A stretch of DNA of 64,000 bases from a virus. The translations under genes and the position numbers were made by a program. Shown here in pieces: positions 1 to 64,000 of the stretch. Each line of letters opens with the position of its first letter. Position 1 is the first letter of the stretch. The notes beneath the pieces are model-generated. The model saw only the letters and a program-made list of their open reading frames with translations, did not search any database and was not told the origin of the DNA. The stretch covers positions 108,992 to 172,991 of the IMG/VR virus record IMGVR_UViG_3300042449_000993; one strand, given 5' to 3'.

Positions 1-1
1 T

Positions 2-1081
2 GCGCAAAATCTCACCGAGTCGTTTGTGCCTGATCGCAACGAAACATATGTTCCGTTTGGATTCTACAATGACTTGCGTGACATCATCAAGTCCCAAATA
101 TTCTATCCCATTTATATCACTGGCTTGTCTGGCAATGGCAAGACGTTCATGATTGAGCAGGTTTGTGCTGCGCTCAAACGTGAATTGATCCGCGTGAATA
201 TCACGAAACGCACTGATGAGTCTGATCTGATTGGTTCTTATGAATTGGTCGATGGCAATACTGTGCGTCGTGAAGGACCAGTGATCACTGCGATGCGTCG
301 TGGTGCTGTGCTCTTGCTCGATGAGTGTGATCTCGGCACGGAAGACATTCTGTGCTTGCAGCCGATTCTTGAGGGCAAGCCATACTTTGACAAAAAGACT
401 GGTGAGGTTGTTCATCCTGCTGCTGGCTTCAACGTGATTGCGACTGCGAACACGAAGGGCAAGGGCAGCGACGATGGTCGATTCATCGGCACCAATTTAC
501 TCAACGAAGCATTCCTGGAACGTTTCGCGATCACTGTTGAGCAAGAGTATCCGCCAGCCAATACTGAGCGCAAGATTCTTGAAAAGAATTTCGCTGTTCT
601 GAATATCACTGACACGACGTTCATTGATCGTCTGATCACATGGGCTGAGGTTATCCGCAAGTCTTTTGCTGATGGTGCGGTTGATGAAGTCATCTCGACT
701 CGTCGTCTTGTGCATATCAGCAAGGCATTCTCTATCTTCAACAATCGTTTGAAGGCAATTGAGATGTGCTTGAATCGTTTCGACGCTGACACCAAGACTG
801 CGTTCTTGGATCTGTATACGAAGGTTGATGCTGAGGCGACTCCTGCTCCTGTGGCTCCTGAAGCCACAGCCACCACTGCGCGTCCAGATGAATTGGTCAT
901 AACCAAAGACTACAACACACTCTCTACCACCTTTTCGTATAAGGGTGAGTCTGTGACATTCTCTGAGTTGGAGATTGAAGAGTTGCGAAATCAAGGATTG
1001 TCGAGCGAGCAAATCAAACTCCGTATTATCTCGACTCTTGAGAAGGTTGCTGTTCGCAGAAGCAACGGCGGTGTGTTCTAA
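2..1081 (+). CDS. cobS: CobS/MoxR-like AAA+ ATPase, 5' end outside window
   Basis: An AAA+ ATPase of the MoxR/CobS type, which uses ATP to remodel a partner protein. The reading frame is open to the left edge, so the gene starts upstream and the GTG at 26 is probably an internal valine. Visible motifs are the Walker A stretch GLSGNGKT near residue 33 (counted from 26), Walker B LLLDE near residue 96, and sensor 1 ATANTKG near residue 138 followed by GSDDGRF. These match the CobS proteins common in T4-like phages of marine bacteria. In cells CobS is part of the cobalt chelatase, but no CobT or CobN partner is visible, so a role in cobalamin synthesis is only an inherited name. The C-terminal ~80 residues after an Ala/Pro-rich linker are not recognised. 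Confidence 0.85.
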   Translation, partial: AQNLTESFVPDRNETYVPFGFYNDLRDIIKSQIFYPIYITGLSGNGKTFMIEQVCAALKRELIRVNITKRTDESDLIGSYELVDGNTVRREGPVITAMRRGAVLLLDECDLGTEDILCLQPILEGKPYFDKKTGEVVHPAAGFNVIATANTKGKGSDDGRFIGTNLLNEAFLERFAITVEQEYPPANTERKILEKNFAVLNITDTTFIDRLITWAEVIRKSFADGAVDEVISTRRLVHISKAFSIFNNRLKAIEMCLNRFDADTKTAFLDLYTKVDAEATPAPVAPEATATTARPDELVITKDYNTLSTTFSYKGESVTFSELEIEELRNQGLSSEQIKLRIISTLEKVAVRRSNGGVF

Positions 1082-1093
1082 TAGGAGATTATC

Positions 1094-1555
1094 ATGGGTC
1101 TCGATATGTATTTGAATGCTTCGAAGTATCTTTCTGATTACAACGAAGCAGATAAAGAAACGAAAGAAGCAATGGTGAAATTGTTTCCTGAGTTGAAAGA
1201 TTATATGAAAAATGGTGGATTCACATTCAAGGAAGTGACTGCTGAGGTTGGATACTGGCGAAAGGCAAATGCGATTCATAATTGGTTTGTAGAGAATATT
1301 CAAGAAGGCAACGATGATTGTAAGGCATATTTCGTCGGTCGAGAAGAATTAGGCAAACTACACGAATTGTGCCAACAAGTCTTGGCTGATCATAGTCTTG
1401 CTGCAGAACTCTTGCCGCCAACTGATGGATTCTTTTTCGGCAGCACTGAACTTGATGAAGGATATTTCGATGATCTTCGAAACACGATTGAGATCATTGA
1501 TCATGTTCTTGCGCTTCCTGAAGATTGGATGATTGAATATCAATCAAGTTGGTAA
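1094..1555 (+). CDS. Conserved phage protein of unknown function
   Basis: A 153-residue soluble acidic protein with no signal peptide or membrane segment. It starts 12 nt after the CobS-like gene behind an AGGAG motif, so the two are probably co-transcribed. The N-terminus MGLDMYL and the central VGYWRKANAIHNWFVEN are typical of a small protein family widespread in phages and some bacteria, to my knowledge without an assigned role. The conserved aromatic and charged residues in that central block suggest a binding surface, but I assign no function. Confidence 0.75.
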   Translation: MGLDMYLNASKYLSDYNEADKETKEAMVKLFPELKDYMKNGGFTFKEVTAEVGYWRKANAIHNWFVENIQEGNDDCKAYFVGREELGKLHELCQQVLADHSLAAELLPPTDGFFFGSTELDEGYFDDLRNTIEIIDHVLALPEDWMIEYQSSW

Positions 1556-1562
1556 GCAAGAG

Positions 1563-1591
1563 TTTACTTTTGGGATTTGTTATTATATAAT
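1563..1591 (+). promoter_or_regulatory. Sigma70-like promoter
   Basis: TTTACT at 1563-1568, a 17-bp spacer and a perfect TATAAT at 1586-1591. The same core plus much of the spacer recurs at 5437-5465, so this looks like a real phage early promoter type. It would drive the small gene at 1664. Confidence 0.7.
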
Positions 1592-1601
1592 AACAAGTAT
1601 G

Positions 1602-1641
1602 TCGCAAGGAAAGCCCCAATCTTGCGATATTATTGAAGGGG
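1602..1641 (+). promoter_or_regulatory. Possible 5'-leader pseudoknot
   Basis: TCGCAAG at 1602-1608 pairs with CTTGCGA at 1621-1627. The 12-nt loop holds CCCCAAT (1614-1620), which can pair with ATTGaaGGGG (1632-1641) if two bases bulge. Together this would be an H-type pseudoknot just after the transcription start, with its 3' strand overlapping the purine-rich ribosome-binding region. Folding is inferred by eye only. Confidence 0.35.
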
Positions 1642-1663
1642 TGTTTTTGTGAAGGTTATTAAT

Positions 1664-1957
1664 ATGTCTAATGCTCTTAATTCGTTTGTTTCTTATCTTG
1701 CTGACGGCAACACCGTGACATCGCGTCAAGTTCGCGCCATGTTCAAGGTTGACAATGCTGCTGACCTCGCTTATCGCGCACGCAATGAAGGTATCTCTGT
1801 ATACACCAATCGCGTCACGAATTCGCGTGGTGAGAAGGTTTTTGCCTATCGTCTTGGCAATCCTTCGAAGCAGTTCGAGAAGTATCTCGATCAGGGTCAA
1901 ATTGCACGTGCTCGCAAGACTCTCTACCGCGATGCTATCAGCGTCACGATGGGCTAA
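1664..1957 (+). CDS. Small basic protein, possible helix-turn-helix
   Basis: About 97 residues, rich in Arg/Lys and Ala. The segment around VTSRQVRAMFKVDNAADLAYRARNEG has the spacing of a winged-helix or helix-turn-helix unit, followed by a strand-like YTNRVTNSRGEKVFAYRLG wing, so DNA binding is likely but not shown. I chose the ATG at 1664 behind GAAGG; a GTG at 1649 behind GAAGGGG would add five residues and is almost equally good. The gene has its own promoter (1563) and a strong terminator behind it (1987), so it is a single-gene unit, as expected for a regulator made in quantity. Confidence 0.7.
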   Translation: MSNALNSFVSYLADGNTVTSRQVRAMFKVDNAADLAYRARNEGISVYTNRVTNSRGEKVFAYRLGNPSKQFEKYLDQGQIARARKTLYRDAISVTMG

Positions 1958-1986
1958 TCAGCCAATTCTAAAAAACTGAAAAAGTT

Positions 1987-2019
1987 CTGTGGGGGTGCAA
2001 TGCCCCCACAGTTTCATTT
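1987..2019 (+). terminator. Rho-independent terminator
   Basis: A 9-bp perfect stem CTGTGGGGG (1987-1995) / CCCCCACAG (2003-2011) with a 7-nt loop, followed by TTTCATTT. It closes the small gene ending at 1957 and lies directly before the promoter at 2041. Confidence 0.85.
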
Positions 2020-2040
2020 GCGTTTCGGAAAATACTGAGT

Positions 2041-2069
2041 TTGACATTGCGCCTTGCTGGATATATAAT
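2041..2069 (+). promoter_or_regulatory. Consensus sigma70 promoter of the DNA-modification genes
   Basis: TTGACA (2041-2046), 17-bp spacer, TATAAT (2064-2069): a full match to the bacterial housekeeping consensus. It lies between a terminator and the dioxygenase gene, whose ATG at 2090 follows a GGAG motif. Such a strong promoter suggests expression directly after infection by unmodified host RNA polymerase. Confidence 0.85.
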
Positions 2070-2089
2070 ATCATGAGCAGGAGAAAACT

Positions 2090-3382
2090 ATGACAAAAGT
2101 TATTATTGCCAAATCAAAATTTGATTGCGAACATTTGCTAGGTCAATTTCTTGATGAGTCTCATTTTGACACTCTCATCAATGAAGACACTGATTGTTAT
2201 CTTGGAAGTGAACACGAAGATAATATTGCATTCAAGTTTCGTAAAAATTACTTCAGCAAACAAGAGCAAGATGCTGCGTATGCTGGATTGAGAGAAGCAG
2301 CAACACCAACTCAAAACCGTGGGCTTGCTGCTGGACCGAAAGGTGAGAAATGCGGTGGTCGTGAATGGGCTACTGAGTTTCAATTGCGTGTTTTAGAATT
2401 CTTCAAGAAGCAGCCAGAAAATTCTGTTGTCAAGATTGATGTTGCTGAAGAAGTAGAAAATCTTCGAGAGAAATATAAAGACGAAGGTTCATCACGTGGT
2501 CTTGTTTGGTTGAGTGCCAAAGTCAAAGAGGATAATTTTGACTTTGATAAGTGGCTCAAGAAAGCAGTTAAGATGTCTGTGAAGGATCGTAAAGAAGAAG
2601 CACGTGGTGTTGAAGAAACTTATATCTCTGACACAACTTATGCCAATGTAGTTTTGTCTGGCATTGCTGGATGGTTTGATCGTTATCCTCGCATTCCATA
2701 TGGTCGTGCGACAGCATATACGCAAAACTCATTTGATAAATTTCAAATGTCATTTCCGTTTTTACAAACACTTGATCGCGGTTTTGCAGAATTGTTACCA
2801 AATCGTCATGCTGCTCAACGTGAAGCAGCAGATAAAATTGACCCAGCATTCCTCGTTCCACAAACTGTGTTTACAACAATCACAGTGAACAAAACATTTA
2901 GAACAGCAGCGCATCGCGATGCTGGTGACTTTACGAATGGGTTGAGTAATCTTCTCGTTCTTTCAAATAATGGCAATTATACAGGTGGATATCTCATATT
3001 GCCAGAAGTTCGTATTGCTGTGAATGTACGACCAGGTGACCTGCTGCTTGTCAATAATCATGAGTACATTCACGGCAATACACCTATTGAACTACAAGAT
3101 GAAACTGCTGAGCGTGTAAGTCTTGTTTGTTATCTGCGTGAGAAGATGCTCGAACTTGGAAGCAAAGAGTATGAAGATCATCGATTTAATTATGTTGAGT
3201 CACGTCGAAAAAACAAAGAACATCCACTCCAACGAAGACTCTGGAATGGCATTTCAGAAGGAATGTGGGAAGAACAAGAGTGGTATGACTATCTTGAGAG
3301 AGTTGGTGGAAAAGAGATGGTTCAAAAATACCATCCAAAAGCATATGAAGAAATCTCAACCCTAGAAAATATGTTCGCCTAA
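2090..3382 (+). CDS. TET/JBP-family Fe(II)/2-oxoglutarate DNA base dioxygenase
   Basis: Predicted to hydroxylate the methyl group of a pyrimidine in DNA (thymine, as in trypanosome JBP, or 5-methylcytosine, as in TET) using Fe(II), O2 and 2-oxoglutarate. The C-terminal half holds the double-stranded beta-helix: iron ligands H275-x-D277 in AHRDAGDF, distal H328 in YIHGNTP, and R342 as the likely 2-oxoglutarate anchor. The AHRDAGDF block, GGYLILPEVRIAVNVRPGDLLL and the HGNTPI segment are characteristic of JBP-like rather than generic oxygenases. The N-terminal ~180 residues and C-terminal ~80 are not assigned. It is the first gene of an operon with an amidotransferase, amidoligase and acetyltransferase, matching base-hypermodification neighbourhoods predicted for phages. 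No DNA cytosine methylase is in the window, which favours thymine as substrate (inference). Confidence 0.8.
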   Translation: MTKVIIAKSKFDCEHLLGQFLDESHFDTLINEDTDCYLGSEHEDNIAFKFRKNYFSKQEQDAAYAGLREAATPTQNRGLAAGPKGEKCGGREWATEFQLRVLEFFKKQPENSVVKIDVAEEVENLREKYKDEGSSRGLVWLSAKVKEDNFDFDKWLKKAVKMSVKDRKEEARGVEETYISDTTYANVVLSGIAGWFDRYPRIPYGRATAYTQNSFDKFQMSFPFLQTLDRGFAELLPNRHAAQREAADKIDPAFLVPQTVFTTITVNKTFRTAAHRDAGDFTNGLSNLLVLSNNGNYTGGYLILPEVRIAVNVRPGDLLLVNNHEYIHGNTPIELQDETAERVSLVCYLREKMLELGSKEYEDHRFNYVESRRKNKEHPLQRRLWNGISEGMWEEQEWYDYLERVGGKEMVQKYHPKAYEEISTLENMFA

Positions 3383-3383
3383 T

Positions 3384-4073
3384 ATGTGCGCAATCATTGG
3401 TGCTTATATTGAGAACCCAAGTTCTCGTGACTTGATTATGCTTGCTGATGTTTTTCGCGAGTCTAGTATTCGCGGATTACATGCAACTGGTGTTTCTTGG
3501 GTGCGTGATGGCGAAGTTAAAACTCGCATTGAGGCTAAACCAGCCACACAGTTTTTAGAATCACTCGATCTAAACAATTGTGTGAATGAAGATGGCAATC
3601 TATATCTAATTGGTCACTGCCGATATTCTACGTCTGATCTTGAGTTCAATCAGCCATTATGGAATGAGAATATTTCGATTGTGCATAATGGCGTGATCAC
3701 ACAAGAGATGCCAGAGAACTGGGAACGTCTATATGGATACAAATGCAAAACCAGAAATGACAGTGAGTTGATCCTTCATACTCTTGAGGCAAAGAAGTCT
3801 CCATTACTTGAGTTTCAGAATGCTTCCATGGCTGTAATTGAGTTATACAAAGAAAATAAACTGCGTTTCTATCGCAACGGTAAGCGTCCAATTTACTTTA
3901 CTTCTTTGCCAAATGGCGGTATAATTACTTCAACGAAAGATATTGCAATTCGTGCTGACCTCAAAAATCCTATTGAGATTGGTATGAACTTTTATACCAC
4001 AATTGGCAAAGGTATCTTTCAGAAGAACTATGTTTTGATTGATGATGCAAAGGATTTACAGCATGTACGATAA
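3384..4073 (+). CDS. Class II glutamine amidotransferase (Ntn hydrolase)
   Basis: A 229-residue stand-alone glutaminase domain, predicted to release ammonia from glutamine. Removal of Met1 would expose the catalytic nucleophile Cys2 (MCAIIGAY). Other family hallmarks are RGLHATG near residue 32, GHCRYST near 76 and VHNGV near 98. Usually this domain is fused to a synthetase (PurF, GlmS, AsnB); here it stands alone, 1 nt after the dioxygenase and overlapping the amidoligase by 11 nt. The likely inference is that it feeds ammonia to that amidoligase or to a base-modifying step. Confidence 0.85.
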   Translation: MCAIIGAYIENPSSRDLIMLADVFRESSIRGLHATGVSWVRDGEVKTRIEAKPATQFLESLDLNNCVNEDGNLYLIGHCRYSTSDLEFNQPLWNENISIVHNGVITQEMPENWERLYGYKCKTRNDSELILHTLEAKKSPLLEFQNASMAVIELYKENKLRFYRNGKRPIYFTSLPNGGIITSTKDIAIRADLKNPIEIGMNFYTTIGKGIFQKNYVLIDDAKDLQHVR

Positions 4074-4935
4074 GTCAACGTTTACATATGGTGCTGAGAT
4101 TGAATGGGGTGATATTGATCGTCGTATGGAGATTCCCCCAACTCTCGGCAAATGGGAATATGCTGAAACAGACATTGTAAATCTTCATCCACCATTTCAA
4201 TATCGTGCTTGTGATCCACTTGGCAAAGAGCCATGGATGGGCGGCGAAGTCAATATGATGCCAACTAAAACTTGGCAGGAACAAGTTGATCGTATCATGC
4301 GTTTGAAAGAAATGTTTATTGAGTATGGCAATATGCCTACTGCTTCCTGCGTCAATCATGGACATATTCATGTCTTTGTTCCAGGATTGAAAAATGATAT
4401 TGATGGACTCAAGCGTTTGATTGCTTACATTAAAGACAATCAACAAGATACCATTGAAGCCTGTTATCAATTCTATGAAACTTCTGAGATGAAGCAAGTA
4501 GAAGGCGCAAAGATGTATTTGAAGTTTGATGGTGGTCGTCCAATGCCTGACTATATGTGCGACAACATTATCAATCTTGCAACTGACTTTGATCATTTTA
4601 TTAAATTACATGCTGCTGGCAAAGATGGCGTATCAATGGGTCGACCATTTAGATTTGCCATTAATACTTACTGCATGAAGCATACTGGTACGATTGAGTT
4701 TCGCTGCTTCCGTTCCACAACTAAACGTGAGGAAATGGAATCTCAGTTTCGATTCGTGGAAAAGTTCGTCGACTCAGCACTGAACCAGGGTCCCTCAGTG
4801 AAGGAAATTCTTTCTGAATCTGATTATAAATTTCCACCATTTAAGTGGAATTTGGATGAATATCATGGATGGCAGCAAACCAAATATCCAAAGGAACGTG
4901 GAGAAAAGAAACGCGAGTTCCATGAGGCTGCGTGA
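4063..4935 (+). CDS. Amidoligase (COOH-NH2 ligase, glutamine-synthetase-like fold)
   Basis: Predicted to join a carboxylate to an amine or ammonia with ATP. Visible family features are the N-terminal strand YGAEIEWG with E12 and E14 (metal/ATP binding), the NHGHIHVF block with H99, H101 and H103, and IEFRCF with E212 and R214. These match the amidoligase superfamily described by Iyer and colleagues, whose members often sit beside class II amidotransferases and GNAT acetyltransferases, exactly as here. The ATG at 4063 overlaps the previous gene by 11 nt; its end overlaps the next by 14 nt. Substrate unknown; a carboxyl group of an amino-acid adduct on DNA is the attractive guess. Confidence 0.7.
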   Translation: MYDKSTFTYGAEIEWGDIDRRMEIPPTLGKWEYAETDIVNLHPPFQYRACDPLGKEPWMGGEVNMMPTKTWQEQVDRIMRLKEMFIEYGNMPTASCVNHGHIHVFVPGLKNDIDGLKRLIAYIKDNQQDTIEACYQFYETSEMKQVEGAKMYLKFDGGRPMPDYMCDNIINLATDFDHFIKLHAAGKDGVSMGRPFRFAINTYCMKHTGTIEFRCFRSTTKREEMESQFRFVEKFVDSALNQGPSVKEILSESDYKFPPFKWNLDEYHGWQQTKYPKERGEKKREFHEAA

Positions 4936-5428
4936 TACAAGTCGCGATGAATTCGTCGCGCATATCACTGAAGATAAAGCAGACTCTTTTGCCAAGACTT
5001 TTGTGGCAAAGGCTGACATGCAGGAACAATGGCAGTACTGTATTGGGTGTTGGGACGGCGGAGAGTTGGCTGGCGCGATTATCACGACACGATCTAAGAA
5101 AACTCCATATGTCTTCAATCTACAATTGCTTCATACGTTTGCGAAACATAGACGTAAGGGTGTTGCAAGATTACTCACTCAAGACTCTCTTGATCGCGCA
5201 CAAGGTCTTGGCACCAGTTACTATCGCGTTTCAGCAGAGCCTGATGCAGTCGTATTCTATGAATCCATGGGATTCAAATTCTTGGGAAAACAGAAAAGTG
5301 GATGTTCGCTGAGTATGTTCAAGATTAATGGCAAGAATTTCGCCGATGGAATCTATGATCTGAATGATCCTGTTATACATGCAGCAGTGTATAAAAAGGG
5401 TAAAGGTGGATGTGTGCAAGTTTATTAA
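4922..5428 (+). CDS. GNAT-family N-acetyltransferase
   Basis: A 168-residue GNAT domain. The acetyl-CoA pyrophosphate-binding segment is KHRRKGVARLLTQDSL (R/Q-x-x-G-x-A type), with the preceding strand VFNLQLLHTFA and the C-terminal VFYESMGFKFLG, a GNAT motif B signature. The ATG at 4922 overlaps the amidoligase stop. A longer in-frame start at 4856 exists but would lie deep inside the amidoligase. As last gene before the promoter at 5437 it closes the dioxygenase operon, so acetylation (or related acyl transfer) of an amine made by the pathway is a reasonable inference. Confidence 0.8.
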   Translation: MRLRDTSRDEFVAHITEDKADSFAKTFVAKADMQEQWQYCIGCWDGGELAGAIITTRSKKTPYVFNLQLLHTFAKHRRKGVARLLTQDSLDRAQGLGTSYYRVSAEPDAVVFYESMGFKFLGKQKSGCSLSMFKINGKNFADGIYDLNDPVIHAAVYKKGKGGCVQVY

Positions 5429-5436
5429 AATTGCTG

Positions 5437-5465
5437 TTTACTTTTGCGATTAGATAACCTATAAT
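5437..5465 (+). promoter_or_regulatory. Sigma70-like promoter, twin of the one at 1563
   Basis: TTTACT (5437-5442), 17-bp spacer, TATAAT (5460-5465). The identity to 1563-1591 extends over GTTTACTTTTG and much of the spacer, and both are followed by GTCGC a short way downstream. It would start a second transcript for the ParB-like gene and its followers. About 70 nt of leader separate it from the ATG at 5536. Confidence 0.75.
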
Positions 5466-5535
5466 ATATCTGTCGCTAATAGTGGTGACAATTTAACCTT
5501 ATATGGCATAATGTTATTTGCCGAAGGAGTTTGAT

Positions 5536-6849
5536 ATGTTGACTAGTAAAGTGTGTTATGTTTATGGTTTTCGTAACATTGAAAATGGGATGATGAACAT
5601 TGGTTATAAGTCCCCCAAAACCGATAAGTTAGATTATATTTCTTCAATCTCTAGTGCCCAGTTCTGGGACGACTTTTACAAGGGTAAACTTGAAAAGTCT
5701 TTATTGTTCGAAGGTAGTGCGCATGAAGACGATATCGCTCAAACACTTGAGTGGTTTGGTCTTGATTATGGCATGTCTTGGAACAAAAATATGTTCTACA
5801 ATAAATCAAACAATGCGCATTGCATTGATGAGTCATTGCTAACTGAAGAACATAAGCAAACACTCGTAGATTGGATTGAGGGTCGTTCTGAAGGCATCAA
5901 GCCAACTGACCGCTTTGTTCAAGACAAAACAACTGTAACAACAATTCATGAAGCGATAAAGTCAGGTCAATACAAAGTTGTTCTTGAACCTGTCAAAACT
6001 GTTCACGCATATAAGAGAAATCAAATTCGCGTTGAACAGATTGACGTTAACCATGTTCGTAAGATCAAATCTCGGTTTGATCAAAACCCCAAAGATGCTT
6101 GGGATTGGTTGATGAAAGATCCTGTAGTTGTCGTTGTTTCTCGTCATAAAAACAAAATTGTATATACCATTCTCAATGGGAATAATCGCCTTGAGGCAGT
6201 TTCGAGAACTGCGCTCAAAGAGATTCCTGTTGTCTATATAAATGAAACTGAGTTTGGTGCTGATGAGAAAACTCGTAATGCCAACTATGATCTGTTTGGT
6301 CTTTTAGAAAATAAAGAGGACTTTATTGTTCGTAAAACCAATACAGATGGTGACATCAAGAGAAATATCAATAACTTCTTGGTGAGCGAAGGATTTGATC
6401 TTTCTGATCCGCTTCAGGTCGACAGTGCTCGTGAATTGATTTATGAACGATTCTCGTTGATCACTGAAGACAAGAAAAAACTCAATGGTTTGTTTCGTTC
6501 TATTATGAACGATTTTGCAACTCAACAAAATGCTTTAAAGTATCAAGACAATTTGATTGCCTATGATGACAATTTCTTGAACAACTACAAAGTGAAGAAG
6601 TATGAGTTGAAAGGTGTTGCAGCGATTCATGCAACTGCTTCGAAGGCAGAACATGCTGTTGCCCTTGGTTATATCGTTCACAGAATGTACAATATGAAAA
6701 AGAAAAAGGGTGCTATTGTTTTGTATTTCAAGAGCAAGAATGAATTGGCTATTGATGATCAAGAAAAGCACATTGACAAACTTCGTGATATGATTCAATA
6801 TATGCAACTTGATGTAACTGTTGATGTCCTCCCTGCGTTCAACAACTAA
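5536..6849 (+). CDS. ParB/sulfiredoxin-fold protein with degenerate GIY-YIG-like N-terminus
   Basis: The middle (about residues 165-240) has the ParB nuclease-like signature: VEQIDVNHVRKIKSRF, then NGNNR at 214-218 followed by an Ala-containing helix, in the family's GxxR nucleotide-binding position. The first ~90 residues resemble a GIY-YIG nuclease domain (VYGFRN near 9, NIGYKS near 20, later GSAHEDDIAQTLEW), but the second motif reads NIG rather than YIG, so activity is doubtful. The C-terminal 180 residues are mostly helical and unassigned. ParB-like domains recur in predicted phage base-modification operons, where they may use ATP or CTP; partitioning is unlikely for a lytic phage. The ATG at 5536 follows GAAGGAG; a TTG at 5518 has no such site. 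It overlaps the next gene by 26 nt. Confidence 0.65.
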   Translation: MLTSKVCYVYGFRNIENGMMNIGYKSPKTDKLDYISSISSAQFWDDFYKGKLEKSLLFEGSAHEDDIAQTLEWFGLDYGMSWNKNMFYNKSNNAHCIDESLLTEEHKQTLVDWIEGRSEGIKPTDRFVQDKTTVTTIHEAIKSGQYKVVLEPVKTVHAYKRNQIRVEQIDVNHVRKIKSRFDQNPKDAWDWLMKDPVVVVVSRHKNKIVYTILNGNNRLEAVSRTALKEIPVVYINETEFGADEKTRNANYDLFGLLENKEDFIVRKTNTDGDIKRNINNFLVSEGFDLSDPLQVDSARELIYERFSLITEDKKKLNGLFRSIMNDFATQQNALKYQDNLIAYDDNFLNNYKVKKYELKGVAAIHATASKAEHAVALGYIVHRMYNMKKKKGAIVLYFKSKNELAIDDQEKHIDKLRDMIQYMQLDVTVDVLPAFNN

Positions 6850-7849
6850 AGAGAGGCGCGAGTCATTCATCCGCTGGTATGCGTGGTCGATGCAGTTTGG
6901 CGACTGCGATCCAGCGGTATGGATGACAAACTATCTCCACCGTCGATACGAACACAATGATGAGGAAAAACTCTGGCTTGCATGGCTTTATGGTAACACC
7001 TATCAATTGCCAACTGCATGGGTTCTAAAAAATGAATTCCCAGACTATGAACTTGCTACCGTTGATCGTATCGAATGGTGGAATAGTCACAACTACAAAA
7101 GACTCAGATACCAAGTTGATACAAAGTGGAACAAAGGTCACTTGCCTGCCATGTTCGCATCTTACCAAAAGTTTATTGGCAAGAAAACTCAACGTGAGGT
7201 TCTAGAAAATTATTATGGCGACAACGAAACGCAATCTTTCCACAATCTTTGGAATAATCTTAAAACTTCTCTTCACAAATTTGGTCGCTATTCCACTTGG
7301 TTTTACCTTCAGCATCTTGTTCATACTGCTGGCATTGCTTGTGTACCTGACAGCCTCATGCTTGACGATTTTGCAGGCTCTCGCTCTCATCGTAATGGTC
7401 TGCATCTCGCCCTCGGGCAAGATGACAAATATGATGTTAAACTCACTTCTGGGGAATGCGCAGACCTTGAAAGCCATGCCAAAGAAATTCTTGAGGAAAC
7501 CAGATCTCGATTCCCTCAACTGAGCAATCAAATCGATTTCTTCACGATGGAGACTTGCCTTTGCTCATTCAAGAAAATCTTTCGTGAACATCATGGTCGA
7601 TATCTTGGTTATTATCTTGATCGCCAGTCTGAAGAAATCAATCAAGCAGAAGGCGACGGTTGGACTGGTATTGAATGGAATGTTTTGTGGCAAGCAAGAA
7701 ATGAAACTCTTGATCTCAGACTTGCTCCGAGAAATACAATCAACAAAGAAAAGTTTACTTATTTCTTAAGAACAGGTAGAATAGAACGAATGGATTGGAT
7801 GTTCGATGATGAACAACCAGTGAAAGAAGGTTTGGAGGCATTATGGTAA
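6824..7849 (+). CDS. Putative amino-acid:DNA transferase (aGPT-pyrophosphorylase-like)
   Basis: A 341-residue mostly helical protein resembling the family first predicted as alpha-glutamyl/putrescinyl-thymine pyrophosphorylases and later treated as amino-acid:DNA transferases in thymidine hypermodification. Recognisable features are the N-terminal WYAWSMQFGDCDPAVWM, the FGRYSTWFYLQHLVH stretch near residue 160, and the GSRSHRNG block (G185, R187, H189, N191). The known chemistry in relatives is replacement of a phosphorylated 5-hydroxymethyl group on uracil by an amine-bearing group. It overlaps both the ParB-like gene (26 nt) and the kinase (7 nt), and that kinase would supply the activated substrate. 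Assignment rests on motif recall and neighbourhood, without an alignment. Confidence 0.65.
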   Translation: MSSLRSTTKERRESFIRWYAWSMQFGDCDPAVWMTNYLHRRYEHNDEEKLWLAWLYGNTYQLPTAWVLKNEFPDYELATVDRIEWWNSHNYKRLRYQVDTKWNKGHLPAMFASYQKFIGKKTQREVLENYYGDNETQSFHNLWNNLKTSLHKFGRYSTWFYLQHLVHTAGIACVPDSLMLDDFAGSRSHRNGLHLALGQDDKYDVKLTSGECADLESHAKEILEETRSRFPQLSNQIDFFTMETCLCSFKKIFREHHGRYLGYYLDRQSEEINQAEGDGWTGIEWNVLWQARNETLDLRLAPRNTINKEKFTYFLRTGRIERMDWMFDDEQPVKEGLEALW

Positions 7850-8424
7850 GAGTGATTGCTATGGGTGGTGAGCCAGCAACTGGCAAAACCACTTTGATGT
7901 TTAAATTGATTTCCATGGCTGATGATTGGGTTACTTCGAAGCCAGAGAAACTTCTTGATGCAATGTATTCCAAGAAACTGAATCTTTATATTCTTGGCAA
8001 GTATGTGAATGATGGTAATGTGTTCCAGGGCACTGATCGTTTGTCAATGGCAGTTCAACCAGATGCTACTGCGTTCTTTAGTAATCTTGCATATGAATCA
8101 AATGCAGATGGTCATAGTGTAAATGTGATCTTCGAAGGTGATCGTTTGTTCAATGGCAAAATGCTTGATCGCCTTTCTGAACTATTCCCAAATGATTTCA
8201 AGATTCTAATCCTTACAGTCAAGGATAGCACTCTTGATCAACGTCACATTGATCGCAAAGATGATCAAGATGACAAATTCAAAAATTCTCGTAAGACTAA
8301 AATCTCGAATATCATGGGGTCGCTGACACTCATGGACTATATAGAGACAATGGTCAACGAAAATCTCGATGATCAGTCTAAGATTATTGATCATATTAGA
8401 AAATTTTACAACTGGAGTGAATAA
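7843..8424 (+). CDS. P-loop kinase, candidate 5-hydroxymethyluracil DNA kinase
   Basis: A 193-residue P-loop NTPase with Walker A GEPATGKT at residues 9-16. The segment LGKYVNDGNVFQGTDRLSM around 45-67 and the Walker-B-like NVIFEGDRLF near 95-105 resemble the nucleotide/DNA-base kinases of phage hypermodification systems more than dNMP kinases. A lid-like Arg/Lys-rich stretch (DQRHIDRKDDQDDKFKNSR) follows. It lies directly behind the transferase-like gene with a 7-nt overlap. The predicted role is phosphorylation of the hydroxymethyl base made by the dioxygenase, giving a leaving group. A kinase for another small molecule cannot be excluded. Confidence 0.65.
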   Translation: MVRVIAMGGEPATGKTTLMFKLISMADDWVTSKPEKLLDAMYSKKLNLYILGKYVNDGNVFQGTDRLSMAVQPDATAFFSNLAYESNADGHSVNVIFEGDRLFNGKMLDRLSELFPNDFKILILTVKDSTLDQRHIDRKDDQDDKFKNSRKTKISNIMGSLTLMDYIETMVNENLDDQSKIIDHIRKFYNWSE

Positions 8425-8426
8425 TT

Positions 8427-9266
8427 ATGCAGTTAGAAGTTAAGGTTGAGGATTTGCGCAAAAACAAACTCTTTGTCGCAACTCCGATGTACGGTGGTAT
8501 GGCGCATGGTATGTATTTGAAGTCTTGTTTAGACTTGCAAGCATTGTGCGCTCAATATGGCATTGAAGTTCGTTTCTCTTTCATCTTCAATGAATCTCTT
8601 ATCACTCGCGCTCGCAATTATCTTGTAGATGAATTCCTTCGTGCAGAAGGTTACACTCATCTCTTATTCATCGACGCTGATATTCATTTTGATCCGCGTG
8701 ATGTTGTTGCATTGCTTGCTCTTGATAAGGATGTTATTGGTGGTCCATATCCAAAGAAATCCATTAAGTGGGGTGCTGTGAAGGAAGCTGTGAAGCGTCA
8801 TCCTGACATTGAGCCTCTTGAAATGGAAAAGGTTGCTGGTGATTTCGTATTCAATCCAGCACCAGGCACTGAAAAATTCTCTGTTGCTGAACCAATTGAA
8901 GTTCTTGAAATTGGTACTGGCTTCATGCTCGTCAAACGTGAAGTCTTTGATAAATTTAAAGAAGCCTATCCTGAGTTTAGTTATCGTCCAGACCATGTTG
9001 GTCAAGCCAACTTCGATGGTAAGCGATACATTCACGCCTATTTCGATACCGTCATTGATCGCAAGCGTGTGGTCATGATGGATGGTATTGAGAAGGAAGT
9101 TGGTGGATCAGATCGCTACTTGTCTGAAGATTATATGTTCTGCCAGTGGTGGCGTCATCTTGGTGGTAAAATTTGGCTCTGCCCATGGATGAAAACACAT
9201 CATATCGGCACTTATGCATTCACTGGTGATATGCCTGCAGTTGCCAATTGGGTCGGTTCTCTTTAA
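8427..9266 (+). CDS. Glycosyltransferase-like protein (GT-A fold)
   Basis: A 279-residue protein with a GT-A nucleotide-sugar fold: N-terminal strand LFVATPMYGG, then FNESLITRARNYLVDEF, the DxD-type LLFIDADIHF near residue 78-87, and later DRYLSEDYMFCQWW, an Anp1/GT2-like acceptor block. It sits 2 nt after the kinase gene and before the dNMP kinase, so sugar transfer to the modified base is possible. Similar proteins also occur in T4-like phages without any modification operon, so a virion or surface-glycan target is the main alternative. Confidence 0.7.
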   Translation: MQLEVKVEDLRKNKLFVATPMYGGMAHGMYLKSCLDLQALCAQYGIEVRFSFIFNESLITRARNYLVDEFLRAEGYTHLLFIDADIHFDPRDVVALLALDKDVIGGPYPKKSIKWGAVKEAVKRHPDIEPLEMEKVAGDFVFNPAPGTEKFSVAEPIEVLEIGTGFMLVKREVFDKFKEAYPEFSYRPDHVGQANFDGKRYIHAYFDTVIDRKRVVMMDGIEKEVGGSDRYLSEDYMFCQWWRHLGGKIWLCPWMKTHHIGTYAFTGDMPAVANWVGSL

Positions 9267-9281
9267 TAAAGAGATTTTGTT

Positions 9282-9950
9282 ATGATTGTAGGTTTAGTTG
9301 GCTTTATTGGAGCAGGTAAAGGCACAGTTGCAGATCTCTTGGTGGATCGTCATGATTTCGTCAAAGAGAGTTATGCGAATAGCGTCAAAGACGCCTGTGC
9401 CACGATCTTCGGTTGGAATCGTTCCATGCTTGAAGGTGACACTCCAGGATCTAGAGCATGGCGTGAGCAGCCAGATAAGTGGTGGTCAGAAAAATTCGGT
9501 TGTGAGTTTTCACCAAGATTGGCTCTCCAACTAATGGGCACAGAGGCAGGTCGTGATGTATTTCACCCTGACCTCTGGGTTCATACTGTGATGCGACGCT
9601 GCGAACAAGCACCATGGAATAACTATGTGATTGCTGATGTTCGTTTCCCAAATGAAATTGATGCAATCGTAAAATCAGGTGGCAAAGTTATTCGCGTTCG
9701 TCGTGGTGATGATCCTGAGTGGTATAGTCTTGCTCGTGAATGCAATCTTTATAACAAACAAGAAATAATGCGCAATGCATATCCAGAAATTCATTTCAGT
9801 GAATGGGCTTGGATTGGTTCGCATTATGATATTGTGATGGATAATAATTGTTCGTTGGATGAGTTGACTGTGAGAGTTGACAAGTTGGTTGATTCGTTAT
9901 ATAATAATCGTGTTGAAGCAAATGAGGTCGTTAATTATGAAACTTTCTGA
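9282..9950 (+). CDS. Deoxynucleoside monophosphate kinase (T4 gp1-like)
   Basis: Predicted to phosphorylate dNMPs to dNDPs for phage DNA synthesis. Walker A GFIGAGKGT lies at residues 7-15; WREQPDKWW, LQLMGTEAGRD and VIADVRFPNE further on are typical of the T4 gp1-like family. The length of 222 residues fits. It overlaps the clamp gene by 14 nt and thus links the modification genes with the replication genes. In phages with modified bases this enzyme often accepts unusual dNMPs, but here modification probably occurs after DNA synthesis (inference from the TET/JBP enzyme). Confidence 0.9.
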   Translation: MIVGLVGFIGAGKGTVADLLVDRHDFVKESYANSVKDACATIFGWNRSMLEGDTPGSRAWREQPDKWWSEKFGCEFSPRLALQLMGTEAGRDVFHPDLWVHTVMRRCEQAPWNNYVIADVRFPNEIDAIVKSGGKVIRVRRGDDPEWYSLARECNLYNKQEIMRNAYPEIHFSEWAWIGSHYDIVMDNNCSLDELTVRVDKLVDSLYNNRVEANEVVNYETF

Positions 9951-10611
9951 TGATACTGTGCAAGTCCTGAAAAACTTTTCAGGCATTAATCAAAGTTTGC
10001 AGTTCAAGTCTGGCAATACTTTGAAAACTATTTCTCCACTCAAGACAATCTTCGTTGAAGCAACTGTTGGTGAGAGTTTTCCAAAAGAGTTCGCTCTTTA
10101 TGATTTGAACAAACTTTTGGCAAAGGTATCTTTGTACAAGGATGCCGAGTTGTCGTTTGACGATGACAAACTCAATATTAGTGCAAACAAGAAGTCTGAT
10201 TACATCAAGTATTGCTCGCCGAAAGTTATTGTAACTCCACCTGAGAAGGCAATCACGTTTGGTGAGCCTGATTGTTCATTCAGTCTTTCGCAAGAAGATC
10301 TTGATTGGATGCGTAAGAGTGCTGGCATCTCTGGTTCGCCCAACTTCGTGTTTGAAAGCGATGGTTCCACAATTCACTTCATTGCTACAGACGTGAAGGA
10401 TGATTCTGCTGATCAGTCCAAGATTGAAATTGGTACTGCTGAGAATGGTAAGGAATTCAAAGTTGTGATGAAGGTCGAAAACTTCAAGTTACTTGAAGGT
10501 TCGTATGACGTTGCAATTGCCAAGAAAGGTCTTGCTCGATTTAAGCACAAAACTGTTGACATCACCTATTACATTGCGATTGAAGCCGCAAGTTCAACTT
10601 TCGGAGAATAA
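9937..10611 (+). CDS. 45: Sliding clamp, DNA polymerase accessory protein gp45
   Basis: Trimeric processivity clamp that holds gp43 on DNA and, in T4, also activates late transcription. The 224-residue length, the N-terminus MKLSDDTVQVLKNFSGINQS, the FALYDLNKLLAKVSLY block and the ending DITYYIAIEAAS fit T4 gp45 relatives. The ATG at 9937 lies inside the end of the dNMP kinase gene; an upstream in-frame start at 9877 is less likely because it would lengthen the overlap. It is the first member of the gp45-gp44-gp62-RegA replication group. Confidence 0.92.
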   Translation: MKLSDDTVQVLKNFSGINQSLQFKSGNTLKTISPLKTIFVEATVGESFPKEFALYDLNKLLAKVSLYKDAELSFDDDKLNISANKKSDYIKYCSPKVIVTPPEKAITFGEPDCSFSLSQEDLDWMRKSAGISGSPNFVFESDGSTIHFIATDVKDDSADQSKIEIGTAENGKEFKVVMKVENFKLLEGSYDVAIAKKGLARFKHKTVDITYYIAIEAASSTFGE

Positions 10612-10850
10612 TGATGGCACTTGATAAAGTAAAGGTATTGGGATGCCTTCAAGAAATCTCCAACTCACTCACTCGTATTGAGGCTGAACGTGATCTGATT
10701 AAAGACATTCTTCAGAAGATGCAAGACGAATGTGAGATTCCAAAGAAGTTGGCTCGTAAACTGGCGCGTGTTTACCACAAACGTAATTATGAGGAAGAAG
10801 TCGCAGAGCAGAGCGATTTCCAAACCATTTACGAAAACGTGGCTAAATAA
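10611..10850 (+). CDS. DsbA-like double-stranded DNA-binding protein
   Basis: A 79-residue helical protein with a first coiled-coil-like helix (SNSLTRIEAERDLIKDILQKM) and a basic second half (IPKKLARKLARVYHKRNYEEE). Size, layout and position beside gp45 match the DsbA-like proteins of T4-type phages, which bind double-stranded DNA near late promoters. It starts in an ATGATG overlapping the stop of gp45, so the start may be 10611 or 10614. The last codons overlap a CTAAATAA motif. Confidence 0.6.
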   Translation: MMALDKVKVLGCLQEISNSLTRIEAERDLIKDILQKMQDECEIPKKLARKLARVYHKRNYEEEVAEQSDFQTIYENVAK

Positions 10851-10855
10851 AAATA

Positions 10856-10936
10856 TTGGGGTGCAATACTCTAAGTTGACGGCACTATCCGCCAGACTGC
10901 TCGCCGTGGGAGTTCACCTTCCCCACCCCATCTTCT
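10856..10936 (+). ncRNA. Possible structured intergenic RNA upstream of a small-peptide gene
   Basis: The 101 nt between 10850 and 10952 hold several complementary segments: TGGGGTG (10857-10863) with CACCCCA (10924-10930), ACGGC (10879-10883) with GCCGT (10903-10907), and GTGGG (10906-10910) with CCCAC (10922-10926). Some of these compete. The element is GC-richer than its surroundings and stands before a 55-residue peptide gene, as structured leaders or riboswitches do. No T-tract follows, so it is not a plain terminator. Class unknown. Confidence 0.35.
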
Positions 10937-10951
10937 CTTCGGAGTTATATT

Positions 10952-11119
10952 ATGCATAAAGATGATCTAAAAGTATTGATTATTATTCTTTTATTCGCCG
11001 CATTCGCTCTCGTCAACACATTTTTTCTTTGGGTTCCTGCATCAGCACCACCTGTAATGTTGGTGTTGTTCGTTGGATTGTATTCGATATGGGAGCATAA
11101 GTATGGCAACAAGGCGTAA
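10952..11119 (+). CDS. Small membrane protein
   Basis: A 55-residue protein: charged start MHKDDLK, then two hydrophobic stretches (VLIIILLFAAFALVNTFFLW and APPVMLVLFVGLYSIW) split by a Pro/Ser/Ala turn, ending in EHKYGNKA. This predicts a two-helix hairpin in the inner membrane. The ATG follows GGAG at a good distance, directly after the structured leader, and the end overlaps the next gene by 17 nt. No family recognised. Confidence 0.65.
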   Translation: MHKDDLKVLIIILLFAAFALVNTFFLWVPASAPPVMLVLFVGLYSIWEHKYGNKA

Positions 11120-11423
11120 TTTTTTCAAGTATCTTGGTCTTGCTGGTGGTGTTGCTGGCGGTGGTATTGTAGCCGCCGCCGCTGTTCTTCCTGATGCTGA
11201 TAAGTGTAAGGCAATAGAAGAAATTAAAGCCGCTGGTTACAATGGCAAGTTAAACATTGGCACTGAGTATGGTGAACTTGCATCACCAGACGGCACTATC
11301 AGTTGTGGTCCCAAATTTGTTCCAGGAACACAAAAGCATGTAACCGCAAGTATGACCGTCGGTCCTGATGGCGAGATGTACTTGATGACAAACGGAAAAT
11401 GGCGTAGAATAGTGACTGAATAA
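11103..11423 (+). CDS. Small protein with twin-arginine (Tat) signal-like N-terminus
   Basis: A 106-residue protein starting MATRRNFFKYLGLAGGVAGG: the TRRNFFK motif fits the Tat consensus (S/T-R-R-x-F-L-K) and is followed by a Gly/Ala-rich hydrophobic stretch to about residue 30. The rest looks like a small soluble domain (IGTEYGELASPDGTISCG, ending MYLMTNGKWRRIVTE). The ATG at 11103 was chosen because it puts the twin arginine at residues 4-5; a TTG at 11073 would add ten unlikely residues. It lies behind the small membrane protein, so both may act at the host envelope. Function unknown. Confidence 0.7.
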   Translation: MATRRNFFKYLGLAGGVAGGGIVAAAAVLPDADKCKAIEEIKAAGYNGKLNIGTEYGELASPDGTISCGPKFVPGTQKHVTASMTVGPDGEMYLMTNGKWRRIVTE

Positions 11424-11441
11424 ACAATCAGGAGTTACATT

Positions 11442-12380
11442 ATGAATGAAGCGTTGTGGGTTGAAAAATACCGTCCTCATACTATTGCCGATTGTATTCT
11501 TCCTGATGAATACAAGGCAACTTTCCAATCTTATGTTGATCGCAAAGAGATTCCCCATCTCTTGCTTTGCGGTGGTCCAGGCACAGGCAAGACCACAGTC
11601 GCACGTGCATTGTGTGATGAAATTGGCTGTGATTATCTAATGATCAATGGCTCGGATGAATCAGGCATTGACACATTCAGAACAAAGATCAAAAACTATG
11701 CCAGTGCAATGTCAATGACTGGTGGCAAGAAAGTCATCATCATTGATGAAGCAGATTATCTAAATCCAAACTCAACTCAGCCAGCCATGCGTGCGGCAAT
11801 GGAAGAGTTTGCGCATAACTGTACGTTCATCATGACTTGTAATTTCAAGAATCGTATCATTGAACCATTGCATAGTCGTTGCGCTGTTATTGAATTTAAA
11901 CTGCGCAAAGAGGATAAGCCAAAGATGGCTGCTTCGTTTATGAAGCGTGCTGCTGAGATTTTGGCGAATGAAAAAGTTCCTTATGATAAGGCAGTTCTTG
12001 TTGAAGTTGTCAAGAAGCACTTCCCAGATTATCGTCGCATTCTGAATGAACTTCAGAGATATTCTGTTAGCGGTAGAATTGACACTGGTATTCTCACGAG
12101 CATTGCTGATGTTTCTTTAAATGATCTTGTGACGTCACTCAAAGATCAAAACTTCAGCGCAATGCGTAAGTGGGTTGCTGACTTTGGTGGTGATGATCCT
12201 GCAAAGATCTATCGTAAAATCTATGACAGTCTGTATGACATTATGGACAAGTCTACGATTCCAAATGCTGTGCTAATCCTCGCCAAGTATCAATATCAAG
12301 CAGCGTTTGTCGCCGATCAGGAACTGAACCTCACCGCATGTCTAACCGAGATGATGGTGGAGTGTAAGTTCAATGGCTGA
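11442..12380 (+). CDS. 44: Clamp loader large subunit gp44
   Basis: AAA+ ATPase that, with gp62, opens and loads the gp45 clamp. The N-terminus WVEKYRPHTIADC is typical of RFC/gp44; Walker A GGPGTGKTT lies at 44-52, the DEAD Walker B at 102-105, and the SRC motif (LHSRCAVIEF) near 145. The length of 312 residues matches T4 gp44 (319). It overlaps gp62 by 8 nt, as is common for translational coupling of this 4:1 complex. Confidence 0.95.
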   Translation: MNEALWVEKYRPHTIADCILPDEYKATFQSYVDRKEIPHLLLCGGPGTGKTTVARALCDEIGCDYLMINGSDESGIDTFRTKIKNYASAMSMTGGKKVIIIDEADYLNPNSTQPAMRAAMEEFAHNCTFIMTCNFKNRIIEPLHSRCAVIEFKLRKEDKPKMAASFMKRAAEILANEKVPYDKAVLVEVVKKHFPDYRRILNELQRYSVSGRIDTGILTSIADVSLNDLVTSLKDQNFSAMRKWVADFGGDDPAKIYRKIYDSLYDIMDKSTIPNAVLILAKYQYQAAFVADQELNLTACLTEMMVECKFNG

Positions 12381-12750
12381 TCTATTTAAAGAAATCATTC
12401 CGTCTATTCTACAGACGAAAGAATATGCGCTCCTGACAGAACAGGATGAAAAGACATATTCATCGTTTATGGTGAATCGTGCACTCTCATTTCATCGCGA
12501 TACCGTTTTATTCGCAAATGAGATGAATAAGTACCCGAATCTCGATAATAAACTCAAATATGACTTTCTCCTAAATATAATACGAGCCCAAAAGCGTCCA
12601 TACTCAAAGTGGCACAAGAAGGCTAAAAGCAGTGATTTGGAAGCGGTCAAAGAATATTATGGTTACTCCGATGCAAAGGCAGAGGAAGCATTAAAAATTC
12701 TAGACGACGCTCAAATCGAATTGATAAAAGAACAATTATATAAGGGTTAG
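12373..12750 (+). CDS. 62: Clamp loader small subunit gp62
   Basis: The 125-residue non-ATPase partner of gp44. Assignment rests on position between gp44 and RegA, on size, and on the family-like blocks FMVNRALSFHRDTVLFANEMN and LNIIRAQKRPYSKWHKK, which are typical of gp62 in marine T4-like phages. It is shorter than T4 gp62 (187), as in relatives. It starts inside the end of gp44. Confidence 0.88.
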   Translation: MADLFKEIIPSILQTKEYALLTEQDEKTYSSFMVNRALSFHRDTVLFANEMNKYPNLDNKLKYDFLLNIIRAQKRPYSKWHKKAKSSDLEAVKEYYGYSDAKAEEALKILDDAQIELIKEQLYKG

Positions 12751-12753
12751 AAC

Positions 12754-13155
12754 ATGAGCGTTGATAAACTAGTTGAAGTCACTCTTGGGCAGCAGGATGA
12801 TTTTCTAAAAGTTCGCGAGACACTCACTCGCATTGGTGTAGCAGCAAAAAACGATAACATCCTATACCAATCCTGCCACATTCTTCATAAACAAGGAAAG
12901 TATTATATCGTTCATTTCAAGGAACTCTTTGAATTGGACGGTAAGCCATCAAACATGTCAGATAATGACATTCAGCGACGCAACACGATTGCGAATCTAA
13001 TGGCTGAGTGGGGACTAGTCAAACTCGTAGATCCAGATAAGACAAAGGATAATGTCGCACCATTAAGTCAGATTAAAATTCTTCCATTCAAAGAGAAGAA
13101 CGATTGGCAATTGGTTTCCAAGTATACAATCGGGAAGAAAAAGAAGGAAGGATAA
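12754..13155 (+). CDS. regA: RegA translational repressor
   Basis: RNA-binding protein that represses translation of phage early mRNAs by covering start regions. The 133 residues, the block ILYQSCHILHKQGKYYIVHFKE and the ending segment KILPFKEKNDWQLVSKYTIG match RegA (T4: 122 residues). It sits 3 nt after gp62, the T4 order. In T4 gp43 follows directly; here gp43 comes only 12 kb later. Confidence 0.92.
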   Translation: MSVDKLVEVTLGQQDDFLKVRETLTRIGVAAKNDNILYQSCHILHKQGKYYIVHFKELFELDGKPSNMSDNDIQRRNTIANLMAEWGLVKLVDPDKTKDNVAPLSQIKILPFKEKNDWQLVSKYTIGKKKKEG

Positions 13156-13158
13156 TTT

Positions 13159-13788
13159 ATGCTTGTGATGAATGTGTATAAACTTCGTGATGATATTGAA
13201 CTTCCAACATACGGCACTTCTTTAGCAAACTGTTTTGATTTGTCATTCCAACCAACATCAAATGTTGTAAATGGATATGATTCATTTAACGCACCTGTTG
13301 AAAGAGAAGTAAATGGATTTGGTGAAGTTTCTATCTATCCTGGTGATCGTTTATTGATCCCAACTGGATTAATTTTCAAAATCGAACGTTATGTTACGAT
13401 TGAAACATTTGCAGACATTGCACGACATGATGCTGAACTTCCGCTTCAGAACTATAGCATTCGTCTTCATCCTCGCTCAGGACTTTCGCTTAAGAAAGGA
13501 TTGATCCTAGCAAACAGCGAAGGCATCGTTGATGTTGATTATCAAGAAGAAGTGTTTGTGCTTTTGACAAACGTTTCCAAGATGCATCAGACAATTCGTC
13601 GCGGCGATCGTATTGCTCAGGCTGAAGTTGTATCAAACAATCCATTCGCATTTAAAGTTATCGCATTAAGACCAGAGAAGCATTCTGAAAGATCTGGTGG
13701 ATTTGGTTCAACTGGGATTTCGTTGAATACAGAAACTCCGCCAATGGAAGAATGGCACGTCGACGGACCAACAGAGTTTCCTAAATAG
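13159..13788 (+). CDS. dut: dUTPase (dUTP diphosphatase)
   Basis: Hydrolyses dUTP to dUMP and pyrophosphate. The trimeric dUTPase motifs are present in order: early strand with TYGTSLANCFDLSF, motif 2 HPRSGLSLKKG, motif 3 ANSEGIVDVDY, motif 4 RRGDRIAQAEVV, and a glycine-rich C-terminal motif 5 ERSGGFGSTG. At 209 residues it is longer than the usual ~150 because of extra segments between the first strands. The start may be the ATG at 13159 or the one nine bases later. It may keep uracil out of DNA and supply dUMP. Confidence 0.92.
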   Translation: MLVMNVYKLRDDIELPTYGTSLANCFDLSFQPTSNVVNGYDSFNAPVEREVNGFGEVSIYPGDRLLIPTGLIFKIERYVTIETFADIARHDAELPLQNYSIRLHPRSGLSLKKGLILANSEGIVDVDYQEEVFVLLTNVSKMHQTIRRGDRIAQAEVVSNNPFAFKVIALRPEKHSERSGGFGSTGISLNTETPPMEEWHVDGPTEFPK

Positions 13789-13792
13789 AATT

Positions 13793-13817
13793 GGAATGCC
13801 CATTTGGGGTTCCGTTT
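13793..13817 (+). terminator. Weak possible terminator
   Basis: GGAA (13793-13796) with TTCC (13810-13813) and an inner CCC/GGG pair form an imperfect hairpin, followed by GTTTCT. It lies between the dUTPase and Hsp20 genes. The stem is short and interrupted, so confidence is low. Confidence 0.3.
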
Positions 13818-13852
13818 CTAAAATGTCACTTGCTTATTAAAGGAGTACACAA

Positions 13853-14293
13853 ATGACAAATATCACTACACTTTCGTCAACCTACGGACTCGATCGTCTT
13901 CTACCAACCGCTCTTGGGTTTGAGAATTCGTTCGCAGCTCTCGATAATGCTGCTCATCTATTTACAGCATCTCAAACTGCATTTCCTCCAGTGAACATCG
14001 TCAAGAAAGACGAATACAACTTTATCATTGAACTTGCAGTTGCTGGATACAAACAAGATGAGATTGAAATCACTGCCGAGAGAAACTCTCTCAAAGTCAC
14101 AGGCAAAAAGTCAGAAGAAGAAGATCGCAATTATCTTGTAAAGGGTATTGCTGGTCGTAAATTCTCACGCCAATTTGTTTTGTCTGACACAGTAGTGGTT
14201 CGTGATGCAAACCTTGCTGATGGTATTCTTTCTATTGAACTAGAAAATGTCATTCCTGAAGAACAGAAGCCTCGTAAGATTGAAATCAAATAA
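13853..14293 (+). CDS. Small heat shock protein Hsp20/IbpA-like
   Basis: An ATP-independent chaperone of 146 residues with an alpha-crystallin domain from about residue 40 to 140: FPPVNIVKKDEYNFIIELAVAGYKQDEIEI, then NSLKVTGKK, and FSRQFVLSDTVVVRDANLADGILSIEL with the conserved A-x-x-x-G-x-L/I-x-I/L motif. The C-terminal I-x-I-type anchor may be the final IEIK. Hsp20 genes are frequent in T4-like marine phages and are thought to assist assembly or keep host proteins soluble. The ATG follows AGGAG. Confidence 0.93.
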   Translation: MTNITTLSSTYGLDRLLPTALGFENSFAALDNAAHLFTASQTAFPPVNIVKKDEYNFIIELAVAGYKQDEIEITAERNSLKVTGKKSEEEDRNYLVKGIAGRKFSRQFVLSDTVVVRDANLADGILSIELENVIPEEQKPRKIEIK

Positions 14294-14403
14294 TGCAATC
14301 ACTAGAAATCTTTATCTTACTTTTAATTGGTGCTTTTAGCATCGCATATTTCTTTAGAGATAAATCTAAAAATAGGGAAAAAGAAGATAACTGGTTTCTA
14401 TAA
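14293..14403 (+). CDS. Very small membrane protein
   Basis: A 36-residue peptide, start codon overlapping the Hsp20 stop (TAATG). One hydrophobic helix (LEIFILLLIGAFSIAYFF) is followed by a charged tail RDKSKNREKEDNWFL, so it should be a single-pass inner membrane peptide. No family recognised. The overlap and clear topology make translation likely. Confidence 0.5.
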   Translation: MQSLEIFILLLIGAFSIAYFFRDKSKNREKEDNWFL

Positions 14404-14418
14404 CTGAGAAAACATATT

Positions 14419-14898
14419 ATGCATAATGATGAATTAACGTGGGATGAATTGTTTATCTTACAGGCTACTCTGATCTCTCAGAAAAGCAAGGACCCGTCGA
14501 CAAAGGTGGGGTGTATTATTGTCAATGATGATAATGTCATCTTGTCGACGGGTTTTAATGGATTCCCTCGAGGAATCGAAGAAGATTGGAAAGATCGATG
14601 GAAGAGTCCAGAAAAGTATCACTGGGTTGAGCATGCTGAACGCAATGCAATCTTCAACGCCGCACGTGTTGGTGTTTCACTCAACAATTCTCGTGCATAT
14701 CTAAACTGGGAACCAAAGCCATGCGCTGATTGCACACGCGCATTGATCCAAGCAGGAATCAAGGAAGTCATCGGACCAAACCGACCATTCTCTGGTAAGG
14801 GTGCAGGAAAGCATTACTCGATCGAGCACGCAGAAGTCATGCTGCGCGAGGCTGGTGTTAAAATTAGAACATGGGATATGCCAAAAGAACTCATATGA
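14419..14898 (+). CDS. dCMP/deoxycytidylate deaminase
   Basis: Zinc enzyme converting dCMP to dUMP for thymidylate synthesis. The CDA-fold motifs are H72-A-E74 (with E74 as proton shuttle) and P-C102-A-D-C105 as zinc ligands, in a 159-residue protein with the N-terminal STKVGCIIV and FNGFPRG blocks typical of ComEB/T4 CD proteins. It starts 15 nt after the small membrane peptide and overlaps the next gene by 4 nt (ATGA). Together with dUTPase it increases dUMP supply. Confidence 0.93.
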   Translation: MHNDELTWDELFILQATLISQKSKDPSTKVGCIIVNDDNVILSTGFNGFPRGIEEDWKDRWKSPEKYHWVEHAERNAIFNAARVGVSLNNSRAYLNWEPKPCADCTRALIQAGIKEVIGPNRPFSGKGAGKHYSIEHAEVMLREAGVKIRTWDMPKELI

Positions 14899-15359
14899 GT
14901 ATACACGACCCTCATGAATTCATAAAATATAAATTGTCAGCTGACACTCATGTTCGCGATGGAAGAAATCTATACGAACATTTATGCAATGTTGAAAAAA
15001 TTCTCAAAATTTGTGGATGTGATGACAGCGTTTGTTTAGCTGGATTATTTCATAGTGTTTATGGCACATCAAAATGGCGTCATGAAAGTATTAGAGATAG
15101 AGAATTGGTTAGAAGTATCATTGGAGAAAGAGCAGAACATCTTGTTTGGATTTTCAGTAATGCAAAAAGACCATTTTGTTGGTTGTTTGGAGAAAATATT
15201 CCAATGACTGATGGATCATTTGCTCGCGTTGATCGTGATACATTGCATGACCTTCATATGATTGAGGGTGCGAATCTCCTCGAGCAACAGGGTGGGTTGG
15301 TTGAGATACTTTCATTCGCCTCTATGCAGAGCCCAGAGGAACTCCGAGGAGAGAGATAA
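14895..15359 (+). CDS. HD-like domain protein
   Basis: A 154-residue helical protein. The segments GRNLYEHLCNVEKILK and CLAGLFHSVYGTSKW have the spacing of HD-superfamily hydrolases (His-containing helix, then LxHxxYG), resembling a family of stand-alone HD-like proteins in phages and bacteria (DUF6817-like). The usual HD doublet is replaced by FHS, so metal-dependent phosphohydrolase activity is uncertain. It begins in the ATGA overlap with the deaminase, hinting at nucleotide metabolism. The last codons overlap an inverted repeat. Confidence 0.6.
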   Translation: MSIHDPHEFIKYKLSADTHVRDGRNLYEHLCNVEKILKICGCDDSVCLAGLFHSVYGTSKWRHESIRDRELVRSIIGERAEHLVWIFSNAKRPFCWLFGENIPMTDGSFARVDRDTLHDLHMIEGANLLEQQGGLVEILSFASMQSPEELRGER

Positions 15360-15416
15360 GGGTATCGGGAACCCTAAAACAACGCCGCTCTCTCGGCTCT
15401 CTCCTCGGCGAGAGAG
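15344..15416 (+). promoter_or_regulatory. Nested, mutually exclusive RNA stems after the HD-like gene
   Basis: CCGAGGAGAGAG (15344-15355) is perfectly complementary to CTCTCTCCTCGG (15397-15408). Between them AGGGT (15359-15363) pairs with ACCCT (15371-15375). CGAGAGAG (15409-15416) can pair with CTCTCTCG (15388-15395), and its last seven bases GAGAGAG with CTCTCTC (15397-15403), in the latter case competing with the long stem. No T-run follows directly, so it may be an RNA-stability or processing element rather than a simple terminator. Confidence 0.4.
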
Positions 15417-15421
15417 GATGC

Positions 15422-15484
15422 CGTAAGTTATTGATTTTATTCGATTTTTCTCTGTTGTGTTTTCCTGTGATTCAGGTAGAATAT
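15422..15484 (+). repeat. Direct repeat copy A carrying a promoter
   Basis: 63 bp that recur without gaps at 15663-15725, exactly 241 bp downstream, with about 53 identical positions by hand count. The first 22 bp are identical. Each copy contains a promoter and is followed by an ATG, so the pair looks like an old tandem duplication of a gene-plus-promoter unit. Confidence 0.85.
15455..15482 (+). promoter_or_regulatory. Promoter in repeat copy A, possibly leaderless
   Basis: TTGTGT (15455-15460), 16-bp spacer, TAGAAT (15477-15482). The ATG of the next gene begins 7 nt after the -10 box, where transcription should start, and no Shine-Dalgarno sequence is seen. The mRNA may therefore be leaderless. 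Confidence 0.55.
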
Positions 15485-15489
15485 GCAAT

Positions 15490-15675
15490 ATGAGTAAGCA
15501 ATATCACTTTATCGACGCCCAAAACGACAAGTTCGGTGCCCGACACACACTCTGGCATGTTGGGAATTATCACTATCAGATTGAATGCCGCTCTACTGGC
15601 AACAAAATCGACCTTCCTGACACCAGTTTCGAACAGGCAAAACAGGTGTTCGAGGACGTGCTCGTAAGTTATTGA
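15490..15675 (+). CDS. Small hypothetical protein
   Basis: A 61-residue protein (MSKQYHFIDAQNDKFG...) with no recognised family. Predicted mixed strand/helix with HTLWHVGNYHYQIECRSTG and a helix near the end (SFEQAKQVFEDVL). Its last codons and stop lie within repeat copy B. The ATG at 15490 was chosen because it is fixed by the promoter; the frame is open further upstream but that would place the start inside the promoter. Confidence 0.6.
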   Translation: MSKQYHFIDAQNDKFGARHTLWHVGNYHYQIECRSTGNKIDLPDTSFEQAKQVFEDVLVSY

Positions 15676-15725
15676 TTTTATTCGGTTTTTTCCTATTGCG
15701 TTTTTCTTGGTTTCAGTTAGAATAT
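15663..15725 (+). repeat. Direct repeat copy B carrying a promoter
   Basis: Second copy of the 63-bp element at 15422. It overlaps the 3' end of the small gene at 15490 and supplies the promoter for the gene at 15730. Confidence 0.85.
15696..15723 (+). promoter_or_regulatory. Promoter in repeat copy B, possibly leaderless
   Basis: TTGCGT (15696-15701), 16-bp spacer, TAGAAT (15718-15723). The ATG at 15730 begins 6 nt after the -10 box with no Shine-Dalgarno sequence, the same arrangement as in copy A. Confidence 0.55.
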
Positions 15726-15729
15726 AATT

Positions 15730-16002
15730 ATGAAAAGCGAAAACACTATTGTAAAAATCGGTGACGTTGTTAAGTCTCTTGACTTCGTTGGTATCAATGA
15801 CTGTTATTATGTCGGTCTCGTGGTCGGCATCAGCAAGATGGATGGCACTTTCCGCGCCAAGACCATCAAGCGTGTGTGGCAGGGTCAGTTGGACAAGAAG
15901 TTTCCGTCTGACTTCTTCACTGCTCCGCTTCCTGGCAATTCTTTCTTCGACGATATGGCTGAAGAAAAGGGTGTCGATTCTCGCGTGCAGGTGGTTGCCT
16001 AA
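15730..16002 (+). CDS. Small hypothetical protein, beta-barrel-like
   Basis: A 90-residue protein with a strand pattern IVKIGDVVKSLDFVG / CYYVGLVVGISKMDGTFRAKTIKRVWQG that suggests a small SH3-like or KOW-like barrel; no family is claimed. It starts directly at the promoter of repeat copy B and overlaps the next gene by 1 nt, so it heads a run of small genes to about 17.8 kb. Confidence 0.65.
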   Translation: MKSENTIVKIGDVVKSLDFVGINDCYYVGLVVGISKMDGTFRAKTIKRVWQGQLDKKFPSDFFTAPLPGNSFFDDMAEEKGVDSRVQVVA

Positions 16003-16226
16003 TGAACATCGATGACCGACATGGTAGTCCGTATGATCGTGGTCGCGCTGACAGTTATTATCGTCGCGCTCGAAGTCCGCACTATATGAAAAGTGACATC
16101 AATGGTTATGTGACTTTCAATAGTGCTCGCGTGTTCGAGAAAGAAATGACTGCGAAACAAATTGTTGAGTACAATCTTGGCTTCGACGTGAATGAAGCAG
16201 AACAAAATTTTAAGGAGTGGGAATAA
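16002..16226 (+). CDS. Small hypothetical protein
   Basis: A 74-residue protein. The N-terminal third is Arg/Tyr/Asp-rich and probably disordered (DDRHGSPYDRGRADSYYRRAR); the rest looks helical (FEKEMTAKQIVEYNLGFDVNEAEQNF). It starts in a TAATG overlap with the previous gene. Not recognised. Confidence 0.55.
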   Translation: MNIDDRHGSPYDRGRADSYYRRARSPHYMKSDINGYVTFNSARVFEKEMTAKQIVEYNLGFDVNEAEQNFKEWE

Positions 16227-16227
16227 T

Positions 16228-16452
16228 ATGAGAAAGCAAACTGAAACTTTGCTGAGTGAGGCGATCGATCTGGTGAACGGTGTCGATCATGTTCTGGCGA
16301 ACACCATGACTCAGTATGATCTGAGTGCCAAGGATTGCTACAACATGGCAGAGAAACTTGAGCGTGCGTGTCATGCACTGCTTGTTGTTGGTGATCGCAA
16401 GACGCAACAGGATCTGAACAAGATTCCGATGGGTGAAGGAGTGCCGTTCTAA
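16228..16452 (+). CDS. Small helical hypothetical protein
   Basis: A 74-residue, largely helical protein (MRKQTETLLSEAIDLVNGVD...). The ATG at 16228 follows AAGGAG at a normal distance; an upstream GTG at 16192 would overlap the previous gene and is less likely. It overlaps the next gene by 1 nt. No family recognised. Confidence 0.6.
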   Translation: MRKQTETLLSEAIDLVNGVDHVLANTMTQYDLSAKDCYNMAEKLERACHALLVVGDRKTQQDLNKIPMGEGVPF

Positions 16453-16685
16453 TGGGATACTTCAAAAATTTAGAAATTGATGTCATTGAGATGTATCGCG
16501 TTGATGGTCTCAAGGAAGCAGAGATTGCAAAGATCACTGGCTTGTTATTGAGTGAAGTCAACGAGATTCTTGCTGCGTATGAGAATCGCGATGCTGACTA
16601 CAATGAATATGATACTGACATGGTCAGTTACGATGATCTGTCTTTTGATCCAGGTGACATTGACTACAATGCGGAGCATTACTAA
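16452..16685 (+). CDS. Small protein with helix-turn-helix-like N-terminus
   Basis: A 77-residue protein. Residues 8-45 (VIEMYRVDGLKEAEIAKITGLLLSEVNEIL) have the pattern of a sigma-factor-like or transposase-like helix-turn-helix, followed by a very acidic Asp/Tyr-rich tail. DNA or RNA polymerase binding is possible but not shown. Overlaps both neighbours by 1 nt. Confidence 0.6.
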   Translation: MGYFKNLEIDVIEMYRVDGLKEAEIAKITGLLLSEVNEILAAYENRDADYNEYDTDMVSYDDLSFDPGDIDYNAEHY

Positions 16686-16876
16686 TGGAAGACATGATGA
16701 CAGAAAGCGAAATCTTTGCACTTTGCGTTAAAATGCAACATCTTGGGTATGCAGTTATTTGCTTCACTCCAGAAGAATTGCGTGGTGCAGATCCTGGTCA
16801 TGTTCAAGATCGTTTGGTTGAATTGGGTTGGGATGTAATTGATACTCTTGCCACTGAACCACGTGAGGGCGAATAA
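16685..16876 (+). CDS. Small acidic hypothetical protein
   Basis: A 63-residue protein (MEDMMTESEIFALCVKMQHLG...), mixed helix/strand with YAVICFTPEELRG and VQDRLVELGWDVIDTLA. Conserved-looking in style to small phage proteins but without a named family. Overlaps both neighbours by 1 nt within the operon. Confidence 0.55.
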   Translation: MEDMMTESEIFALCVKMQHLGYAVICFTPEELRGADPGHVQDRLVELGWDVIDTLATEPREGE

Positions 16877-17097
16877 TGACAAACGAGTATCGTCGTTCTG
16901 TTCTTGCCCCCAAAGAGCGAGTAAAGTTTGATCCCCGCAATCGCAAGCACATGCTTGATTTTGCTAAATTTGTGAAGTATAATAGTTGGACAAACGGTTG
17001 CTCTTATTTCTTAGAAGATCCATACACGGATATTCCTTCCATGATTCGAGCAAAAATTGCTGATCACACATTATCTAAACTGGTGGAAAAAGTATGA
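16876..17097 (+). CDS. Conserved small phage protein
   Basis: A 73-residue protein with KFDPRNRKHMLDFAKFVKYN and a CSYFLEDPYTDIPSMIRAKI stretch. The Trp-Cys-Tyr-Phe-Leu-Glu-x-Pro-Tyr-x-x-Ile-Pro pattern is one I associate with conserved small proteins of T4-like marine phages, with no known role. Overlaps both neighbours by a few bases. Confidence 0.6.
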   Translation: MTNEYRRSVLAPKERVKFDPRNRKHMLDFAKFVKYNSWTNGCSYFLEDPYTDIPSMIRAKIADHTLSKLVEKV

Positions 17098-17282
17098 GCG
17101 AAGGTGACTTTGAAGTATTAACACTCGGCACAATCGAAGAACTTCGAACTCTTCGAAAATTTGCAAAAGAAATGATTGCATTCAGTAAAATACATGACAT
17201 GCCTCTGCCGCATGAGATGCGTGTAGGAATTACTGCATTAGAAGAGTTTTATCAAAGTCACATTGAGAAGTATCCGCAATGA
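17094..17282 (+). CDS. Small helical hypothetical protein
   Basis: A 62-residue acidic, mostly helical protein (EELRTLRKFAKEMIAFSKIHD, then EMRVGITALEEFYQSH). It starts in an ATGA-type overlap with the previous gene and ends in one with the next. Not recognised. Confidence 0.55.
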   Translation: MSEGDFEVLTLGTIEELRTLRKFAKEMIAFSKIHDMPLPHEMRVGITALEEFYQSHIEKYPQ

Positions 17283-17599
17283 TGGTCTACTGCGCTGCGC
17301 GTTTCAAACCAAAGAAGAAGCGCAAACCGAAAGGTATCATTGCGAAGAAGTATAACAAGTCCTCGGCGATTCTCGGTGTTGAGAAGTTGCCGAGTTTGTC
17401 TTATGGTTCACGAGTTGGGGCTGATGCTGCTCGCAGTGTTCAGTCGCTCAACTCTGATAAGATCTTTACAGAAAAAAGAGAGAGCCTGATGTACACAGGT
17501 TCTTTGGTGAAGGGTATTGCTACGATGCACAAATCAAACGCAGTGCCTGTAATCGACGAAGAGCAAATGAAAGATATCTCTCGCATGAGGCGAGGCTAA
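17279..17599 (+). CDS. Basic hypothetical protein
   Basis: A 106-residue protein with a strongly basic start (FKPKKKRKPKGIIAKKYNK) and a block SSAILGVEKLPSLSYGSRVG. The basic N-terminus suggests nucleic acid binding. Start may be either of two adjacent ATG codons. No family recognised. Confidence 0.6.
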   Translation: MMVYCAARFKPKKKRKPKGIIAKKYNKSSAILGVEKLPSLSYGSRVGADAARSVQSLNSDKIFTEKRESLMYTGSLVKGIATMHKSNAVPVIDEEQMKDISRMRRG

Positions 17600-17614
17600 C
17601 ATAGGAGATTTTTT

Positions 17615-17824
17615 ATGAGTATTCGTTCAAAGGCTATTATTGAAACTGCTAAAACACTTGCGGCATTAATTGTTGCTGGTGTTGCATTCTATTTCATTCT
17701 TGATATTCTTGGACCAACAGTTGGGTTGATTCTAATGCTTGTTTCTTTGGTTGGATGGTTCACTTGGCTAACATATGATTTTTATGTTCACAAGTTCACT
17801 CTCCAAGATAAGTGGAAACTCTGA
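17615..17824 (+). CDS. Small membrane protein
   Basis: A 69-residue protein with two predicted transmembrane helices (about residues 12-30 and 34-55: LAALIVAGVAFYFILDIL, then VGLILMLVSLVGWFTWLTYDF) and a short C-terminal tail. A GGAG motif precedes the ATG. It overlaps the DUF1289-type gene by 13 nt. Function unknown. Confidence 0.65.
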   Translation: MSIRSKAIIETAKTLAALIVAGVAFYFILDILGPTVGLILMLVSLVGWFTWLTYDFYVHKFTLQDKWKL

Positions 17825-18021
17825 TCAGTCCTTGTAAGGGAATCTGCAAATTAGACACCCAACGTGAGTATTGCGTTGGGTGTTTTCGCACAACTGCAGA
17901 AATAACTGCTTGGACAAAGTTGCCTTTGTTCGAAAAAGAGCGTATAATCAAAGAATGTAAAGAACGCGAAGAGAATTTTATAAATGATGGGAAAATTTCT
18001 TTGTCTAATTGGAATTCATAA
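17812..18021 (+). CDS. DUF1289-type cysteine protein
   Basis: A 69-residue protein with the family pattern SPCKGICKLD, then CVGCFRTTAEITAW: four cysteines in C-x3-C and C-x2-C spacing followed by R-T-x-x-E-I-x-x-W. DUF1289 proteins are short, common in proteobacteria, and thought to bind metal or Fe-S, with unclear function. A cellular-type protein in a phage hints at a gene acquired from a proteobacterial host. Confidence 0.8.
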   Translation: METLISPCKGICKLDTQREYCVGCFRTTAEITAWTKLPLFEKERIIKECKEREENFINDGKISLSNWNS

Positions 18022-18151
18022 TTGGGAAAAGTTGTGGAGACCAAGTCGCTGCCCATACCACACAGCAGAAATTCTTGTGAGTAAGACTTGCACACGATGC
18101 GGCAAAACGGTGGAAGCACCGCCGCCAAAGCATTCATCTGACGAAGATTGA
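17984..18151 (+). CDS. Small zinc-ribbon-like protein (DUF1660-like)
   Basis: A 55-residue protein with FLCLIGIHNWEKL near the start and KTCTRCGKTVE near the end. The (C)-x-x-G-I-H-x-W and C-x-x-C-G arrangement resembles the short DUF1660 prophage proteins. It overlaps the end of the previous gene by 38 nt in another frame, with two alternative ATG codons (17984, 17987). Role unknown. Confidence 0.5.
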   Translation: MMGKFLCLIGIHNWEKLWRPSRCPYHTAEILVSKTCTRCGKTVEAPPPKHSSDED

Positions 18152-18152
18152 T

Positions 18153-18755
18153 ATGAGTAAAGGTATTCACATGCATGAATTGTTTGTCACACCAATGTGG
18201 CATTCTTCTCTTGCTGACTATGGAACTCATAAAGAAGGAATTTTAAATTATCTCAATGAGGTTCGCAAAACGCAACCAAGTGCATTGAGATCAAACATGA
18301 ATGCGTATCAGTCGCATCCAACGTTGATCCTAACAGAAGAATTGGCTCCTGTCTTTAAGCATATCATGGAAGATATGATGAGAGTTGTGATTCAAGATTG
18401 TGAATTAAAAGTTACTTCAGCGTCTCTGACGTATGCTTGGGTCAACTTTAATGACAATAGAAGTGCATTTAATATGCCTCATACTCATGCTGAAACTTTT
18501 TCTGGAGTTTTTTATGCGCAAATCCCAGAGAACAGCGGAGTGCTTGTAATCAATAATGACGCATCAAATTCTTTATGGGATGGAAATAACTTTTCCGATA
18601 TGACGAATAAATACCTTCGGGCGAATTATCCAATTTTCCCGAAAGAGGGTGACATTTATATTTGGCCATCTTATTTGGAACATTTTGTAACTCCGAATAA
18701 TCATGACGATTGTAGAGTCTCCATTTCTTTCAATATCAAATGTGCAAATTCGTAA
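18153..18755 (+). CDS. Putative 2OG-Fe(II) oxygenase (TIGR02466-like)
   Basis: A 200-residue cupin-fold oxygenase. The iron-binding pattern is H-T-H-A in MPHTHAETFSGVFYAQIP (about residues 109-126) and a distal His in YLEHFVTPN; the following DDCRVSISFNIK holds the likely 2-oxoglutarate Arg. These match the putative 2OG-Fe(II) oxygenases found in many T4-like marine phages; substrate unknown (prolyl/protein or small molecule). The start may be the ATG at 18153 or MHELF at 18171. It is a different family from the JBP-like enzyme at 2090. Confidence 0.85.
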   Translation: MSKGIHMHELFVTPMWHSSLADYGTHKEGILNYLNEVRKTQPSALRSNMNAYQSHPTLILTEELAPVFKHIMEDMMRVVIQDCELKVTSASLTYAWVNFNDNRSAFNMPHTHAETFSGVFYAQIPENSGVLVINNDASNSLWDGNNFSDMTNKYLRANYPIFPKEGDIYIWPSYLEHFVTPNNHDDCRVSISFNIKCANS

Positions 18756-18764
18756 AGGTGATTT

Positions 18765-19115
18765 ATGGCTAATGTTAAATTTGAATACACAGGTAAGTTG
18801 AGCGACGGTCGTTTCTTCGATGAAGATTCGAAAAAGAAAGTTGTTATTGAACTTGATGATAGCGATTTGACTGTTGATGAAATGCTTGAAGAGTTTATGA
18901 ACTTTATGCAAGCAATCGGATACAAGTTCGAAATCGGTGATCGTTTCGAAGTCACTAATGACTTTAAAAATTTTGAAGAGCGATTAAATCCAAACTCTCA
19001 AGATTCTGGCAAATCAGATCCAGGATATGGTGCCGTTCCTCCGCAGGGACAACCAATTGTAGATGAAGGTGGCACTGTTATTGGTATGGCTTCTCCTAAA
19101 CTTGATCCATATTGA
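18765..19115 (+). CDS. Hypothetical protein
   Basis: A 116-residue acidic protein starting VKFEYTGKLSDGRFFDED, with a helix (LTVDEMLEEFMNFMQAIGYK) and a Gly/Pro/Asp-rich, probably flexible C-terminal third (SDPGYGAVPPQGQP). The opening strands recall a small beta domain, but no family can be named. A GGTG ribosome site precedes it. Confidence 0.6.
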   Translation: MANVKFEYTGKLSDGRFFDEDSKKKVVIELDDSDLTVDEMLEEFMNFMQAIGYKFEIGDRFEVTNDFKNFEERLNPNSQDSGKSDPGYGAVPPQGQPIVDEGGTVIGMASPKLDPY

Positions 19116-19123
19116 GGTGATTT

Positions 19124-19213
19124 ATGCCAGCCAAAACAGGAACAAAGGGGTTCGGAAAGGGTCGTGCTAAACTCGGATCTAAGAAACGTAAGGCACGTCG
19201 TAAGAAATCGTGA
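19124..19213 (+). CDS. Very small, highly basic protein
   Basis: A 29-residue peptide (MPAKTGTKGFGKGRAKLGSK...) ending in a Lys/Arg-rich run; roughly half its residues are Lys, Arg or Gly. The ATG follows GAGGTG at a normal distance and the stop overlaps the next start, so translation is likely. A nucleic-acid-binding role is the simplest guess. Confidence 0.5.
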   Translation: MPAKTGTKGFGKGRAKLGSKKRKARRKKS

Positions 19214-19473
19214 GTACACTTGAATCAGTCACTCCCAAGTATGACATTACTTGGTATGTGAAATGGACAGCAAGTATTATTACACTTGTTGGTATCACGG
19301 TTCGAGCCAGCGGTCTCGTTCAATATCAATGGATCGATTTGATCTGTAGTTGGATTGGGGCTGCTGGCTGGTTCTTTGTTGGGTTCAAATGGAATGATCG
19401 TGCGTTGATGATTCTAAATGGTGTGATTGGTGTGGTTTTGTTTGCAGGAATCATGAGGTATTATCTGTCATGA
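19210..19473 (+). CDS. Small conserved membrane protein (DUF6552-like)
   Basis: An 87-residue protein with three hydrophobic segments (WTASIITLVGITVRASGL, LICSWIGAAGWFFVGFKW, ALMILNGVIGVVLFAGIM). The TWYVKW start and the GWFFVGFKWNDRALMILN block resemble a small membrane family conserved in T4-like marine phages. The start is the GTG at 19210, overlapping the stop of the basic peptide (GTGA). Function unknown. Confidence 0.65.
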   Translation: MSTLESVTPKYDITWYVKWTASIITLVGITVRASGLVQYQWIDLICSWIGAAGWFFVGFKWNDRALMILNGVIGVVLFAGIMRYYLS

Positions 19474-19958
19474 AGATCTCTATTGGCAAGTATCCAAAGA
19501 AGGGCGAGCAAAAGAAATCCATTCGAATTGATCCATGGGACACATGGAGCATGGATCATACTCTTGCTGAGATCATTCATCCGATGCTCAAGCAGTTACG
19601 CAAGACTGCTCACGGTGCGCCATGCACTGATGATGAAGATGTTCCTGAGCATCTCCGTTCGACTAAAGCCAAGCCCAAGAAAAATGAATGGGATGTGGAT
19701 GAGTTTCACTTCAAACGTTGGGACTGGATCATGAAAGAAATGATCTGGACTTTCGGCGAACACGCAAAAGACCATGAGCCAAACTTCTGGATCAAGAAAC
19801 CCAAATACAAATGGGTAGATGTTGAAGGGAAAGATTGGAAAGAAATGGTCACTGTCGACAAAGGCAAGTTCGACGAAGCCAAAGCCAAAGCATATTGGGA
19901 ACGAAAGAAGAATGGCTTTCGTTTGTTCGGGAAGTATTATCAAAATCTCTGGGATTAA
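19470..19958 (+). CDS. Conserved phage hypothetical protein
   Basis: A 162-residue soluble protein rich in Trp, Lys and Asp: IRIDPWDTWSMDHTLAEIIHPMLKQL, then DEFHFKRWDWIMKEMIWTFGEH. This pattern is familiar from a family present in many T4-like and other large phages, without known role. Overlaps the membrane protein gene by 4 nt (ATGA). Confidence 0.7.
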   Translation: MKISIGKYPKKGEQKKSIRIDPWDTWSMDHTLAEIIHPMLKQLRKTAHGAPCTDDEDVPEHLRSTKAKPKKNEWDVDEFHFKRWDWIMKEMIWTFGEHAKDHEPNFWIKKPKYKWVDVEGKDWKEMVTVDKGKFDEAKAKAYWERKKNGFRLFGKYYQNLWD

Positions 19959-19969
19959 GAGGATATAAC

Positions 19970-20812
19970 ATGTTACCAGAATTTAAAATTTATACAAATC
20001 CAAATGATATTAAGTTTGCTCTATATGAACAATCTGAAATCATCTCTGATGAAATTAAAATGAGGGGCTTGTGGAATGGAGATCTAGTCAACTACATCGT
20101 AAGAGTGTTGAGTCGTCAGGCTCCTGGAAATGTGATTGATGTTGGTGCAGGAATAGGTTCAATGGTGATTCCATTTGCCGCTTTTTGCAATGTTCAGCAC
20201 ACATATCATGCATTTGAACCATCTCGTCATCTTAATCTGCAACTATCAACAAATGTTTTCTTAAATCATCTTTCAAACGTTTATGTTTATCAAGAAGCAT
20301 TAAGTGATGTTGAAAAGAGAACTATTGCAGGTATTCTTGACGTTTGGCGATTAAGCAATCATGGATCATTTTCTTTCAATGATGAGGTTAATGAGATTCG
20401 TGGAATTGTTTCAACTCCAGAAAAAGAATTCTATAAATTTAAGCCTCTTGATAGCCACGGTCTTCGAGATATTCGTTTCATTAAACTTTCTGCGCCTGGA
20501 ATGGAACTTGAAGTTTTAAGAGGAGCAAAGCAAACTATTGAGAATAGTGGTAAACCACCTATTTGTATCGAGCATTGGGATTATCCATGGTACGAAGAAA
20601 AAACCAAAGAATTCCAAAGATATTTGGCAGAGGAATTACGTTATGCCAGCTTTGATATGGCTCATGGATATTTCATTGCTTACAAGTCAGATGGTCATGC
20701 TGACTTCCTGACATCTGAAGCGCAAGTCGAAGAGACAGGTGATTTTTTTGTCAGAGAAAAATTGCACGAGGCTCCATTAGCAGTTGATCAGCAAAAAGTC
20801 TATATCGCTTAA
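19970..20812 (+). CDS. FkbM-family methyltransferase
   Basis: A 280-residue SAM-dependent methyltransferase. Motif I VIDVGAGIGSMVIPFAA lies near residue 55, the acidic ribose-binding AFEPSRH near 82, and the FkbM C-terminal pattern LRDIRFIKLSAPGMELEVLRGA near 160-180. FkbM enzymes mostly O-methylate sugars in glycans. The ATG at 19970 follows AGAGGA; an earlier in-frame GTG lies inside the upstream gene. First gene of a glycan cassette to 24.7 kb. Confidence 0.82.
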   Translation: MLPEFKIYTNPNDIKFALYEQSEIISDEIKMRGLWNGDLVNYIVRVLSRQAPGNVIDVGAGIGSMVIPFAAFCNVQHTYHAFEPSRHLNLQLSTNVFLNHLSNVYVYQEALSDVEKRTIAGILDVWRLSNHGSFSFNDEVNEIRGIVSTPEKEFYKFKPLDSHGLRDIRFIKLSAPGMELEVLRGAKQTIENSGKPPICIEHWDYPWYEEKTKEFQRYLAEELRYASFDMAHGYFIAYKSDGHADFLTSEAQVEETGDFFVREKLHEAPLAVDQQKVYIA

Positions 20813-21289
20813 ATGCAATCTAAAGAAGAATTAGAAAATTGGTATCGACATCCAGATCCATGGAAATACGAAACAACACAAGATGATTTGTTTCGAAAAG
20901 AGCAGATATTGCAAATGCTTCCAATGCGATATGAACGTGCTATTGACATCGGATGCGGAGAAGGGTTTGTCACAAAAGATTTGCCAGCAATCGAGAGTCA
21001 TGGAATTGAAATTTCAGATCTCGCTGCTTCTAGATTGCCATGGAATGTAAAAAGAGTTCATGCTCCAGAAGGACTATATGATTTAGTCATGACTACAGGA
21101 ACGTTATATACACAATATAATCACGAACAGATTGTAGAGTGGATTAGGAAATGTTCTTGTAGGCATATTCTGATTGCTGGAATTAGAGAATGGCTTATGC
21201 CATACACATTTGGAAATGTTCTCGCTAAAAAAGAATTTAAATACAGAGAGTATGTACAATCGGTGACATTATATGAAGTTAGCACATAA
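20813..21289 (+). CDS. SAM-dependent methyltransferase
   Basis: A 158-residue class I methyltransferase domain: RAIDIGCGEGFVTKDLP (motif I near residue 43), GIEISDLAASRLP (post I), and LYDLVMTTGTLYTQYNHEQIVEW (motif II region). It is shorter than usual (~200), lacking some C-terminal strands, similar to NodS-like enzymes. Starts directly after the previous stop and overlaps the next gene by 17 nt. Likely acts on a sugar or small metabolite. Confidence 0.75.
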   Translation: MQSKEELENWYRHPDPWKYETTQDDLFRKEQILQMLPMRYERAIDIGCGEGFVTKDLPAIESHGIEISDLAASRLPWNVKRVHAPEGLYDLVMTTGTLYTQYNHEQIVEWIRKCSCRHILIAGIREWLMPYTFGNVLAKKEFKYREYVQSVTLYEVST

Positions 21290-21794
21290 CATTGGTGAAA
21301 TAAGGCATCCAAATTATAACACTCGCGAGCAAATTCTTGCTTGTGTTGATTCCATCGGATTTGACGGAATCTATAAAAACGTATATCATAATCAAGATGT
21401 CCTCGTTGGCAAAACAGGAATTATGTTTGTCATGGGAGACTTTGTTGGTGGAGATAATGCCTTTGATCTACCCAATGTACCAAGACTTGAAGAGTATTGC
21501 ACGTTGGAAGAAGTATTTGAATTATGCGATAAGTATCAATTCGAATTAGGATGGCATACTTGGTCGCACAGAGATCTCACGAAACTAGATAAAGATGAAA
21601 TCATGTTAGAAGTCACTCCCCCAATGGGATTGAATATAAAGCATTTTGCATATCCTTACGGAACGTTTAATGATCTTGTGATTGAATGCGTCAAAGAAGC
21701 AGGATATGAAAAAGCATACTCAGTCACACAAGGCTCTCAAGATCCTAATGATCCAGATTATAAATTTAAAATTTATCGCGACTATATTAAATGA
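21273..21794 (+). CDS. Polysaccharide deacetylase-like protein
   Basis: A 173-residue NodB-fold protein. The metal-binding LGWHTWSHRDLTKL near residue 88-101 matches H-x-x-S-H, and FAYPYGTFND near 125-134 matches the family's P-Y-G motif. The usual first motif T-F-D-D-G is absent (there is MGDFVGGDN), so catalysis may differ. Predicted to deacetylate or otherwise process surface polysaccharide. Overlaps both neighbours. Confidence 0.75.
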   Translation: MKLAHNIGEIRHPNYNTREQILACVDSIGFDGIYKNVYHNQDVLVGKTGIMFVMGDFVGGDNAFDLPNVPRLEEYCTLEEVFELCDKYQFELGWHTWSHRDLTKLDKDEIMLEVTPPMGLNIKHFAYPYGTFNDLVIECVKEAGYEKAYSVTQGSQDPNDPDYKFKIYRDYIK

Positions 21795-22507
21795 GAAAAG
21801 AATATGATGAGAAGGGGATCGTTGTTATCCCTTCTGTGTTTACTGCTGATGAATGCGATAAAATTAAAACATCTGCATATTCTGTCACAGACAACCAAAT
21901 TAAATCTGCTGGGTATCCTCACGTTCCGAGTGAGCAAGCATACAATAGAAAGTCGTTGATTTTCTTTCCTGCTTTAGCGCATTCTTATTTAAATGAAATT
22001 CGAATTAGCAAACCAATGACTGAGTTGGTGCGAGAGTTTATTGGTGATGATGTTCGTCAAATCAACAATCAAATATACTTTCGCGAACGTGGCGATCTAG
22101 ATCAATTTGCTTGGCATCAAGACATTATGTTTCGCGAGAGTCATATATTTGGCAGTGATGTTGTTGAAGATTATTTTCAGACCATCATCGCAGTAGATGA
22201 TATCACAGAAGAAAACGGAGCCATTGAATTTATCGAAGGTTCACATAAAACAATGCGCCTTTATGCACCAAAAAATCTTCGAAAATTCGAACGTGGTGAT
22301 CTAAAAGGAAAGAAGTATACTGCCAAGAAAGGTGATGTTCTCATTTGGTCGGTGATGATTGTTCACGGAAGCGAAACAAACAACTCTGATTCAAGTCGAA
22401 TGACATACATGAATGGTTTCTGTCGAACAAAAGCAGCAAAAACATATCCACACTATATGATCAATGGTCAAGTTGTTCCATATATTAATCCAGCGATGAT
22501 ACCATGA
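21791..22507 (+). CDS. Phytanoyl-CoA dioxygenase (PhyH)-family oxygenase
   Basis: A 238-residue Fe(II)/2-oxoglutarate oxygenase. Iron ligands are H-Q-D in FAWHQDIMF near residue 115 and the distal His in IVHGSETNNS near 190; the following SSRMTYMNGF holds the likely 2-oxoglutarate Arg. PhyH enzymes in glycan or natural-product clusters hydroxylate small molecules or sugars. Overlaps both neighbours by 4 nt. Confidence 0.83.
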   Translation: MRKEYDEKGIVVIPSVFTADECDKIKTSAYSVTDNQIKSAGYPHVPSEQAYNRKSLIFFPALAHSYLNEIRISKPMTELVREFIGDDVRQINNQIYFRERGDLDQFAWHQDIMFRESHIFGSDVVEDYFQTIIAVDDITEENGAIEFIEGSHKTMRLYAPKNLRKFERGDLKGKKYTAKKGDVLIWSVMIVHGSETNNSDSSRMTYMNGFCRTKAAKTYPHYMINGQVVPYINPAMIP

Positions 22508-23133
22508 TTAGTGTTATTATATCCTCATATCGATATGGGCATTTGGCTGCTCATTGCGTAGAATCAATTTTAAGTCAGTCTGAAAAACCAGAAAAGATTT
22601 TTTTCGTCGACGATGGTTGGGGTGACTGCTTTCATCTGAAACGAGTATATCCTGAAGTTGAGTTTGTATTTCGTGAAACGAATCTTGGAACGGTAAACAA
22701 TTTTCAAGACATGCTTGAAAGAGTTTCAACTGAATACTGTATGTTCATTGGTGCAGATAATTGGCTTCGTTCAGATACAGTTAAGCAATTTAGTGACGCG
22801 ATTCAACTTGTGAATCCTGACATTGTCACTTATGATATGGTCTTAACTGGTGAAATGAAGGAAACAAGAATTAAATATCATAGAGATGAGATGTCGCGGT
22901 ATCAGGGTGATTACTACTGGTCGCGACAATTTAAACATCATGGCTCTATGCTATATAGAACGAGCCTTGCGAAATCTGTTGGTGGATATACTGCCTTAAA
23001 TAGTTCATCCCCACATACGCAAGAAGATTATAGTTTATGGAATAAGATGAAGAATGCTGGCGCAAAAGTTCATCATGTTTCTCAAGGATTGCTTTATTAT
23101 CGTCATCATCGTGAAAATTTTAATAAGTATTGA
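22504..23133 (+). CDS. Glycosyltransferase family 2
   Basis: A 209-residue GT-A enzyme: ISVIISSYRYGHLAAHCVESILSQ at the N-terminus, KIFFVDDGWGD near 36-45, and MFIGADNWLR near 80 in place of the classical DxD. Trp-containing acceptor block YSLWNKMKNAGAKVHHV near the end. Predicted to transfer a sugar from a nucleotide donor within the first glycan cassette. Confidence 0.87.
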   Translation: MISVIISSYRYGHLAAHCVESILSQSEKPEKIFFVDDGWGDCFHLKRVYPEVEFVFRETNLGTVNNFQDMLERVSTEYCMFIGADNWLRSDTVKQFSDAIQLVNPDIVTYDMVLTGEMKETRIKYHRDEMSRYQGDYYWSRQFKHHGSMLYRTSLAKSVGGYTALNSSSPHTQEDYSLWNKMKNAGAKVHHVSQGLLYYRHHRENFNKY

Positions 23134-23143
23134 GTGGTAAATT

Positions 23144-23902
23144 ATGAAAGTTTCTATCATAACCGCAACTGCGGGAAATCCTCTTCTCAAAGAATGTATC
23201 GAATCTGTAAGGGCTCAAACGTATAAAAACATTGAGCACATTATTGTTGTAGACGGAAAAAAACGATACGAAAAGTTAGATCCAAACGTTGTGATGTCTT
23301 TGTATGAACCAACAGACTCGCAAATTAAACAGCACCTACTCGTTCTTCCATACCCAACAGGCACAGATCGCTATAATGGTCATCGTGTATATGGTGGAAC
23401 AACTTATTTTGCAGATGGTGACTATCATCTCTGGTTAGATGATGATAACATGATTGAACCAACTCACGTTGAAAGTTTAGTCAATCTTGTTATAGAAAAG
23501 AAACTTCATTGGGCATATTCTTTCCGTAAAATTATTGACAAAGATGGAAATGAAATTTGTTTAGATGACTGTGAAAGTCTTGGTAAATGGGCAAGTATCA
23601 TTCACCCCCAGGATCATTTTGTAGATGTAAACTGTTACTTTGTCGCTAAACATGTTGCTGTAATGCTCTCGCCAGTATGGTATCGTAAATTCCGTGAGCC
23701 TGGTCAGATGGAAATTGATCGTGCAATTGCTCATGTATTGATGCATTCAGATAATAAATTAAATTTTGATTGCACTCAAGAATACACTGTCAAGTATAGA
23801 GTTGGTAATACTGATCTATCTGTGAAAGCAGACTTTTTCTTACAGGGTAATGAAGCGATGTTGAAGCGTCATGATGGTAAACTTCCATGGAAGAAATCGT
23901 AA
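23144..23902 (+). CDS. Glycosyltransferase family 2-like
   Basis: A 252-residue GT-A enzyme: VSIITATAGNPLLKECIESVRAQ at the N-terminus, IIVVDGKKRYE near 35, and HLWLDDDNMIEP (D-x-D type) near 105. The C-terminal third (QMEIDRAIAHVLMH) is unlike the gene before it, so the two probably use different acceptors. Overlaps the 38-residue peptide gene by 16 nt. Confidence 0.85.
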   Translation: MKVSIITATAGNPLLKECIESVRAQTYKNIEHIIVVDGKKRYEKLDPNVVMSLYEPTDSQIKQHLLVLPYPTGTDRYNGHRVYGGTTYFADGDYHLWLDDDNMIEPTHVESLVNLVIEKKLHWAYSFRKIIDKDGNEICLDDCESLGKWASIIHPQDHFVDVNCYFVAKHVAVMLSPVWYRKFREPGQMEIDRAIAHVLMHSDNKLNFDCTQEYTVKYRVGNTDLSVKADFFLQGNEAMLKRHDGKLPWKKS

Positions 23903-24003
23903 ACAAATATATCAATAAAGTTGAAAGAGCCATTGATCATGGTCTTGATCAAGAGCGTTGGATGAATAAATCCATTTCTCAGATGAGAACCAAATTGGCA
24001 TAA
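23887..24003 (+). CDS. Very small hypothetical protein
   Basis: A 38-residue, probably helical peptide (MEEIVNKYINKVERAIDHGL...) starting inside the end of the glycosyltransferase gene. Start and stop are clear, but no family or strong ribosome site supports it. Confidence 0.3.
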   Translation: MEEIVNKYINKVERAIDHGLDQERWMNKSISQMRTKLA

Positions 24004-24043
24004 TGGTCTTTATATAGCAGTTTTAGAAAAATAGGAATTAATT

Positions 24044-24733
24044 ATGAGTGAATCAAGAAATCCATGTATTGCATCCATCTTCATGAAAAATATAGATGCA
24101 AAAACTGTAGAGAATCAACAGAAGGTTGTTGAAAAATTTAATAAAAGCAATATTCAACATTACAGTGTTCTTACTGAAGCGAATCCAGGATACACCATGG
24201 ATAATCTCATTGATATGCTAGAGAGCAGAGGGCATGATGCGATCATGTTCTTGGACATTGATTGTGTTCCGTTAAATGATGGCGCTCTCGATTATATGTT
24301 TAACAAAGCATATGATGGTGTATTAATTGGAGATGCTCAACGAAGCAATCATATCGAAAATGGTCAGCATGTGTTTTGCGCTCCACACAATGTAACATTT
24401 ACAATTGATCTGTATCGTAATCTTGGTAATCCATCATTCTTGCCAAATTATCGCGGAGATGTTGGAGAAGAGTTGACTTTTAAAGCGAGAGAGGCTAATA
24501 TTCCTATTGAGATCATTATGCCGTTGCGCTATGATGCCCCACCAATTCGCATGGATTGGGAACCAAAAGATCTTCCGCCATATTGGGATCTTGCTGATGG
24601 TATGCCGAAGTATGGTGTTGGTACAACGTTTGGTAACGATAATGGTGATTTGTTCTGGCACAATTATCAAATCTTTCATCCAGGACAACAAGAACGTTTC
24701 TGGAATAAATGTGAGGAATTATTGAATGGCTAA
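24044..24733 (+). CDS. Glycosyltransferase-like (GT-A fold) protein
   Basis: A 229-residue protein with a nucleotide-diphospho-sugar transferase look: IASIFMKNIDAKTVENQQKVV start, then AIMFLDIDCVPLND (D-x-D near residue 73-77), a loop with FCAPHNVTFTIDLY, and DVGEELTFKARE near 145. It belongs to the glycan cassette but has its own GGAAT-type leader after a 40-nt gap. Substrate unknown. Confidence 0.65.
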   Translation: MSESRNPCIASIFMKNIDAKTVENQQKVVEKFNKSNIQHYSVLTEANPGYTMDNLIDMLESRGHDAIMFLDIDCVPLNDGALDYMFNKAYDGVLIGDAQRSNHIENGQHVFCAPHNVTFTIDLYRNLGNPSFLPNYRGDVGEELTFKAREANIPIEIIMPLRYDAPPIRMDWEPKDLPPYWDLADGMPKYGVGTTFGNDNGDLFWHNYQIFHPGQQERFWNKCEELLNG

Positions 24734-24932
24734 TCGTAGTGACTTTTTTAATGCTAAACTTCCACGTGGAATGAAGCGTATGCTTGCAATGGCTGAGACA
24801 TATGGTTGGGTGAAAGATGCACACAATCGCGGTGAATTGAAGCAATTGCTCATTAATGCTCATGCTAATCATGTTGGATTTAAGTTGAAGCGACATTCAA
24901 CTGAAAATCGCGATGCATCAGATGGTGAATAA
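24726..24932 (+). CDS. Small basic hypothetical protein
   Basis: A 68-residue protein (MANRSDFFNAKLPRGMKRML...) rich in Arg, Lys and His; the helix GELKQLLINAHANHVGFKLKRH suggests nucleic acid contact, unproven. Overlaps both neighbours, linking the glycan cassette to the polymerase region. Confidence 0.55.
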   Translation: MANRSDFFNAKLPRGMKRMLAMAETYGWVKDAHNRGELKQLLINAHANHVGFKLKRHSTENRDASDGE

Positions 24933-25201
24933 TGAACTCACTATCTGAACTCAAAGAATTATTGATCAGTAAAGAAATTGAGATCAAAGAATTCAATGGA
25001 TGGTCATTGAAAGTTGGTAAAGATACTTGGGTCATGGAACATGGTATGTTATATAAAAATGGTGTACCACAAAGCCTGAGAGAAAAAAATATTTTCGACA
25101 ATTACAAAAGGAAGAAACAAGATGACAATATCAGCACTCAAACTCGTAAGTGGCGAGGAATTGGTGGTAGAAATTTGCTCAGAGACGGAGAACATAATTG
25201 A
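24932..25201 (+). CDS. Small hypothetical protein overlapping the LSm-like gene
   Basis: An 89-residue frame starting in a TAATG overlap. The first ~60 residues (LSELKELLISKEIEIKEFNGWSLKVGKDTWVME) look like a real small helix-strand domain. The last 27 codons run in another frame through the start of the next gene, an 80-nt overlap, and look less protein-like. Either a real overlap or a frameshift near 25110. Confidence 0.5.
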   Translation: MNSLSELKELLISKEIEIKEFNGWSLKVGKDTWVMEHGMLYKNGVPQSLREKNIFDNYKRKKQDDNISTQTRKWRGIGGRNLLRDGEHN

Positions 25202-25415
25202 GTTCAAGAATCCTGTCGCCTGTGTGATGCAACGTTCAGAGAAGGGTCCAGTTCTTGGCTTTATGCCTTGGATGCAAGCAGGTGATGGTCCATTTGTTGT
25301 TAATAAAGATAAAATTATTACAGCATGCGAAGTTGCCCAAGAAGTGAAAAACGGGTATAATCAAATCTTCGGAGCAGGAATTGTGGTTCCGCCGCAGCAA
25401 TTGATTACGGGGTAA
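25122..25415 (+). CDS. LSm-like conserved phage protein before gp43
   Basis: A 97-residue protein: ISALKLVSGEELVVEICSETENIIEFKNP has the strand pattern of an Sm/LSm-like barrel, as seen in small proteins of T4-like phages, followed by VVNKDKIITACEVAQEVKNGYNQIFG. AAAGGAAG precedes the ATG. RNA binding is possible. It ends 3 nt before the polymerase start. Confidence 0.65.
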   Translation: MTISALKLVSGEELVVEICSETENIIEFKNPVACVMQRSEKGPVLGFMPWMQAGDGPFVVNKDKIITACEVAQEVKNGYNQIFGAGIVVPPQQLITG

Positions 25416-25418
25416 AAC

Positions 25419-27959
25419 TTGTCCGATTTTTATACCAATGTAAGCGTCTCTGGTCGATATATTCTTCTGAGAGGCGTTGAAAATGATAGAAGGGTCAGAC
25501 GGAAAGTCGAATTCCGTCCGACCTTTTTTCTTTCCAGCCAAGAGAAGTCTGAATACAAGACTCTTGCTGGTGAGAATGTAAAACCCATTCAGCCTGGAAC
25601 AATTCCAGAGTGTCGTGAATTTTTAGAGAGGTACGAGAGTGTCGACAATTTTCCTATTTTTGGGAATAATCGCTATGAGTATGCTTATATTGCTGATGAG
25701 TATCCTGACGATATTCTTTGGGATGTCAGTAAAATACTTATTGCCTATCTTGATATCGAAGTTGGATCCGAAAATGGATTTCCTGAACCAAGAGATGCAA
25801 ATGAAGCAATCACAGCAATCAGCATCAAAGTTAAGGGTAATTATTTTGTGTTTGGTTGTGGCGATTATGTCAAGCATCGTGACGACGTGCACTATGCAAA
25901 GTGTCGAGATGAGTCAGACCTCATACGACGCTTCCTCGACCTATGGAGCCGATGGCATCCAGATGTAGTCACTGGTTGGAACGTCGAGCAATTCGATATT
26001 CCATATCTTGCAAATCGTATCACCAAGATTCTTGGTGAGGATGAAGTCAAGAAACTCTCACCCTGGAATCGTATCAGTAAACGTGAAACGACGATGATGA
26101 ATCGTCCAGTGCAGTTCTATGATATTTCTGGAATTGCGATTCTTGACTACATTCAACTCTATCGAAAGTTCACTTATTCTCAGCAAGAGTCTTATCGTCT
26201 TGATAACATTGCTCACGTTGAGTTGGGTGAAAAGAAATTAGATTATTCTGAGTTCGAAACTCTACATCAACTCTACAAACATGACTATCAAAAGTTCATT
26301 GAGTATAATATCAAGGACGTTGAACTTGTTGAGAAACTCGAAGATAAGATGAAGTTGATTGAGTTGGCTTTGACTCTTGCGTATGATAACAAAGTCAACT
26401 ACGACGATGTGTTCACTCAAGTTCGTATGTGGGACGCGATTGTGTACAATTATCTTCTACGCAAGAAGATTGTAATCCCGCAAATGTCGCGCAGTACAAA
26501 GAGTTCTCAGTATGAAGGTGCGTATGTCAAAGATCCCATTTGCGGGATGCACGAATGGGTTGCGTCATTTGACTTGAATAGTCTGTATCCGCACTTGATC
26601 ATGCAATATAACATCTCAATGGAAACTCTCGTTGAGCCAGCGAAGTATAATGACAACATGCGTGGGTTTATTGCTAACTGTAACATCAACGTTGATAATT
26701 TACTTCATCAAGAAGTTGACACAAACATTCTAAAAGATCTTGGCGTTACTGTAACGCCGAATGGTCAGTTGTTCCGTATTCAAGAGCAAGGTGTTCTGCC
26801 TGAGATTATGGATAGCATGTATAAAGATCGTACACGCTATAAGAAGTTGGCGATTGAAGCCAAAAAGAAAATCGAAACTGTTCTTGAAGATAAGAATCAG
26901 GTTCATTATCTTGAGAAACAAGTTGCACGATATAATAACCTGCAGTTAGCAAAGAAGGTTACTCTAAACTCTGCTTACGGTGCACTGGGTAATCAATACT
27001 TCCGCTTCTTTGATATTCGTATCGCTGAAGGCATCACGACAGCAGGTCAATTGTCTATTCGTTGGATTGAAAAGAAGATCAACGAATATATGAACAAACT
27101 TCTCAAGACTGAAGGTGAGGATTATGTCATTGCTTCGGATACTGACTCAATCTATTTGAACATGGGTCCATTGGTCAAGAAACTTTATCCTGATACTTCT
27201 GACACGAAGAAAGTCATCAAGTTCATGAATAAAGTTTGCGATGACAAGATTCAACCATTCATTGATGAGTCGTATGAAGAATTGAAGCAATATGTAAATG
27301 CATTTCAACAGCGCATGGAGATGAAGCGCGAGTCACTGGCTGACAAAGCAATCTGGACTGCCAAGAAGCGTTATATTCTAAACGTTCATGATAGCGAAGG
27401 CGTCGTATATGCCAAACCCAAACTTAAGATCATGGGGCTTGAAGCGGTTAAATCGTCTACGCCTTCGGCTTGTCGTACGAAGATTAAGGAAGCGATTAAT
27501 ATTGTCATGACGCAAACTGAGGATGATCTTCACAAGTTCATTGAGAAGTTTCGTTCAGAGTTTAAAACTCTACCTGTTGAAGATATTGCATTCCCAAGAT
27601 CAGTGAATGGTCTGAAAGAATATGCTGATGCTGCAAACATCTTCAAGAAGGGCACACCAATTCATGTCAAGGGTGCTTTGGTTTACAACCACTTGTTGAG
27701 AGAAATGAAACTCAACAAACGCTATCAGGAAATTCAAGAGGGTGAGAAGATCAAGTTCATCTATTTGAAACAACCAAACATCTATAACAATAACACTCTT
27801 GCGTTCTTGTCAGGTATTCCGAAACAACTTGATGCCGAGCAATACATAGATTATGATCTTCAGTTTGAGAAATCATTTCTTGAGCCGCTGGACATTATTC
27901 TTTCTTCTATCAATTGGCAAACTGAAAAGGTTGAAAGTCTTGAGGACTTTTTCTCATGA
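25419..27959 (+). CDS. 43: Family B DNA polymerase gp43
   Basis: Replicative polymerase with 3'-5' exonuclease, 846 residues (T4: 898). Exo I is D112-I-E114, the same numbering as T4; motif A FDLNSLYPHL has D385; motif C DTDS has D574 and D576; the KKVTLNSAYGALGNQYFRF block is motif B. The start is a TTG at 25419 behind GGGG. This start reproduces the T4 N-terminal pattern (FYTNVSVSGRYILLRG against T4 FYISIETVGNNIVERY) and gives matching active-site numbers, so a non-ATG start is well supported. It overlaps the next gene by 4 nt. Confidence 0.96.
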   Translation: MSDFYTNVSVSGRYILLRGVENDRRVRRKVEFRPTFFLSSQEKSEYKTLAGENVKPIQPGTIPECREFLERYESVDNFPIFGNNRYEYAYIADEYPDDILWDVSKILIAYLDIEVGSENGFPEPRDANEAITAISIKVKGNYFVFGCGDYVKHRDDVHYAKCRDESDLIRRFLDLWSRWHPDVVTGWNVEQFDIPYLANRITKILGEDEVKKLSPWNRISKRETTMMNRPVQFYDISGIAILDYIQLYRKFTYSQQESYRLDNIAHVELGEKKLDYSEFETLHQLYKHDYQKFIEYNIKDVELVEKLEDKMKLIELALTLAYDNKVNYDDVFTQVRMWDAIVYNYLLRKKIVIPQMSRSTKSSQYEGAYVKDPICGMHEWVASFDLNSLYPHLIMQYNISMETLVEPAKYNDNMRGFIANCNINVDNLLHQEVDTNILKDLGVTVTPNGQLFRIQEQGVLPEIMDSMYKDRTRYKKLAIEAKKKIETVLEDKNQVHYLEKQVARYNNLQLAKKVTLNSAYGALGNQYFRFFDIRIAEGITTAGQLSIRWIEKKINEYMNKLLKTEGEDYVIASDTDSIYLNMGPLVKKLYPDTSDTKKVIKFMNKVCDDKIQPFIDESYEELKQYVNAFQQRMEMKRESLADKAIWTAKKRYILNVHDSEGVVYAKPKLKIMGLEAVKSSTPSACRTKIKEAINIVMTQTEDDLHKFIEKFRSEFKTLPVEDIAFPRSVNGLKEYADAANIFKKGTPIHVKGALVYNHLLREMKLNKRYQEIQEGEKIKFIYLKQPNIYNNNTLAFLSGIPKQLDAEQYIDYDLQFEKSFLEPLDIILSSINWQTEKVESLEDFFS

Positions 27960-28708
27960 TTAGCGTTATCATTCCAACAATGTGGAAAGCAGAGCATTTA
28001 AAGAAAATGCTTCCTATGCTTAATAGTCATCCTTTAATTGGAGAAATCATTCTTATCGATAATGATATGTCAAAAACTGATCATGAATTGTTAAAGCAAA
28101 TTTCCAAATTGGTTTATTGGACGTTTGATGAGGGTAACATTTTTGTGAATCCAGCATGGAATTTTGGCGCCAGTATCGCAAAGTACGATAAACTGTTTAT
28201 TTTAAATGATGATTGTTTAATTAATTTGAAATGTTTGGAAAATATTTACAATTTTGTAACACCAAAAATCGGAATGCTTGGATATTCTTTCTTGAGTTAT
28301 TGTACATATACGATCGATGCATTCGAAACTCTTTGTAGTTCTGGATTTGGCTCAGAAATTAGTTTCGAAATTATTGATCCAGGAAAATTCCCAGATCGTT
28401 CTGGGATGCCTCATCCATTTTTTGGTTCTGCATTTTTTATTCATAAAGATAATTATCACAATATTCCAAGTGATTTTAAAATTTATTATGGTGATCTTTT
28501 TAATTACATTCAGAATCTTAAGAATGGTTGTAACAACTATACTATTGAGGATGGATTGGTCATGTCTCAGTACTCTTCAACTGTTTCAACAATTTCGAAA
28601 GATTTGATCATCCAAGAAAGTAAAATTTTAAAAGATGTTTTTGCATCTCATGGATTAAAAAATATTCGATATTCTCTAAAGAATATGGATGATGAAGATA
28701 AAACTTGA
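27956..28708 (+). CDS. Glycosyltransferase-like protein
   Basis: A 250-residue GT-A-like protein with MISVIIPTMWKAEHLKKML, EIILIDNDMSK near 31-41 and KLFILNDDCLINL near 78-90 as sugar-nucleotide/metal region. It is translationally coupled (ATGA) to the polymerase gene, an odd place for a sugar enzyme, and AT-richer than gp43, which suggests a later insertion. The UvsX promoter begins inside its last codons. Confidence 0.7.
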   Translation: MISVIIPTMWKAEHLKKMLPMLNSHPLIGEIILIDNDMSKTDHELLKQISKLVYWTFDEGNIFVNPAWNFGASIAKYDKLFILNDDCLINLKCLENIYNFVTPKIGMLGYSFLSYCTYTIDAFETLCSSGFGSEISFEIIDPGKFPDRSGMPHPFFGSAFFIHKDNYHNIPSDFKIYYGDLFNYIQNLKNGCNNYTIEDGLVMSQYSSTVSTISKDLIIQESKILKDVFASHGLKNIRYSLKNMDDEDKT

Positions 28709-28733
28709 CAAAGAATACATTTTGGGGTATAAT
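28705..28733 (+). promoter_or_regulatory. Consensus sigma70 promoter of uvsX
   Basis: TTGACA (28705-28710), 17-bp spacer, TATAAT (28728-28733). The stop of the upstream gene overlaps the -35 box. It gives UvsX and gp41 an early start independent of gp43. Confidence 0.85.
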
Positions 28734-28736
28734 AGA

Positions 28737-28758
28737 AACATAAGCAATCGATTATGTT
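28737..28758 (+). promoter_or_regulatory. Inverted repeat at the uvsX transcription start
   Basis: AACATAA (28737-28743) and TTATGTT (28752-28758) form a 7-bp stem with an 8-nt loop, right where the transcript should begin. It could be an operator or a 5' protective hairpin. Confidence 0.4.
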
Positions 28759-28800
28759 GCAATTACTTTTGTTCTTGATATTAAATATAGGATAAAAACA

Positions 28801-29859
28801 ATGAGTCTACTCGAAAAGTTAAAGAAAAATACGACGATTAAAGACACCGCAATTCTTGCGAAGTCGAAATTCTTTGCCGCAAAGGATATGGTTCAAACCA
28901 GTATCCCTGTTGTGAACGTCGCATTCTCTGGTGATCTTGATGGTGGTTTCACTCCTGGACTCACGATGTGGGCTGGTCCATCGAAGCACTTCAAGACTGC
29001 ATTCAGTCTCTTGATGGCAAAAGCATATCAAGACAAGTATCCTGATTCTGTTGTTCTGTTCTATGACTCAGAATTTGGCACTCCGCAAAACTATTTCACT
29101 TCGTTTGGTATTGATACCGATCGCGTTGTTCATACTCCAATCACGGACGTTGAGCAATTGAAGTTTGATATTATGCAACAGTTGACTCAGATTGAGCGTG
29201 GCGAGCGCGTGATGATCGTCATCGACTCAATTGGTAATCTGGCTTCAAAGAAAGAAGTTGAGGATGCGTTAGACGGTAAGTCAGTGGCTGACATGAGTCG
29301 CGCAAAGCAAATTAAATCCCTGTTCCGTATGGTGACCCCACACCTTACACTGAAGGACATTCCGATGGTGGTTGTAAATCATACCTATAAAGAGATAGGT
29401 CTGTATCCCAAGGATATTGTCGGTGGCGGAACAGGTTCCTATTACTCTGCTGATAATATTTACATTCTCGGTCGCCAACAGGAAAAAGATGGCACTGATC
29501 TAATCGGTTACAACTTTATTATCAACGTTGAGAAGTCTCGTTATGTTCGTGAAAAAGCAAAGATCCCTGTCACTGTTCGTTTCGATGGTGGCATTTCTAA
29601 GTACAGTGGTCTTCTTGACATGGCACTTGAGTCTGGTCATGTTACAAAGCCAAATGTAGGCTGGTATGCTAAAGTCAATACTGAAACTGGCGAGGTTGAA
29701 TCCAAGAAATGGCGTTTGGCAGATACTGAATCACCAGAATTTTGGGATAGTATTTTGACAAGTGATTCGTTTAAAGAATGGGTTCGCAATAATTATCAAT
29801 TCAGTTCTGCTGTTGCTGGTAATCTTTCAGTTGATGTAGAAGAGGCTGAAGATGATTGA
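28801..29859 (+). CDS. uvsX: UvsX, RecA-like recombinase
   Basis: Strand-exchange ATPase for recombination-dependent replication. The P-loop G59-P-S-K-H-F-K65-T matches the unusual T4 UvsX form (GPSKSFKS). VVLFYDSEFGTP near 79-90 and VMIVIDSIGNLASKKEVEDA near 138-157 are the conserved Walker B region; MVVVNHTY near 197 follows. 352 residues against 391 in T4. Overlaps the next gene by 8 nt. Confidence 0.95.
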   Translation: MSLLEKLKKNTTIKDTAILAKSKFFAAKDMVQTSIPVVNVAFSGDLDGGFTPGLTMWAGPSKHFKTAFSLLMAKAYQDKYPDSVVLFYDSEFGTPQNYFTSFGIDTDRVVHTPITDVEQLKFDIMQQLTQIERGERVMIVIDSIGNLASKKEVEDALDGKSVADMSRAKQIKSLFRMVTPHLTLKDIPMVVVNHTYKEIGLYPKDIVGGGTGSYYSADNIYILGRQQEKDGTDLIGYNFIINVEKSRYVREKAKIPVTVRFDGGISKYSGLLDMALESGHVTKPNVGWYAKVNTETGEVESKKWRLADTESPEFWDSILTSDSFKEWVRNNYQFSSAVAGNLSVDVEEAEDD

Positions 29860-30319
29860 GAATCTAATCGCCAAACTTGAGTTTTGGTACGTCAAAAAAT
29901 TCTTTAAAGTTGACAAGCAATACACCTTCTTTGTGGATCTTAATGGTCCACCAGGAAGTTTTGCTATTAAATTCTTGGGCAAATATGAAGGTGTAATCGT
30001 AGAATTTACTGACGTCAAAGTGAGTGATGGTGGTTTATTGAATTTTGATTATGATGTTATCTCAAATGTAAACAATGTAAACGTCAAAAGCAAATCATTT
30101 GTGCGATTTACTTCTAACGTGATGCGTAGTATACTTCTGAATGCAATTGAAAATACAGTGAAGGAAGGCAATGAAAACGGAAACATTGATTTTGTCGAAT
30201 CTGATGCGGAACGAGTCTTTCATGAGGAAGACCTTGCCCTTTCTGAAGAAAGAGTATCTGACAGAAAGTCACGAAAGAAAACTATTCGAGGAAATAAGAG
30301 AGTTCATTCTAAAGTATAA
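29852..30319 (+). CDS. Hypothetical protein between uvsX and gene 41
   Basis: A 155-residue protein. The first ~100 residues look like a compact strand-rich domain (YTFFVDLNGPPGSFAIKFLGKYEGVIVEFTDV), the rest is charged. In T4 gene 40 lies here, but I see no clear match. Its last 149 nt overlap the start of gp41 in another frame, an unusually long overlap; a stop or frameshift there would be worth checking. Confidence 0.55.
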   Translation: MIENLIAKLEFWYVKKFFKVDKQYTFFVDLNGPPGSFAIKFLGKYEGVIVEFTDVKVSDGGLLNFDYDVISNVNNVNVKSKSFVRFTSNVMRSILLNAIENTVKEGNENGNIDFVESDAERVFHEEDLALSEERVSDRKSRKKTIRGNKRVHSKV

Positions 30320-31547
30320 CAGTCTGCCGCCAACAGCAGCACTGGAGATTAGTCTAAAAGAATCTACCAAACTCACAGAAGTTGAGTTAAATAAGTCGCT
30401 TGAACTGCTAAAGGAAATATCAAGTGACAAATCAGAACAAAAACTCGAATGGCTTCTTGACACTGCGGAAAAGTTTTGTCAAGAAAAAGCAATCTATAAT
30501 GCAATCATGGATAGTATTCAGATCCTGGATGGCAAAGATCAAGCGAGGGGCAAAGGAAGCATTCCTACTCTTTTGTCTGATGCTTTGGGGGTTAGTTTCG
30601 ATCCTCACATTGGTCACGACTTTTTGGATAGTTACGCTGATCGCTACGATTTTTATCATCGTATCGAAAAAAGAATTCCCTTCGATCTGGAGTATTTCAA
30701 CAAGATCACTAAAGGAGGATTACCGCAAAAGACCCTTAACATTGCTCTTGCAGGTACTGGCGTCGGCAAGTCTCTGTTTATGTGCCATGTGGCTGCTTCT
30801 TGCCTAACTCAGAACTATAACGTCCTCTATATTACTCTTGAAATGGCTGAAGAGAAGATCGCTGAACGTATTGATGCGAATCTTCTCAATGTAACTCTTG
30901 ATGATCTCATGAACATGCCGAAAGACATGTATGAGAAACGTATGAATAAACTCAAAACTTCCGTCAAGGGTAAGTTAATCATTAAGGAATATCCAACTGC
31001 TTCTGCGAATCCTGCTCACTTCCGAGCATTGATCAACGATCTGGCTCTCAAGAAAAACTTCCGTCCAGATATTATCTTTGTTGACTATCTAAATATTTGT
31101 GCATCTTCAAGAATTAAGGCAGGTGCGAATGTTAACTCGTACACATACATTAAAGCGATCGCTGAGGAACTTCGTGGACTCGCGGTTGAGAACGCCGTAC
31201 CTATTTTTTCAGCTACTCAGACAACTCGCTCAGGATTTAGTAACTCTGATCCTGGGTTGGAAGACACTTCAGAGAGTTTTGGTCTCCCTGCTACTGCTGA
31301 TTTCATGTTTGCTCTTGTTAGCACTGAAGAACTGCAGCAGTTAAATCAGATTCTCGTCAAGCAGTTGAAGAATCGTTATAATGATCCGAATCTTCACAAG
31401 AGATTCACGATTGGTATTGATCGAGCGAAGATGAAACTTTATGATCTTGAGCAGAAAGCACAAGATGCTGTAATGCAGGAAAACGAATCAAAGCCTGTTT
31501 TTGATCGTGGTCGAAGCACAGATAAGTTTAAGAATCTGAAAGTGTAA
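30171..31547 (+). CDS. 41: Replicative helicase gp41
   Basis: DnaB-like hexameric 5'-3' helicase of the primosome, 458 residues (T4: 475). Walker A G195-x-x-x-G-K200-S lies in ALAGTGVGKSLFM; LYITLEMAEEKIAERIDANLL, IIFVDYLNIC and FSATQTTRSG are the conserved RecA-core motifs, close to T4 gp41. The ATG at 30171 follows AAGGAAGG, so it is accepted in spite of the long overlap with the previous gene. Confidence 0.95.
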   Translation: MKTETLILSNLMRNESFMRKTLPFLKKEYLTESHERKLFEEIREFILKYNSLPPTAALEISLKESTKLTEVELNKSLELLKEISSDKSEQKLEWLLDTAEKFCQEKAIYNAIMDSIQILDGKDQARGKGSIPTLLSDALGVSFDPHIGHDFLDSYADRYDFYHRIEKRIPFDLEYFNKITKGGLPQKTLNIALAGTGVGKSLFMCHVAASCLTQNYNVLYITLEMAEEKIAERIDANLLNVTLDDLMNMPKDMYEKRMNKLKTSVKGKLIIKEYPTASANPAHFRALINDLALKKNFRPDIIFVDYLNICASSRIKAGANVNSYTYIKAIAEELRGLAVENAVPIFSATQTTRSGFSNSDPGLEDTSESFGLPATADFMFALVSTEELQQLNQILVKQLKNRYNDPNLHKRFTIGIDRAKMKLYDLEQKAQDAVMQENESKPVFDRGRSTDKFKNLKV

Positions 31548-32164
31548 TGCAACTCAAGAAAATAGAAAAAAAGGTCTATGCTCTTGCCGAAACTTGGGTC
31601 GGAGAGAAACATATTCCTTCTATGATTCGACAACTAAACAAAGCATTTAAATCTTACATTGTTTGTTTCTCATCAGAACGATTTGATGATGAATACTATC
31701 CCGATCATAATGTGATTGTCAACGGACATTACTGTGTGAGAATCTCGGATATAATTCCTGAGCACATTTACATTTGCCTAAACTTTCCTGAAGATTCAAA
31801 GAAAGCAATCATAACTGAAGAGGGTGCACGAAATCTAGCAATAAAAATTATTCGTGCGATTCATCATGAGTATCGCCACAAGCATCAACAAAAGCAACGT
31901 CCATTGCTGCTTCAAAAAGAATATAAGCCAAAACCAAAACAGAATAAGATGAAGGCTATGTATTATGGCAATCCAGACGAGTTAGATGCGCATGCATATG
32001 AAACACAGGCTGAGAAATTCGATATAAATAAACTTCGAAAGGCACATAAGATTGGTTGGAGAGAATGCGAAGCCATTTTTATGTATCGTAAGCACTTTCG
32101 AAAGCAAGATCCTAAAGTCTGGAAAAAGTTTTTAAAGAAAGTCTATAGACTTAATGCGAATTAA
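31547..32164 (+). CDS. Putative zinc metallopeptidase
   Basis: A 205-residue protein with a zincin motif H107-E-Y-R-H111 in a helix (IIRAIHHEYRHKHQQK), and downstream GNPDELDAHAYETQAEK near 140-156, where an Asp/Glu could be the third zinc ligand. The family of stand-alone HExxH proteins with an N-P-x-E/D-x-x-A-H-A segment occurs in several phages and is unstudied as far as I know. Basic overall. Starts in a TAATG overlap with gp41. Confidence 0.65.
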   Translation: MQLKKIEKKVYALAETWVGEKHIPSMIRQLNKAFKSYIVCFSSERFDDEYYPDHNVIVNGHYCVRISDIIPEHIYICLNFPEDSKKAIITEEGARNLAIKIIRAIHHEYRHKHQQKQRPLLLQKEYKPKPKQNKMKAMYYGNPDELDAHAYETQAEKFDINKLRKAHKIGWRECEAIFMYRKHFRKQDPKVWKKFLKKVYRLNAN

Positions 32165-32175
32165 AGGTAACAATA

Positions 32176-32364
32176 ATGGCAAACTTAAATAACTATGCTC
32201 GAAAAAAAGCAGAAGTGGATAAAGAAAAGGCTAAAATTCGCAAAGAAGCAGACGCATTAATTCAAAAAATTTATAGAGAATCTAAAAAGCCCCAAACAGA
32301 CTATCAAGTGATTGCAAAAATCGTATCTGATCTTAAAATGAGACTTGATAAGATTGTAGATTAA
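32176..32364 (+). CDS. Small coiled-coil protein
   Basis: A 62-residue, Lys/Glu/Ala-rich protein that should be one long helix pair (KKAEVDKEKAKIRKEADALIQKIYRES, then KIVSDLKMRLDKIVD). A ribosome site GGTAA precedes it. No family recognised. Confidence 0.55.
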   Translation: MANLNNYARKKAEVDKEKAKIRKEADALIQKIYRESKKPQTDYQVIAKIVSDLKMRLDKIVD

Positions 32365-32389
32365 TTATTCTACAATTTGTAATTAATCT
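32353..32389 (+). promoter_or_regulatory. Two mutually exclusive hairpins before rfbA
   Basis: ATTGTAGA (32353-32360) pairs with TCTACAAT (32369-32376). Alternatively AGATTAATTA (32358-32367) pairs with TAATTAATCT (32380-32389). The two stems share bases and cannot form together. The second ends next to the ribosome-binding GGAG of rfbA (ATG at 32404). The layout recalls an attenuator or translational switch, or a pair of terminator-like stems at an operon border. Confidence 0.4.
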
Positions 32390-32403
32390 GGAGTGATATA
32401 ATT

Positions 32404-33288
32404 ATGAGAAAGGGGATTATTCTATCTGGTGGAATGGGCACTCGTCTTTACCCATGCACCGAAGTAACATCAAAACAACTTCTTCCTGTATATGATAAAC
32501 CATTAGTTTATTATCCATTATCAACACTGATGATGGCTGGTATTCGCGATATTATGATCGTGAATTCACCAAATGATTCAGAAGCATTTAAACGTCTTTG
32601 TGGAGATGGTTCTCAATGGGGAATCAATATCTCATATTGCATTCAGAAAGAACCAAAAGGTATTGCTGAATGTTTTCGTATTTGTGAAAAGTGGATTGGA
32701 GAAGATGATGTTACTCTAATTCTTGGAGATAATATTTTCTACGGCAATGAATTGATCAATCGATTCAATTCAGCAACTTGGAATAATGTTGGCTGCACTC
32801 TGTTTGCATATCACGTGAGTGATCCTGAACGATTTGGTGTGGTTGAAGTTAATGAACATGGAGATATTATTGGGATTATTGAAAAACCAAAATATCCTCC
32901 AAGCAATTATGCAGTCACTGGACTTTACTTTTACGACAATAAAGTAGTAGACTATGCATGGCAGATCTCTCCTTCAGCAAGAGGTGAGTTAGAAATTACA
33001 GATATCAATAATTTGTATTTGAAGAATCATGATGTAAAGGTTGAGTATCTTAATCGTGGTATTGCTTGGATTGATACTGGCACATTCGAATCTCTTGCTG
33101 AGGCATCAACCTTCGTTGGTTCTGTTCAGCGTAGAACAGGAATGATGATTGCTTGCCCAGAAGAAATTGCATTTAAGAATGCGTGGATTACTGAGAATCA
33201 AGTTCGTGCATCAGCAGACAAATATCATAAATCAGATTATGGCAAGTATTTGAGCAAAATTTTGAATATTCATGAGTATAAGAAATGA
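32404..33288 (+). CDS. rfbA: Glucose-1-phosphate thymidylyltransferase RfbA/RmlA
   Basis: Makes dTDP-glucose from dTTP and glucose-1-phosphate, the first step to dTDP-deoxysugars. The N-terminal GGMGTRLYPCTEVTSKQLLPVYDKP is the diagnostic nucleotide-binding block, with ILGDNIFYG near 108-116 and RGIAWIDTGTFESLAEAS near 219. 294 residues, full length. First gene of the second sugar cassette; overlaps the halogenase by 4 nt. Confidence 0.95.
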   Translation: MRKGIILSGGMGTRLYPCTEVTSKQLLPVYDKPLVYYPLSTLMMAGIRDIMIVNSPNDSEAFKRLCGDGSQWGINISYCIQKEPKGIAECFRICEKWIGEDDVTLILGDNIFYGNELINRFNSATWNNVGCTLFAYHVSDPERFGVVEVNEHGDIIGIIEKPKYPPSNYAVTGLYFYDNKVVDYAWQISPSARGELEITDINNLYLKNHDVKVEYLNRGIAWIDTGTFESLAEASTFVGSVQRRTGMMIACPEEIAFKNAWITENQVRASADKYHKSDYGKYLSKILNIHEYKK

Positions 33289-34856
33289 TAAAACCAACAA
33301 ATAAAGTTGTTGTAGTCGGTGGTGGTAGTTCTGGCTGGATGTCAGCAGCTGCTCTTATACGCACATTTCCAGAAAAAGATATCGTTGTAATTGAAAGTCC
33401 AGACGTTCCAACTGTTGGTGTTGGTGAAAGCACATTAGGTCAATTTAAAACTTTCTGCAACTTCCTTGAAATTGAAGAAGAAGATTTCATGAAGTTCACT
33501 GATGCAAGTTATAAGATGAGCATCAAATTCACAAACTTCTTTGCAAATGACTCAAGCAGTTTTCATTATCCGTTCGGCATTCCATTCACAAAAAACACGC
33601 TAAATGGACTTGATGATTGGTTTGTAAAAAAGGCAATGTTTCCAGAAACTCCAATTTCTGATTTTGTCCATTGCTACTTTCCATCTGCTGCGTTGTTTGA
33701 AAGAAATAAATTCTCAGAAAATCTTGATGGCAAATTCGAAAGTTTCAATCCAAAAACTGATGTTGCTTATCACTTCGATGCAATTAAATTTGCTTTGTGG
33801 TTGAGAGATCGATATTGTAAACCACGTGGCGTTAAACATATTCAAGCAACAGTCACAGACATAAAAGTCGGTGAGAATGGAATTGAGAAACTTGTTTTAA
33901 ATACTGGTGATGAGATTCGATCAGACTTGTTTATTGATTGCACAGGCTTTAGAAGTTTATTAATTGGTGATGCGCTTAAACAAGAATTTTTCTCATATGG
34001 TGATGTGCTTCCAAACAATCGTGCATGGGCGGCTCAGGTTCCATATAAAAATAAATCTATAGAACTCGAAGCATATACACATTGCACGGCGATTGAGAAT
34101 GGATGGGTCTGGAATACTCCAGTTTGGACTCGTATTGGTACTGGATATGTTTACAGCGACAAATTTGTAGATCCAGAAACTGCTCTTGAAGAATTTAAAC
34201 GTCATCTAATGAGTGACAAAATGGTTTGTCCTCGTACTAGAGAAGAAGTTGAAAGTCTCAAGTTCAGAGACATTTCAATGCGCGTTGGTGCATACAAAAA
34301 CACATTTGTTAAAAACGTTGTTGCAATTGGTCTTTCTGCTGGATTTATTGAGCCATTAGAATCAAATGGATTGTTTACAGTTCATGAATTTCTTTATAAT
34401 CTATTGAAACTATTACAGCGCCCAGCAATCACTCAATTGGATAAAGAGTTATATAATATACACACATTTAGAATGTGGAAGAGTTTTGCAGACTTTGTTG
34501 CGCTTCATTATGGATTTAGCACAAGAGATGATACCCCATATTGGAAAGCGAATTTAAATAGAAGTCATTGCAAAGACGGACCAGATATATTTCATGAGAC
34601 GTTAATTAGATCTATGTTCAATACTCATTCAAATCCAGGAATGATTGATGGTATTAATTGGATTGCTGTTGGCATGCACCATTTCTTCTATGATAAAATC
34701 AATTTTGATAAGTCTATGATGAATGCAGAGAACATCGGTAAATATAAAAGAACCTTTAGAATTTTTGAAGATAAAAAAGAACGTTGGAGAAAATTTGCTG
34801 ATGATGCTCCAAGTTTATATGAATATCAGAAACAAAAAATATATAATGAAGAGTGA
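33285..34856 (+). CDS. Flavin-dependent tryptophan-halogenase family protein
   Basis: FADH2-dependent halogenase of 523 residues. The FAD site VVVGGGSSGWMSA lies near 9-21, VGVGESTLGQF near 44-54; the catalytic lysine is K77 in ASYKMSIKF, aligning with PrnA K79. W274-V-W-N-T-P279 stands where halogenases have W-x-W-x-I-P, so only the fifth position differs. GLSAGFIEPLESNG near 345-358 is also conserved. A related cyanophage enzyme (VirX1) is known to iodinate small substrates. Here it is placed inside a deoxysugar cassette, coupled to rfbA by a 4-nt overlap. Substrate unknown. Confidence 0.88.
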   Translation: MIKPTNKVVVVGGGSSGWMSAAALIRTFPEKDIVVIESPDVPTVGVGESTLGQFKTFCNFLEIEEEDFMKFTDASYKMSIKFTNFFANDSSSFHYPFGIPFTKNTLNGLDDWFVKKAMFPETPISDFVHCYFPSAALFERNKFSENLDGKFESFNPKTDVAYHFDAIKFALWLRDRYCKPRGVKHIQATVTDIKVGENGIEKLVLNTGDEIRSDLFIDCTGFRSLLIGDALKQEFFSYGDVLPNNRAWAAQVPYKNKSIELEAYTHCTAIENGWVWNTPVWTRIGTGYVYSDKFVDPETALEEFKRHLMSDKMVCPRTREEVESLKFRDISMRVGAYKNTFVKNVVAIGLSAGFIEPLESNGLFTVHEFLYNLLKLLQRPAITQLDKELYNIHTFRMWKSFADFVALHYGFSTRDDTPYWKANLNRSHCKDGPDIFHETLIRSMFNTHSNPGMIDGINWIAVGMHHFFYDKINFDKSMMNAENIGKYKRTFRIFEDKKERWRKFADDAPSLYEYQKQKIYNEE

Positions 34857-34859
34857 TTT

Positions 34860-35648
34860 ATGAATATATTAGTTATTGGTCGAGGTTGGGTTGGTCATAA
34901 AATGTTCACTGAACTTGTTATTCGTGGGCATGTCGTTAAGTATGTGCCACATTCTTATAATATTGAGAAAGCTGGAATTCAACATGATTGGGTTGTCAAT
35001 TGCGCTGGACTTACTGGCAAACCAAATGTTGATGCTTGCGAGAAAGAAAAGAGAAAAACATTTGAAGCAAATGCAATATTTCCAGTGTTGTTGTATGAAC
35101 AATGCAAAAGGATGAATATTAAATTTGCTCACTTTTCGAGTGGATGCATTTACAAAGGAACTATTGATTCTGTAAATGCTGAACCAAACTATTTTGGCAG
35201 TACATACTCGATCAGCAAAGGCATTTCTGATAGTTACTTGATTGATAAAGCAGTTGTGTTTAGAATTCGAATGCCATTTACTAGTGCATACGAAGATAAA
35301 AATTTATTCACAAAGTTGACCAAATATGCTAATTCAGGTAAACTAGTAGAAGGTGGTCCAAATTCACTAACTGATTTGGATGAAGCAGTTTCTGTTGCGT
35401 GCGATATTATCGAACGCAATTTAGGTGTTGGTCCATACAATCTTGTAAATACAGGAACTGTCACAACGCATGAAATTGCTGAGATGTTGGGATTAGAATC
35501 GCAATGGTATACTTCTGAAGAATTTAAAGCAATAACTGCTGCTGACCGATCGAATTGTGTGATTCCAAGTTACTCAGGAATGAGCGACGTGAAAGAAGCA
35601 TTAGCAAAAAGAATTGAAACATTTAGAGGATTATATGACTGGATCTGA
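34860..35648 (+). CDS. NAD(P)-dependent sugar reductase/epimerase (RmlD-like SDR)
   Basis: A 262-residue short-chain dehydrogenase with an N-terminal GRGWVGHKMF nucleotide-binding loop and the catalytic Tyr-x-x-x-Lys in STYSISKGISDSYL near residue 120. FSSGCIYKG near 93-101 supplies the active-site Ser region. Resembles dTDP-4-dehydrorhamnose reductase and other nucleotide-sugar reductases. Overlaps the next gene by 14 nt. Confidence 0.8.
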   Translation: MNILVIGRGWVGHKMFTELVIRGHVVKYVPHSYNIEKAGIQHDWVVNCAGLTGKPNVDACEKEKRKTFEANAIFPVLLYEQCKRMNIKFAHFSSGCIYKGTIDSVNAEPNYFGSTYSISKGISDSYLIDKAVVFRIRMPFTSAYEDKNLFTKLTKYANSGKLVEGGPNSLTDLDEAVSVACDIIERNLGVGPYNLVNTGTVTTHEIAEMLGLESQWYTSEEFKAITAADRSNCVIPSYSGMSDVKEALAKRIETFRGLYDWI

Positions 35649-36936
35649 CGTGAAAACAATGATTGAAGAACTTGTTGCTGCTGTTGGTACGCCGAAGTAT
35701 GCTTACAACTGCAAAGAATTCAATCCTGAAAAAGATACAATTTTTTATTCAGGTCCGTATTGGGATGAGAAAGAAATTATCGCTGGTGTCACTGCATTCT
35801 TGACAGGCAAGTGGCTTGTTTCTGGTGAGAACGTTGCCAAGTTTCAATGGGCATTCGGTCACAAGTTCAATGTCAAACACTGCCACATGGTCAACTCTGG
35901 TTCATCAGCCAATCTTACCATGGTTGCTGCTCTCAAGAAACGTCTTGGTTGGAAAGATGGTGATCAAGTTATCGTGTCACCAGTTGGCTTCCCAACTACA
36001 ATTGCTCCATTGGTTCAAAACGGATTGACTCCTGTATTCGTTGATATTGAAATGGATACACTTAATTTTAATCTTGATCATGTTGAGAAGTGGATTACTG
36101 ATAAGACTGTTGCTGTTTTCGTTTCGCCTGTCCTTGGCAATCCACCAGACATGGATCGCATTGCTCGACTCTGCGCAGAAAACGACATATATTTGATTGG
36201 TGATAACTGCGATTCACTTGGCACAAAGTGGAATGGTAGATTATTGACAGACTATTATTATTCATGGACCACTTCTTTTTATCCAGCGCATCACATGTCG
36301 ACTGGAGAGGGTGGAATGGTGTGCTCAAATGACGAAGAACTTATTAATACAGCGCGTTCAATTAGTTGGTGGGGTCGTGATTGCCGTTGCGTCGGTGCTG
36401 CTAATCTATTGGCTTGCGGGACATGCGGTAATCGCTTTGATAAATGGCTTGAAGGCTATAATGGGATAATTGATCACAAGTATCTCTTCTCAAATATGGG
36501 ATACAATCTCAAGCCACTTGATCTTCAAGGTGCAATTGGCATTGAGCAGTTGAAGAAGATTGATGACATTGACGTGAAGCGTCGTGCCAATTTTAGTCGC
36601 ATTAAGAATCTATTTGAAAAGTATGTTCCTGGTGTTCGTGTTGCTTCTGCTCTCGATAAAGCAGATCCTTCTTGGTTCGGTGTTCCATTAATTACAGATA
36701 CACCTGAACTCAAAGAAAAACTCCAGGCATACTGCGAAGCAAATAGAATTCAAACTCGTAACTACTTTGCTGGAAATATTCTATTGCATCCTGGTTACAA
36801 GCATCTTGATGATGCTTCGAAGTATTCGAATGCAAACAAGGCGTTGAGCAATGTATTTTTCGTCGGTTGCCCACCACATTATGGCGAAGAAGTTTTTGCT
36901 TATTATGAGAGTGTAATCTCAAAATGGCATTCGTAA
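35635..36936 (+). CDS. PLP-dependent sugar 3-dehydratase (RfbH/E1/ColD-type DegT family)
   Basis: A 433-residue DegT/DnrJ/EryC1-fold protein. In place of the PLP-binding Lys it has His: SFYPAHHMSTGEGG, with H219-H220, as in 4-keto-6-deoxyhexose 3-dehydratases (E1, ColD). Four cysteines C250-x-C252 and C261-x-x-C264 lie where E1/RfbH carries a [2Fe-2S] cluster, followed by the family block DHKYLFSNMGYNLKPLDLQGAIG. It should therefore remove the 3-hydroxyl on the way to a 3,6-dideoxysugar, a route otherwise known for CDP-sugars, while RfbA here makes a dTDP-sugar. The ATG at 35635 was chosen over an upstream GTG. Confidence 0.87.
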   Translation: MTGSDVKTMIEELVAAVGTPKYAYNCKEFNPEKDTIFYSGPYWDEKEIIAGVTAFLTGKWLVSGENVAKFQWAFGHKFNVKHCHMVNSGSSANLTMVAALKKRLGWKDGDQVIVSPVGFPTTIAPLVQNGLTPVFVDIEMDTLNFNLDHVEKWITDKTVAVFVSPVLGNPPDMDRIARLCAENDIYLIGDNCDSLGTKWNGRLLTDYYYSWTTSFYPAHHMSTGEGGMVCSNDEELINTARSISWWGRDCRCVGAANLLACGTCGNRFDKWLEGYNGIIDHKYLFSNMGYNLKPLDLQGAIGIEQLKKIDDIDVKRRANFSRIKNLFEKYVPGVRVASALDKADPSWFGVPLITDTPELKEKLQAYCEANRIQTRNYFAGNILLHPGYKHLDDASKYSNANKALSNVFFVGCPPHYGEEVFAYYESVISKWHS

Positions 36937-37808
36937 ATGTTTTCGGAGGATACGGATTTGTCGGAAGCGAGTATTGTAAAATCTCGAAGAATGGGCTCAT
37001 CATTAACTATCGAGACAATTACGAAGTACGCAGTGCGGAGTGTGTTTACTTTATTAGCACTGTTGACAATTATAATGTACACTTCGATAACCTATTGGAT
37101 ATTAATACTAACCTCGTTGTCTTGATGAAGGTTCTGGATAGTTATCGCAAATATATACAGAGAACTGGTGAGAAAGGTTGTTTTAATTTCATTAGTTCCT
37201 GGTTTGTGTATGGCAAAGATTCTGGATTCGGTGCAGGTTCTTGTGGAATCTCGGAGACTGAGTCTTGTGATCCAAAAGGATTTTATTCAATCACAAAGCG
37301 TTGCGCAGAACAATTGCTTATTTCTTATTGCGAAACGTTCAATCTAAACTATCGTATCTTGAGGTTGGCAAATGTTCTTGGAAAAGATGATAAAAAAGTT
37401 TCCTCAAAGAAGAATGCACTCCAGTATCTACTCGGAGAACTCAAAGCAAACCGCCCAGTCGACCTCTACGACTCTGGTTATTTTTATCGCGATTATATTG
37501 ACGTTAGGGATTGTGCTCGTGCTATCGACCTTTGTGTTCGATCTGGGCAACAAAATAGCATCTATAATATCGGCAACGGTAAGGGTGTAATCTTTAGAGA
37601 CATTGTTCGTTATGCTAGAGACGCAATGGACTCTGGATCTAAAATTAATACGATAGAACAGAAAGAGTTTCACAAGAAAGTTCAATCCTCTCGCTCTTTC
37701 TTTATGGATAATACGAAGTTAATGGCTCTCGGATATCGCCCTGCATATACGATCAATCAAACGATCGATGACATTATACACGACACATTAACTGATAAAA
37801 ATAACTAA
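36924..37808 (+). CDS. NAD-dependent epimerase/dehydratase
   Basis: A 294-residue extended SDR: VFGGYGFVGSEY (G-x-x-G-x-x-G) at the N-terminus, FISSWFVYGKDSG near 87-100, Tyr-x-x-x-Lys in GFYSITKRCAEQLL near 120, then RILRLANVLG and YRDYIDVRDCARAI typical for nucleotide-sugar epimerases or dehydratases. Last gene of the second sugar cassette, overlapping the dehydratase by 13 nt. Exact reaction unknown; it could reduce or epimerise the deoxysugar. Confidence 0.82.
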   Translation: MAFVNVFGGYGFVGSEYCKISKNGLIINYRDNYEVRSAECVYFISTVDNYNVHFDNLLDINTNLVVLMKVLDSYRKYIQRTGEKGCFNFISSWFVYGKDSGFGAGSCGISETESCDPKGFYSITKRCAEQLLISYCETFNLNYRILRLANVLGKDDKKVSSKKNALQYLLGELKANRPVDLYDSGYFYRDYIDVRDCARAIDLCVRSGQQNSIYNIGNGKGVIFRDIVRYARDAMDSGSKINTIEQKEFHKKVQSSRSFFMDNTKLMALGYRPAYTINQTIDDIIHDTLTDKNN

Positions 37809-37820
37809 ATATACTATAAT
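37805..37820 (+). promoter_or_regulatory. Candidate late promoter before the internal-head gene block
   Basis: CTAAATATA (37805-37813) resembles the T4-type late motif TATAAATA, and a TATAAT follows at 37815-37820; either could start a transcript ahead of the GGAGAGAG and ATG at 37840. It stands at the border between the sugar cassette and the virion genes, where a late promoter is expected. Confidence 0.35.
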
Positions 37821-37839
37821 CCCACAGTGTGGAGAGAGT

Positions 37840-38991
37840 ATGTTTAGTTTTAAAGACTATATTCCATTATTAACAGAAGAAAAGAAACCTGCTCGCGGAA
37901 TCTTACATCTTCCGCACCCTTCTGAATCAGCATTCCACAATCGTCGTGGAGCAGTAGGATCAACTCTCTCTAAAATTCAAAATGTGATCAATGGAAAGGC
38001 TCCGTTGACTCGAAAGATCGACGATCGCATGTCATTCCAGGCTATTCGCGATGAGCAAGGTAGAATCGGAGTTAAGTATAAAGGTCAAGGTGCAACCTAT
38101 AACTTCTCTCCAGAAGATATTAAAAAGCAACACAGCGAAAAGCCATATATCGCTGGTCCACTTCTAAATCTCCATAAACATATTCATAAAATTCTTCCAG
38201 AAGGTCCAGGAGAATATCAAGGTGGATATTTAAGTTCTTTGAATGATCGCACTGAAGAGGATGGTAAGATTGGGCACAAACCAAATACTATTCGCTATTC
38301 TGTAGATAAAAACTCTACAGAAGGTAAAAAATTGGCTAAAGCCCCAATCAGCGTTGTCGTCCATTCTCGAATTGATGCAAGCGGAAAGGCATCTCCGCTA
38401 GAGGCTGGTGCACTAAAAGAACATCCAGATGTTCACGTGATGAGTCATGTTGTAAGTGATGAAGAAAGAAAAATTCCAGCTGCATCAAAGAGAAAAGCAC
38501 TCGAACATATTGCAGCTGCAAAGAAACTCGCAAAAGATCAATCAACGAATCATCACGAAGGTCATGAAGAAACCCTATTGCGTTATGCAAACTCAACAGT
38601 TGATACTGGCGAGAAGCCAAGCGCAAAAGGTTACACAAAGTTCTTACAACAATATCATCAAAAGAAAATTGACAAAGTTAAGACTGATAAAGCGAAGGCT
38701 CAGAAAACTGAGACTATGAGAGCTGCAATTAATCATGTAAATGACAATCTTGATAAGTTTGATAAGACCTTCGAAATTCACCATCACATTCATCAAGCAA
38801 CACAAGCAGTTGCAAATACTCTCTCAAAAACAGCACATGGTGGTTATTCTCATCACATTGATGGTCAAGAAGCTGCTGGTGAAGGTTTTGTTTCTGGAGG
38901 AATGAAGTTTGTTCCTCGAGCATTTACTGAAGCAAATCGTAAACGTTCAGCAGAATTTAAAGCAGCAAAAGAGCAAAAGAGCGTACTATGA
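37840..38991 (+). CDS. Conserved phage protein with capsid-targeting-like start
   Basis: A 383-residue, Lys/His-rich protein. The N-terminus MFSFKDYIPLLTEEKK resembles the T4 capsid-targeting sequence of internal head proteins (MKTYQEFIAE), with LLTE as possible prohead protease site ((L/I)-x-E). The middle (RRGAVGSTLSKIQNVINGKA...YIAGPLLNLHKHIHKILP) looks globular and conserved among T4-like marine phages (DUF6267-like); the last ~120 residues are helical and basic. Function unknown. Overlaps the next gene by 4 nt. Confidence 0.7.
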   Translation: MFSFKDYIPLLTEEKKPARGILHLPHPSESAFHNRRGAVGSTLSKIQNVINGKAPLTRKIDDRMSFQAIRDEQGRIGVKYKGQGATYNFSPEDIKKQHSEKPYIAGPLLNLHKHIHKILPEGPGEYQGGYLSSLNDRTEEDGKIGHKPNTIRYSVDKNSTEGKKLAKAPISVVVHSRIDASGKASPLEAGALKEHPDVHVMSHVVSDEERKIPAASKRKALEHIAAAKKLAKDQSTNHHEGHEETLLRYANSTVDTGEKPSAKGYTKFLQQYHQKKIDKVKTDKAKAQKTETMRAAINHVNDNLDKFDKTFEIHHHIHQATQAVANTLSKTAHGGYSHHIDGQEAAGEGFVSGGMKFVPRAFTEANRKRSAEFKAAKEQKSVL

Positions 38992-41900
38992 GTAAGGCAA
39001 CATTTACATTTGGTAGATTTAATCCTCCAACTGAAGAAGGTCATGGCAAATTGGTCAGTGCTGTTATTGATCATGCTGAGAAAACTGGAGGAAAACACTA
39101 TGTGTTTCCATCGCACTCTCAAGATAAAAAGAAAAATCCATTGACTCATGGTGATAAAGTTCATGCGATGAATCGCTTGTTCCCAAATGCAAATGTTGTT
39201 GCTCATAATAAAGTTCGCACTGCAATTGATGCAATGAAGCATTTAGAGAAGCAAGGTCATAAAGAAGTTACCATGGTTGTTGGTTCTGATCGTGTTGATA
39301 ATTTCCACTCTCTACTCAATAAATATAGAACCAAAGAATATCCAGGAATCAAAAAAGTAAACGTAGTTTCAGCAGGCAATCGTGATCCAGATGCAGAAGG
39401 AGAAGAAGGCGAATCTGCTTCTAAACATCGAGCATTGGTAGCTGCTGGAAAAAGAGACGAATTTATTTCAAAATACAGCGATCCAAAATTGGGCGCACAT
39501 ATACATGATAAGGTAAAAGCAGGTATGCAAATGGAATCAGTTTCACCAGTTGGTATTTTCTTACTTGGCGGTCCAGGAAGTGGAAAAGATTATGTTTTGA
39601 AGAATATTTTTTCACGTTTTGACTTGATCGAAGTTCAAGCAGATCAAATTTTAAATGGTGCTGCTTCAGAATTACTCGAGCAAAACGTTAACATCGTAAT
39701 TAATGGTGTTTCTGATTCAAATAAGATTGCAGATATTCAAACTTTCCTTGAGGGATATACTTTTGATTTTGTTCATGTTTCTGTTACAAATAAAGTTTCA
39801 CGTATGCGCAATGAACAACGTGAACAACCACTCGTAGAAACAAAACGCATTGATAAATTCCTCAAAGCAGAAAAACTTGCTGAAGAAACTGGTGCATTCG
39901 TTTTCAACAATTCAATCAATCTCAATGAATCATCAGAGATGGAAAGAGTATTCTTCGGTTCACAAATCGAAAGACTCTTAGAGAGAGTGGTCAATTTGGG
40001 TCTCGAAATGAAAGCAAATCCAGAACCAAAAGCATTTACAGTGATCAAGGAAAAGTATTTCCCACCAGTAGCAAAGCACAAGTCAGGATTGCCAAAGAAG
40101 TATGTTGGTAAACTTTCAGACACAACCGCTGCTGCTCGTAAGGCTCATTGGAAAAAGATGGGCAAGTTATCAGATAGCGATCCAAGAGCGTATGAGCCAG
40201 CTCCTGGTGATGCAACATCAAAAACGAAACCAAGCAAACATACAATTGCTGTTCGTAAGATGATGGGTGAACAAATTGAAGGCGATCTGAAGAAGCCACA
40301 TACTGTTGAAAACATTGCGAAAAAGCACGACGTAACTGTTGATGTAATTAACAAAGCATTAGAGCATGGCATCAAAGTTGAGATGGAGCACACAAAAGAT
40401 AAAGAAACTGCTCAAACAATCGCATTAGCACATCTTTGGGAAAAACCAGATTACTATAAATTGTTAGCGAAAATGGAGCAGGTTCAACCACCTGTTGATC
40501 ATGTTGCTGCTGAAAAGAAAATGGAACGCGAAAGAAGAATTCGCGACACTCGAGTTTTAACTCATCAAAATCGCCACATCCATCAAGCAGCAATGGGTGA
40601 AGCCATTCGTCGTGTTCCACGCAGCGGAAATATTACGGCAGTAAATCAAAAAAGAGATTTAAACGATGCTGAAAGAGCAGCATTTGAAAAAGCCAAGAAT
40701 GCAATTGCAACATCAAAAGTTCAAGAAGAAGTAATTGATGAAGGCGCAGCAGATACTTCATTGGCAGCAAAAGCCAAAAAGTCTGGCATCTCACTTGGAA
40801 AACTTCGTAAAGTGTATAATCGTGGGGTGGCTGCTTGGAATTCTGGACATCGTCCAGGAACAACACCACAACAGTGGGGTCATGCTCGTGTAAATTCTTA
40901 CATCAATAAGGGTAAGACATATTATACAGCAGATAAAGATTTGCGTGAAGATACAGATATTAATGATCTATTTGAAATGCAACTAGTGGGCACGGACGAA
41001 TACCGAAAGCATGCTATTGCTATGACACCAGGACAAGGAGAAATTGAAGATGCTTTCCCAGTTAAGAGCCCAAATAAGAAACCTGTGGCAGTTCCTGCAA
41101 AGAAAGGCGAATCAATCGTCTCTCAATATACAGAGCACACAAATTGCGGAACGCCAGATTGCTGCGGAGAATGCTCTTCGAATGATGAGAATAGAGGAAC
41201 AAATGAATCAAGTGTTCCAAGATCTTTCAGAGCAATCAGAGAAGCGTCCAAGAAAGAAGAAATAGATCCAACGCCAACTTTGAATACAAAAAGAAAGAAA
41301 TCTACAAATAATCCACAAACATATAATTCAACTCTTGGTGGATTGATGGTTTCTCCAAAACATTCAATGTTCGAGGCTGACGCAGAAAAGAAGAAAGATT
41401 TCATGCCAACACCTCGTCAAGTACCACCACCTCCAGGCGGTCATCCAGTTCCAAAAGGATACAAAAGAGTTAGAGATAATATTGCTGGATGGAAATTGGT
41501 CAAAGAAGAAGGCGAACCAGAATTAACATTAGAAGAAGCAGTATCATATCACCTCGAAAATAAAATCTCTTTCACTGAGAATGTTTTCCGTCCAGGATCA
41601 GATATGTTCTTTGAAATGATTAGCGAAGCCAAGCGTCTTTATTCTGAAGGTAGATATGAACCGAAAGACGAATGGGAAAAAGATATGTTGGATTCAAACA
41701 TCGGCGAAATTGCTGAATTTGAAGGTCAACAAGTTGTTCTTGATTATCCTATCGAAGAAGGTCTTGAAGAATGCTGGTCTGGTTACACACAAAAAGGAAT
41801 GAAGAAAAAGGGTGATAAGATGGTCCCTAACTGTGTTCCTATGAATGAAGAAGATAAAACCAACGGTAAAGGTATCGGCAAGCCATGGCAAGAAGGTGGT

Positions 41901-42110
41901 GGTGGAGCCGTTTACGTTAAGGTTGGTGACAGCGTCCGCAAGATCAGTTTTAGCAAATCTGGAATGAAGAAAAGGTATATGGATCCAGCAGCTACAAGAT
42001 CATTTGTCGCTCGTCATCGTTGCTTAACAAATAAAGATAAGACCAGTGCATCCTACTGGGCATGTCGTTGGCCACGTTTCTTCAGTAATTCTGGAAAGAT
42101 ATGGTGGTAA
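38988..42110 (+). CDS. Large multidomain protein: nucleotidyltransferase, P-loop and DUF modules
   Basis: A 1040-residue mosaic. Residues 1-175: NMN-adenylyltransferase-like nucleotidyltransferase, with FTFGRFNPPTEEGHGKLV (a variant of H-x-G-H) and VVGSDRVDNFHSL. Residues 185-330: P-loop domain with LLGGPGSGKDYVLK. Around 350-400: KKYVGKLSDTTAAARKAHWKK. Around 430-500: a DUF5661-like module (LEHGIKVEMEHTKD, LAHLWEKPDYYKLL). Around 600-650: VYNRGVAAWNSGHRPGTTPQQW, a DUF5872-like module. The C-terminal ~170 residues include LEECWSGYTQKGMKKKGD and end SYWACRWPRFFSNSGKIWW. Acidic linkers such as QEEVIDEG separate the modules and may be prohead-protease sites. It could be a packaged polyprotein; NAD metabolism in the infected cell is another possibility. 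Confidence 0.65.
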   Translation: MSKATFTFGRFNPPTEEGHGKLVSAVIDHAEKTGGKHYVFPSHSQDKKKNPLTHGDKVHAMNRLFPNANVVAHNKVRTAIDAMKHLEKQGHKEVTMVVGSDRVDNFHSLLNKYRTKEYPGIKKVNVVSAGNRDPDAEGEEGESASKHRALVAAGKRDEFISKYSDPKLGAHIHDKVKAGMQMESVSPVGIFLLGGPGSGKDYVLKNIFSRFDLIEVQADQILNGAASELLEQNVNIVINGVSDSNKIADIQTFLEGYTFDFVHVSVTNKVSRMRNEQREQPLVETKRIDKFLKAEKLAEETGAFVFNNSINLNESSEMERVFFGSQIERLLERVVNLGLEMKANPEPKAFTVIKEKYFPPVAKHKSGLPKKYVGKLSDTTAAARKAHWKKMGKLSDSDPRAYEPAPGDATSKTKPSKHTIAVRKMMGEQIEGDLKKPHTVENIAKKHDVTVDVINKALEHGIKVEMEHTKDKETAQTIALAHLWEKPDYYKLLAKMEQVQPPVDHVAAEKKMERERRIRDTRVLTHQNRHIHQAAMGEAIRRVPRSGNITAVNQKRDLNDAERAAFEKAKNAIATSKVQEEVIDEGAADTSLAAKAKKSGISLGKLRKVYNRGVAAWNSGHRPGTTPQQWGHARVNSYINKGKTYYTADKDLREDTDINDLFEMQLVGTDEYRKHAIAMTPGQGEIEDAFPVKSPNKKPVAVPAKKGESIVSQYTEHTNCGTPDCCGECSSNDENRGTNESSVPRSFRAIREASKKEEIDPTPTLNTKRKKSTNNPQTYNSTLGGLMVSPKHSMFEADAEKKKDFMPTPRQVPPPPGGHPVPKGYKRVRDNIAGWKLVKEEGEPELTLEEAVSYHLENKISFTENVFRPGSDMFFEMISEAKRLYSEGRYEPKDEWEKDMLDSNIGEIAEFEGQQVVLDYPIEEGLEECWSGYTQKGMKKKGDKMVPNCVPMNEEDKTNGKGIGKPWQEGGGGAVYVKVGDSVRKISFSKSGMKKRYMDPAATRSFVARHRCLTNKDKTSASYWACRWPRFFSNSGKIWW

Positions 42111-42395
42111 ATGGTTGATAAGCCATACATTGACGAAAAACTAAATACTTGGACGTTCTTGCGCACATTTAAGCATGACGTTTTAACTGAAGAATTAGTA
42201 TGGCATCGCGATGAAAGAGGCAGATATATTGAGGTTTTAGAAGGTATTGGTTGGGAAATACAATTTGATGATCGATTGCCAAGAAAATTAATTAAGGGTG
42301 ATCACTTTTTTATACCTGCCAAAACCTTTCACAGAATTAAACGTGGAACGACAGACTTAAAGTTAAAAATTGAGGAATTTGATGAAATATCATAA
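42111..42395 (+). CDS. Small cupin-like protein
   Basis: A 94-residue single cupin barrel: VWHRDERGRYIEVLEG, then GDHFFIPAKTFHRIKRG, with two His in the metal-binding positions. It starts right after the previous stop and overlaps the Dps-like gene by 14 nt. Substrate unknown; it may bind metal or a sugar. Confidence 0.65.
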   Translation: MVDKPYIDEKLNTWTFLRTFKHDVLTEELVWHRDERGRYIEVLEGIGWEIQFDDRLPRKLIKGDHFFIPAKTFHRIKRGTTDLKLKIEEFDEIS

Positions 42396-42876
42396 TCTAG
42401 TTGAACAAGCAGAGACGATGATCAATGAGCAAGCAGAACCTGCTCTTATTGATGCACTCACAAACGTTTTCGCAGATGCCTTTGTTTTTTACTTTAAGGC
42501 TCACTCTTTTCATTGGAATGTAATTGGAAAAGATTTTCCTCAATATCATAAGTTCTTCGGTAAAATCTATGAAGGTGTTTTCAGCAATATGGATAAACTC
42601 GCTGAGGAGATTCGCGCTTTAAATGCACCAGCTCCGATGAATCTTGCAACATTAATTGCAAATTCTAAGATTATGGAAAATAAAGATACATTAACTGCAA
42701 CAGAAATGGTTGCTGCTCTTACAGCAGATAATACAAAAATTCTTGCTGGTCTTTTAGCATGCGCAAAAATGGCAGAAGCCGCAGATGAAATTGGACTTAA
42801 CGACTTTCTCACTCAACTCTATGACGAGCACAAGAAATTGGCTTGGATGTTGTCATCAACTCTAAAGGTTCTATAA
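42382..42876 (+). CDS. Dps/ferritin-like protein
   Basis: A 164-residue four-helix ferritin-like protein. FYFKAHSFHWNVIGKDFPQYHKFF followed by MDKLAEEIRALNAPAP matches the Dps ferroxidase region (His, then D-x-x-x-E). Dps proteins store iron and shield DNA from oxidation. The start MKYHNLVEQA may double as a capsid-targeting peptide with LVE as cleavage site, which would place Dps inside the head, but this match is weak. The ATG follows GAGGAA; an upstream TTG at 42370 is less likely. Confidence 0.78.
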   Translation: MKYHNLVEQAETMINEQAEPALIDALTNVFADAFVFYFKAHSFHWNVIGKDFPQYHKFFGKIYEGVFSNMDKLAEEIRALNAPAPMNLATLIANSKIMENKDTLTATEMVAALTADNTKILAGLLACAKMAEAADEIGLNDFLTQLYDEHKKLAWMLSSTLKVL

Positions 42877-44709
42877 ATGTCAGAAGCAGCATGGAATAAA
42901 GCATTTACTCAGGGTTCTACCGAACTCAAAAATCGCTTAAAGAAAGTTCACGCAAATAATCCAAAGTTTCAATCTTGGTTAAAATCTAGTGGACATGGCG
43001 CTGGAGCCAGTGTAAAACAAGCATCAAAAGAAATCAAACCATCTGAAAGAGTGAAAGCACTTCAAACTAAAAGTTTGAAAGCATACGGTGCTACAAAGGG
43101 GTTGAAAGTTGGCGGTGAGCATGGTAGCGGAGAAATGAAAGATACAATCGCTCCATTGACTCGCGATCAACATTCTAAAGTTCAGGCTGCTGCGCGTGCT
43201 GCTAAAACCGCTGAGAAACCAGCCGCTGCACCAAAAAAACTATTAACAAAAGATCAAAGAATGTCTGCAATTGCTGCTGCTGTTCGTAAAGCGCAAACAA
43301 AACACGATGTTCCTACAATGGAACCAGATGATGAAGGTCATGATGATCTAAGAGATCTTCATCAGTCATTGCATATTCGTAAAGGATATAACGAAGAGGC
43401 ATCTCCAATGATCAAGCCACCTACAAATAGATTTGATAAAAAATCTGATGCCTTTGCTCACGCAGAGAAACATGGCGGTAAGGTATACAAACAAACATAT
43501 ACTGATTCTAAGGGTCAACAAACAGTATCATATTCTGTTAAAAAAGAAGAAGTTGAACTTGAAGAAGGTAGAATGAAAGATATCGTCACCGATCGTCAAG
43601 AAAAAGAAAGATTAAAGGCTCAAGATGTATTGGGCGGTCCAGTCAAAACAAGAACAGGAAATGAACCAAAAGGTACGCTTCCACTCGGATTTCGCCAAGC
43701 GCGCAATATTGCTCGCAAGGCAATGAAAGCAGGCAAAACAGTCACAGAATCTACCACAGAGGTAAACGAAATGTCATCACATGGTAAAAAACTCGCCAAA
43801 ATGATCATGGCAAAACAATCAAAGCATCCAATTGCTCAAATGATGGGCGAAGCTGGGGACGAACCAAGACATACAGCCGATGCTGGTGAGTATGATTACG
43901 AGGGTGACATGGCAAAGTCTCAATTGCGTAGCATTATGACCAACGCAAAGCGTTTGCACGATATGCTCGAAGATCAAACAAATCTTCCTGAGTGGGTTCA
44001 AAGCAAGATCACTCTTGCTGAAGACTATGTTCTCACTGCTGCCAACTATATGGAAGGCGAGATGAACGAAGGGTACGGTGGAAAATTTCCTAAACAATGG
44101 CAAAAAGAAATGGAAAAGATTCCATCCACATCAACCGTGGTGCATAAAGATAAAACAGTTGTCACCACTAAAAAAGATGGTAAAGTTGTTGACGTAAAGA
44201 CAACTAAAAACGAAGAAGTCGAGCAAGTAGATGAGAAAATCAATCTCGTCAAAGCCAAGATGGGCGATGTAATCAAGGACTTCCAGAAGTCTGATGCTCC
44301 ACAATTTAAAGGTAAGAGCATGGAAAAGCGTCGTGAGATGGCAATTGCTGCTAAACTCGGCGCAGAACGCGAAGTTAAGGAAGAAGTCGAGCAGATTGAA
44401 GAGAAGTATATGGGCTTCAAGGCTGTAATGGCTGCTGCAAAGAAAGGCGGTGCTCGTAATCCTGCTGCTGTTGCTGCATCAATCGGTCGTGAGAAGTATG
44501 GTAAAGAAAAGTTCCAATCCATGGCTGCTAAAGGTAAGAGAGCCGCAAACGAAGAAACAGAAATTGTTGCTGAAGCAGAAGGTTCTGTTCCAGAAACTCC
44601 AAAAGAAAAGGAACTCGCCAAACATCACGGCGATCCAAAGAGAATCACATACGGTGATGTAATCAAGGCTCGCTTAAAGTCAGCCGCTGCAAAGAAGATG
44701 GGTAAATAA
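42877..44709 (+). CDS. Modular helical protein with repeated acidic linkers
   Basis: A 610-residue Ala/Lys/Glu-rich protein built from short modules joined by linkers: EEVELEEGR (near 224), EEVEQVDEK (near 446), EEVEQIEEK (near 502). One module, SQLRSIMTNAKRLHDMLEDQ...LPEWVQSKITLAEDYV, is familiar from many T4-like marine phage proteins; another is KYMGFKAVMAAAKKGGARNPAAVAASIGREKYG. Some linkers fit the prohead protease rule (L/I)-x-E. It starts directly after the Dps stop. Probably a virion or scaffold-associated polyprotein; enzymatic function not seen. Confidence 0.6.
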   Translation: MSEAAWNKAFTQGSTELKNRLKKVHANNPKFQSWLKSSGHGAGASVKQASKEIKPSERVKALQTKSLKAYGATKGLKVGGEHGSGEMKDTIAPLTRDQHSKVQAAARAAKTAEKPAAAPKKLLTKDQRMSAIAAAVRKAQTKHDVPTMEPDDEGHDDLRDLHQSLHIRKGYNEEASPMIKPPTNRFDKKSDAFAHAEKHGGKVYKQTYTDSKGQQTVSYSVKKEEVELEEGRMKDIVTDRQEKERLKAQDVLGGPVKTRTGNEPKGTLPLGFRQARNIARKAMKAGKTVTESTTEVNEMSSHGKKLAKMIMAKQSKHPIAQMMGEAGDEPRHTADAGEYDYEGDMAKSQLRSIMTNAKRLHDMLEDQTNLPEWVQSKITLAEDYVLTAANYMEGEMNEGYGGKFPKQWQKEMEKIPSTSTVVHKDKTVVTTKKDGKVVDVKTTKNEEVEQVDEKINLVKAKMGDVIKDFQKSDAPQFKGKSMEKRREMAIAAKLGAEREVKEEVEQIEEKYMGFKAVMAAAKKGGARNPAAVAASIGREKYGKEKFQSMAAKGKRAANEETEIVAEAEGSVPETPKEKELAKHHGDPKRITYGDVIKARLKSAAAKKMGK

Positions 44710-44710
44710 C

Positions 44711-45772
44711 ATGAAGTATCAAGTACAAATCTCATATACAAATCCTTCACACGAGCACGTAACATTACGTCGTCGCGTTGAAAGCGTAACTCGTCTTGTT
44801 GAGGCATCAAACGAAAACGAAGCCCTCAATCGCGCAGCAAATCAACAGCGTGCTCTTGGGTTCATGATCAAAGAAGCAAAGGTGTTACAAAAACATGCAC
44901 AAGTTTCTCTTGATCCAGAAAAAGAAACCAAGAAAAAGAAAATTGTTGGCAACGACAATGAAACCACAGACGTTGGTGCTGCTGGTGTGAAAGAAGAGAA
45001 AGGTGGAACTGAATCATATCCACTTCTTAAGAAAGGTGAGAAACTCAAGCCAATGAAGTTGAAGATGGAAGAGGGTTTTGATACCGATCCAAAAGATATC
45101 GCTGCATACTTGGTCGATCGTCATGGCAAGGGTAAGGTTACAATGGATCACATTGAAGCCTACGAAAGACGTCGCGATTCACACAGACCAATCGAAAAGC
45201 ATGAAGTCATGAAGTTTGTCAAGAAGATGAGCGAAGAAGTCGAGCAGATTGATGAACTCAAAAAATCAACACTGGCTTCTTATGTTAACAAAGCAGCAAA
45301 TCAAGTGCGCGCAAAGTCGGGAATTGCTGCCAGTTTTGAAACACAAGGCGCAAGAAAAAGAAATCCTGAAAATAAATCAGCATATATGGATGTAGCAAAA
45401 GATTTTAGACAAGGTGCTAAAAAACGTCTTACTGGTATTGAAAAAGCAACTGCTAAACTAGCCAAAGAAGAAATCGAACTCGATGAAGCCAAAGACGTAA
45501 CCAAAGATCTTCGCACTTCAATGAAGGCAATGGATCTTCGCCATGGCGTTGATGCGGATAAGCGCGTTGCTGGTTACAAAATGTCACCAGCTGTTCGTGC
45601 TGCTCAAAAAAAATCTGATGAACTTTCAAAGGTAGAGAAGAAACCACAGGCTGGAACACTCGCTGCTCAGAAGTCTCGTAAGGCTGCAGAGAAAATGGTA
45701 AATAAGGCAAAGACCGTCGCAAATAAAATTAATGTGGCTCCAGCACTTGAAATGGGTAAACCAAATGCTTAA
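44711..45772 (+). CDS. Modular protein related to the preceding gene
   Basis: A 353-residue protein. The N-terminus (YQVQISYTNPSHEHVTLRRRVE) is a small strand domain; then a Lys-rich linker, a helical module (DPKDIAAYLVDRHGKGKVTMDHIEAYERRR), the linker EEVEQIDELKK, the common marine-phage module STLASYVNKAANQVRAKSG, then EEIELDEAKD and a basic tail. The near-identical linker DNA links it with the gene at 42877. Overlaps the next gene by 8 nt. Confidence 0.6.
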   Translation: MKYQVQISYTNPSHEHVTLRRRVESVTRLVEASNENEALNRAANQQRALGFMIKEAKVLQKHAQVSLDPEKETKKKKIVGNDNETTDVGAAGVKEEKGGTESYPLLKKGEKLKPMKLKMEEGFDTDPKDIAAYLVDRHGKGKVTMDHIEAYERRRDSHRPIEKHEVMKFVKKMSEEVEQIDELKKSTLASYVNKAANQVRAKSGIAASFETQGARKRNPENKSAYMDVAKDFRQGAKKRLTGIEKATAKLAKEEIELDEAKDVTKDLRTSMKAMDLRHGVDADKRVAGYKMSPAVRAAQKKSDELSKVEKKPQAGTLAAQKSRKAAEKMVNKAKTVANKINVAPALEMGKPNA

Positions 45773-46217
45773 ATTTAGCGAATTTTTAAAAGAAGAAAAT
45801 GAAGATGTGATCGATACTGATGTTCGTCATCTAGAAGAAAATCTAGATGCATTGAATGCAGAACTCGACACTCTTACCACAAAACCATATCAAAACGCCC
45901 CTTTAATGCTCGCTCAATTGCGTGGAGTATTAGAGCGTTATGGTATTAATCTTCCACAACAAGCAACGCCAAACTTCTTGAATCTATCCGCAGAGTTGGT
46001 TTATACTCTTGGTGATTCAGGAAAGTTTTTATATATCGTTTATGATACAAACGATGATGCTTATGTTGATGGTTATGCTCAAGTTGTTGATGGCGAAGAA
46101 CTATCAATGCTTGCAAGTTCTGATGTTTTAAACACTGATCGCAATTTAATTGCAGTTCGTCATTCAGATTGGTATCGTAAGAGAGATGACGATTCAGGTG
46201 ACGATAGCGAATATTAA
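45765..46217 (+). CDS. Small acidic protein with capsid-targeting-like start
   Basis: A 150-residue protein starting MLKFSEFLKEENED, close to the T4 capsid-targeting consensus (FLKE as (L/I)-x-E site). The rest is acidic and probably globular (LAQLRGVLERYGINLP, ELVYTLGDSGKFLYIVYDTNDDAYVDGY), with Asp-rich end. Similar small proteins are conserved in T4-like marine phages. The ATG at 45765 is preferred over one 33 nt upstream because it exposes this peptide. Confidence 0.65.
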   Translation: MLKFSEFLKEENEDVIDTDVRHLEENLDALNAELDTLTTKPYQNAPLMLAQLRGVLERYGINLPQQATPNFLNLSAELVYTLGDSGKFLYIVYDTNDDAYVDGYAQVVDGEELSMLASSDVLNTDRNLIAVRHSDWYRKRDDDSGDDSEY

Positions 46218-46220
46218 TTT

Positions 46221-46607
46221 ATGTTTGATGATTTAAATGAAGAAAATATATTATTGTATGCAGCAAAAAGTTATGAAAAACCAAACTGCATTCATAGCGA
46301 ATTTGAAGAAGATTATAAGCGCATCAGGTACATCAAGCGATTATTGCAAAGATATCGTTTAACTGGAAAAATAAAAGAGCGATTAATACTAAATCATATT
46401 GTTATTGTACAAAATGTTTTTGGAATTGAAGCCAGTACGAGAATGTTATTCTTTAGAATTGACTGGAGAGACTGGAGCGCATTAAAAACATTTTTAATTT
46501 ATACTTCTGCAATGCCAAATATTGTGAGAGGCATAAGAAGCAAAGATATAATTTCGAGTGATATACCAATCGACGAATATATTGTAAGTATATTGAGAGG
46601 CGTTTAA
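46221..46607 (+). CDS. Conserved T4-like phage protein
   Basis: A 128-residue protein: FDDLNEENILLYAAKSYEKPNC, RIRYIKRLLQRYRLTGKIKERLILNHIVIVQNVFG, ending SDIPIDEYIVSILRG. This combination is highly familiar from a small core family of T4-like phages of marine bacteria, always near structural genes and without known role. Basic and helical; could bind DNA or the portal region. Confidence 0.78.
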   Translation: MFDDLNEENILLYAAKSYEKPNCIHSEFEEDYKRIRYIKRLLQRYRLTGKIKERLILNHIVIVQNVFGIEASTRMLFFRIDWRDWSALKTFLIYTSAMPNIVRGIRSKDIISSDIPIDEYIVSILRGV

Positions 46608-46623
46608 TACTAGACATACTGAT

Positions 46624-46631
46624 TATAAACT
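46624..46631 (+). promoter_or_regulatory. Candidate late promoter
   Basis: TATAAACT, six of eight matches to the T4 late motif TATAAATA, 42 nt upstream of the ATG at 46666. The same octamer stands 46 nt upstream of the gene at 60860. No good -35 box is present. Confidence 0.4.
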
Positions 46632-46665
46632 AAAATCAAGTATGAGTCAAATATTGGGGACGGAT

Positions 46666-47931
46666 ATGTTAAATTTTAAAACATTTATTGTAGAAAATTT
46701 CTTGGTAGAGGGTAGAGGCGAAGAAACTGCTCACGGTGGATTTGCCAATGAACACTTTACTGTCAATCATATTAACGAATATGTCAAACATGTCAGTTCT
46801 GGCGGTTCTCATGAAAGCGGATTGAAGAAAATTAAAGGTGCCAAATTTGACAAAGGCGCATATAAAAGTGGACACCCAATTAAAAACGCAATTGATGCGA
46901 TTGGACATAAGCAAGTAGAATCCATTCACGAAGATTCTAAAGACACTGCGCATGCAATCATTAATCATCTCAGAGATAATTATGGATCAAATGTGACAAA
47001 CTCTCATCATGTTGGTAAAGTCGGTGCTGCTGGTGTAGAAGAAGTTAAGAAATTGACTGGTAAGGCTTCAAATGCTGACGTAGTTCTTTCTACAAAACAT
47101 CCAAAGAAAGGGGCAGGTCATGCTCTTGCTCACTTGGAGCATGTTGGTGCTTCTTTAAAATACTCAAAGAGTGAAAAAGAAGGTAGTATTAAAATTCACT
47201 CACCTAGCATCTCAAATATGGCTAAGATAGTTGATGATCATCATGAACAGATGCATCAAAAATCTGCAGGTGTTTTAAAAGGCGTTGAAGATGCAGTTAA
47301 GAAGGGTGTTGAAGAGCAAAGAAATATTGTAAAGAAACACGCAAAAACATTAGAAACTCATTTCAAAAGCAAAGAGTTTTTACAGAATAAAGATAAAAAG
47401 CACGTTAAGAAATATCTTGGCAAAGTTGGATCTGCAGAAGATTATAAAAGCGGCAATTTAAATAAGGCTGGCATCAGTTATATCAATAAGAATGAAAAGA
47501 TGAAGCCAATTTATGATGAGATGAAAGCAGCAAATTTAAAAATGAAACAAAACGTTGCTGGACATCTTCACAGAGGAATTGCTGCTGTTTTAGATCATAA
47601 ATCAAAAAATCCTAATCATGCTAAGATCAAAGAATCATTAACACGTTCTATTGGAAACGTTCATTCACCAGAAAAGTCTGGATCTCTTCCAACATTCTTA
47701 GTTTCTACTGATCGCAGTAGAGGTGTGAAGATTCATGATATTACAAATCACTTTGCAAAACATTTTAGTGGAGCAGACCCGCATAAACATTCTTTCACTA
47801 AAGGATCTTCAACTTTTAGAGTTGGTCCAACAAATATTGCTATTGACGCAAGACCATCAACTAGTGCAAGAGCTCCATTAAATAATCCAGTTAATGTTTC
47901 AATTTCTGCAGCAGATCTTAAGAAAAAATGA
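46666..47931 (+). CDS. Basic internal-head candidate protein with capsid-targeting-like start
   Basis: A 421-residue Lys/His-rich protein. From the ATG at 46666 it starts MLNFKTFIVENFLVEGR, with IVE and LVE as prohead protease sites; the earlier ATG at 46642 would hide this peptide. The body (VNHINEYVKHVSSGG, VLSTKHPKKGAGHALAHLEHVGASLKYS, and a C-terminal STFRVGPTNIAIDARPS) may contain a nuclease-like or DNA-binding domain; no catalytic motif is certain. A basic, packaged protein fits an internal protein delivered with DNA. Overlaps the next gene by 4 nt. Confidence 0.65.
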   Translation: MLNFKTFIVENFLVEGRGEETAHGGFANEHFTVNHINEYVKHVSSGGSHESGLKKIKGAKFDKGAYKSGHPIKNAIDAIGHKQVESIHEDSKDTAHAIINHLRDNYGSNVTNSHHVGKVGAAGVEEVKKLTGKASNADVVLSTKHPKKGAGHALAHLEHVGASLKYSKSEKEGSIKIHSPSISNMAKIVDDHHEQMHQKSAGVLKGVEDAVKKGVEEQRNIVKKHAKTLETHFKSKEFLQNKDKKHVKKYLGKVGSAEDYKSGNLNKAGISYINKNEKMKPIYDEMKAANLKMKQNVAGHLHRGIAAVLDHKSKNPNHAKIKESLTRSIGNVHSPEKSGSLPTFLVSTDRSRGVKIHDITNHFAKHFSGADPHKHSFTKGSSTFRVGPTNIAIDARPSTSARAPLNNPVNVSISAADLKKK

Positions 47932-48293
47932 AATCATTTAAAGAATTCATAAAAGAAGATGCACCAGCAAATGCAATGGGCGCAGCAGGAATCAGTAGCG
48001 CAGGCACCGCTGTAAATGTTGGAATTGCAGGATTTGATCCTGTGATGGGGAAAATGCTTCGCCGAAAGAAACCAGCAATGTTTGGTGGAAAAAGAGTTTT
48101 TAAAGTTCCTTCTGATCGTTATCAAAAAGCATTACAAGGAAAAAAGAAATTTAAACATTATTCAAGTTATGTGGGACGCGATGAACTTGGTGAAGAAATT
48201 CAATCATATATTCGCGAAAATCCAGAAGCTCCAGTGATTCTTGAAGATGAAGTGACAGGAGCAATGTTGTTCTTAAAATACGGAAAGAGGTAA
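47928..48293 (+). CDS. Conserved protein with strong capsid-targeting-like start
   Basis: A 121-residue basic protein starting MKSFKEFIKEDAPANAMG. This is the best match in the window to the T4 internal-protein leader MKTYQEFIAEA, cleaved after I-x-E. The following Ala/Gly-rich part is flexible; then basic GKMLRRKKPAMFGGKRVFKV and a small domain (SSYVGRDELGEEIQSYIRE...TGAMLFLKYG). A family with this layout is common in T4-like marine phages. Confidence 0.72.
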   Translation: MKSFKEFIKEDAPANAMGAAGISSAGTAVNVGIAGFDPVMGKMLRRKKPAMFGGKRVFKVPSDRYQKALQGKKKFKHYSSYVGRDELGEEIQSYIRENPEAPVILEDEVTGAMLFLKYGKR

Positions 48294-48296
48294 ACA

Positions 48297-48539
48297 ATGA
48301 AAGCAGTAATTTTTGCTGTAACTGCTTTATTATTAGTTGGATGTGAGGATACATATAGATATCCATGTCAAGATCCTGCAAATAAGGATAAGGCAGAATG
48401 CAATCTTCCAGCATGTGAAGCCGATGGATTTTGCTACGATAAATTGAATGGCTTACAACAAGAAACTGTTGTGATTGAAGAACAACAACCTTGCAATAGT
48501 GAAACGACTGAAACAACTAGTGAAGAAATAGGAGAATAA
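48297..48539 (+). CDS. Small phage lipoprotein
   Basis: An 80-residue protein with a lipoprotein signal: MKAVIFAVTALLLVGC, lipobox LVGC with Cys16 as lipidated residue. The mature part has a cysteine pattern (YRYPCQDP, CNLPACEADGFCYD) conserved in small lipoproteins of T4-like marine phages, then an acidic Thr/Glu tail. It stands just before the holin candidate and the endolysin, so an envelope role such as lysis help or superinfection exclusion is possible. Confidence 0.8.
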   Translation: MKAVIFAVTALLLVGCEDTYRYPCQDPANKDKAECNLPACEADGFCYDKLNGLQQETVVIEEQQPCNSETTETTSEEIGE

Positions 48540-48541
48540 TT

Positions 48542-48889
48542 ATGTTTAAGGGTCCACGTTATACTGAAACTGAATTGATGGCTCGATTGAAATTTACGGT
48601 CGGTCTATCATTGGCATTTACATTGACAGGAATTGTGTTTGTAGTTCTCTACTCACTTATCTTTGTTACACAGCCAATGCAACAATCACCAAACGACGCA
48701 AAGTTTTTTGAGTTGATTACGCCAATTGCTACTTTCTTAACTGGTATTCTTTCAGGTATTATGTTGGGTAAGAACGAAAAAGAAAATGCTCCCCCAACAG
48801 CACCTACACCAGAAGCAACAAAACCAGAAGATTTATTGCCAGAACCTGTAAAGGAAATGGTTGAAGAAGTACAAGATCATATTGCTTGA
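48542..48889 (+). CDS. Two-helix membrane protein, holin candidate
   Basis: A 115-residue protein with two predicted transmembrane helices (LSLAFTLTGIVFVVLYSLIF near 22-41; LITPIATFLTGILSGIMLG near 60-78) and a charged, Pro/Glu-rich tail. Size, topology and position 8 nt before the endolysin gene fit a holin, but no holin family is recognised. Alternatively a spanin or anchor for the endolysin. Confidence 0.5.
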   Translation: MFKGPRYTETELMARLKFTVGLSLAFTLTGIVFVVLYSLIFVTQPMQQSPNDAKFFELITPIATFLTGILSGIMLGKNEKENAPPTAPTPEATKPEDLLPEPVKEMVEEVQDHIA

Positions 48890-48897
48890 GGTGGGTC

Positions 48898-50103
48898 ATG
48901 AGTTTAAAAGCACTTCAACAAAAGATCGGAGTGACGGCTGACGGTGCGTGGGGTCCAGGAACTCTACGTGCTGCTGCTGCATTCTACAAATTATCACCTG
49001 CTAGAGCAGCGCACTTCTTTGGTCAAACTTCTCACGAAACTGGTGGATTCAAAGCATTTAGCGAGAATCTAAATTATGGTGCCAAAGGTTTGATGGGAAT
49101 ATTCAAAAAGTATTTTCCAGATGCTGCGACTGCTGCCAAATATGAAAGAAAACCAGAAGCCATTGCAAATCGTGTGTATGCAAATCGCATGGGCAATGGT
49201 CCAGAAAGTTCAGGTGATGGTTGGAAGTATCGCGGTCGTGGTGCATTACAATTAACAGGCAAATCTAATTACGAAGCGTTTGCGAAATACTGCAATCGCC
49301 CAGATGTGATGACAAATCCTGATTTGGTTGCAGGTGAACTTGCATTCGAATCAGCAATGTTCTTTTTCGAACGAAACAAACTTTGGAGCATTTGCGATCA
49401 AGGAGTGACTGATGCTGCGATATTATCCATTAGTAAGAAAGTTAATGGTGGCACACACGGCTTGGAAGATCGCAAGAATAAGACGAAAACGTACTTCGCG
49501 CAGTTAAGTGCTCCTGCTGGTGCTGCTCCGAAAGTTGTGACACCAACAGCATCAAAGGGCATTGTTGTTCCACCTCCTGCGCAACTAGCCGCAGCAGCAA
49601 AACCAGCAGCAATCACTTCAGTTAAACCAGATATGCAGCTGACGGAACATTTTAATCTTAAAGAGTTTACCAAATCAGAAACTGCAACTCGCAAAAGAAT
49701 TGATAATACTCCAAATGCAGCACACGCAGAGAATTTAAAGAATGTATGTGAAAAAATACTTGAGCCTGTTCGCCGTCATTTCGGTAAGCCTGTGCGCATC
49801 AATAGTGGGTATCGTGGACCAGCACTTAATGCTGCCGTTGGCGGTTCTAGTAAGTCTCAGCATTGCAATGGCGAAGCGGTAGATTTTGAAATCGACGGAC
49901 TTCCAAATCCAGATCTTGCCAAATGGGTTGCAGAAAACTGCGAGTTTGATCAAATCATTCTTGAATTCTATGATCCAAAAGAAGGACCAAATAGCGGTTG
50001 GGTGCATGCGTCAGTTAAAAGAGACGGAAGCAATCGTAAACAAAAGATGACTGCGGTTACAGTCAACGGAAAAACAGTGTATAAGCCAGGATTTGTTGTA
50101 TGA
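48898..50103 (+). CDS. Two-domain endolysin: GH19 glycosidase plus M15 peptidase
   Basis: A 401-residue lysin. Residues 1-30 look like a trimmed peptidoglycan-binding repeat (GVTADGAWGPGTLRA). Residues ~35-200 are GH19 (chitinase/lysozyme-like): E47 in SHETGG and E56 in FSENLNYGAKGL as catalytic pair, then GNGPESSGDGWKYRGRGALQLTG. After an Ala/Pro linker, residues ~240-385 form a peptidase M15A domain with zinc ligands H322 and D329 in SQHCNGEAVDFE and H370 in GWVHAS. It should cut both glycan and peptide bonds. No signal peptide, so it needs a holin. The ATG at 48898 follows GAGGTGG. Confidence 0.92.
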   Translation: MSLKALQQKIGVTADGAWGPGTLRAAAAFYKLSPARAAHFFGQTSHETGGFKAFSENLNYGAKGLMGIFKKYFPDAATAAKYERKPEAIANRVYANRMGNGPESSGDGWKYRGRGALQLTGKSNYEAFAKYCNRPDVMTNPDLVAGELAFESAMFFFERNKLWSICDQGVTDAAILSISKKVNGGTHGLEDRKNKTKTYFAQLSAPAGAAPKVVTPTASKGIVVPPPAQLAAAAKPAAITSVKPDMQLTEHFNLKEFTKSETATRKRIDNTPNAAHAENLKNVCEKILEPVRRHFGKPVRINSGYRGPALNAAVGGSSKSQHCNGEAVDFEIDGLPNPDLAKWVAENCEFDQIILEFYDPKEGPNSGWVHASVKRDGSNRKQKMTAVTVNGKTVYKPGFVV

Positions 50104-50729
50104 TAGAAAATTATATTAATCGTGTTGCAATGGCAATTGATAATGCAATGAACGATGTTACTAAATTGCCACAATCTGTGTTTACCATTCCTGGTATGTC
50201 ATCAAGAGAAAATCGAATATTATTAAATGAATTGATTAAAGAAGATGATAAATACCTAGAAATAGGAGTACATAAAGGTTCTACTTTTGTTTCTGCGATG
50301 TATAATAATAACGCAACTGCTGTTGCAATTGACAATTTCTCGCAGTTTGGAAATTATGAGGAAAATAAAAGATGGTTTGATCAGTCTTGTAATGAACATA
50401 ATATATCTAATTTTACCTTTATTAATGCAGACTGTTTTAATTTAAGTGAAGAGCAGAAAGAAATTGTTAAAGGAACAAATGTATATTTTTATGATGGAGA
50501 TCACAGGGCTGAAGATCAAGAAAACGCATTAACATATTATCTTGATTTACTTACAAATCAATTTATTTTTATTGTCGACGATTGGAATCATGAGCCTGCA
50601 AAAAATGGAACACAAATTGGATTAAATAAATGTGGTCTTAAAGTACATAAAGAGTGGATATTAACAAATCACACTACTTCGAAAAATTGGCATAATGGAT
50701 TATACGTTGCGGTTTTAGAGAAAACATAA
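50100..50729 (+). CDS. Class I SAM-dependent methyltransferase-like protein
   Basis: A 209-residue protein with KYLEIGVHKGSTFVSAM (motif I near residue 58), TAVAIDNFSQFG (ribose-binding), FINADCFNLSEEQKE and VYFYDGDHRAEDQENALTYY, as in methyltransferase_24-like proteins of phages and glycan clusters. Probably methylates a small molecule or sugar. AT-richer than its neighbours. It overlaps the endolysin by 4 nt. Confidence 0.72.
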   Translation: MIENYINRVAMAIDNAMNDVTKLPQSVFTIPGMSSRENRILLNELIKEDDKYLEIGVHKGSTFVSAMYNNNATAVAIDNFSQFGNYEENKRWFDQSCNEHNISNFTFINADCFNLSEEQKEIVKGTNVYFYDGDHRAEDQENALTYYLDLLTNQFIFIVDDWNHEPAKNGTQIGLNKCGLKVHKEWILTNHTTSKNWHNGLYVAVLEKT

Positions 50730-50738
50730 GAGAAATAA

Positions 50739-51128
50739 ATGTCAGCATTAACAAATAACAAATATAATCTAGAAATGTGGCAGGGTGCCACATTTTCAAT
50801 GACCGTTACTGTCAAAGATGCCAACGCAAACGTCCAGAATTTATCTGGATATACTGCGAGAATGCAAATTCGCACAAGTTATGGTGCAGGATCAGCAACT
50901 GAATCACTCACTACTTCTAATGGTGAAATCACCATCACTGCAGCAGAGGGCAACGTTGCACTAGAACTCGCAGCAACAAGAACTGCGAATATTCCTGTTG
51001 ATTTAAACAGTGATGGAAAGCCACCAAAGACGGTTTATGTTTATGATTTAGAATTGGTTGATGGTAATGGTAAAGTTTCAAAACTTCTTTATGGCGATGT
51101 GAATGTTTATGCTGAGGTCACTCGCTAA
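50739..51128 (+). CDS. Tail/baseplate-associated beta-sandwich protein
   Basis: A 129-residue strand-rich protein: [36 protein letters not shown], then [17 protein letters not shown] and [29 protein letters not shown]. This is the pattern of small phage proteins related to BppU N-terminal domains that attach receptor-binding fibres. It overlaps the fibre gene by 1 nt, supporting that role. Confidence 0.75.
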
Positions 51129-54100
51129 TGTCAGATTATGTAGTTGTAACATCTACAAGTAACACAGTAACCGTAGTAAATCAACCAACTAATATCGTTG
51201 TTGGTGATTCAGCAATGCGTGGCGCTCCTGGACCATCAGGTCCGCAAGGAGCACTAACTCCATGGGCAATCAAAACTTCAAATTATACAGCAATTAATGG
51301 TGATCGATTAATTGCAAATACAACTACTGGCGCAGGTTCATTTACAATCACATTACCAGCATCTCCAGTTAGTGGAGATTATGTTGTTATTTCTGATGGT
51401 GGAAATTGGGGTGCAAATAATTTAACTGTTGCGCGCAATGGATCTACAATTGAAGGTGTTGCTGACGACATTCTTTTAAACTTGAAAGGCGTCACTGTAG
51501 AATTTATCTACAATCAAACAACTTGGGAAGTTACAGCAACAACAGGTGCACGTGGTCCATCTGGTGCAACTCAAAACTTACAATCAATTAGTGGTCATGT
51601 GATTCCATCAGAAGCAATCACATATGATCTTGGTTCTGCTGAGAAACCATGGCGTGATTTGTATTTAAGTGAAGATACAATTTATTTCAACTCCAGAGGT
51701 ATCGGTTCTGGTGGAATAAAATTTAGAGTTAAAAGAAATGGTGGAACAAGCCCACCGTATTTCGAAATTATTGATGCGAATAATTCGAATGCACAAACAA
51801 ATACTGCTATCTTCACATCAAATTGTTGCAACGTCAATGTAATGGCGAATGGATCGTCGACGGTTGACACGCTCAATTTGAATTTTGTAAACACATCTAC
51901 AATAACTGTAAATGTAACAAGAAGTGGCGCAAACGCAAATATTGCATTCACGACAACTGCAGGTGCCGCTGGTCCTTCTGGTCCACAAGGTTCAGCTGGA
52001 TCAACTGGTCCATCGGGTCCATCGGGTGCAACTGGTCCTTCTGGTCCTTCTGGCAATGCTAATGCAACAGCAGCAGGAAATACAAGCGAAGTTCAATTTA
52101 AAGCATCAAATGGTTCTTTTGATGCAACAGGAAAATATCTATTCTATAAAGAAAATGTGACATTGCAGACAAACATCACAATGGGCAATGTGATGACTGT
52201 AAATGGAAATACTTGGGTGTCAAGTAATTCTTTCCATGGACAACTCAGCAATACTCAACAATTCTCTAGAACATTTTATGCTGATTCTGGAACCTCTGTT
52301 TATTATGGAGCAAATATTAGCCCTGCTTTCGTTGTTGTAAACGAAAAACCAGTAAAAAAAGAAGCAATGATTCTTGGCAGAGGATTGTCGCCACAATACG
52401 CAATTTCTATTTGTGATGAGACTAGTGTTAATACCAACGACATTGCGAATAATTGGAACCAGCTGCGGGCTGCATATCCATCTTTAATTTTCAACTTGCT
52501 TCAACCGCTAGGTCCACCATCAGCTGCAGTTAGAGCAGACTTAAAAATTCCTGCATCGTTCGATGCTGATCCAAGAGCGTTTTATTATCAAGTTAACAGA
52601 GATACAGGTAATCAGCCCCCAAATACATCAAATTATCTGGAAATAACAAATATTCCAAATGATTCAACTGTGTATTACGTTATTGATAATTCTGGCAGTA
52701 TGGGAAATGGAAATATTATAGACTCTATATCATTGTTGAATTCAACCGCTGCCACAAAGAATATTTCTCTAGTTTATTTGGGTGATCAAACAACTGAAGA
52801 TTGGCCAGGTTGGTTTAAAGACGCTCTTAACGCAGAATTTGATTCTGCTGCTAACGTTGATATTTGGCAAATCTCAACATATAAAGACGCAAATGCTAAT
52901 TTAACAATTTCGACAGGCAATGAATCAGAGTGGACACCACTTATAAGAACTGATTCGCTTGGAACGACTTATGCAAATAACATTCATGTATATACAAAGT
53001 CATACTTGAATACTAATGCAAACGTCACGATTCTTGGTGGATCAAATGGTCAACATTTGACAACAGATGGCACTGGAAATTTAAGATGGAGCACTGGAAC
53101 AGCAGGAGCGCAAGGAGCGCAGGGTCCATCAGGTCCACAAGGTCCTTCTGGTCCACAAGGTGCTGCATCTACTGTTTCTGGTCCGCAAGGTCCACAAGGT
53201 GATCCAGGTGGTCCATCTGGTCCACAAGGTCCGCAAGGGGCGCAGGGTCCATCAGGTCCACTAGGATTAACTGGTCCTTCTGGTCCACAAGGTGTTCAAG
53301 GTAATGTTGGTGCACAAGGTCCGTCTGGACCGCAGGGAATTGGTCCTTCTGGTCCTCAAGGTGCTCAAGGTTCTCAAGGTGCAACTGGTGATGCAAATAC
53401 CATCACAACAACCAATGAATCCTCTGCAACTCTATATCCTGTAATGGTTGGTGCTATCGGTTCATCTCAAGTAGCCAAAGCCAATTCAAAATTAAAATTT
53501 GTCACTGCGAACAATGCTTTGATTGTTGGTAACTCTGCCATTTCTGTACTTGAAGGTTATGGAAGTCTCGCAGTATTTGGAACTGGATATGCCAATGACA
53601 CGGTTGTGTTTGGTAATGGTACTCAGTATCAATTGCTCGAATTCATGTGCGGTTATGCTCTAACAAATAGTACAATTGGTGGTGTTCCTGACGCAAACAC
53701 TATGACGATTAGATCATCTGGTGAAAATGCAGGTAATCTTGCTTTTGCAACAGGAAATGAAGAGCAAGTGCGCATAGATAGAAATGGAAACGTTGGAATT
53801 AAGATTGTAAGTCCAGTCTACACGCTGCATGTAAATGGAAATATTCATGCAACTGGAACCGTCACTGAATCATCCGATGTTAGATATAAAACAAATATTA
53901 TCACTATTGAAAATCCGTTAAATAAAGTATTGTCATTGCGTGGTGTAAACTATAATCGAATTGAAGCAAATAACACAATTTCAAATGATACCTTTATGGG
54001 TGTAGTTGCTCAAGAAGTTATGAATGTTATTCCTGAAGTTGTTAGCGGAAATGAAGAGATTGGATATTCAATTTCTTATGGAACCATGGTTGCATTATTA

Positions 54101-54175
54101 ATCGAAGCAATCAAAGAGCAAAACAGAAAAATTAGTGAACTAGAAAATCTAGTTATTAGTTTAAGAGATAATTAA
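51128..54175 (+). CDS. Tail fibre with collagen-like repeats, possible VWA insert and S74 chaperone
   Basis: A 1015-residue fibre. Two collagen-like G-x-y zones (about residues 278-313 and 658-756) flank a central region; a beta-domain with [10 protein letters not shown] follows the first. Residues ~515-610 look like a von Willebrand A domain: [13 protein letters not shown] has the MIDAS pattern D520-x-S522-x-S524, then [15 protein letters not shown]. The C-terminus is an S74 intramolecular chaperone with self-cleavage expected at S916-D917 ([10 protein letters not shown]) and a coiled-coil end ([20 protein letters not shown]). It should trimerise and bind host surface; the VWA part is my inference. 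Confidence 0.85.
53104..53393 (+). repeat. Collagen-like coding repeat
   Basis: Imperfect tandem 9-bp units (GGTCCATCT / GGTCCACAA type) coding for about 95 residues of Gly-Pro-Ser and Gly-Pro-Gln triplets. A shorter tract with the same units lies at 51961-52056. Confidence 0.9.
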
Positions 54176-54180
54176 AAATA

Positions 54181-57100
54181 ATGACTCAAAATTTAACAGA
54201 TATCTTATCATCATCCTTGCCAGTTGGTCCATCTGGTCCGCAAGGCATTGGTCCATCGGGTCCACAAGGTGTGAGTGGTCCTCAAGGCGCACAGGGCGAT
54301 CCAGGCGGTCCTTCTGGTCCATCTGGTCCTCAGGGAGCGCAAGGTTCAGCATCAACAGTTTCTGGTCCACAAGGTGCGCAAGGTGCACAAGGCGTAAGTG
54401 GTCCATCTGGAGCTCAAGGTGCAACTGGTGCTGCTTCAACAGTTTCTGGACCACAGGGTGTTTCTGGTCCAAGTGGTCCACAAGGTGCGCAGGGTTCTGC
54501 ATCAACAGTTTCTGGTCCATCTGGTGCACAGGGTGCGCAGGGTGTTTCTGGACCACAAGGAGTTTCTGGACCACAAGGTGTTTCTGGTCCATCTGGCGCA
54601 CAGGGTGTTTCTGGACCACAAGGTGTTTCTGGACCACAAGGTCCACAAGGTGATTTAGGTCCATCTGGTCCAAGTGGTCTACAAGGCACTCAAGGTTCTA
54701 TTGGTGAAACTGGTGCTCAAGGTCCATCTGGTCCTCAAGGAGAACAAGGTGTCAGTGGTCCACAAGGCGAGCAGGGTGTCAGTGGTCCGCAAGGTGTTTC
54801 TGGTCCACAAGGCGAGCAGGGTGTCTCTGGTCCATCTGGTCCACAAGGAAACACTGGCATAAGAGGTCCTCAAGGTGCACAAGGTGTAAGTGGACCACAA
54901 GGTCCATCTGGTCCACAAGGTGTTTCTGGTCCAAGTGGTCCACAAGGTGAACAAGGAGTTTCTGGTCCTCAAGGTCCATCTGGTCCTCAAGGAGAGCAGG
55001 GTGTCAGCGGTCCACAAGGTCCACAAGGAGAACAAGGCGTCTCTGGTCCTCAAGGCGAACAAGGCGTTTCTGGTCCTCAAGGTCCACAAGGAGCACAAGG
55101 TGTAAGTGGACCACAAGGTCCATCTGGTCCACAAGGTGAACAAGGAGTTTCTGGACCTCAAGGTCCTCAAGGCGATTTGGGTCCATCTGGTCCAAGTGGT
55201 CCACAAGGTGTCTCTGGTCCGCAAGGTCCAATTGGTGACAGATACGAAACAACAAGTAACACATCATTAACTGTTGGAACAGGAACAAAAACATTAAACG
55301 TCGAAACTGGACTTGCATATTCTCTTGCTCAAGTTGTTCGTATCGCAAACACTGCCTCCATTTATATGGAAGGTGCTGTATCTTCTTACAATTCTGGCAC
55401 AGGATCACTATCAGTTGAATCAACTGTAACAAGTGGATCAGGAACTTATAATGTTTGGGAAGTAAATCTTGCTGGTGCAACTGGCGCAACAGGTGCTCAA
55501 GGTCCATCTGGTCCTCAAGGCGAACAAGGCGTTTCTGGTCCTCAAGGTCCACAAGGAGCACAAGGTGTAAGTGGACCACAAGGTTCTCAAGGTGCTGCTT
55601 CTACTGTTTCTGGACCACAAGGTCCACAAGGGGCGCAAGGAGTTTCTGGACCGCAAGGAGTAAGTGGTCCTCAAGGTGTTTCTGGTCCACAAGGTGCGCA
55701 AGGAGCACAAGGTGTTTCTGGTCCACAAGGCGTGAGTGGTCCTCAAGGTCCGCAAGGTGCGCAAGGTGTCAGCGGTCCACAAGGAGTATCAGGTCCTTCT
55801 GGTCCACAGGGTGTTTCTGGACCACAAGGTGTTCTTGGTTCAAGAGTTTATACTGTTGACGCATTTGGAACGAGCAATTATCTCATCAATGGATCAAATG
55901 ATCCAACGCTTTATTTGCTTCGTGGGTTTTTGTATGAGTTTGAAGTTAATGCAAGTGGGCAACCATTTTGGATTAAGACAGCGCAAACAACAGGAACAGG
56001 AGATGCGTATAATACTGGTGTGACAAATAACGGTGATGATGTTGGTACAATTATTTTCCGTGTACCATATGATGCACCAAGCACACTTTATTATATTTCT
56101 GAAAATTCTGCATCGATGACTGGTGTCATTTCAATTAGTGACATTGGTCCTTCTGGTCCATCTGGTCCTCAAGGTGTTTCTGGACCGCAAGGAGTAAGTG
56201 GTCCTCAAGGTCCACAAGGAGCACAAGGCGTCAGCGGTCCACAAGGTCCGCAGGGTGCGCAAGGTGTTTCTGGTCCACAAGGTCCTCAAGGCGCACAAGG
56301 AGTTTCTGGTCCTCAAGGTGTTTCTGGTCCACAAGGTCCGCAAGGTGCACAAGGCGTTAGTGGTCCATCTGGTCCAAGAGGTGTGACTGGTCCACAAGGT
56401 CCACAAGGTGCACAAGGAGTTTCTGGACCATCTGGGGCTCAAGGTGTGAGTGGTCCATCTGGTCCATCAAGCACAACAATCACATCAACTGATACACCAA
56501 GTGGTGGAACTCTCTATCCTGTAATGGTTGATGGATTAACCAGCGCAACACCAAGAGTTACAACAACTAAATTTAATTTCAATTCAACATCTGGTCAATT
56601 AACGTCAAATAGCATGAATTTGATGCAATCATCAAATGGTCAAGCACTAATAATGGCGAACACCACTGGTGCAACCTTCATGACGATGTTGAGTGCAGGT
56701 TCTGGCTCAACACCAGTTCCAACAACTACAGTTGGAGCTGGACCAATTAGCATAGTAAGCGGTTCTGCATCAAACGACTTTACTGTGAATATGAGCACAG
56801 GTGGATGGTTTAATTTTGCTTGGAATGGGCAAATTGAAGCATACATGAATTCAAGCGGATTGGTGATGATGGGCAATTACATCAATCTAGATGGTGGTCA
56901 ATTAAGACAAAACGGAGTTGCCATCATTGATTCTGCGGGTAATTGGGTTGGACCATCAACAGGACTTATTGGACCAACTGGTCCTCAAGGAGCACAAGGT
57001 CCATCTGGTCCACAAGGAGCAACTGGTGCCACTGGCGCACAAGGTCCATCTGGTCCACAAGGAGCAACTGGTGCCACTGGCGCACAAGGTCCATCTGGTC

Positions 57101-57804
57101 CACAAGGAGCAACTGGTGCTACTGGCGCACAAGGTCCATCTGGTCCACAAGGAGCAACTGGTGCTACTGGTGCGCAAGGTCCTGCAGGTCCACAAGGAGC
57201 GACTGGTGCCACTGGCGCACAAGGTCCATCTGGTCCACAAGGTCCTGGCTCTGATCAAGCGCTTTTCACAACTGATAATGTTCAATTCAATTCATTAGGT
57301 ATTGCTGGAAGTCCTGGAAATCTTGCATCAGCTAAAGTTGAAGTTACTGCAGGATCAAGCACTGCAATGTTCTTGAACGGTAATGGTCTCTATATATGGT
57401 GCTGGTATCAAAGTAGTGACAAGTGCATTATTTTTGCTAATGGTACTATTCTAAACGCAACTGGTGTTTATGGAACACTTTCTGATGCCAGAGAAAAGGA
57501 AAACATTGTTGATGCTACACCAAAACTTGAAGGACTATTGCAACTTAAAGTTAGAAATTACAATCTAATTAATAACAGTGCCAAATTTATTGGATTTGTT
57601 GCTCAAGAAGTTGAAGAAGTTTTCCCAGGATTAGTCGAAGAGAATGCAAAAAATGCTCTTGATGAAAATGGAAACGTAGTTCAAGTTGGAACAGTCAAAT
57701 CAGTTAAACAAAGTTTGTTGGTTCCAATGCTTGTAAAAGCAATTCAAGAACAACAAGTAATGATTAATGATTTGAAGTCTAGATTAGACGCCGCTGGGCT
57801 GTGA
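54181..57804 (+). CDS. Collagen-like tail fibre with S74 chaperone
   Basis: A 1207-residue fibre. A very long Gly-x-y region (residues ~15-350, broken by [17 protein letters not shown] and similar beta inserts) alternates with small beta domains (~355-420; ~560-650), more collagen-like tracts (~435-555, ~655-765), a head domain (~765-935), and a final tract of 15-residue units (~935-1022). The S74 chaperone begins near 1095, cleavage expected at S1101-D1102 ([10 protein letters not shown]), ending in a coiled coil ([19 protein letters not shown]). The triplets [12 protein letters not shown] should form triple helices without hydroxyproline. It shares the S74 end with the upstream gene, so the two may be paralogues. 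Probable receptor-binding fibre. Confidence 0.85.
54223..55233 (+). repeat. Long collagen-like coding repeat
   Basis: About 1 kb of 9-bp-based units coding for GPSGPQG, GVSGPQG, GEQGVSG and GAQGVSG. It is the longest repetitive tract in the window and could change in length by slipped recombination. Further tracts in the same gene lie at 55480-55840 and 56146-56470. Confidence 0.9.
56986..57245 (+). repeat. Near-perfect 45-bp tandem repeat
   Basis: Five to six copies of a 45-bp unit coding for the 15-residue sequence [15 protein letters not shown]. Copies differ only at a few third positions (gcc/gct, ggc/ggt) apart from one copy with GPAGPQG, which points to recent expansion. Confidence 0.9.
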
Positions 57805-57825
57805 CATTAAAATTAGGTTATATTA

Positions 57826-58554
57826 ATGGGAGTAATAATTGAATCTGGAATAACGATTGGAGGTGGCATTACAATTGGCATTGCTGCGGCTCCAATCTCA
57901 ATTGGAATCTATACAATAACATCTGGAACAAAACTTCCTGTGTTAGGAGTTGCTGGGCAAAGTCCATTTCCTGCGAATGGATGGACTTCAATAGCGTCAT
58001 CATCAGCTGATGACACATTCGCTACAGTTGCTTTGGGTTTCACGTGGGTTTATAATAATGCGAATTATACCAGTTTTTTCCCAAATTCCAATTATTACAT
58101 AACATTTGGTTCTGGAAGCACTCAGTTTAATGCACTTGCAAATAACTCACCTTCAATCAATAAAATCTTTTTTGCTGGTGCAGATAATTCATGGCAACGT
58201 GTTTCCAGAATTTCATCTGGAACTGATTATCTAAGATTACGATTTGAAGGCACTGCTGCTACAAGTGGCACTGCTGGCAGTCCAAATATGGTATATGAAC
58301 TTACATTCTTCAACCCAGTTAATACAGCAAATGTTCCTGTGTTTGAATTGTTGATCGGTCGACAAGCCAGAGGAAACTCTAGTGCTGGAATCATATCAGG
58401 TCTTTATAGCAACACTGCATTGTTAACTGGTGGAACTTTAGGACCATCTAATAGAGGTGTGAGCGCAAATCAAAGTTATGTTGCAGTTGGTAATGCTACT
58501 GGAACATCATGGACTGTGTATACTGGATATTATCTTGCAGGAACAGGCTATTAA
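57826..58554 (+). CDS. Probable tail or capsid-decorating structural protein
   Basis: A 242-residue strand-rich protein, very rich in Gly, Ser, Thr and Asn with almost no Lys or Glu. The start is hydrophobic and Gly/Ile-rich (ESGITIGGGITIGIAAAPISIGIYTI), the rest alternates short strands (NGWTSIASSSADDTF, NYYITFGSGSTQF). It could be a fibre tip or adhesin. No family named; position in the fibre block supports virion location. Confidence 0.6.
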   Translation: MGVIIESGITIGGGITIGIAAAPISIGIYTITSGTKLPVLGVAGQSPFPANGWTSIASSSADDTFATVALGFTWVYNNANYTSFFPNSNYYITFGSGSTQFNALANNSPSINKIFFAGADNSWQRVSRISSGTDYLRLRFEGTAATSGTAGSPNMVYELTFFNPVNTANVPVFELLIGRQARGNSSAGIISGLYSNTALLTGGTLGPSNRGVSANQSYVAVGNATGTSWTVYTGYYLAGTGY

Positions 58555-58556
58555 TA

Positions 58557-59363
58557 ATGAAATCTCTTGAAGAAAAGAAAATGATCGTCAAAATGGCTCG
58601 CATGTTTGGTCAGCCAGTTGATCAGGCGTTGATTGAGTCTATTGAACGAGAAGAAAAACTTGCAGCCGCATTTTTCAAAGAAGAAAAGAAAGTTTCTGCA
58701 CCAATTCCTATTCTTAAAGAAGATGTTTTAACTGAAGTTGCACCAGTAGAATCATTACCGCAGCAATCAGCAAAACCTGCCGAGACTAATTTACAACCAC
58801 CTGAAGAATATAAAGTTCAACAAGTTGCAAATTATTTAAACACAGTTTCAAATACAAAGAAACCACCATTAGCCACTGCGTTAATGGATAAAGAATTTGA
58901 AGCATTACGCAAAACTGTGATGGATTTATTACAAAAAGTCAATACACTATCATGGGGTGGTGGTGGAACAGGTATTGTTCGACTTTGGAACGCTGATGAT
59001 CTAGACAGAAACTCTGCTCAAAATGGCAGATTTGTTAAGTATCAAGATGGATGGTTTGTATTCGATGAAATTAATCCATATGAGATTGTTCATAACACAA
59101 CACTCGTCACAACAAATACATATGTTGTAAATGATACTGATTATTATATTGGTGTAGATTTCCCTGGACAAGTTACAATTATTATCCCATCTGAACCGAG
59201 TTCTGGTCGAGAAATTGTAATTAAAGATGAATCTGGAAACTGTTCAAATAATCCTATTACAGTTTCTGGTCCAGTGGACAATGACAATAGCGGATTTATA
59301 CTTGAAGTAGATAACGGAGCAGTGCATATGCTATTCCGTGGAGATTACTGGAGAATTATCTAA
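58557..59363 (+). CDS. Probable structural protein linking fibre components
   Basis: A 268-residue protein. Residues 1-60 are helical and charged (LEEKKMIVKMARMFGQPVDQALIESI), followed by a Pro/Glu linker, a helix (FEALRKTVMDLLQKVNTL), a glycine hinge (WGGGGTG) and a strand domain (GRFVKYQDGWFVFDEINPY...GREIVIKDESGNC...VHMLFRGDYWRII) as in fibre and baseplate proteins. The ATG at 58557 is used; a TTG at 58509 lies inside the previous gene. Overlaps the next by 1 nt. Confidence 0.6.
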   Translation: MKSLEEKKMIVKMARMFGQPVDQALIESIEREEKLAAAFFKEEKKVSAPIPILKEDVLTEVAPVESLPQQSAKPAETNLQPPEEYKVQQVANYLNTVSNTKKPPLATALMDKEFEALRKTVMDLLQKVNTLSWGGGGTGIVRLWNADDLDRNSAQNGRFVKYQDGWFVFDEINPYEIVHNTTLVTTNTYVVNDTDYYIGVDFPGQVTIIIPSEPSSGREIVIKDESGNCSNNPITVSGPVDNDNSGFILEVDNGAVHMLFRGDYWRII

Positions 59364-60775
59364 TGACTTATCTATACAATAAAAATGTAAATGTTCTCAA
59401 CGCAAATGCGATTGTCAATACGACAAATCCATTTCCTGTGACTGCTGTTGGAGATGGATTAGAAGTTAATGGAATCTCTCCAGACGCTTTCGGCAGAACT
59501 CGTGTTTCTGAACTGTTTACTCTTGGCGATTATAAGCATCTCTTTGCGATTGATCCAAACTTTCTTGATGTCACATCGAATGGTAGTGTAATATTTGAGG
59601 GGAATAAAGCATGCGCAACTCTTTCTACGAATAGTAATTCTTCGGCTTATTCAATTCACCAAACAAAATTCTATCACCATTATCAACCAGGAAAGAGTCA
59701 ATTGATTCTTTCTTCGTTTGTTTTTGGATATCCTCAGAGAAACGTCACAAAGCGCACAGGATATTTCGACGATCGAGATGGGATTTATTTTGAACAAGTT
59801 GGTAGCAATACTGCTAACGGAAATGTCTCAAGCAACACAACACAAACGCTAAATTGGGTTATTCGCTCTTATACTGGTAACACTGCAAACGAATCTAATG
59901 TTGTTACGACAATTAATGGTGCGCCTTATACTTACAAGCGTCGCGTTCCTCAAAACGAATGGAACTTAGATAAGTGTGACGGAACTGGAAAAAGTGGTTT
60001 TAATTTAGATGTAACTAAAACGCAACTCACGTTTACTGATTTCCAATGGCTAGGTGTAGGTCGTGTTCGTTGTGGATTTGTTCATGATGGCTTATTCATA
60101 CCTGCTCATGAGTACGTGCACTCAAATGTATTAGATGAAGTTTACATTGCAAATCCAAACCTTCCTGTTCGCTGCGAAATTAGAAATACTGGAGCGGGAA
60201 CTGGCGGTTCAATGGATCAGATCTGTTCTACGGTAGCCAGCGAAGGTGGTTATGTTGAATCTGGCATCGACTTTGCTATCACTGCCAATAACAGATCAAC
60301 AGCCACACCTTCGGCGACTGAATTGCCATTGGTTGCAATTCGCCTCAAAAATACATTCCAAGGATATCCTAATAGAATCAGTGTACGTTTAAACAACATA
60401 TCATTACACGCTGAAACGAATAGCATTGTTTATGAGATTCGAAAATTAGCAAACACATCTTATCTTGCAAATAATACTGGAGCTCTTGTTTGGACTTCTG
60501 CTTCACCATCAAGCGGCGTAGAATATTGCGTTAATGCAGATACTATTACAAATGGTGAATCGTTTGCAGCAGGATTTGTTCCTGCAGGTGCTTCTCAGAA
60601 CTCACTTTCCCCTGTCTCTACAGGTGCATTAACCGCTGCTAAAAAGAATATTATTGTTCAGAACTTTGATTCCACGAATTCAGAAATTTATGTGGTGGTA
60701 GTAAGAACGATTATTACAGCAGGAAATCAAACTGCATCGGTTGGCGCATCGTTGCAGTGGCGTGAAATTTACTAA
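59363..60775 (+). CDS. Conserved phage structural protein
   Basis: A 470-residue strand-rich protein. FGRTRVSELFTLGDYKHLF, HHYQPGKSQLILSSFVFG and FQWLGVGRVRCGFVHDGLFIPAHEYVHSN are blocks I know from a structural protein family found in diverse marine phages, likely a virion surface or tail component. No enzymatic motif. It ends the fibre block; two candidate late motifs overlap and follow its stop. Confidence 0.72.
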   Translation: MTYLYNKNVNVLNANAIVNTTNPFPVTAVGDGLEVNGISPDAFGRTRVSELFTLGDYKHLFAIDPNFLDVTSNGSVIFEGNKACATLSTNSNSSAYSIHQTKFYHHYQPGKSQLILSSFVFGYPQRNVTKRTGYFDDRDGIYFEQVGSNTANGNVSSNTTQTLNWVIRSYTGNTANESNVVTTINGAPYTYKRRVPQNEWNLDKCDGTGKSGFNLDVTKTQLTFTDFQWLGVGRVRCGFVHDGLFIPAHEYVHSNVLDEVYIANPNLPVRCEIRNTGAGTGGSMDQICSTVASEGGYVESGIDFAITANNRSTATPSATELPLVAIRLKNTFQGYPNRISVRLNNISLHAETNSIVYEIRKLANTSYLANNTGALVWTSASPSSGVEYCVNADTITNGESFAAGFVPAGASQNSLSPVSTGALTAAKKNIIVQNFDSTNSEIYVVVVRTIITAGNQTASVGASLQWREIY

Positions 60776-60813
60776 ATACTACTAAATAAACCGCTTTAGA
60801 ATTGTATTTTTAT

Positions 60814-60821
60814 TATAAACT
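60814..60821 (+). promoter_or_regulatory. Candidate late promoter
   Basis: TATAAACT, the same octamer as at 46624, 46 nt before the ATG at 60860. Two ACTAAATA motifs lie exactly 10 bp apart just upstream (60771-60778 and 60781-60788). Which of them acts is open. Confidence 0.4.
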
Positions 60822-60859
60822 CGCTGATTGTTTCGTTATGATAACACTCAGAGGGTACA

Positions 60860-62209
60860 ATGAAAAGATTACTAGCAGTTCTCGCTCTCCTTGCATCTGG
60901 AGCAGCATTCGGTCAGACGACCACAGTTTCTACGGTCAATACGACCTCCGATGTCAATACGACAACAAATTCTACGTCGACTTCTACATCGACTTCGGAC
61001 AACACCAACACGAATGTGAATACGAATAATAACATTCAATCTGGTACTGCAACTAATATTAATCAGAATACGAATATTTCTACTTCGACTTCTGATAATA
61101 CCAACACGAATGTGAATACTAACACTTCGACTTCTACAAACACCAATACGAATGTTAACACTAATAATAACATTAATAGTGGCACAGTAAACTATAACAA
61201 TAATAACACCTCTACTAGTACTGCTACGAATAATAACAACAACAATTCTGTTGTCAACAGTACAAATACAAACACGAATGTGAATACAAATAACAACATT
61301 CAGTCTGGTACTTTGACAAATAACAACAATAATGTGAACACAACGACATCTAATAACACAAATAACAATAACAATGTGAACACAACGACATCTAATAACA
61401 CTAATAATAACAACAATGTCAATGTTAGCACATCAACATCAACGAACACAAATAACAATAATAACAATTTGTCTGGTGAAGTGACTTATAATAACAATAA
61501 TAATAACAACACGAATATTAATTCAACAAATACTAACAATAACAATAATGTCTCTACATCAACCAACACAAATAACAACAACAATGTTTCTACTTCAACT
61601 AACACAAATGTGAATAAGAACGATAGCACTTCTGTTGCCACAAATAATAATAACAATGTAAATGTGAGCACATCAACTGCTGTAAACAAGAACGAGAATG
61701 TGAATAAGTCTGAGAGCACAAGCCAATCAAGTGTAAAGACAGATAACACAAATACAAATATCAATCGTAACGAAAATATCACCAAGTCAGAAACAACAAT
61801 CAAAGCACCTCCTGCTTCTGCTATCGCTCCAATGATCTCAACATATAGCCAGGACGTCTGTGTATCGGGCGTTTCTGGCGCTGTTCAGACTCAGGTCTTT
61901 GGTCTTTCTGCTGGTAAGGCAGTTCGCGATATGAATTGCGAACGCCTCAAACTATCAAAGACTCTATACGACATGGGTATGAAAGTTGCTGCTGTATCAA
62001 TGATGTGCCAAGACGAAAGAGTGTTCAAGGCTATGGAAATGGCTGGAACACCATGCCCTTACATGGGTAAGATTGGTAAGGAAGCAACTGAACAGTGGAC
62101 AGGCAATAAAGAAGAGCGTCCAGACTTCAAGAAGAAGTGGTGGAAGTTCTGGGTAAAGAACGAGCAAGAAAAGTCAACTGATCTTCCAGAAGCATCAGAA
62201 GGCGGCTAA
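60860..62209 (+). CDS. Exported Asn/Thr-rich repeat protein with conserved C-terminal domain
   Basis: A 449-residue protein. A Sec signal peptide MKRLLAVLALLASGAAFGQ (cleavage after AFG or AFGQ) is followed by ~310 residues made almost only of Asn, Thr, Ser and Val (TNTNVNTNNN, STSTSDNTNTN). The C-terminal ~125 residues are globular: CVSGVSGAVQTQVFGLSAGK, CERLKLSKTLYDMGMKVAAVSMMCQDERVF, AMEMAGTPCPYMGKIG, with paired cysteines. That domain is shared by exported proteins of T4-like marine phages; the role is unknown. It overlaps the next gene by 1 nt, so both should be made together. Confidence 0.75.
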   Translation: MKRLLAVLALLASGAAFGQTTTVSTVNTTSDVNTTTNSTSTSTSTSDNTNTNVNTNNNIQSGTATNINQNTNISTSTSDNTNTNVNTNTSTSTNTNTNVNTNNNINSGTVNYNNNNTSTSTATNNNNNNSVVNSTNTNTNVNTNNNIQSGTLTNNNNNVNTTTSNNTNNNNNVNTTTSNNTNNNNNVNVSTSTSTNTNNNNNNLSGEVTYNNNNNNNTNINSTNTNNNNNVSTSTNTNNNNNVSTSTNTNVNKNDSTSVATNNNNNVNVSTSTAVNKNENVNKSESTSQSSVKTDNTNTNINRNENITKSETTIKAPPASAIAPMISTYSQDVCVSGVSGAVQTQVFGLSAGKAVRDMNCERLKLSKTLYDMGMKVAAVSMMCQDERVFKAMEMAGTPCPYMGKIGKEATEQWTGNKEERPDFKKKWWKFWVKNEQEKSTDLPEASEGG

Positions 62210-64000
62210 TGAAGCGGCTTCTTGCTCTACTACTATTGGCGGTGGCTCCTGCCTTTGGGCAGGGTCTGCCTCCAATTTATGATCCTACGGTTGAACAGAC
62301 ATATACTGTTACGCAACCACAAACACCATTACAAAATATTAATCAATCTGGTGGAACGCCATTAACATTGTATGATGATGGTTCTACGTTCCAGCCAATT
62401 CAATTGCAATTTGATTTTTACTATTTTGGTAGTTTGTTTGATTCAGTTTATATCTCGCAAAATGGATTGATAAGTTTTACCAGCAATGCCAATGGTTGCT
62501 GCAGCGGTAATGAATTGCCATTTTTATCTAATCAATCATACTATAATTTAAATAATAGCATCTTTGCTATGTGGAGTGATCTTGCTGATTTCAATAATCC
62601 AGGCAATCCATATTATAAGTCTACAGGAAACTCATTTACTGTTGGTTGGTATGGTGTTGATGAATTAGGTTCTGCTCCTTATACCTGTAATGAGTTGGGT
62701 TGTACACAAACAGGACCAGGAAATAAATTTAATTTTGAAATTAGTTTATTTGCTGACAGCAGTTTCAGTATAAATTATGGTTCATTTGATTATAATAATC
62801 AGACAGGTAGAACATTCACCTCTGGTTTTCAGGGTGACACTGCCACAGAATTTACTCAATTTTATTGGGGCAACAATCCATCATCTTTACAAAACACAAC
62901 ATACTTTGTACAGTCATCAGAGATTGTTCCATTGCCACCAGATACACCACTAGCACCTGATTGTACTACAAATCCATACGACCCTTCTTGCGTCATTGAT
63001 AGTATTGGTATTGATGATGGTGTGACTGACTACACAGATCCAGAAGAAATTTTGGCTGCTATTGAAGAACAGGAAGCAGCTCAAGAAGAACTTGAAGAAT
63101 CAGTTGATGATGGGAGTGATGATGGTTCAGATGATGGATCTGAATATGTCGAGGAAGAAGAAGTCCTAGTTGCTGATGAGGAAGCCACAGAAGAACTTCT
63201 TGACGCCGACCTAGAGGAAATGCTTGCTGAAGAAACAGACGAAGAAGACATTTTACTTGTTGAAGATGCAGAAGATTCAGGAGAGCCAGCCGTTGTTGCA
63301 ACCTATAGAGAACTGACTGATGAAGAAAAGGCTCAGATTCTTGCTGATGCAATTTCTAAAGATGTACTACAAAATGCCCTTACAATTGCATCAGAAGTTG
63401 GTTCATCAAATACCAATACTGCTGGTGGTCCTGCAACAGAAAGTTCAACAACCACTACTACAACAACCAGATCATCTAATGATCAATCAAGTACAGCCGA
63501 GTCAACTGAAACAGTAGTGGCTACAAATACCTCCGCAGAGCAAAAAGATGACGGTTCATCTGCTTCTGATGTAGGATTAGATATTCTAGAAACTGGTAGA
63601 CAATTAGGTCAACAAGCATTATCAGAAATATTAACTGCAAGTGAGGCTGCTTCTAATGATTCTTCCAGAGAAGCTGAATCAATTGCAGCATTCTCGAGCG
63701 AAGCATCGGGAACAAATCAATCTACCGACACCATTTCTGTTACAAATTTAGAAGATGTAACACAACAGGAAATAACTGTTGCTGATTCAGGCGCAGAAGC
63801 ACAAACAGATATGGGGCAAACAGTTGAGTTCACAACAGGTGAAACAACAAGCCAGATTGAACAAGAAGCCGAGATGCTTGCTGAATCATTTGTTCGTGGT
63901 CCAACTGTTGATACTGCAGAAACAGATGAGGCACTTGCAATTGTGGAAGCCAGTCGCGCCACAGCAGAGCAAAGTGCATTTGATGATGAATCAAGCAAAG
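62209..64000 (+). CDS. Exported nidogen-like, acidic protein, 3' end outside window
   Basis: At least 597 residues, running off the right edge. A Sec signal peptide MKRLLALLLLAVAPAFGQG resembles that of the preceding gene. Residues ~60-235 resemble a NIDO-like extracellular domain: IQLQFDFYYFGSLFDSVYISQNGLISF, then SIFAMWSDLADFN and FNFEISLFADSSFSINYGSF. From ~265 the chain is very acidic (DDGSDDGSDDGSEYVEEEE) and later Ser/Thr/Glu-rich and helical (ALSEILTASEAASNDSSREAESIAAF). No stop codon is seen before position 64000. NIDO domains occur in adhesion proteins; a role at the host surface is inference. Confidence 0.75.
   Translation, partial: MKRLLALLLLAVAPAFGQGLPPIYDPTVEQTYTVTQPQTPLQNINQSGGTPLTLYDDGSTFQPIQLQFDFYYFGSLFDSVYISQNGLISFTSNANGCCSGNELPFLSNQSYYNLNNSIFAMWSDLADFNNPGNPYYKSTGNSFTVGWYGVDELGSAPYTCNELGCTQTGPGNKFNFEISLFADSSFSINYGSFDYNNQTGRTFTSGFQGDTATEFTQFYWGNNPSSLQNTTYFVQSSEIVPLPPDTPLAPDCTTNPYDPSCVIDSIGIDDGVTDYTDPEEILAAIEEQEAAQEELEESVDDGSDDGSDDGSEYVEEEEVLVADEEATEELLDADLEEMLAEETDEEDILLVEDAEDSGEPAVVATYRELTDEEKAQILADAISKDVLQNALTIASEVGSSNTNTAGGPATESSTTTTTTTRSSNDQSSTAESTETVVATNTSAEQKDDGSSASDVGLDILETGRQLGQQALSEILTASEAASNDSSREAESIAAFSSEASGTNQSTDTISVTNLEDVTQQEITVADSGAEAQTDMGQTVEFTTGETTSQIEQEAEMLAESFVRGPTVDTAETDEALAIVEASRATAEQSAFDDESSK

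Follow-up and report, generated by a model that had tools for sequence, protein, structure and literature searches.

A block of ten genes in the phage genome studied here is very likely (probability roughly 0.88) a T4-type head-cargo operon; that the leaders are cut, that the proteins sit in its virions and that they are injected is inference. The block lies in the window (the whole stretch of DNA that was analysed, 64,000 nucleotides, positions 108992-172991 of a viral record of 172,991 bp). In the proposed mechanism a leader of about 10 residues (aromatics at positions 4 and 7, a hydrophobic residue at 8 and Glu at 10) would bind the cargo to the prohead scaffold core. A gp21-family protease would then cut after [LI]xE, a motif that also precedes the mature major capsid protein, and the freed cargo would remain in the head alongside the DNA until ejection into the host. 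The cargo would comprise a DUF6267 protein (with a ligase-like fold), Dps, a 150-aa family, a 421-aa orphan and a capsid-arm mimic.

Leader genes and head genes of the window phage

The features of the block are as follows (window coordinates; a slash marks the predicted cut).

37840..38991 (+): DUF6267 protein, 383 aa, ligase-like (PF19782, E 4.6e-29); leader MFSFKDYIPLLTE/E at 37840-37878
38988..42110 (+): 1040-aa nucleotidyltransferase (NMNAT/cytidyltransferase-like) with P-loop and small modules; no N-terminal leader
42111..42395 (+): 94-aa cupin-like protein (Cupin_2, E 8.8e-4, under the Pfam cut-off); no strict leader
42382..42876 (+): Dps/ferritin-like protein (PF00210, E 1.5e-21); leader MKYHNLVE/Q, then MINE/Q; 18-aa add-on at 42382-42435, MKYHNLVEQAETMINEQA
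42877..44709 (+): 610-aa polyprotein-like ORF; EEVELEE at 43546-43566, EEVEQVDE at 44212-44235, EEVEQIEE at 44380-44403
44711..45772 (+): 353-aa polyprotein-like ORF; EEVEQIDE at 45233-45256, EEIELDE at 45467-45487
45765..46217 (+): 150-aa family protein; leader MLKFSEFLKE/E at 45765-45794
46221..46607 (+): DUF7207 protein (PF23837, E 9e-37), conserved block marker; no leader
46666..47931 (+): 421-aa orphan; strict leader MLNFKTFIVE/N at 46666-46695
47928..48293 (+): 121-aa capsid-arm mimic; leader MKSFKEFIKE/D at 47928-47957, capsid N-arm copy at 47955-48086

A first-pass annotation, made from the sequence alone, had listed five genes with such leaders. All five ORFs and leaders are present, the nested starts of ORFs 45765 and 42382 being backed by the ortholog L011, but the block is larger than that list: ORFs 42877 and 44711 bear repeated internal sites. 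We defined a strict leader pattern of 10 residues, M..[FY]..[FY][LIV].E, which is matched exactly by three of the five leaders (45765, 46666 and 47928). The leader of 37840 is a variant with a 3-residue insert, and that of 42382 is a shorter, less canonical variant with only a partial fit. ORFs 38988, 42111, 42877, 44711 and 46221 carry no strict leader at their N-terminus. A fourth strict match in the genome lies outside the window, in a HAD-type protein starting MKKFLDYLQE (G000:27420-28037, G000 being the genome of the window phage). With shuffled N-termini 0.03 strict-leader genes are expected per genome; the five leaders are not due to chance. Since the pattern was chosen after seeing the leaders of the window and of T4, the decisive tests are the out-of-sample ones, in published virion proteomes and in related loci.

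In T4, mutagenesis of IPIII has shown that targeting depends mainly on residues 4 and 7 of the capsid-targeting sequence (CTS) and processing on residues 8 and 10, that cleavage occurs after L/I-x-E, and that CTS fusions bring foreign proteins into head and host (PMC9026906). The family leader consensus, MK[ST]FK[QE][FY][LI]xE, matches the T4 CTS at exactly these residues (4, 7, 8 and 10).

The source is a T4-like aquatic phage of a Kyanoviridae-like clade; its gp23 is closest to Kyanoviridae capsid proteins (~54-56% against S-CREM1, S-B68, HTVC008M and Methylophilales phage Melnitz). Its head genes are found outside the window, on the upstream side, in T4 order:

record 90319: portal-like ORF, named by position and sequence appearance
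record 92093 and 92971: small core-like ORFs, named likewise
record 93273: S77 prohead protease (PF03420, Peptidase_S77, E 3.8e-32; domain G000:93306-93773)
record 93957: scaffold-like ORF, named by position and sequence appearance
record 95230: gp23 capsid protein

A gp21-family (S77) prohead protease is therefore encoded in the same genome as the leader genes. The capsid protein of T4 is cut at FLTE/A, and in 18 of 18 T4-like capsid proteins compared an [LM]xE stands immediately ahead of the mature arm. The earlier proposal of a T4-type CTS cut by the prohead protease held and is well supported, and the gp21 protease that it suggested looking for was found. Cleavage of the leaders as such remains inferred and unproven, no N-terminal peptide mapping having been found for any relative.

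The DNA of the leader-gene block showed no match to known phages. The late promoter TATAAATA occurs once in the window and nowhere at the block, which is below chance expectation, and TAAATA is not enriched either, so that late expression cannot be argued from promoters.

Leaders in related loci and in virion proteomes

The DUF7207 gene served as anchor to collect related loci: 80 were kept from a profile scan of viral contigs (at least 600 rows), and the full set counts 86 IMG/VR and phage loci. Within the orthologous block (12 genes upstream to 2 downstream of DUF7207) the strict leader is found in 86 of 815 genes against 5 of 680 farther downstream (p=3e-18), and in none of the 143 minus-strand ORFs of these loci. 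There are 84 distinct leader sequences, on bodies that fall into about 20 clusters without detectable similarity between them. Residues K2, S/T3, K5 and Q/E6 are also favoured, though the pattern did not select for them. The fixed positions are partly due to selection in the strict set; this does not hold for the DUF6267 and 150-aa families, whose members were chosen regardless of the leader. Here leader-like N-termini are present in 41 of 41 N-terminally intact DUF6267 homologs (8 further matches without one look like fragments), and all 10 members of the 150-aa family bear the leader. What the sequences themselves show is that the leader exists and is conserved on unrelated bodies, that the genome has the protease gene, and that the capsid protein carries a matching site.

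It might be argued that the common N-terminus belongs to a mobile cassette, as a recombination site or a translation-initiation context, and has no targeting role. The block is indeed mosaic, with bodies swapped between phages. Nonetheless, conservation falls on the protein positions of the T4 CTS; the HAD family keeps its leader both within the block (loci L038 and L079) and ~120 kb away in the window phage (G000:27420); and the DUF6267 leaders vary in sequence and even in length, yet keep the aromatics and [LI]xE. We consider this explanation very unlikely.

For the second test, virion proteomes were taken from S-CREM2 (PMC10665884, Table 3; OR473000) and S-SCSM1 (PMC9602691; annotation of MK867354.2). 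The strict leader occurs in 4 of 100 virion proteins against 0 of 385 others (p=0.0017), even though alternative starts gave the non-virion ORFs additional opportunities to match. The four, enzymes that the authors were unable to place, are a SAM hydrolase (MKDFDSFLEE), an APH-like kinase (MKRFDAFLTE) and an NMNAT-like protein (MKNFSSFLTE) of S-CREM2, and the NMNAT-like protein of S-SCSM1 (MKSFLQFLKE). A Cas9-annotated virion protein of S-CREM2 has LRFASFMAE/AA close to its N-terminus. A relaxed pattern (6/100 against 6/385) was too noisy and is not relied on.

A third proteome, that of S-SZBM1, includes the cytidylyltransferase S-SZBM1_140 (PMC9146016), which starts MRFRQFIIE/A: the same tag, one residue shorter. 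Its neighbour is a DUF6267-like protein of 397 aa that starts MAKNTHLEHLED, without leader. Judging from the tag order (139 = 457 aa, 140 = 362 aa) this should be S-SZBM1_141, a tag absent from the text of PMC9146016. Across the three separate proteomes, the virion enzymes other than tail lysins bear the leader or a close variant. In S-SCSM1, 7 of the 9 genes of the counterpart block are annotated as virion proteins. Several block proteins are present in the virions of relatives without an N-terminal leader (S-SCSM1 89, 90, 92, 93, 95 and 97), and the leader is thus not the sole route in.

The authors of the S-CREM2 and S-SCSM1 studies asked if the packaging of such enzymes is genuine and raised co-purification as a possibility (PMC10665884, PMC9602691). 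Along this line, the leader would be an ordinary amphipathic N-terminus with an incidental [LI]xE, and detection in relatives would reflect contamination by abundant late proteins; the relaxed counts above also show that short motifs can arise by chance. Against this, the strict pattern is absent from the 385 non-virion ORFs, is sharply confined to the block and sits on some 20 unrelated bodies, and enzymes other than tail lysins are tagged in three proteomes. We regard contamination as a very improbable account. The occurrence of leader-bearing enzymes in the virions of relatives is shown (by the mass spectrometry of others), whereas for the window phage, of which there is no proteomics, virion presence is inferred by homology.

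Given that relatives carry similarly tagged enzymes in their particles, the window phage probably delivers tagged proteins along with its DNA. Injection into the host is likely by analogy, with no data behind it, and the first-pass claim that the proteins are injected held only in part. A partial literature search found no paper on capsid targeting in cyanophages.

Predicted cargo of the block

The DUF6267 protein resembles a ligase. Residues K59, D61, E348-G349-V351 and K356 are invariant in 28 members, and we take these to be ligase motif I KxD(G), motif IV EG[FY]V and the motif V lysine; the window copy has KIDD and GG, against KYDG and GD in most members. An AF2 model (pLDDT 88) has ligases as most of its top 50 PDB hits, T4 Rnl2 being the first, but none reaches significance by itself (best E 0.086) and TM-scores are low. 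No ligase was among the Pfam or PDB sequence matches (the PDB sequence search gave nothing significant), tblastn against the phage collection found no match, and DUF6267 was not mentioned in the literature searched. The protein resembles a divergent polynucleotide ligase, but as the activity is inferred from motifs and a model this is a lead rather than proof. The end of its gene overlaps the first codons of ORF 38988, and PHROG 455 spans parts of both, so that the two are probably fused in some phages. ORF 38988 matches phrog_3041 (E 1.7e-65), phrog_395, DUF5661 and DUF5824, and aligns with the virion NMNAT of S-SCSM1 (33.5%, E 1e-21); a PDB sequence search with its N-terminal part gave nothing significant.

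Several phages have a Dps gene in the block, and the window copy aligns with their proteins. Its 18-residue leader-like extension, described here for the first time, is present only in the window and in L011 and absent from the block Dps of five other phages; it is restricted to one clade and non-canonical. As the extension has two [LI]xE sites without the aromatic spacing, it is a weaker leader than the other four. A model of the 150-aa family (pLDDT 70) gave no usable fold match, and no homologs of the 421-aa protein were found, tblastn of the phage collection included. The functions of these genes had been called unknown, which held in part: three can now be given an assignment, namely the ferritin-like Dps, the protein with a probable ligase fold and the mimic of the capsid N-arm. 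The suggestion of anti-restriction or host-takeover factors is neither supported nor excluded.

The mimic is the 121-aa protein of ORF 47928. Its residues 10-53 align with residues 55-98 of the phage's own gp23 (50% over 44 aa, E 1e-13), and in each protein the aligned stretch opens with the Glu of the predicted cut site. In this new arrangement the tag runs straight into a copied N-arm of the phage's own mature capsid protein, with the junction falling precisely on the cut site; this lends indirect support to leader cleavage. The counterparts S-CREM2 gp160 and S-SCSM1 gp97 occupy the same place after DUF7207, are both virion proteins and also contain the capsid N-arm (AAGATGFTGAAAPEGPVAGYDPLM and AVGAGGFTGSSAAEGPTAGYDPLM, respectively). 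In other phages the likeness of the small protein to the capsid protein is reduced to a short [AGP]P[TA]N-type motif. Ranked among capsid proteins, the one from the same phage is the mimic's best match in 3 of 5 phages and its third in the other 2, which is suggestive only. Because the mature end copies the capsid N-arm, docking on the inner surface of the capsid is probable; that the arm is a tag for this purpose is our inference.

In RefSeq the S-SZBM1 version bears the name 'major head protein'. A role as major capsid protein is ruled out for ORF 47928: the likeness to gp23 is limited to 44 N-arm residues, which makes it a mimic.

Linkers resembling cut sites recur in ORFs 42877 and 44711, which may be modular polyproteins; this is a new observation that we offer as a possibility, cleavage being inferred from the sequence. 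A set of 169 related ORFs has 2.33 such linkers per 1000 aa, compared with 0.10 for the remaining ORFs of the loci, and shuffling lowers the count from 139 to 4.6. Of 980 homologous segments, 511 start close to [LIVMFT]xE, against 307 +/- 14 at random. Two caveats apply: the 169 ORFs were gathered from linker-bearing seeds, and linkers may themselves draw alignment edges to them. The predicted fragments are mostly basic. In the S-CREM2 and S-SCSM1 proteomes, two or more linkers per protein were seen in 2 of 100 virion and 1 of 385 non-virion proteins (p=0.11); as linker count did not separate virion proteins, polyprotein processing is not supported by this test.

These features bring up a rival explanation that remains possible, namely that the block encodes scaffold or core components (like T4 gp67, gp68 and gp22) that are cut and then mostly expelled or kept structurally, not delivered. 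The capsid N-arm of the 121-aa protein and the virion presence of its S-CREM2 and S-SCSM1 counterparts would fit, as would several linker-type cut sites in polyprotein-like ORFs; in T4, core proteins are cleaved into a number of pieces and largely removed (PMC9026906). On the other hand, leader-bearing enzymes such as the SAM hydrolase, APH kinase, NMNAT-like protein and HAD phosphatase have no evident structural role, and enzymes retained in the virion do not suit an expelled core. Head cargo remains our preferred reading.

A bolder version, an expanded head-cargo system in aquatic T4-like phages, is in our judgement less likely than not. Here a kit (probable RNA/DNA ligase, P-loop nucleotidyltransferase, HAD phosphatase and Dps) would serve as injected nucleic-acid repair and protection. 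The prohead protease would split the packaged polyproteins at their EEVEQIDE-type linkers, releasing small peptides that are mostly basic, and the mimic would borrow the mature N-arm of the capsid protein for docking inside the shell.

Significance and comparison with known systems

The leader provides a sequence rule for predicting head-packed proteins of aquatic T4-like phages, and could explain how NMNAT-like proteins, SAM hydrolase and kinase enter cyanophage virions, a point that the proteome papers left open. Since DUF7207 is very common in the profile scan, the system may be a main protein-delivery route of such phages. Two new features, the capsid-arm mimic and the polyproteins with their linkers, are specific and readily testable.

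In phiKZ and SPN3US many head-internal proteins are likewise processed after xxE by a gp21 homolog, but the phiKZ motif is S/A-x-E and the protein families are others. The polyvalent proteins (Iyer et al. 2017) are also large, modular and predicted to be packaged and delivered, whereas the modules of the window are small and parted by prohead-protease-type linkers (shared domains were not compared in depth). Closer are the virion enzymes of S-CREM2, S-SCSM1 and S-SZBM1, which share the leader, with NMNAT-like proteins homologous to ORF 38988 and, in S-SCSM1 and S-SZBM1, a counterpart gene block; the window NMNAT-like ORF differs from them in having no leader. The sections bearing on it in the three papers do not mention a targeting leader.

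With IPI, IPII, IPIII and Alt of T4 the window genes share the 10-residue leader with the same residue types at positions 4, 7, 8 and 10, a cognate gp21-family protease and the use of one leader on unrelated bodies. The bodies differ (DUF6267, Dps, the 150-aa family and the capsid-arm mimic), none of the block's Pfam or PHROG matches being to families of the four T4 proteins, and the window phage has more leader genes, mostly in one block, in a Kyanoviridae-like clade. Overall, the targeting device is a known one; its cargo set is larger and differs in content, and two additions are unusual.

Leader-bearing HAD-type gene and cysteine-containing modules

G000:C1:27420-28037 (whole-record coordinates, outside the window): HAD-type protein gene, strict leader MKKFLDYLQE

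The encoded protein shares 56% and 46% identity with the HAD genes located within the proposed head-cargo block of two related loci (L079 and L038, respectively). Immediately 5' of the gene lies TATAAATA.

The leaderless nucleotidyltransferase of the block (window 38988-42110) carries, at residues ~925-1040, small modules containing cysteine, CWSGYTQKGMKKKGDKMVPNCV and ARHRCLTNKDKTSASYWACRW; related phages have the former in further proteins of the block as well.

Other window ORFs

11073-11423: ORF with twin-arginine-like N-terminus MATRRNFFKYLGLAGGVAGG
51128-57804: GPSGPQG repeats of collagen-like type in two large ORFs, which likely encode tail fibre proteins

Proteins of published cyanophages

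L135:8081-8452: S-SZBM1 PP650_gp142, 123 aa, RefSeq 'major head protein'
L021:7704-10313: S-CREM2 gp12, virion protein, annotated Cas9-like
L027:44215-44535: S-SCSM1 gp30, small protein, leader-like MKTFKQFMSE

The PP650_gp142 label is likely a misannotation, which probably arose because only the capsid N-terminal motif is in common with the capsid protein. Close to its N-terminus, gp12 has the leader-like LRFASFMAE|AA (bar, predicted prohead-protease cut). gp30 has not been reported in the virion; its gene sits between those of two virion proteins.
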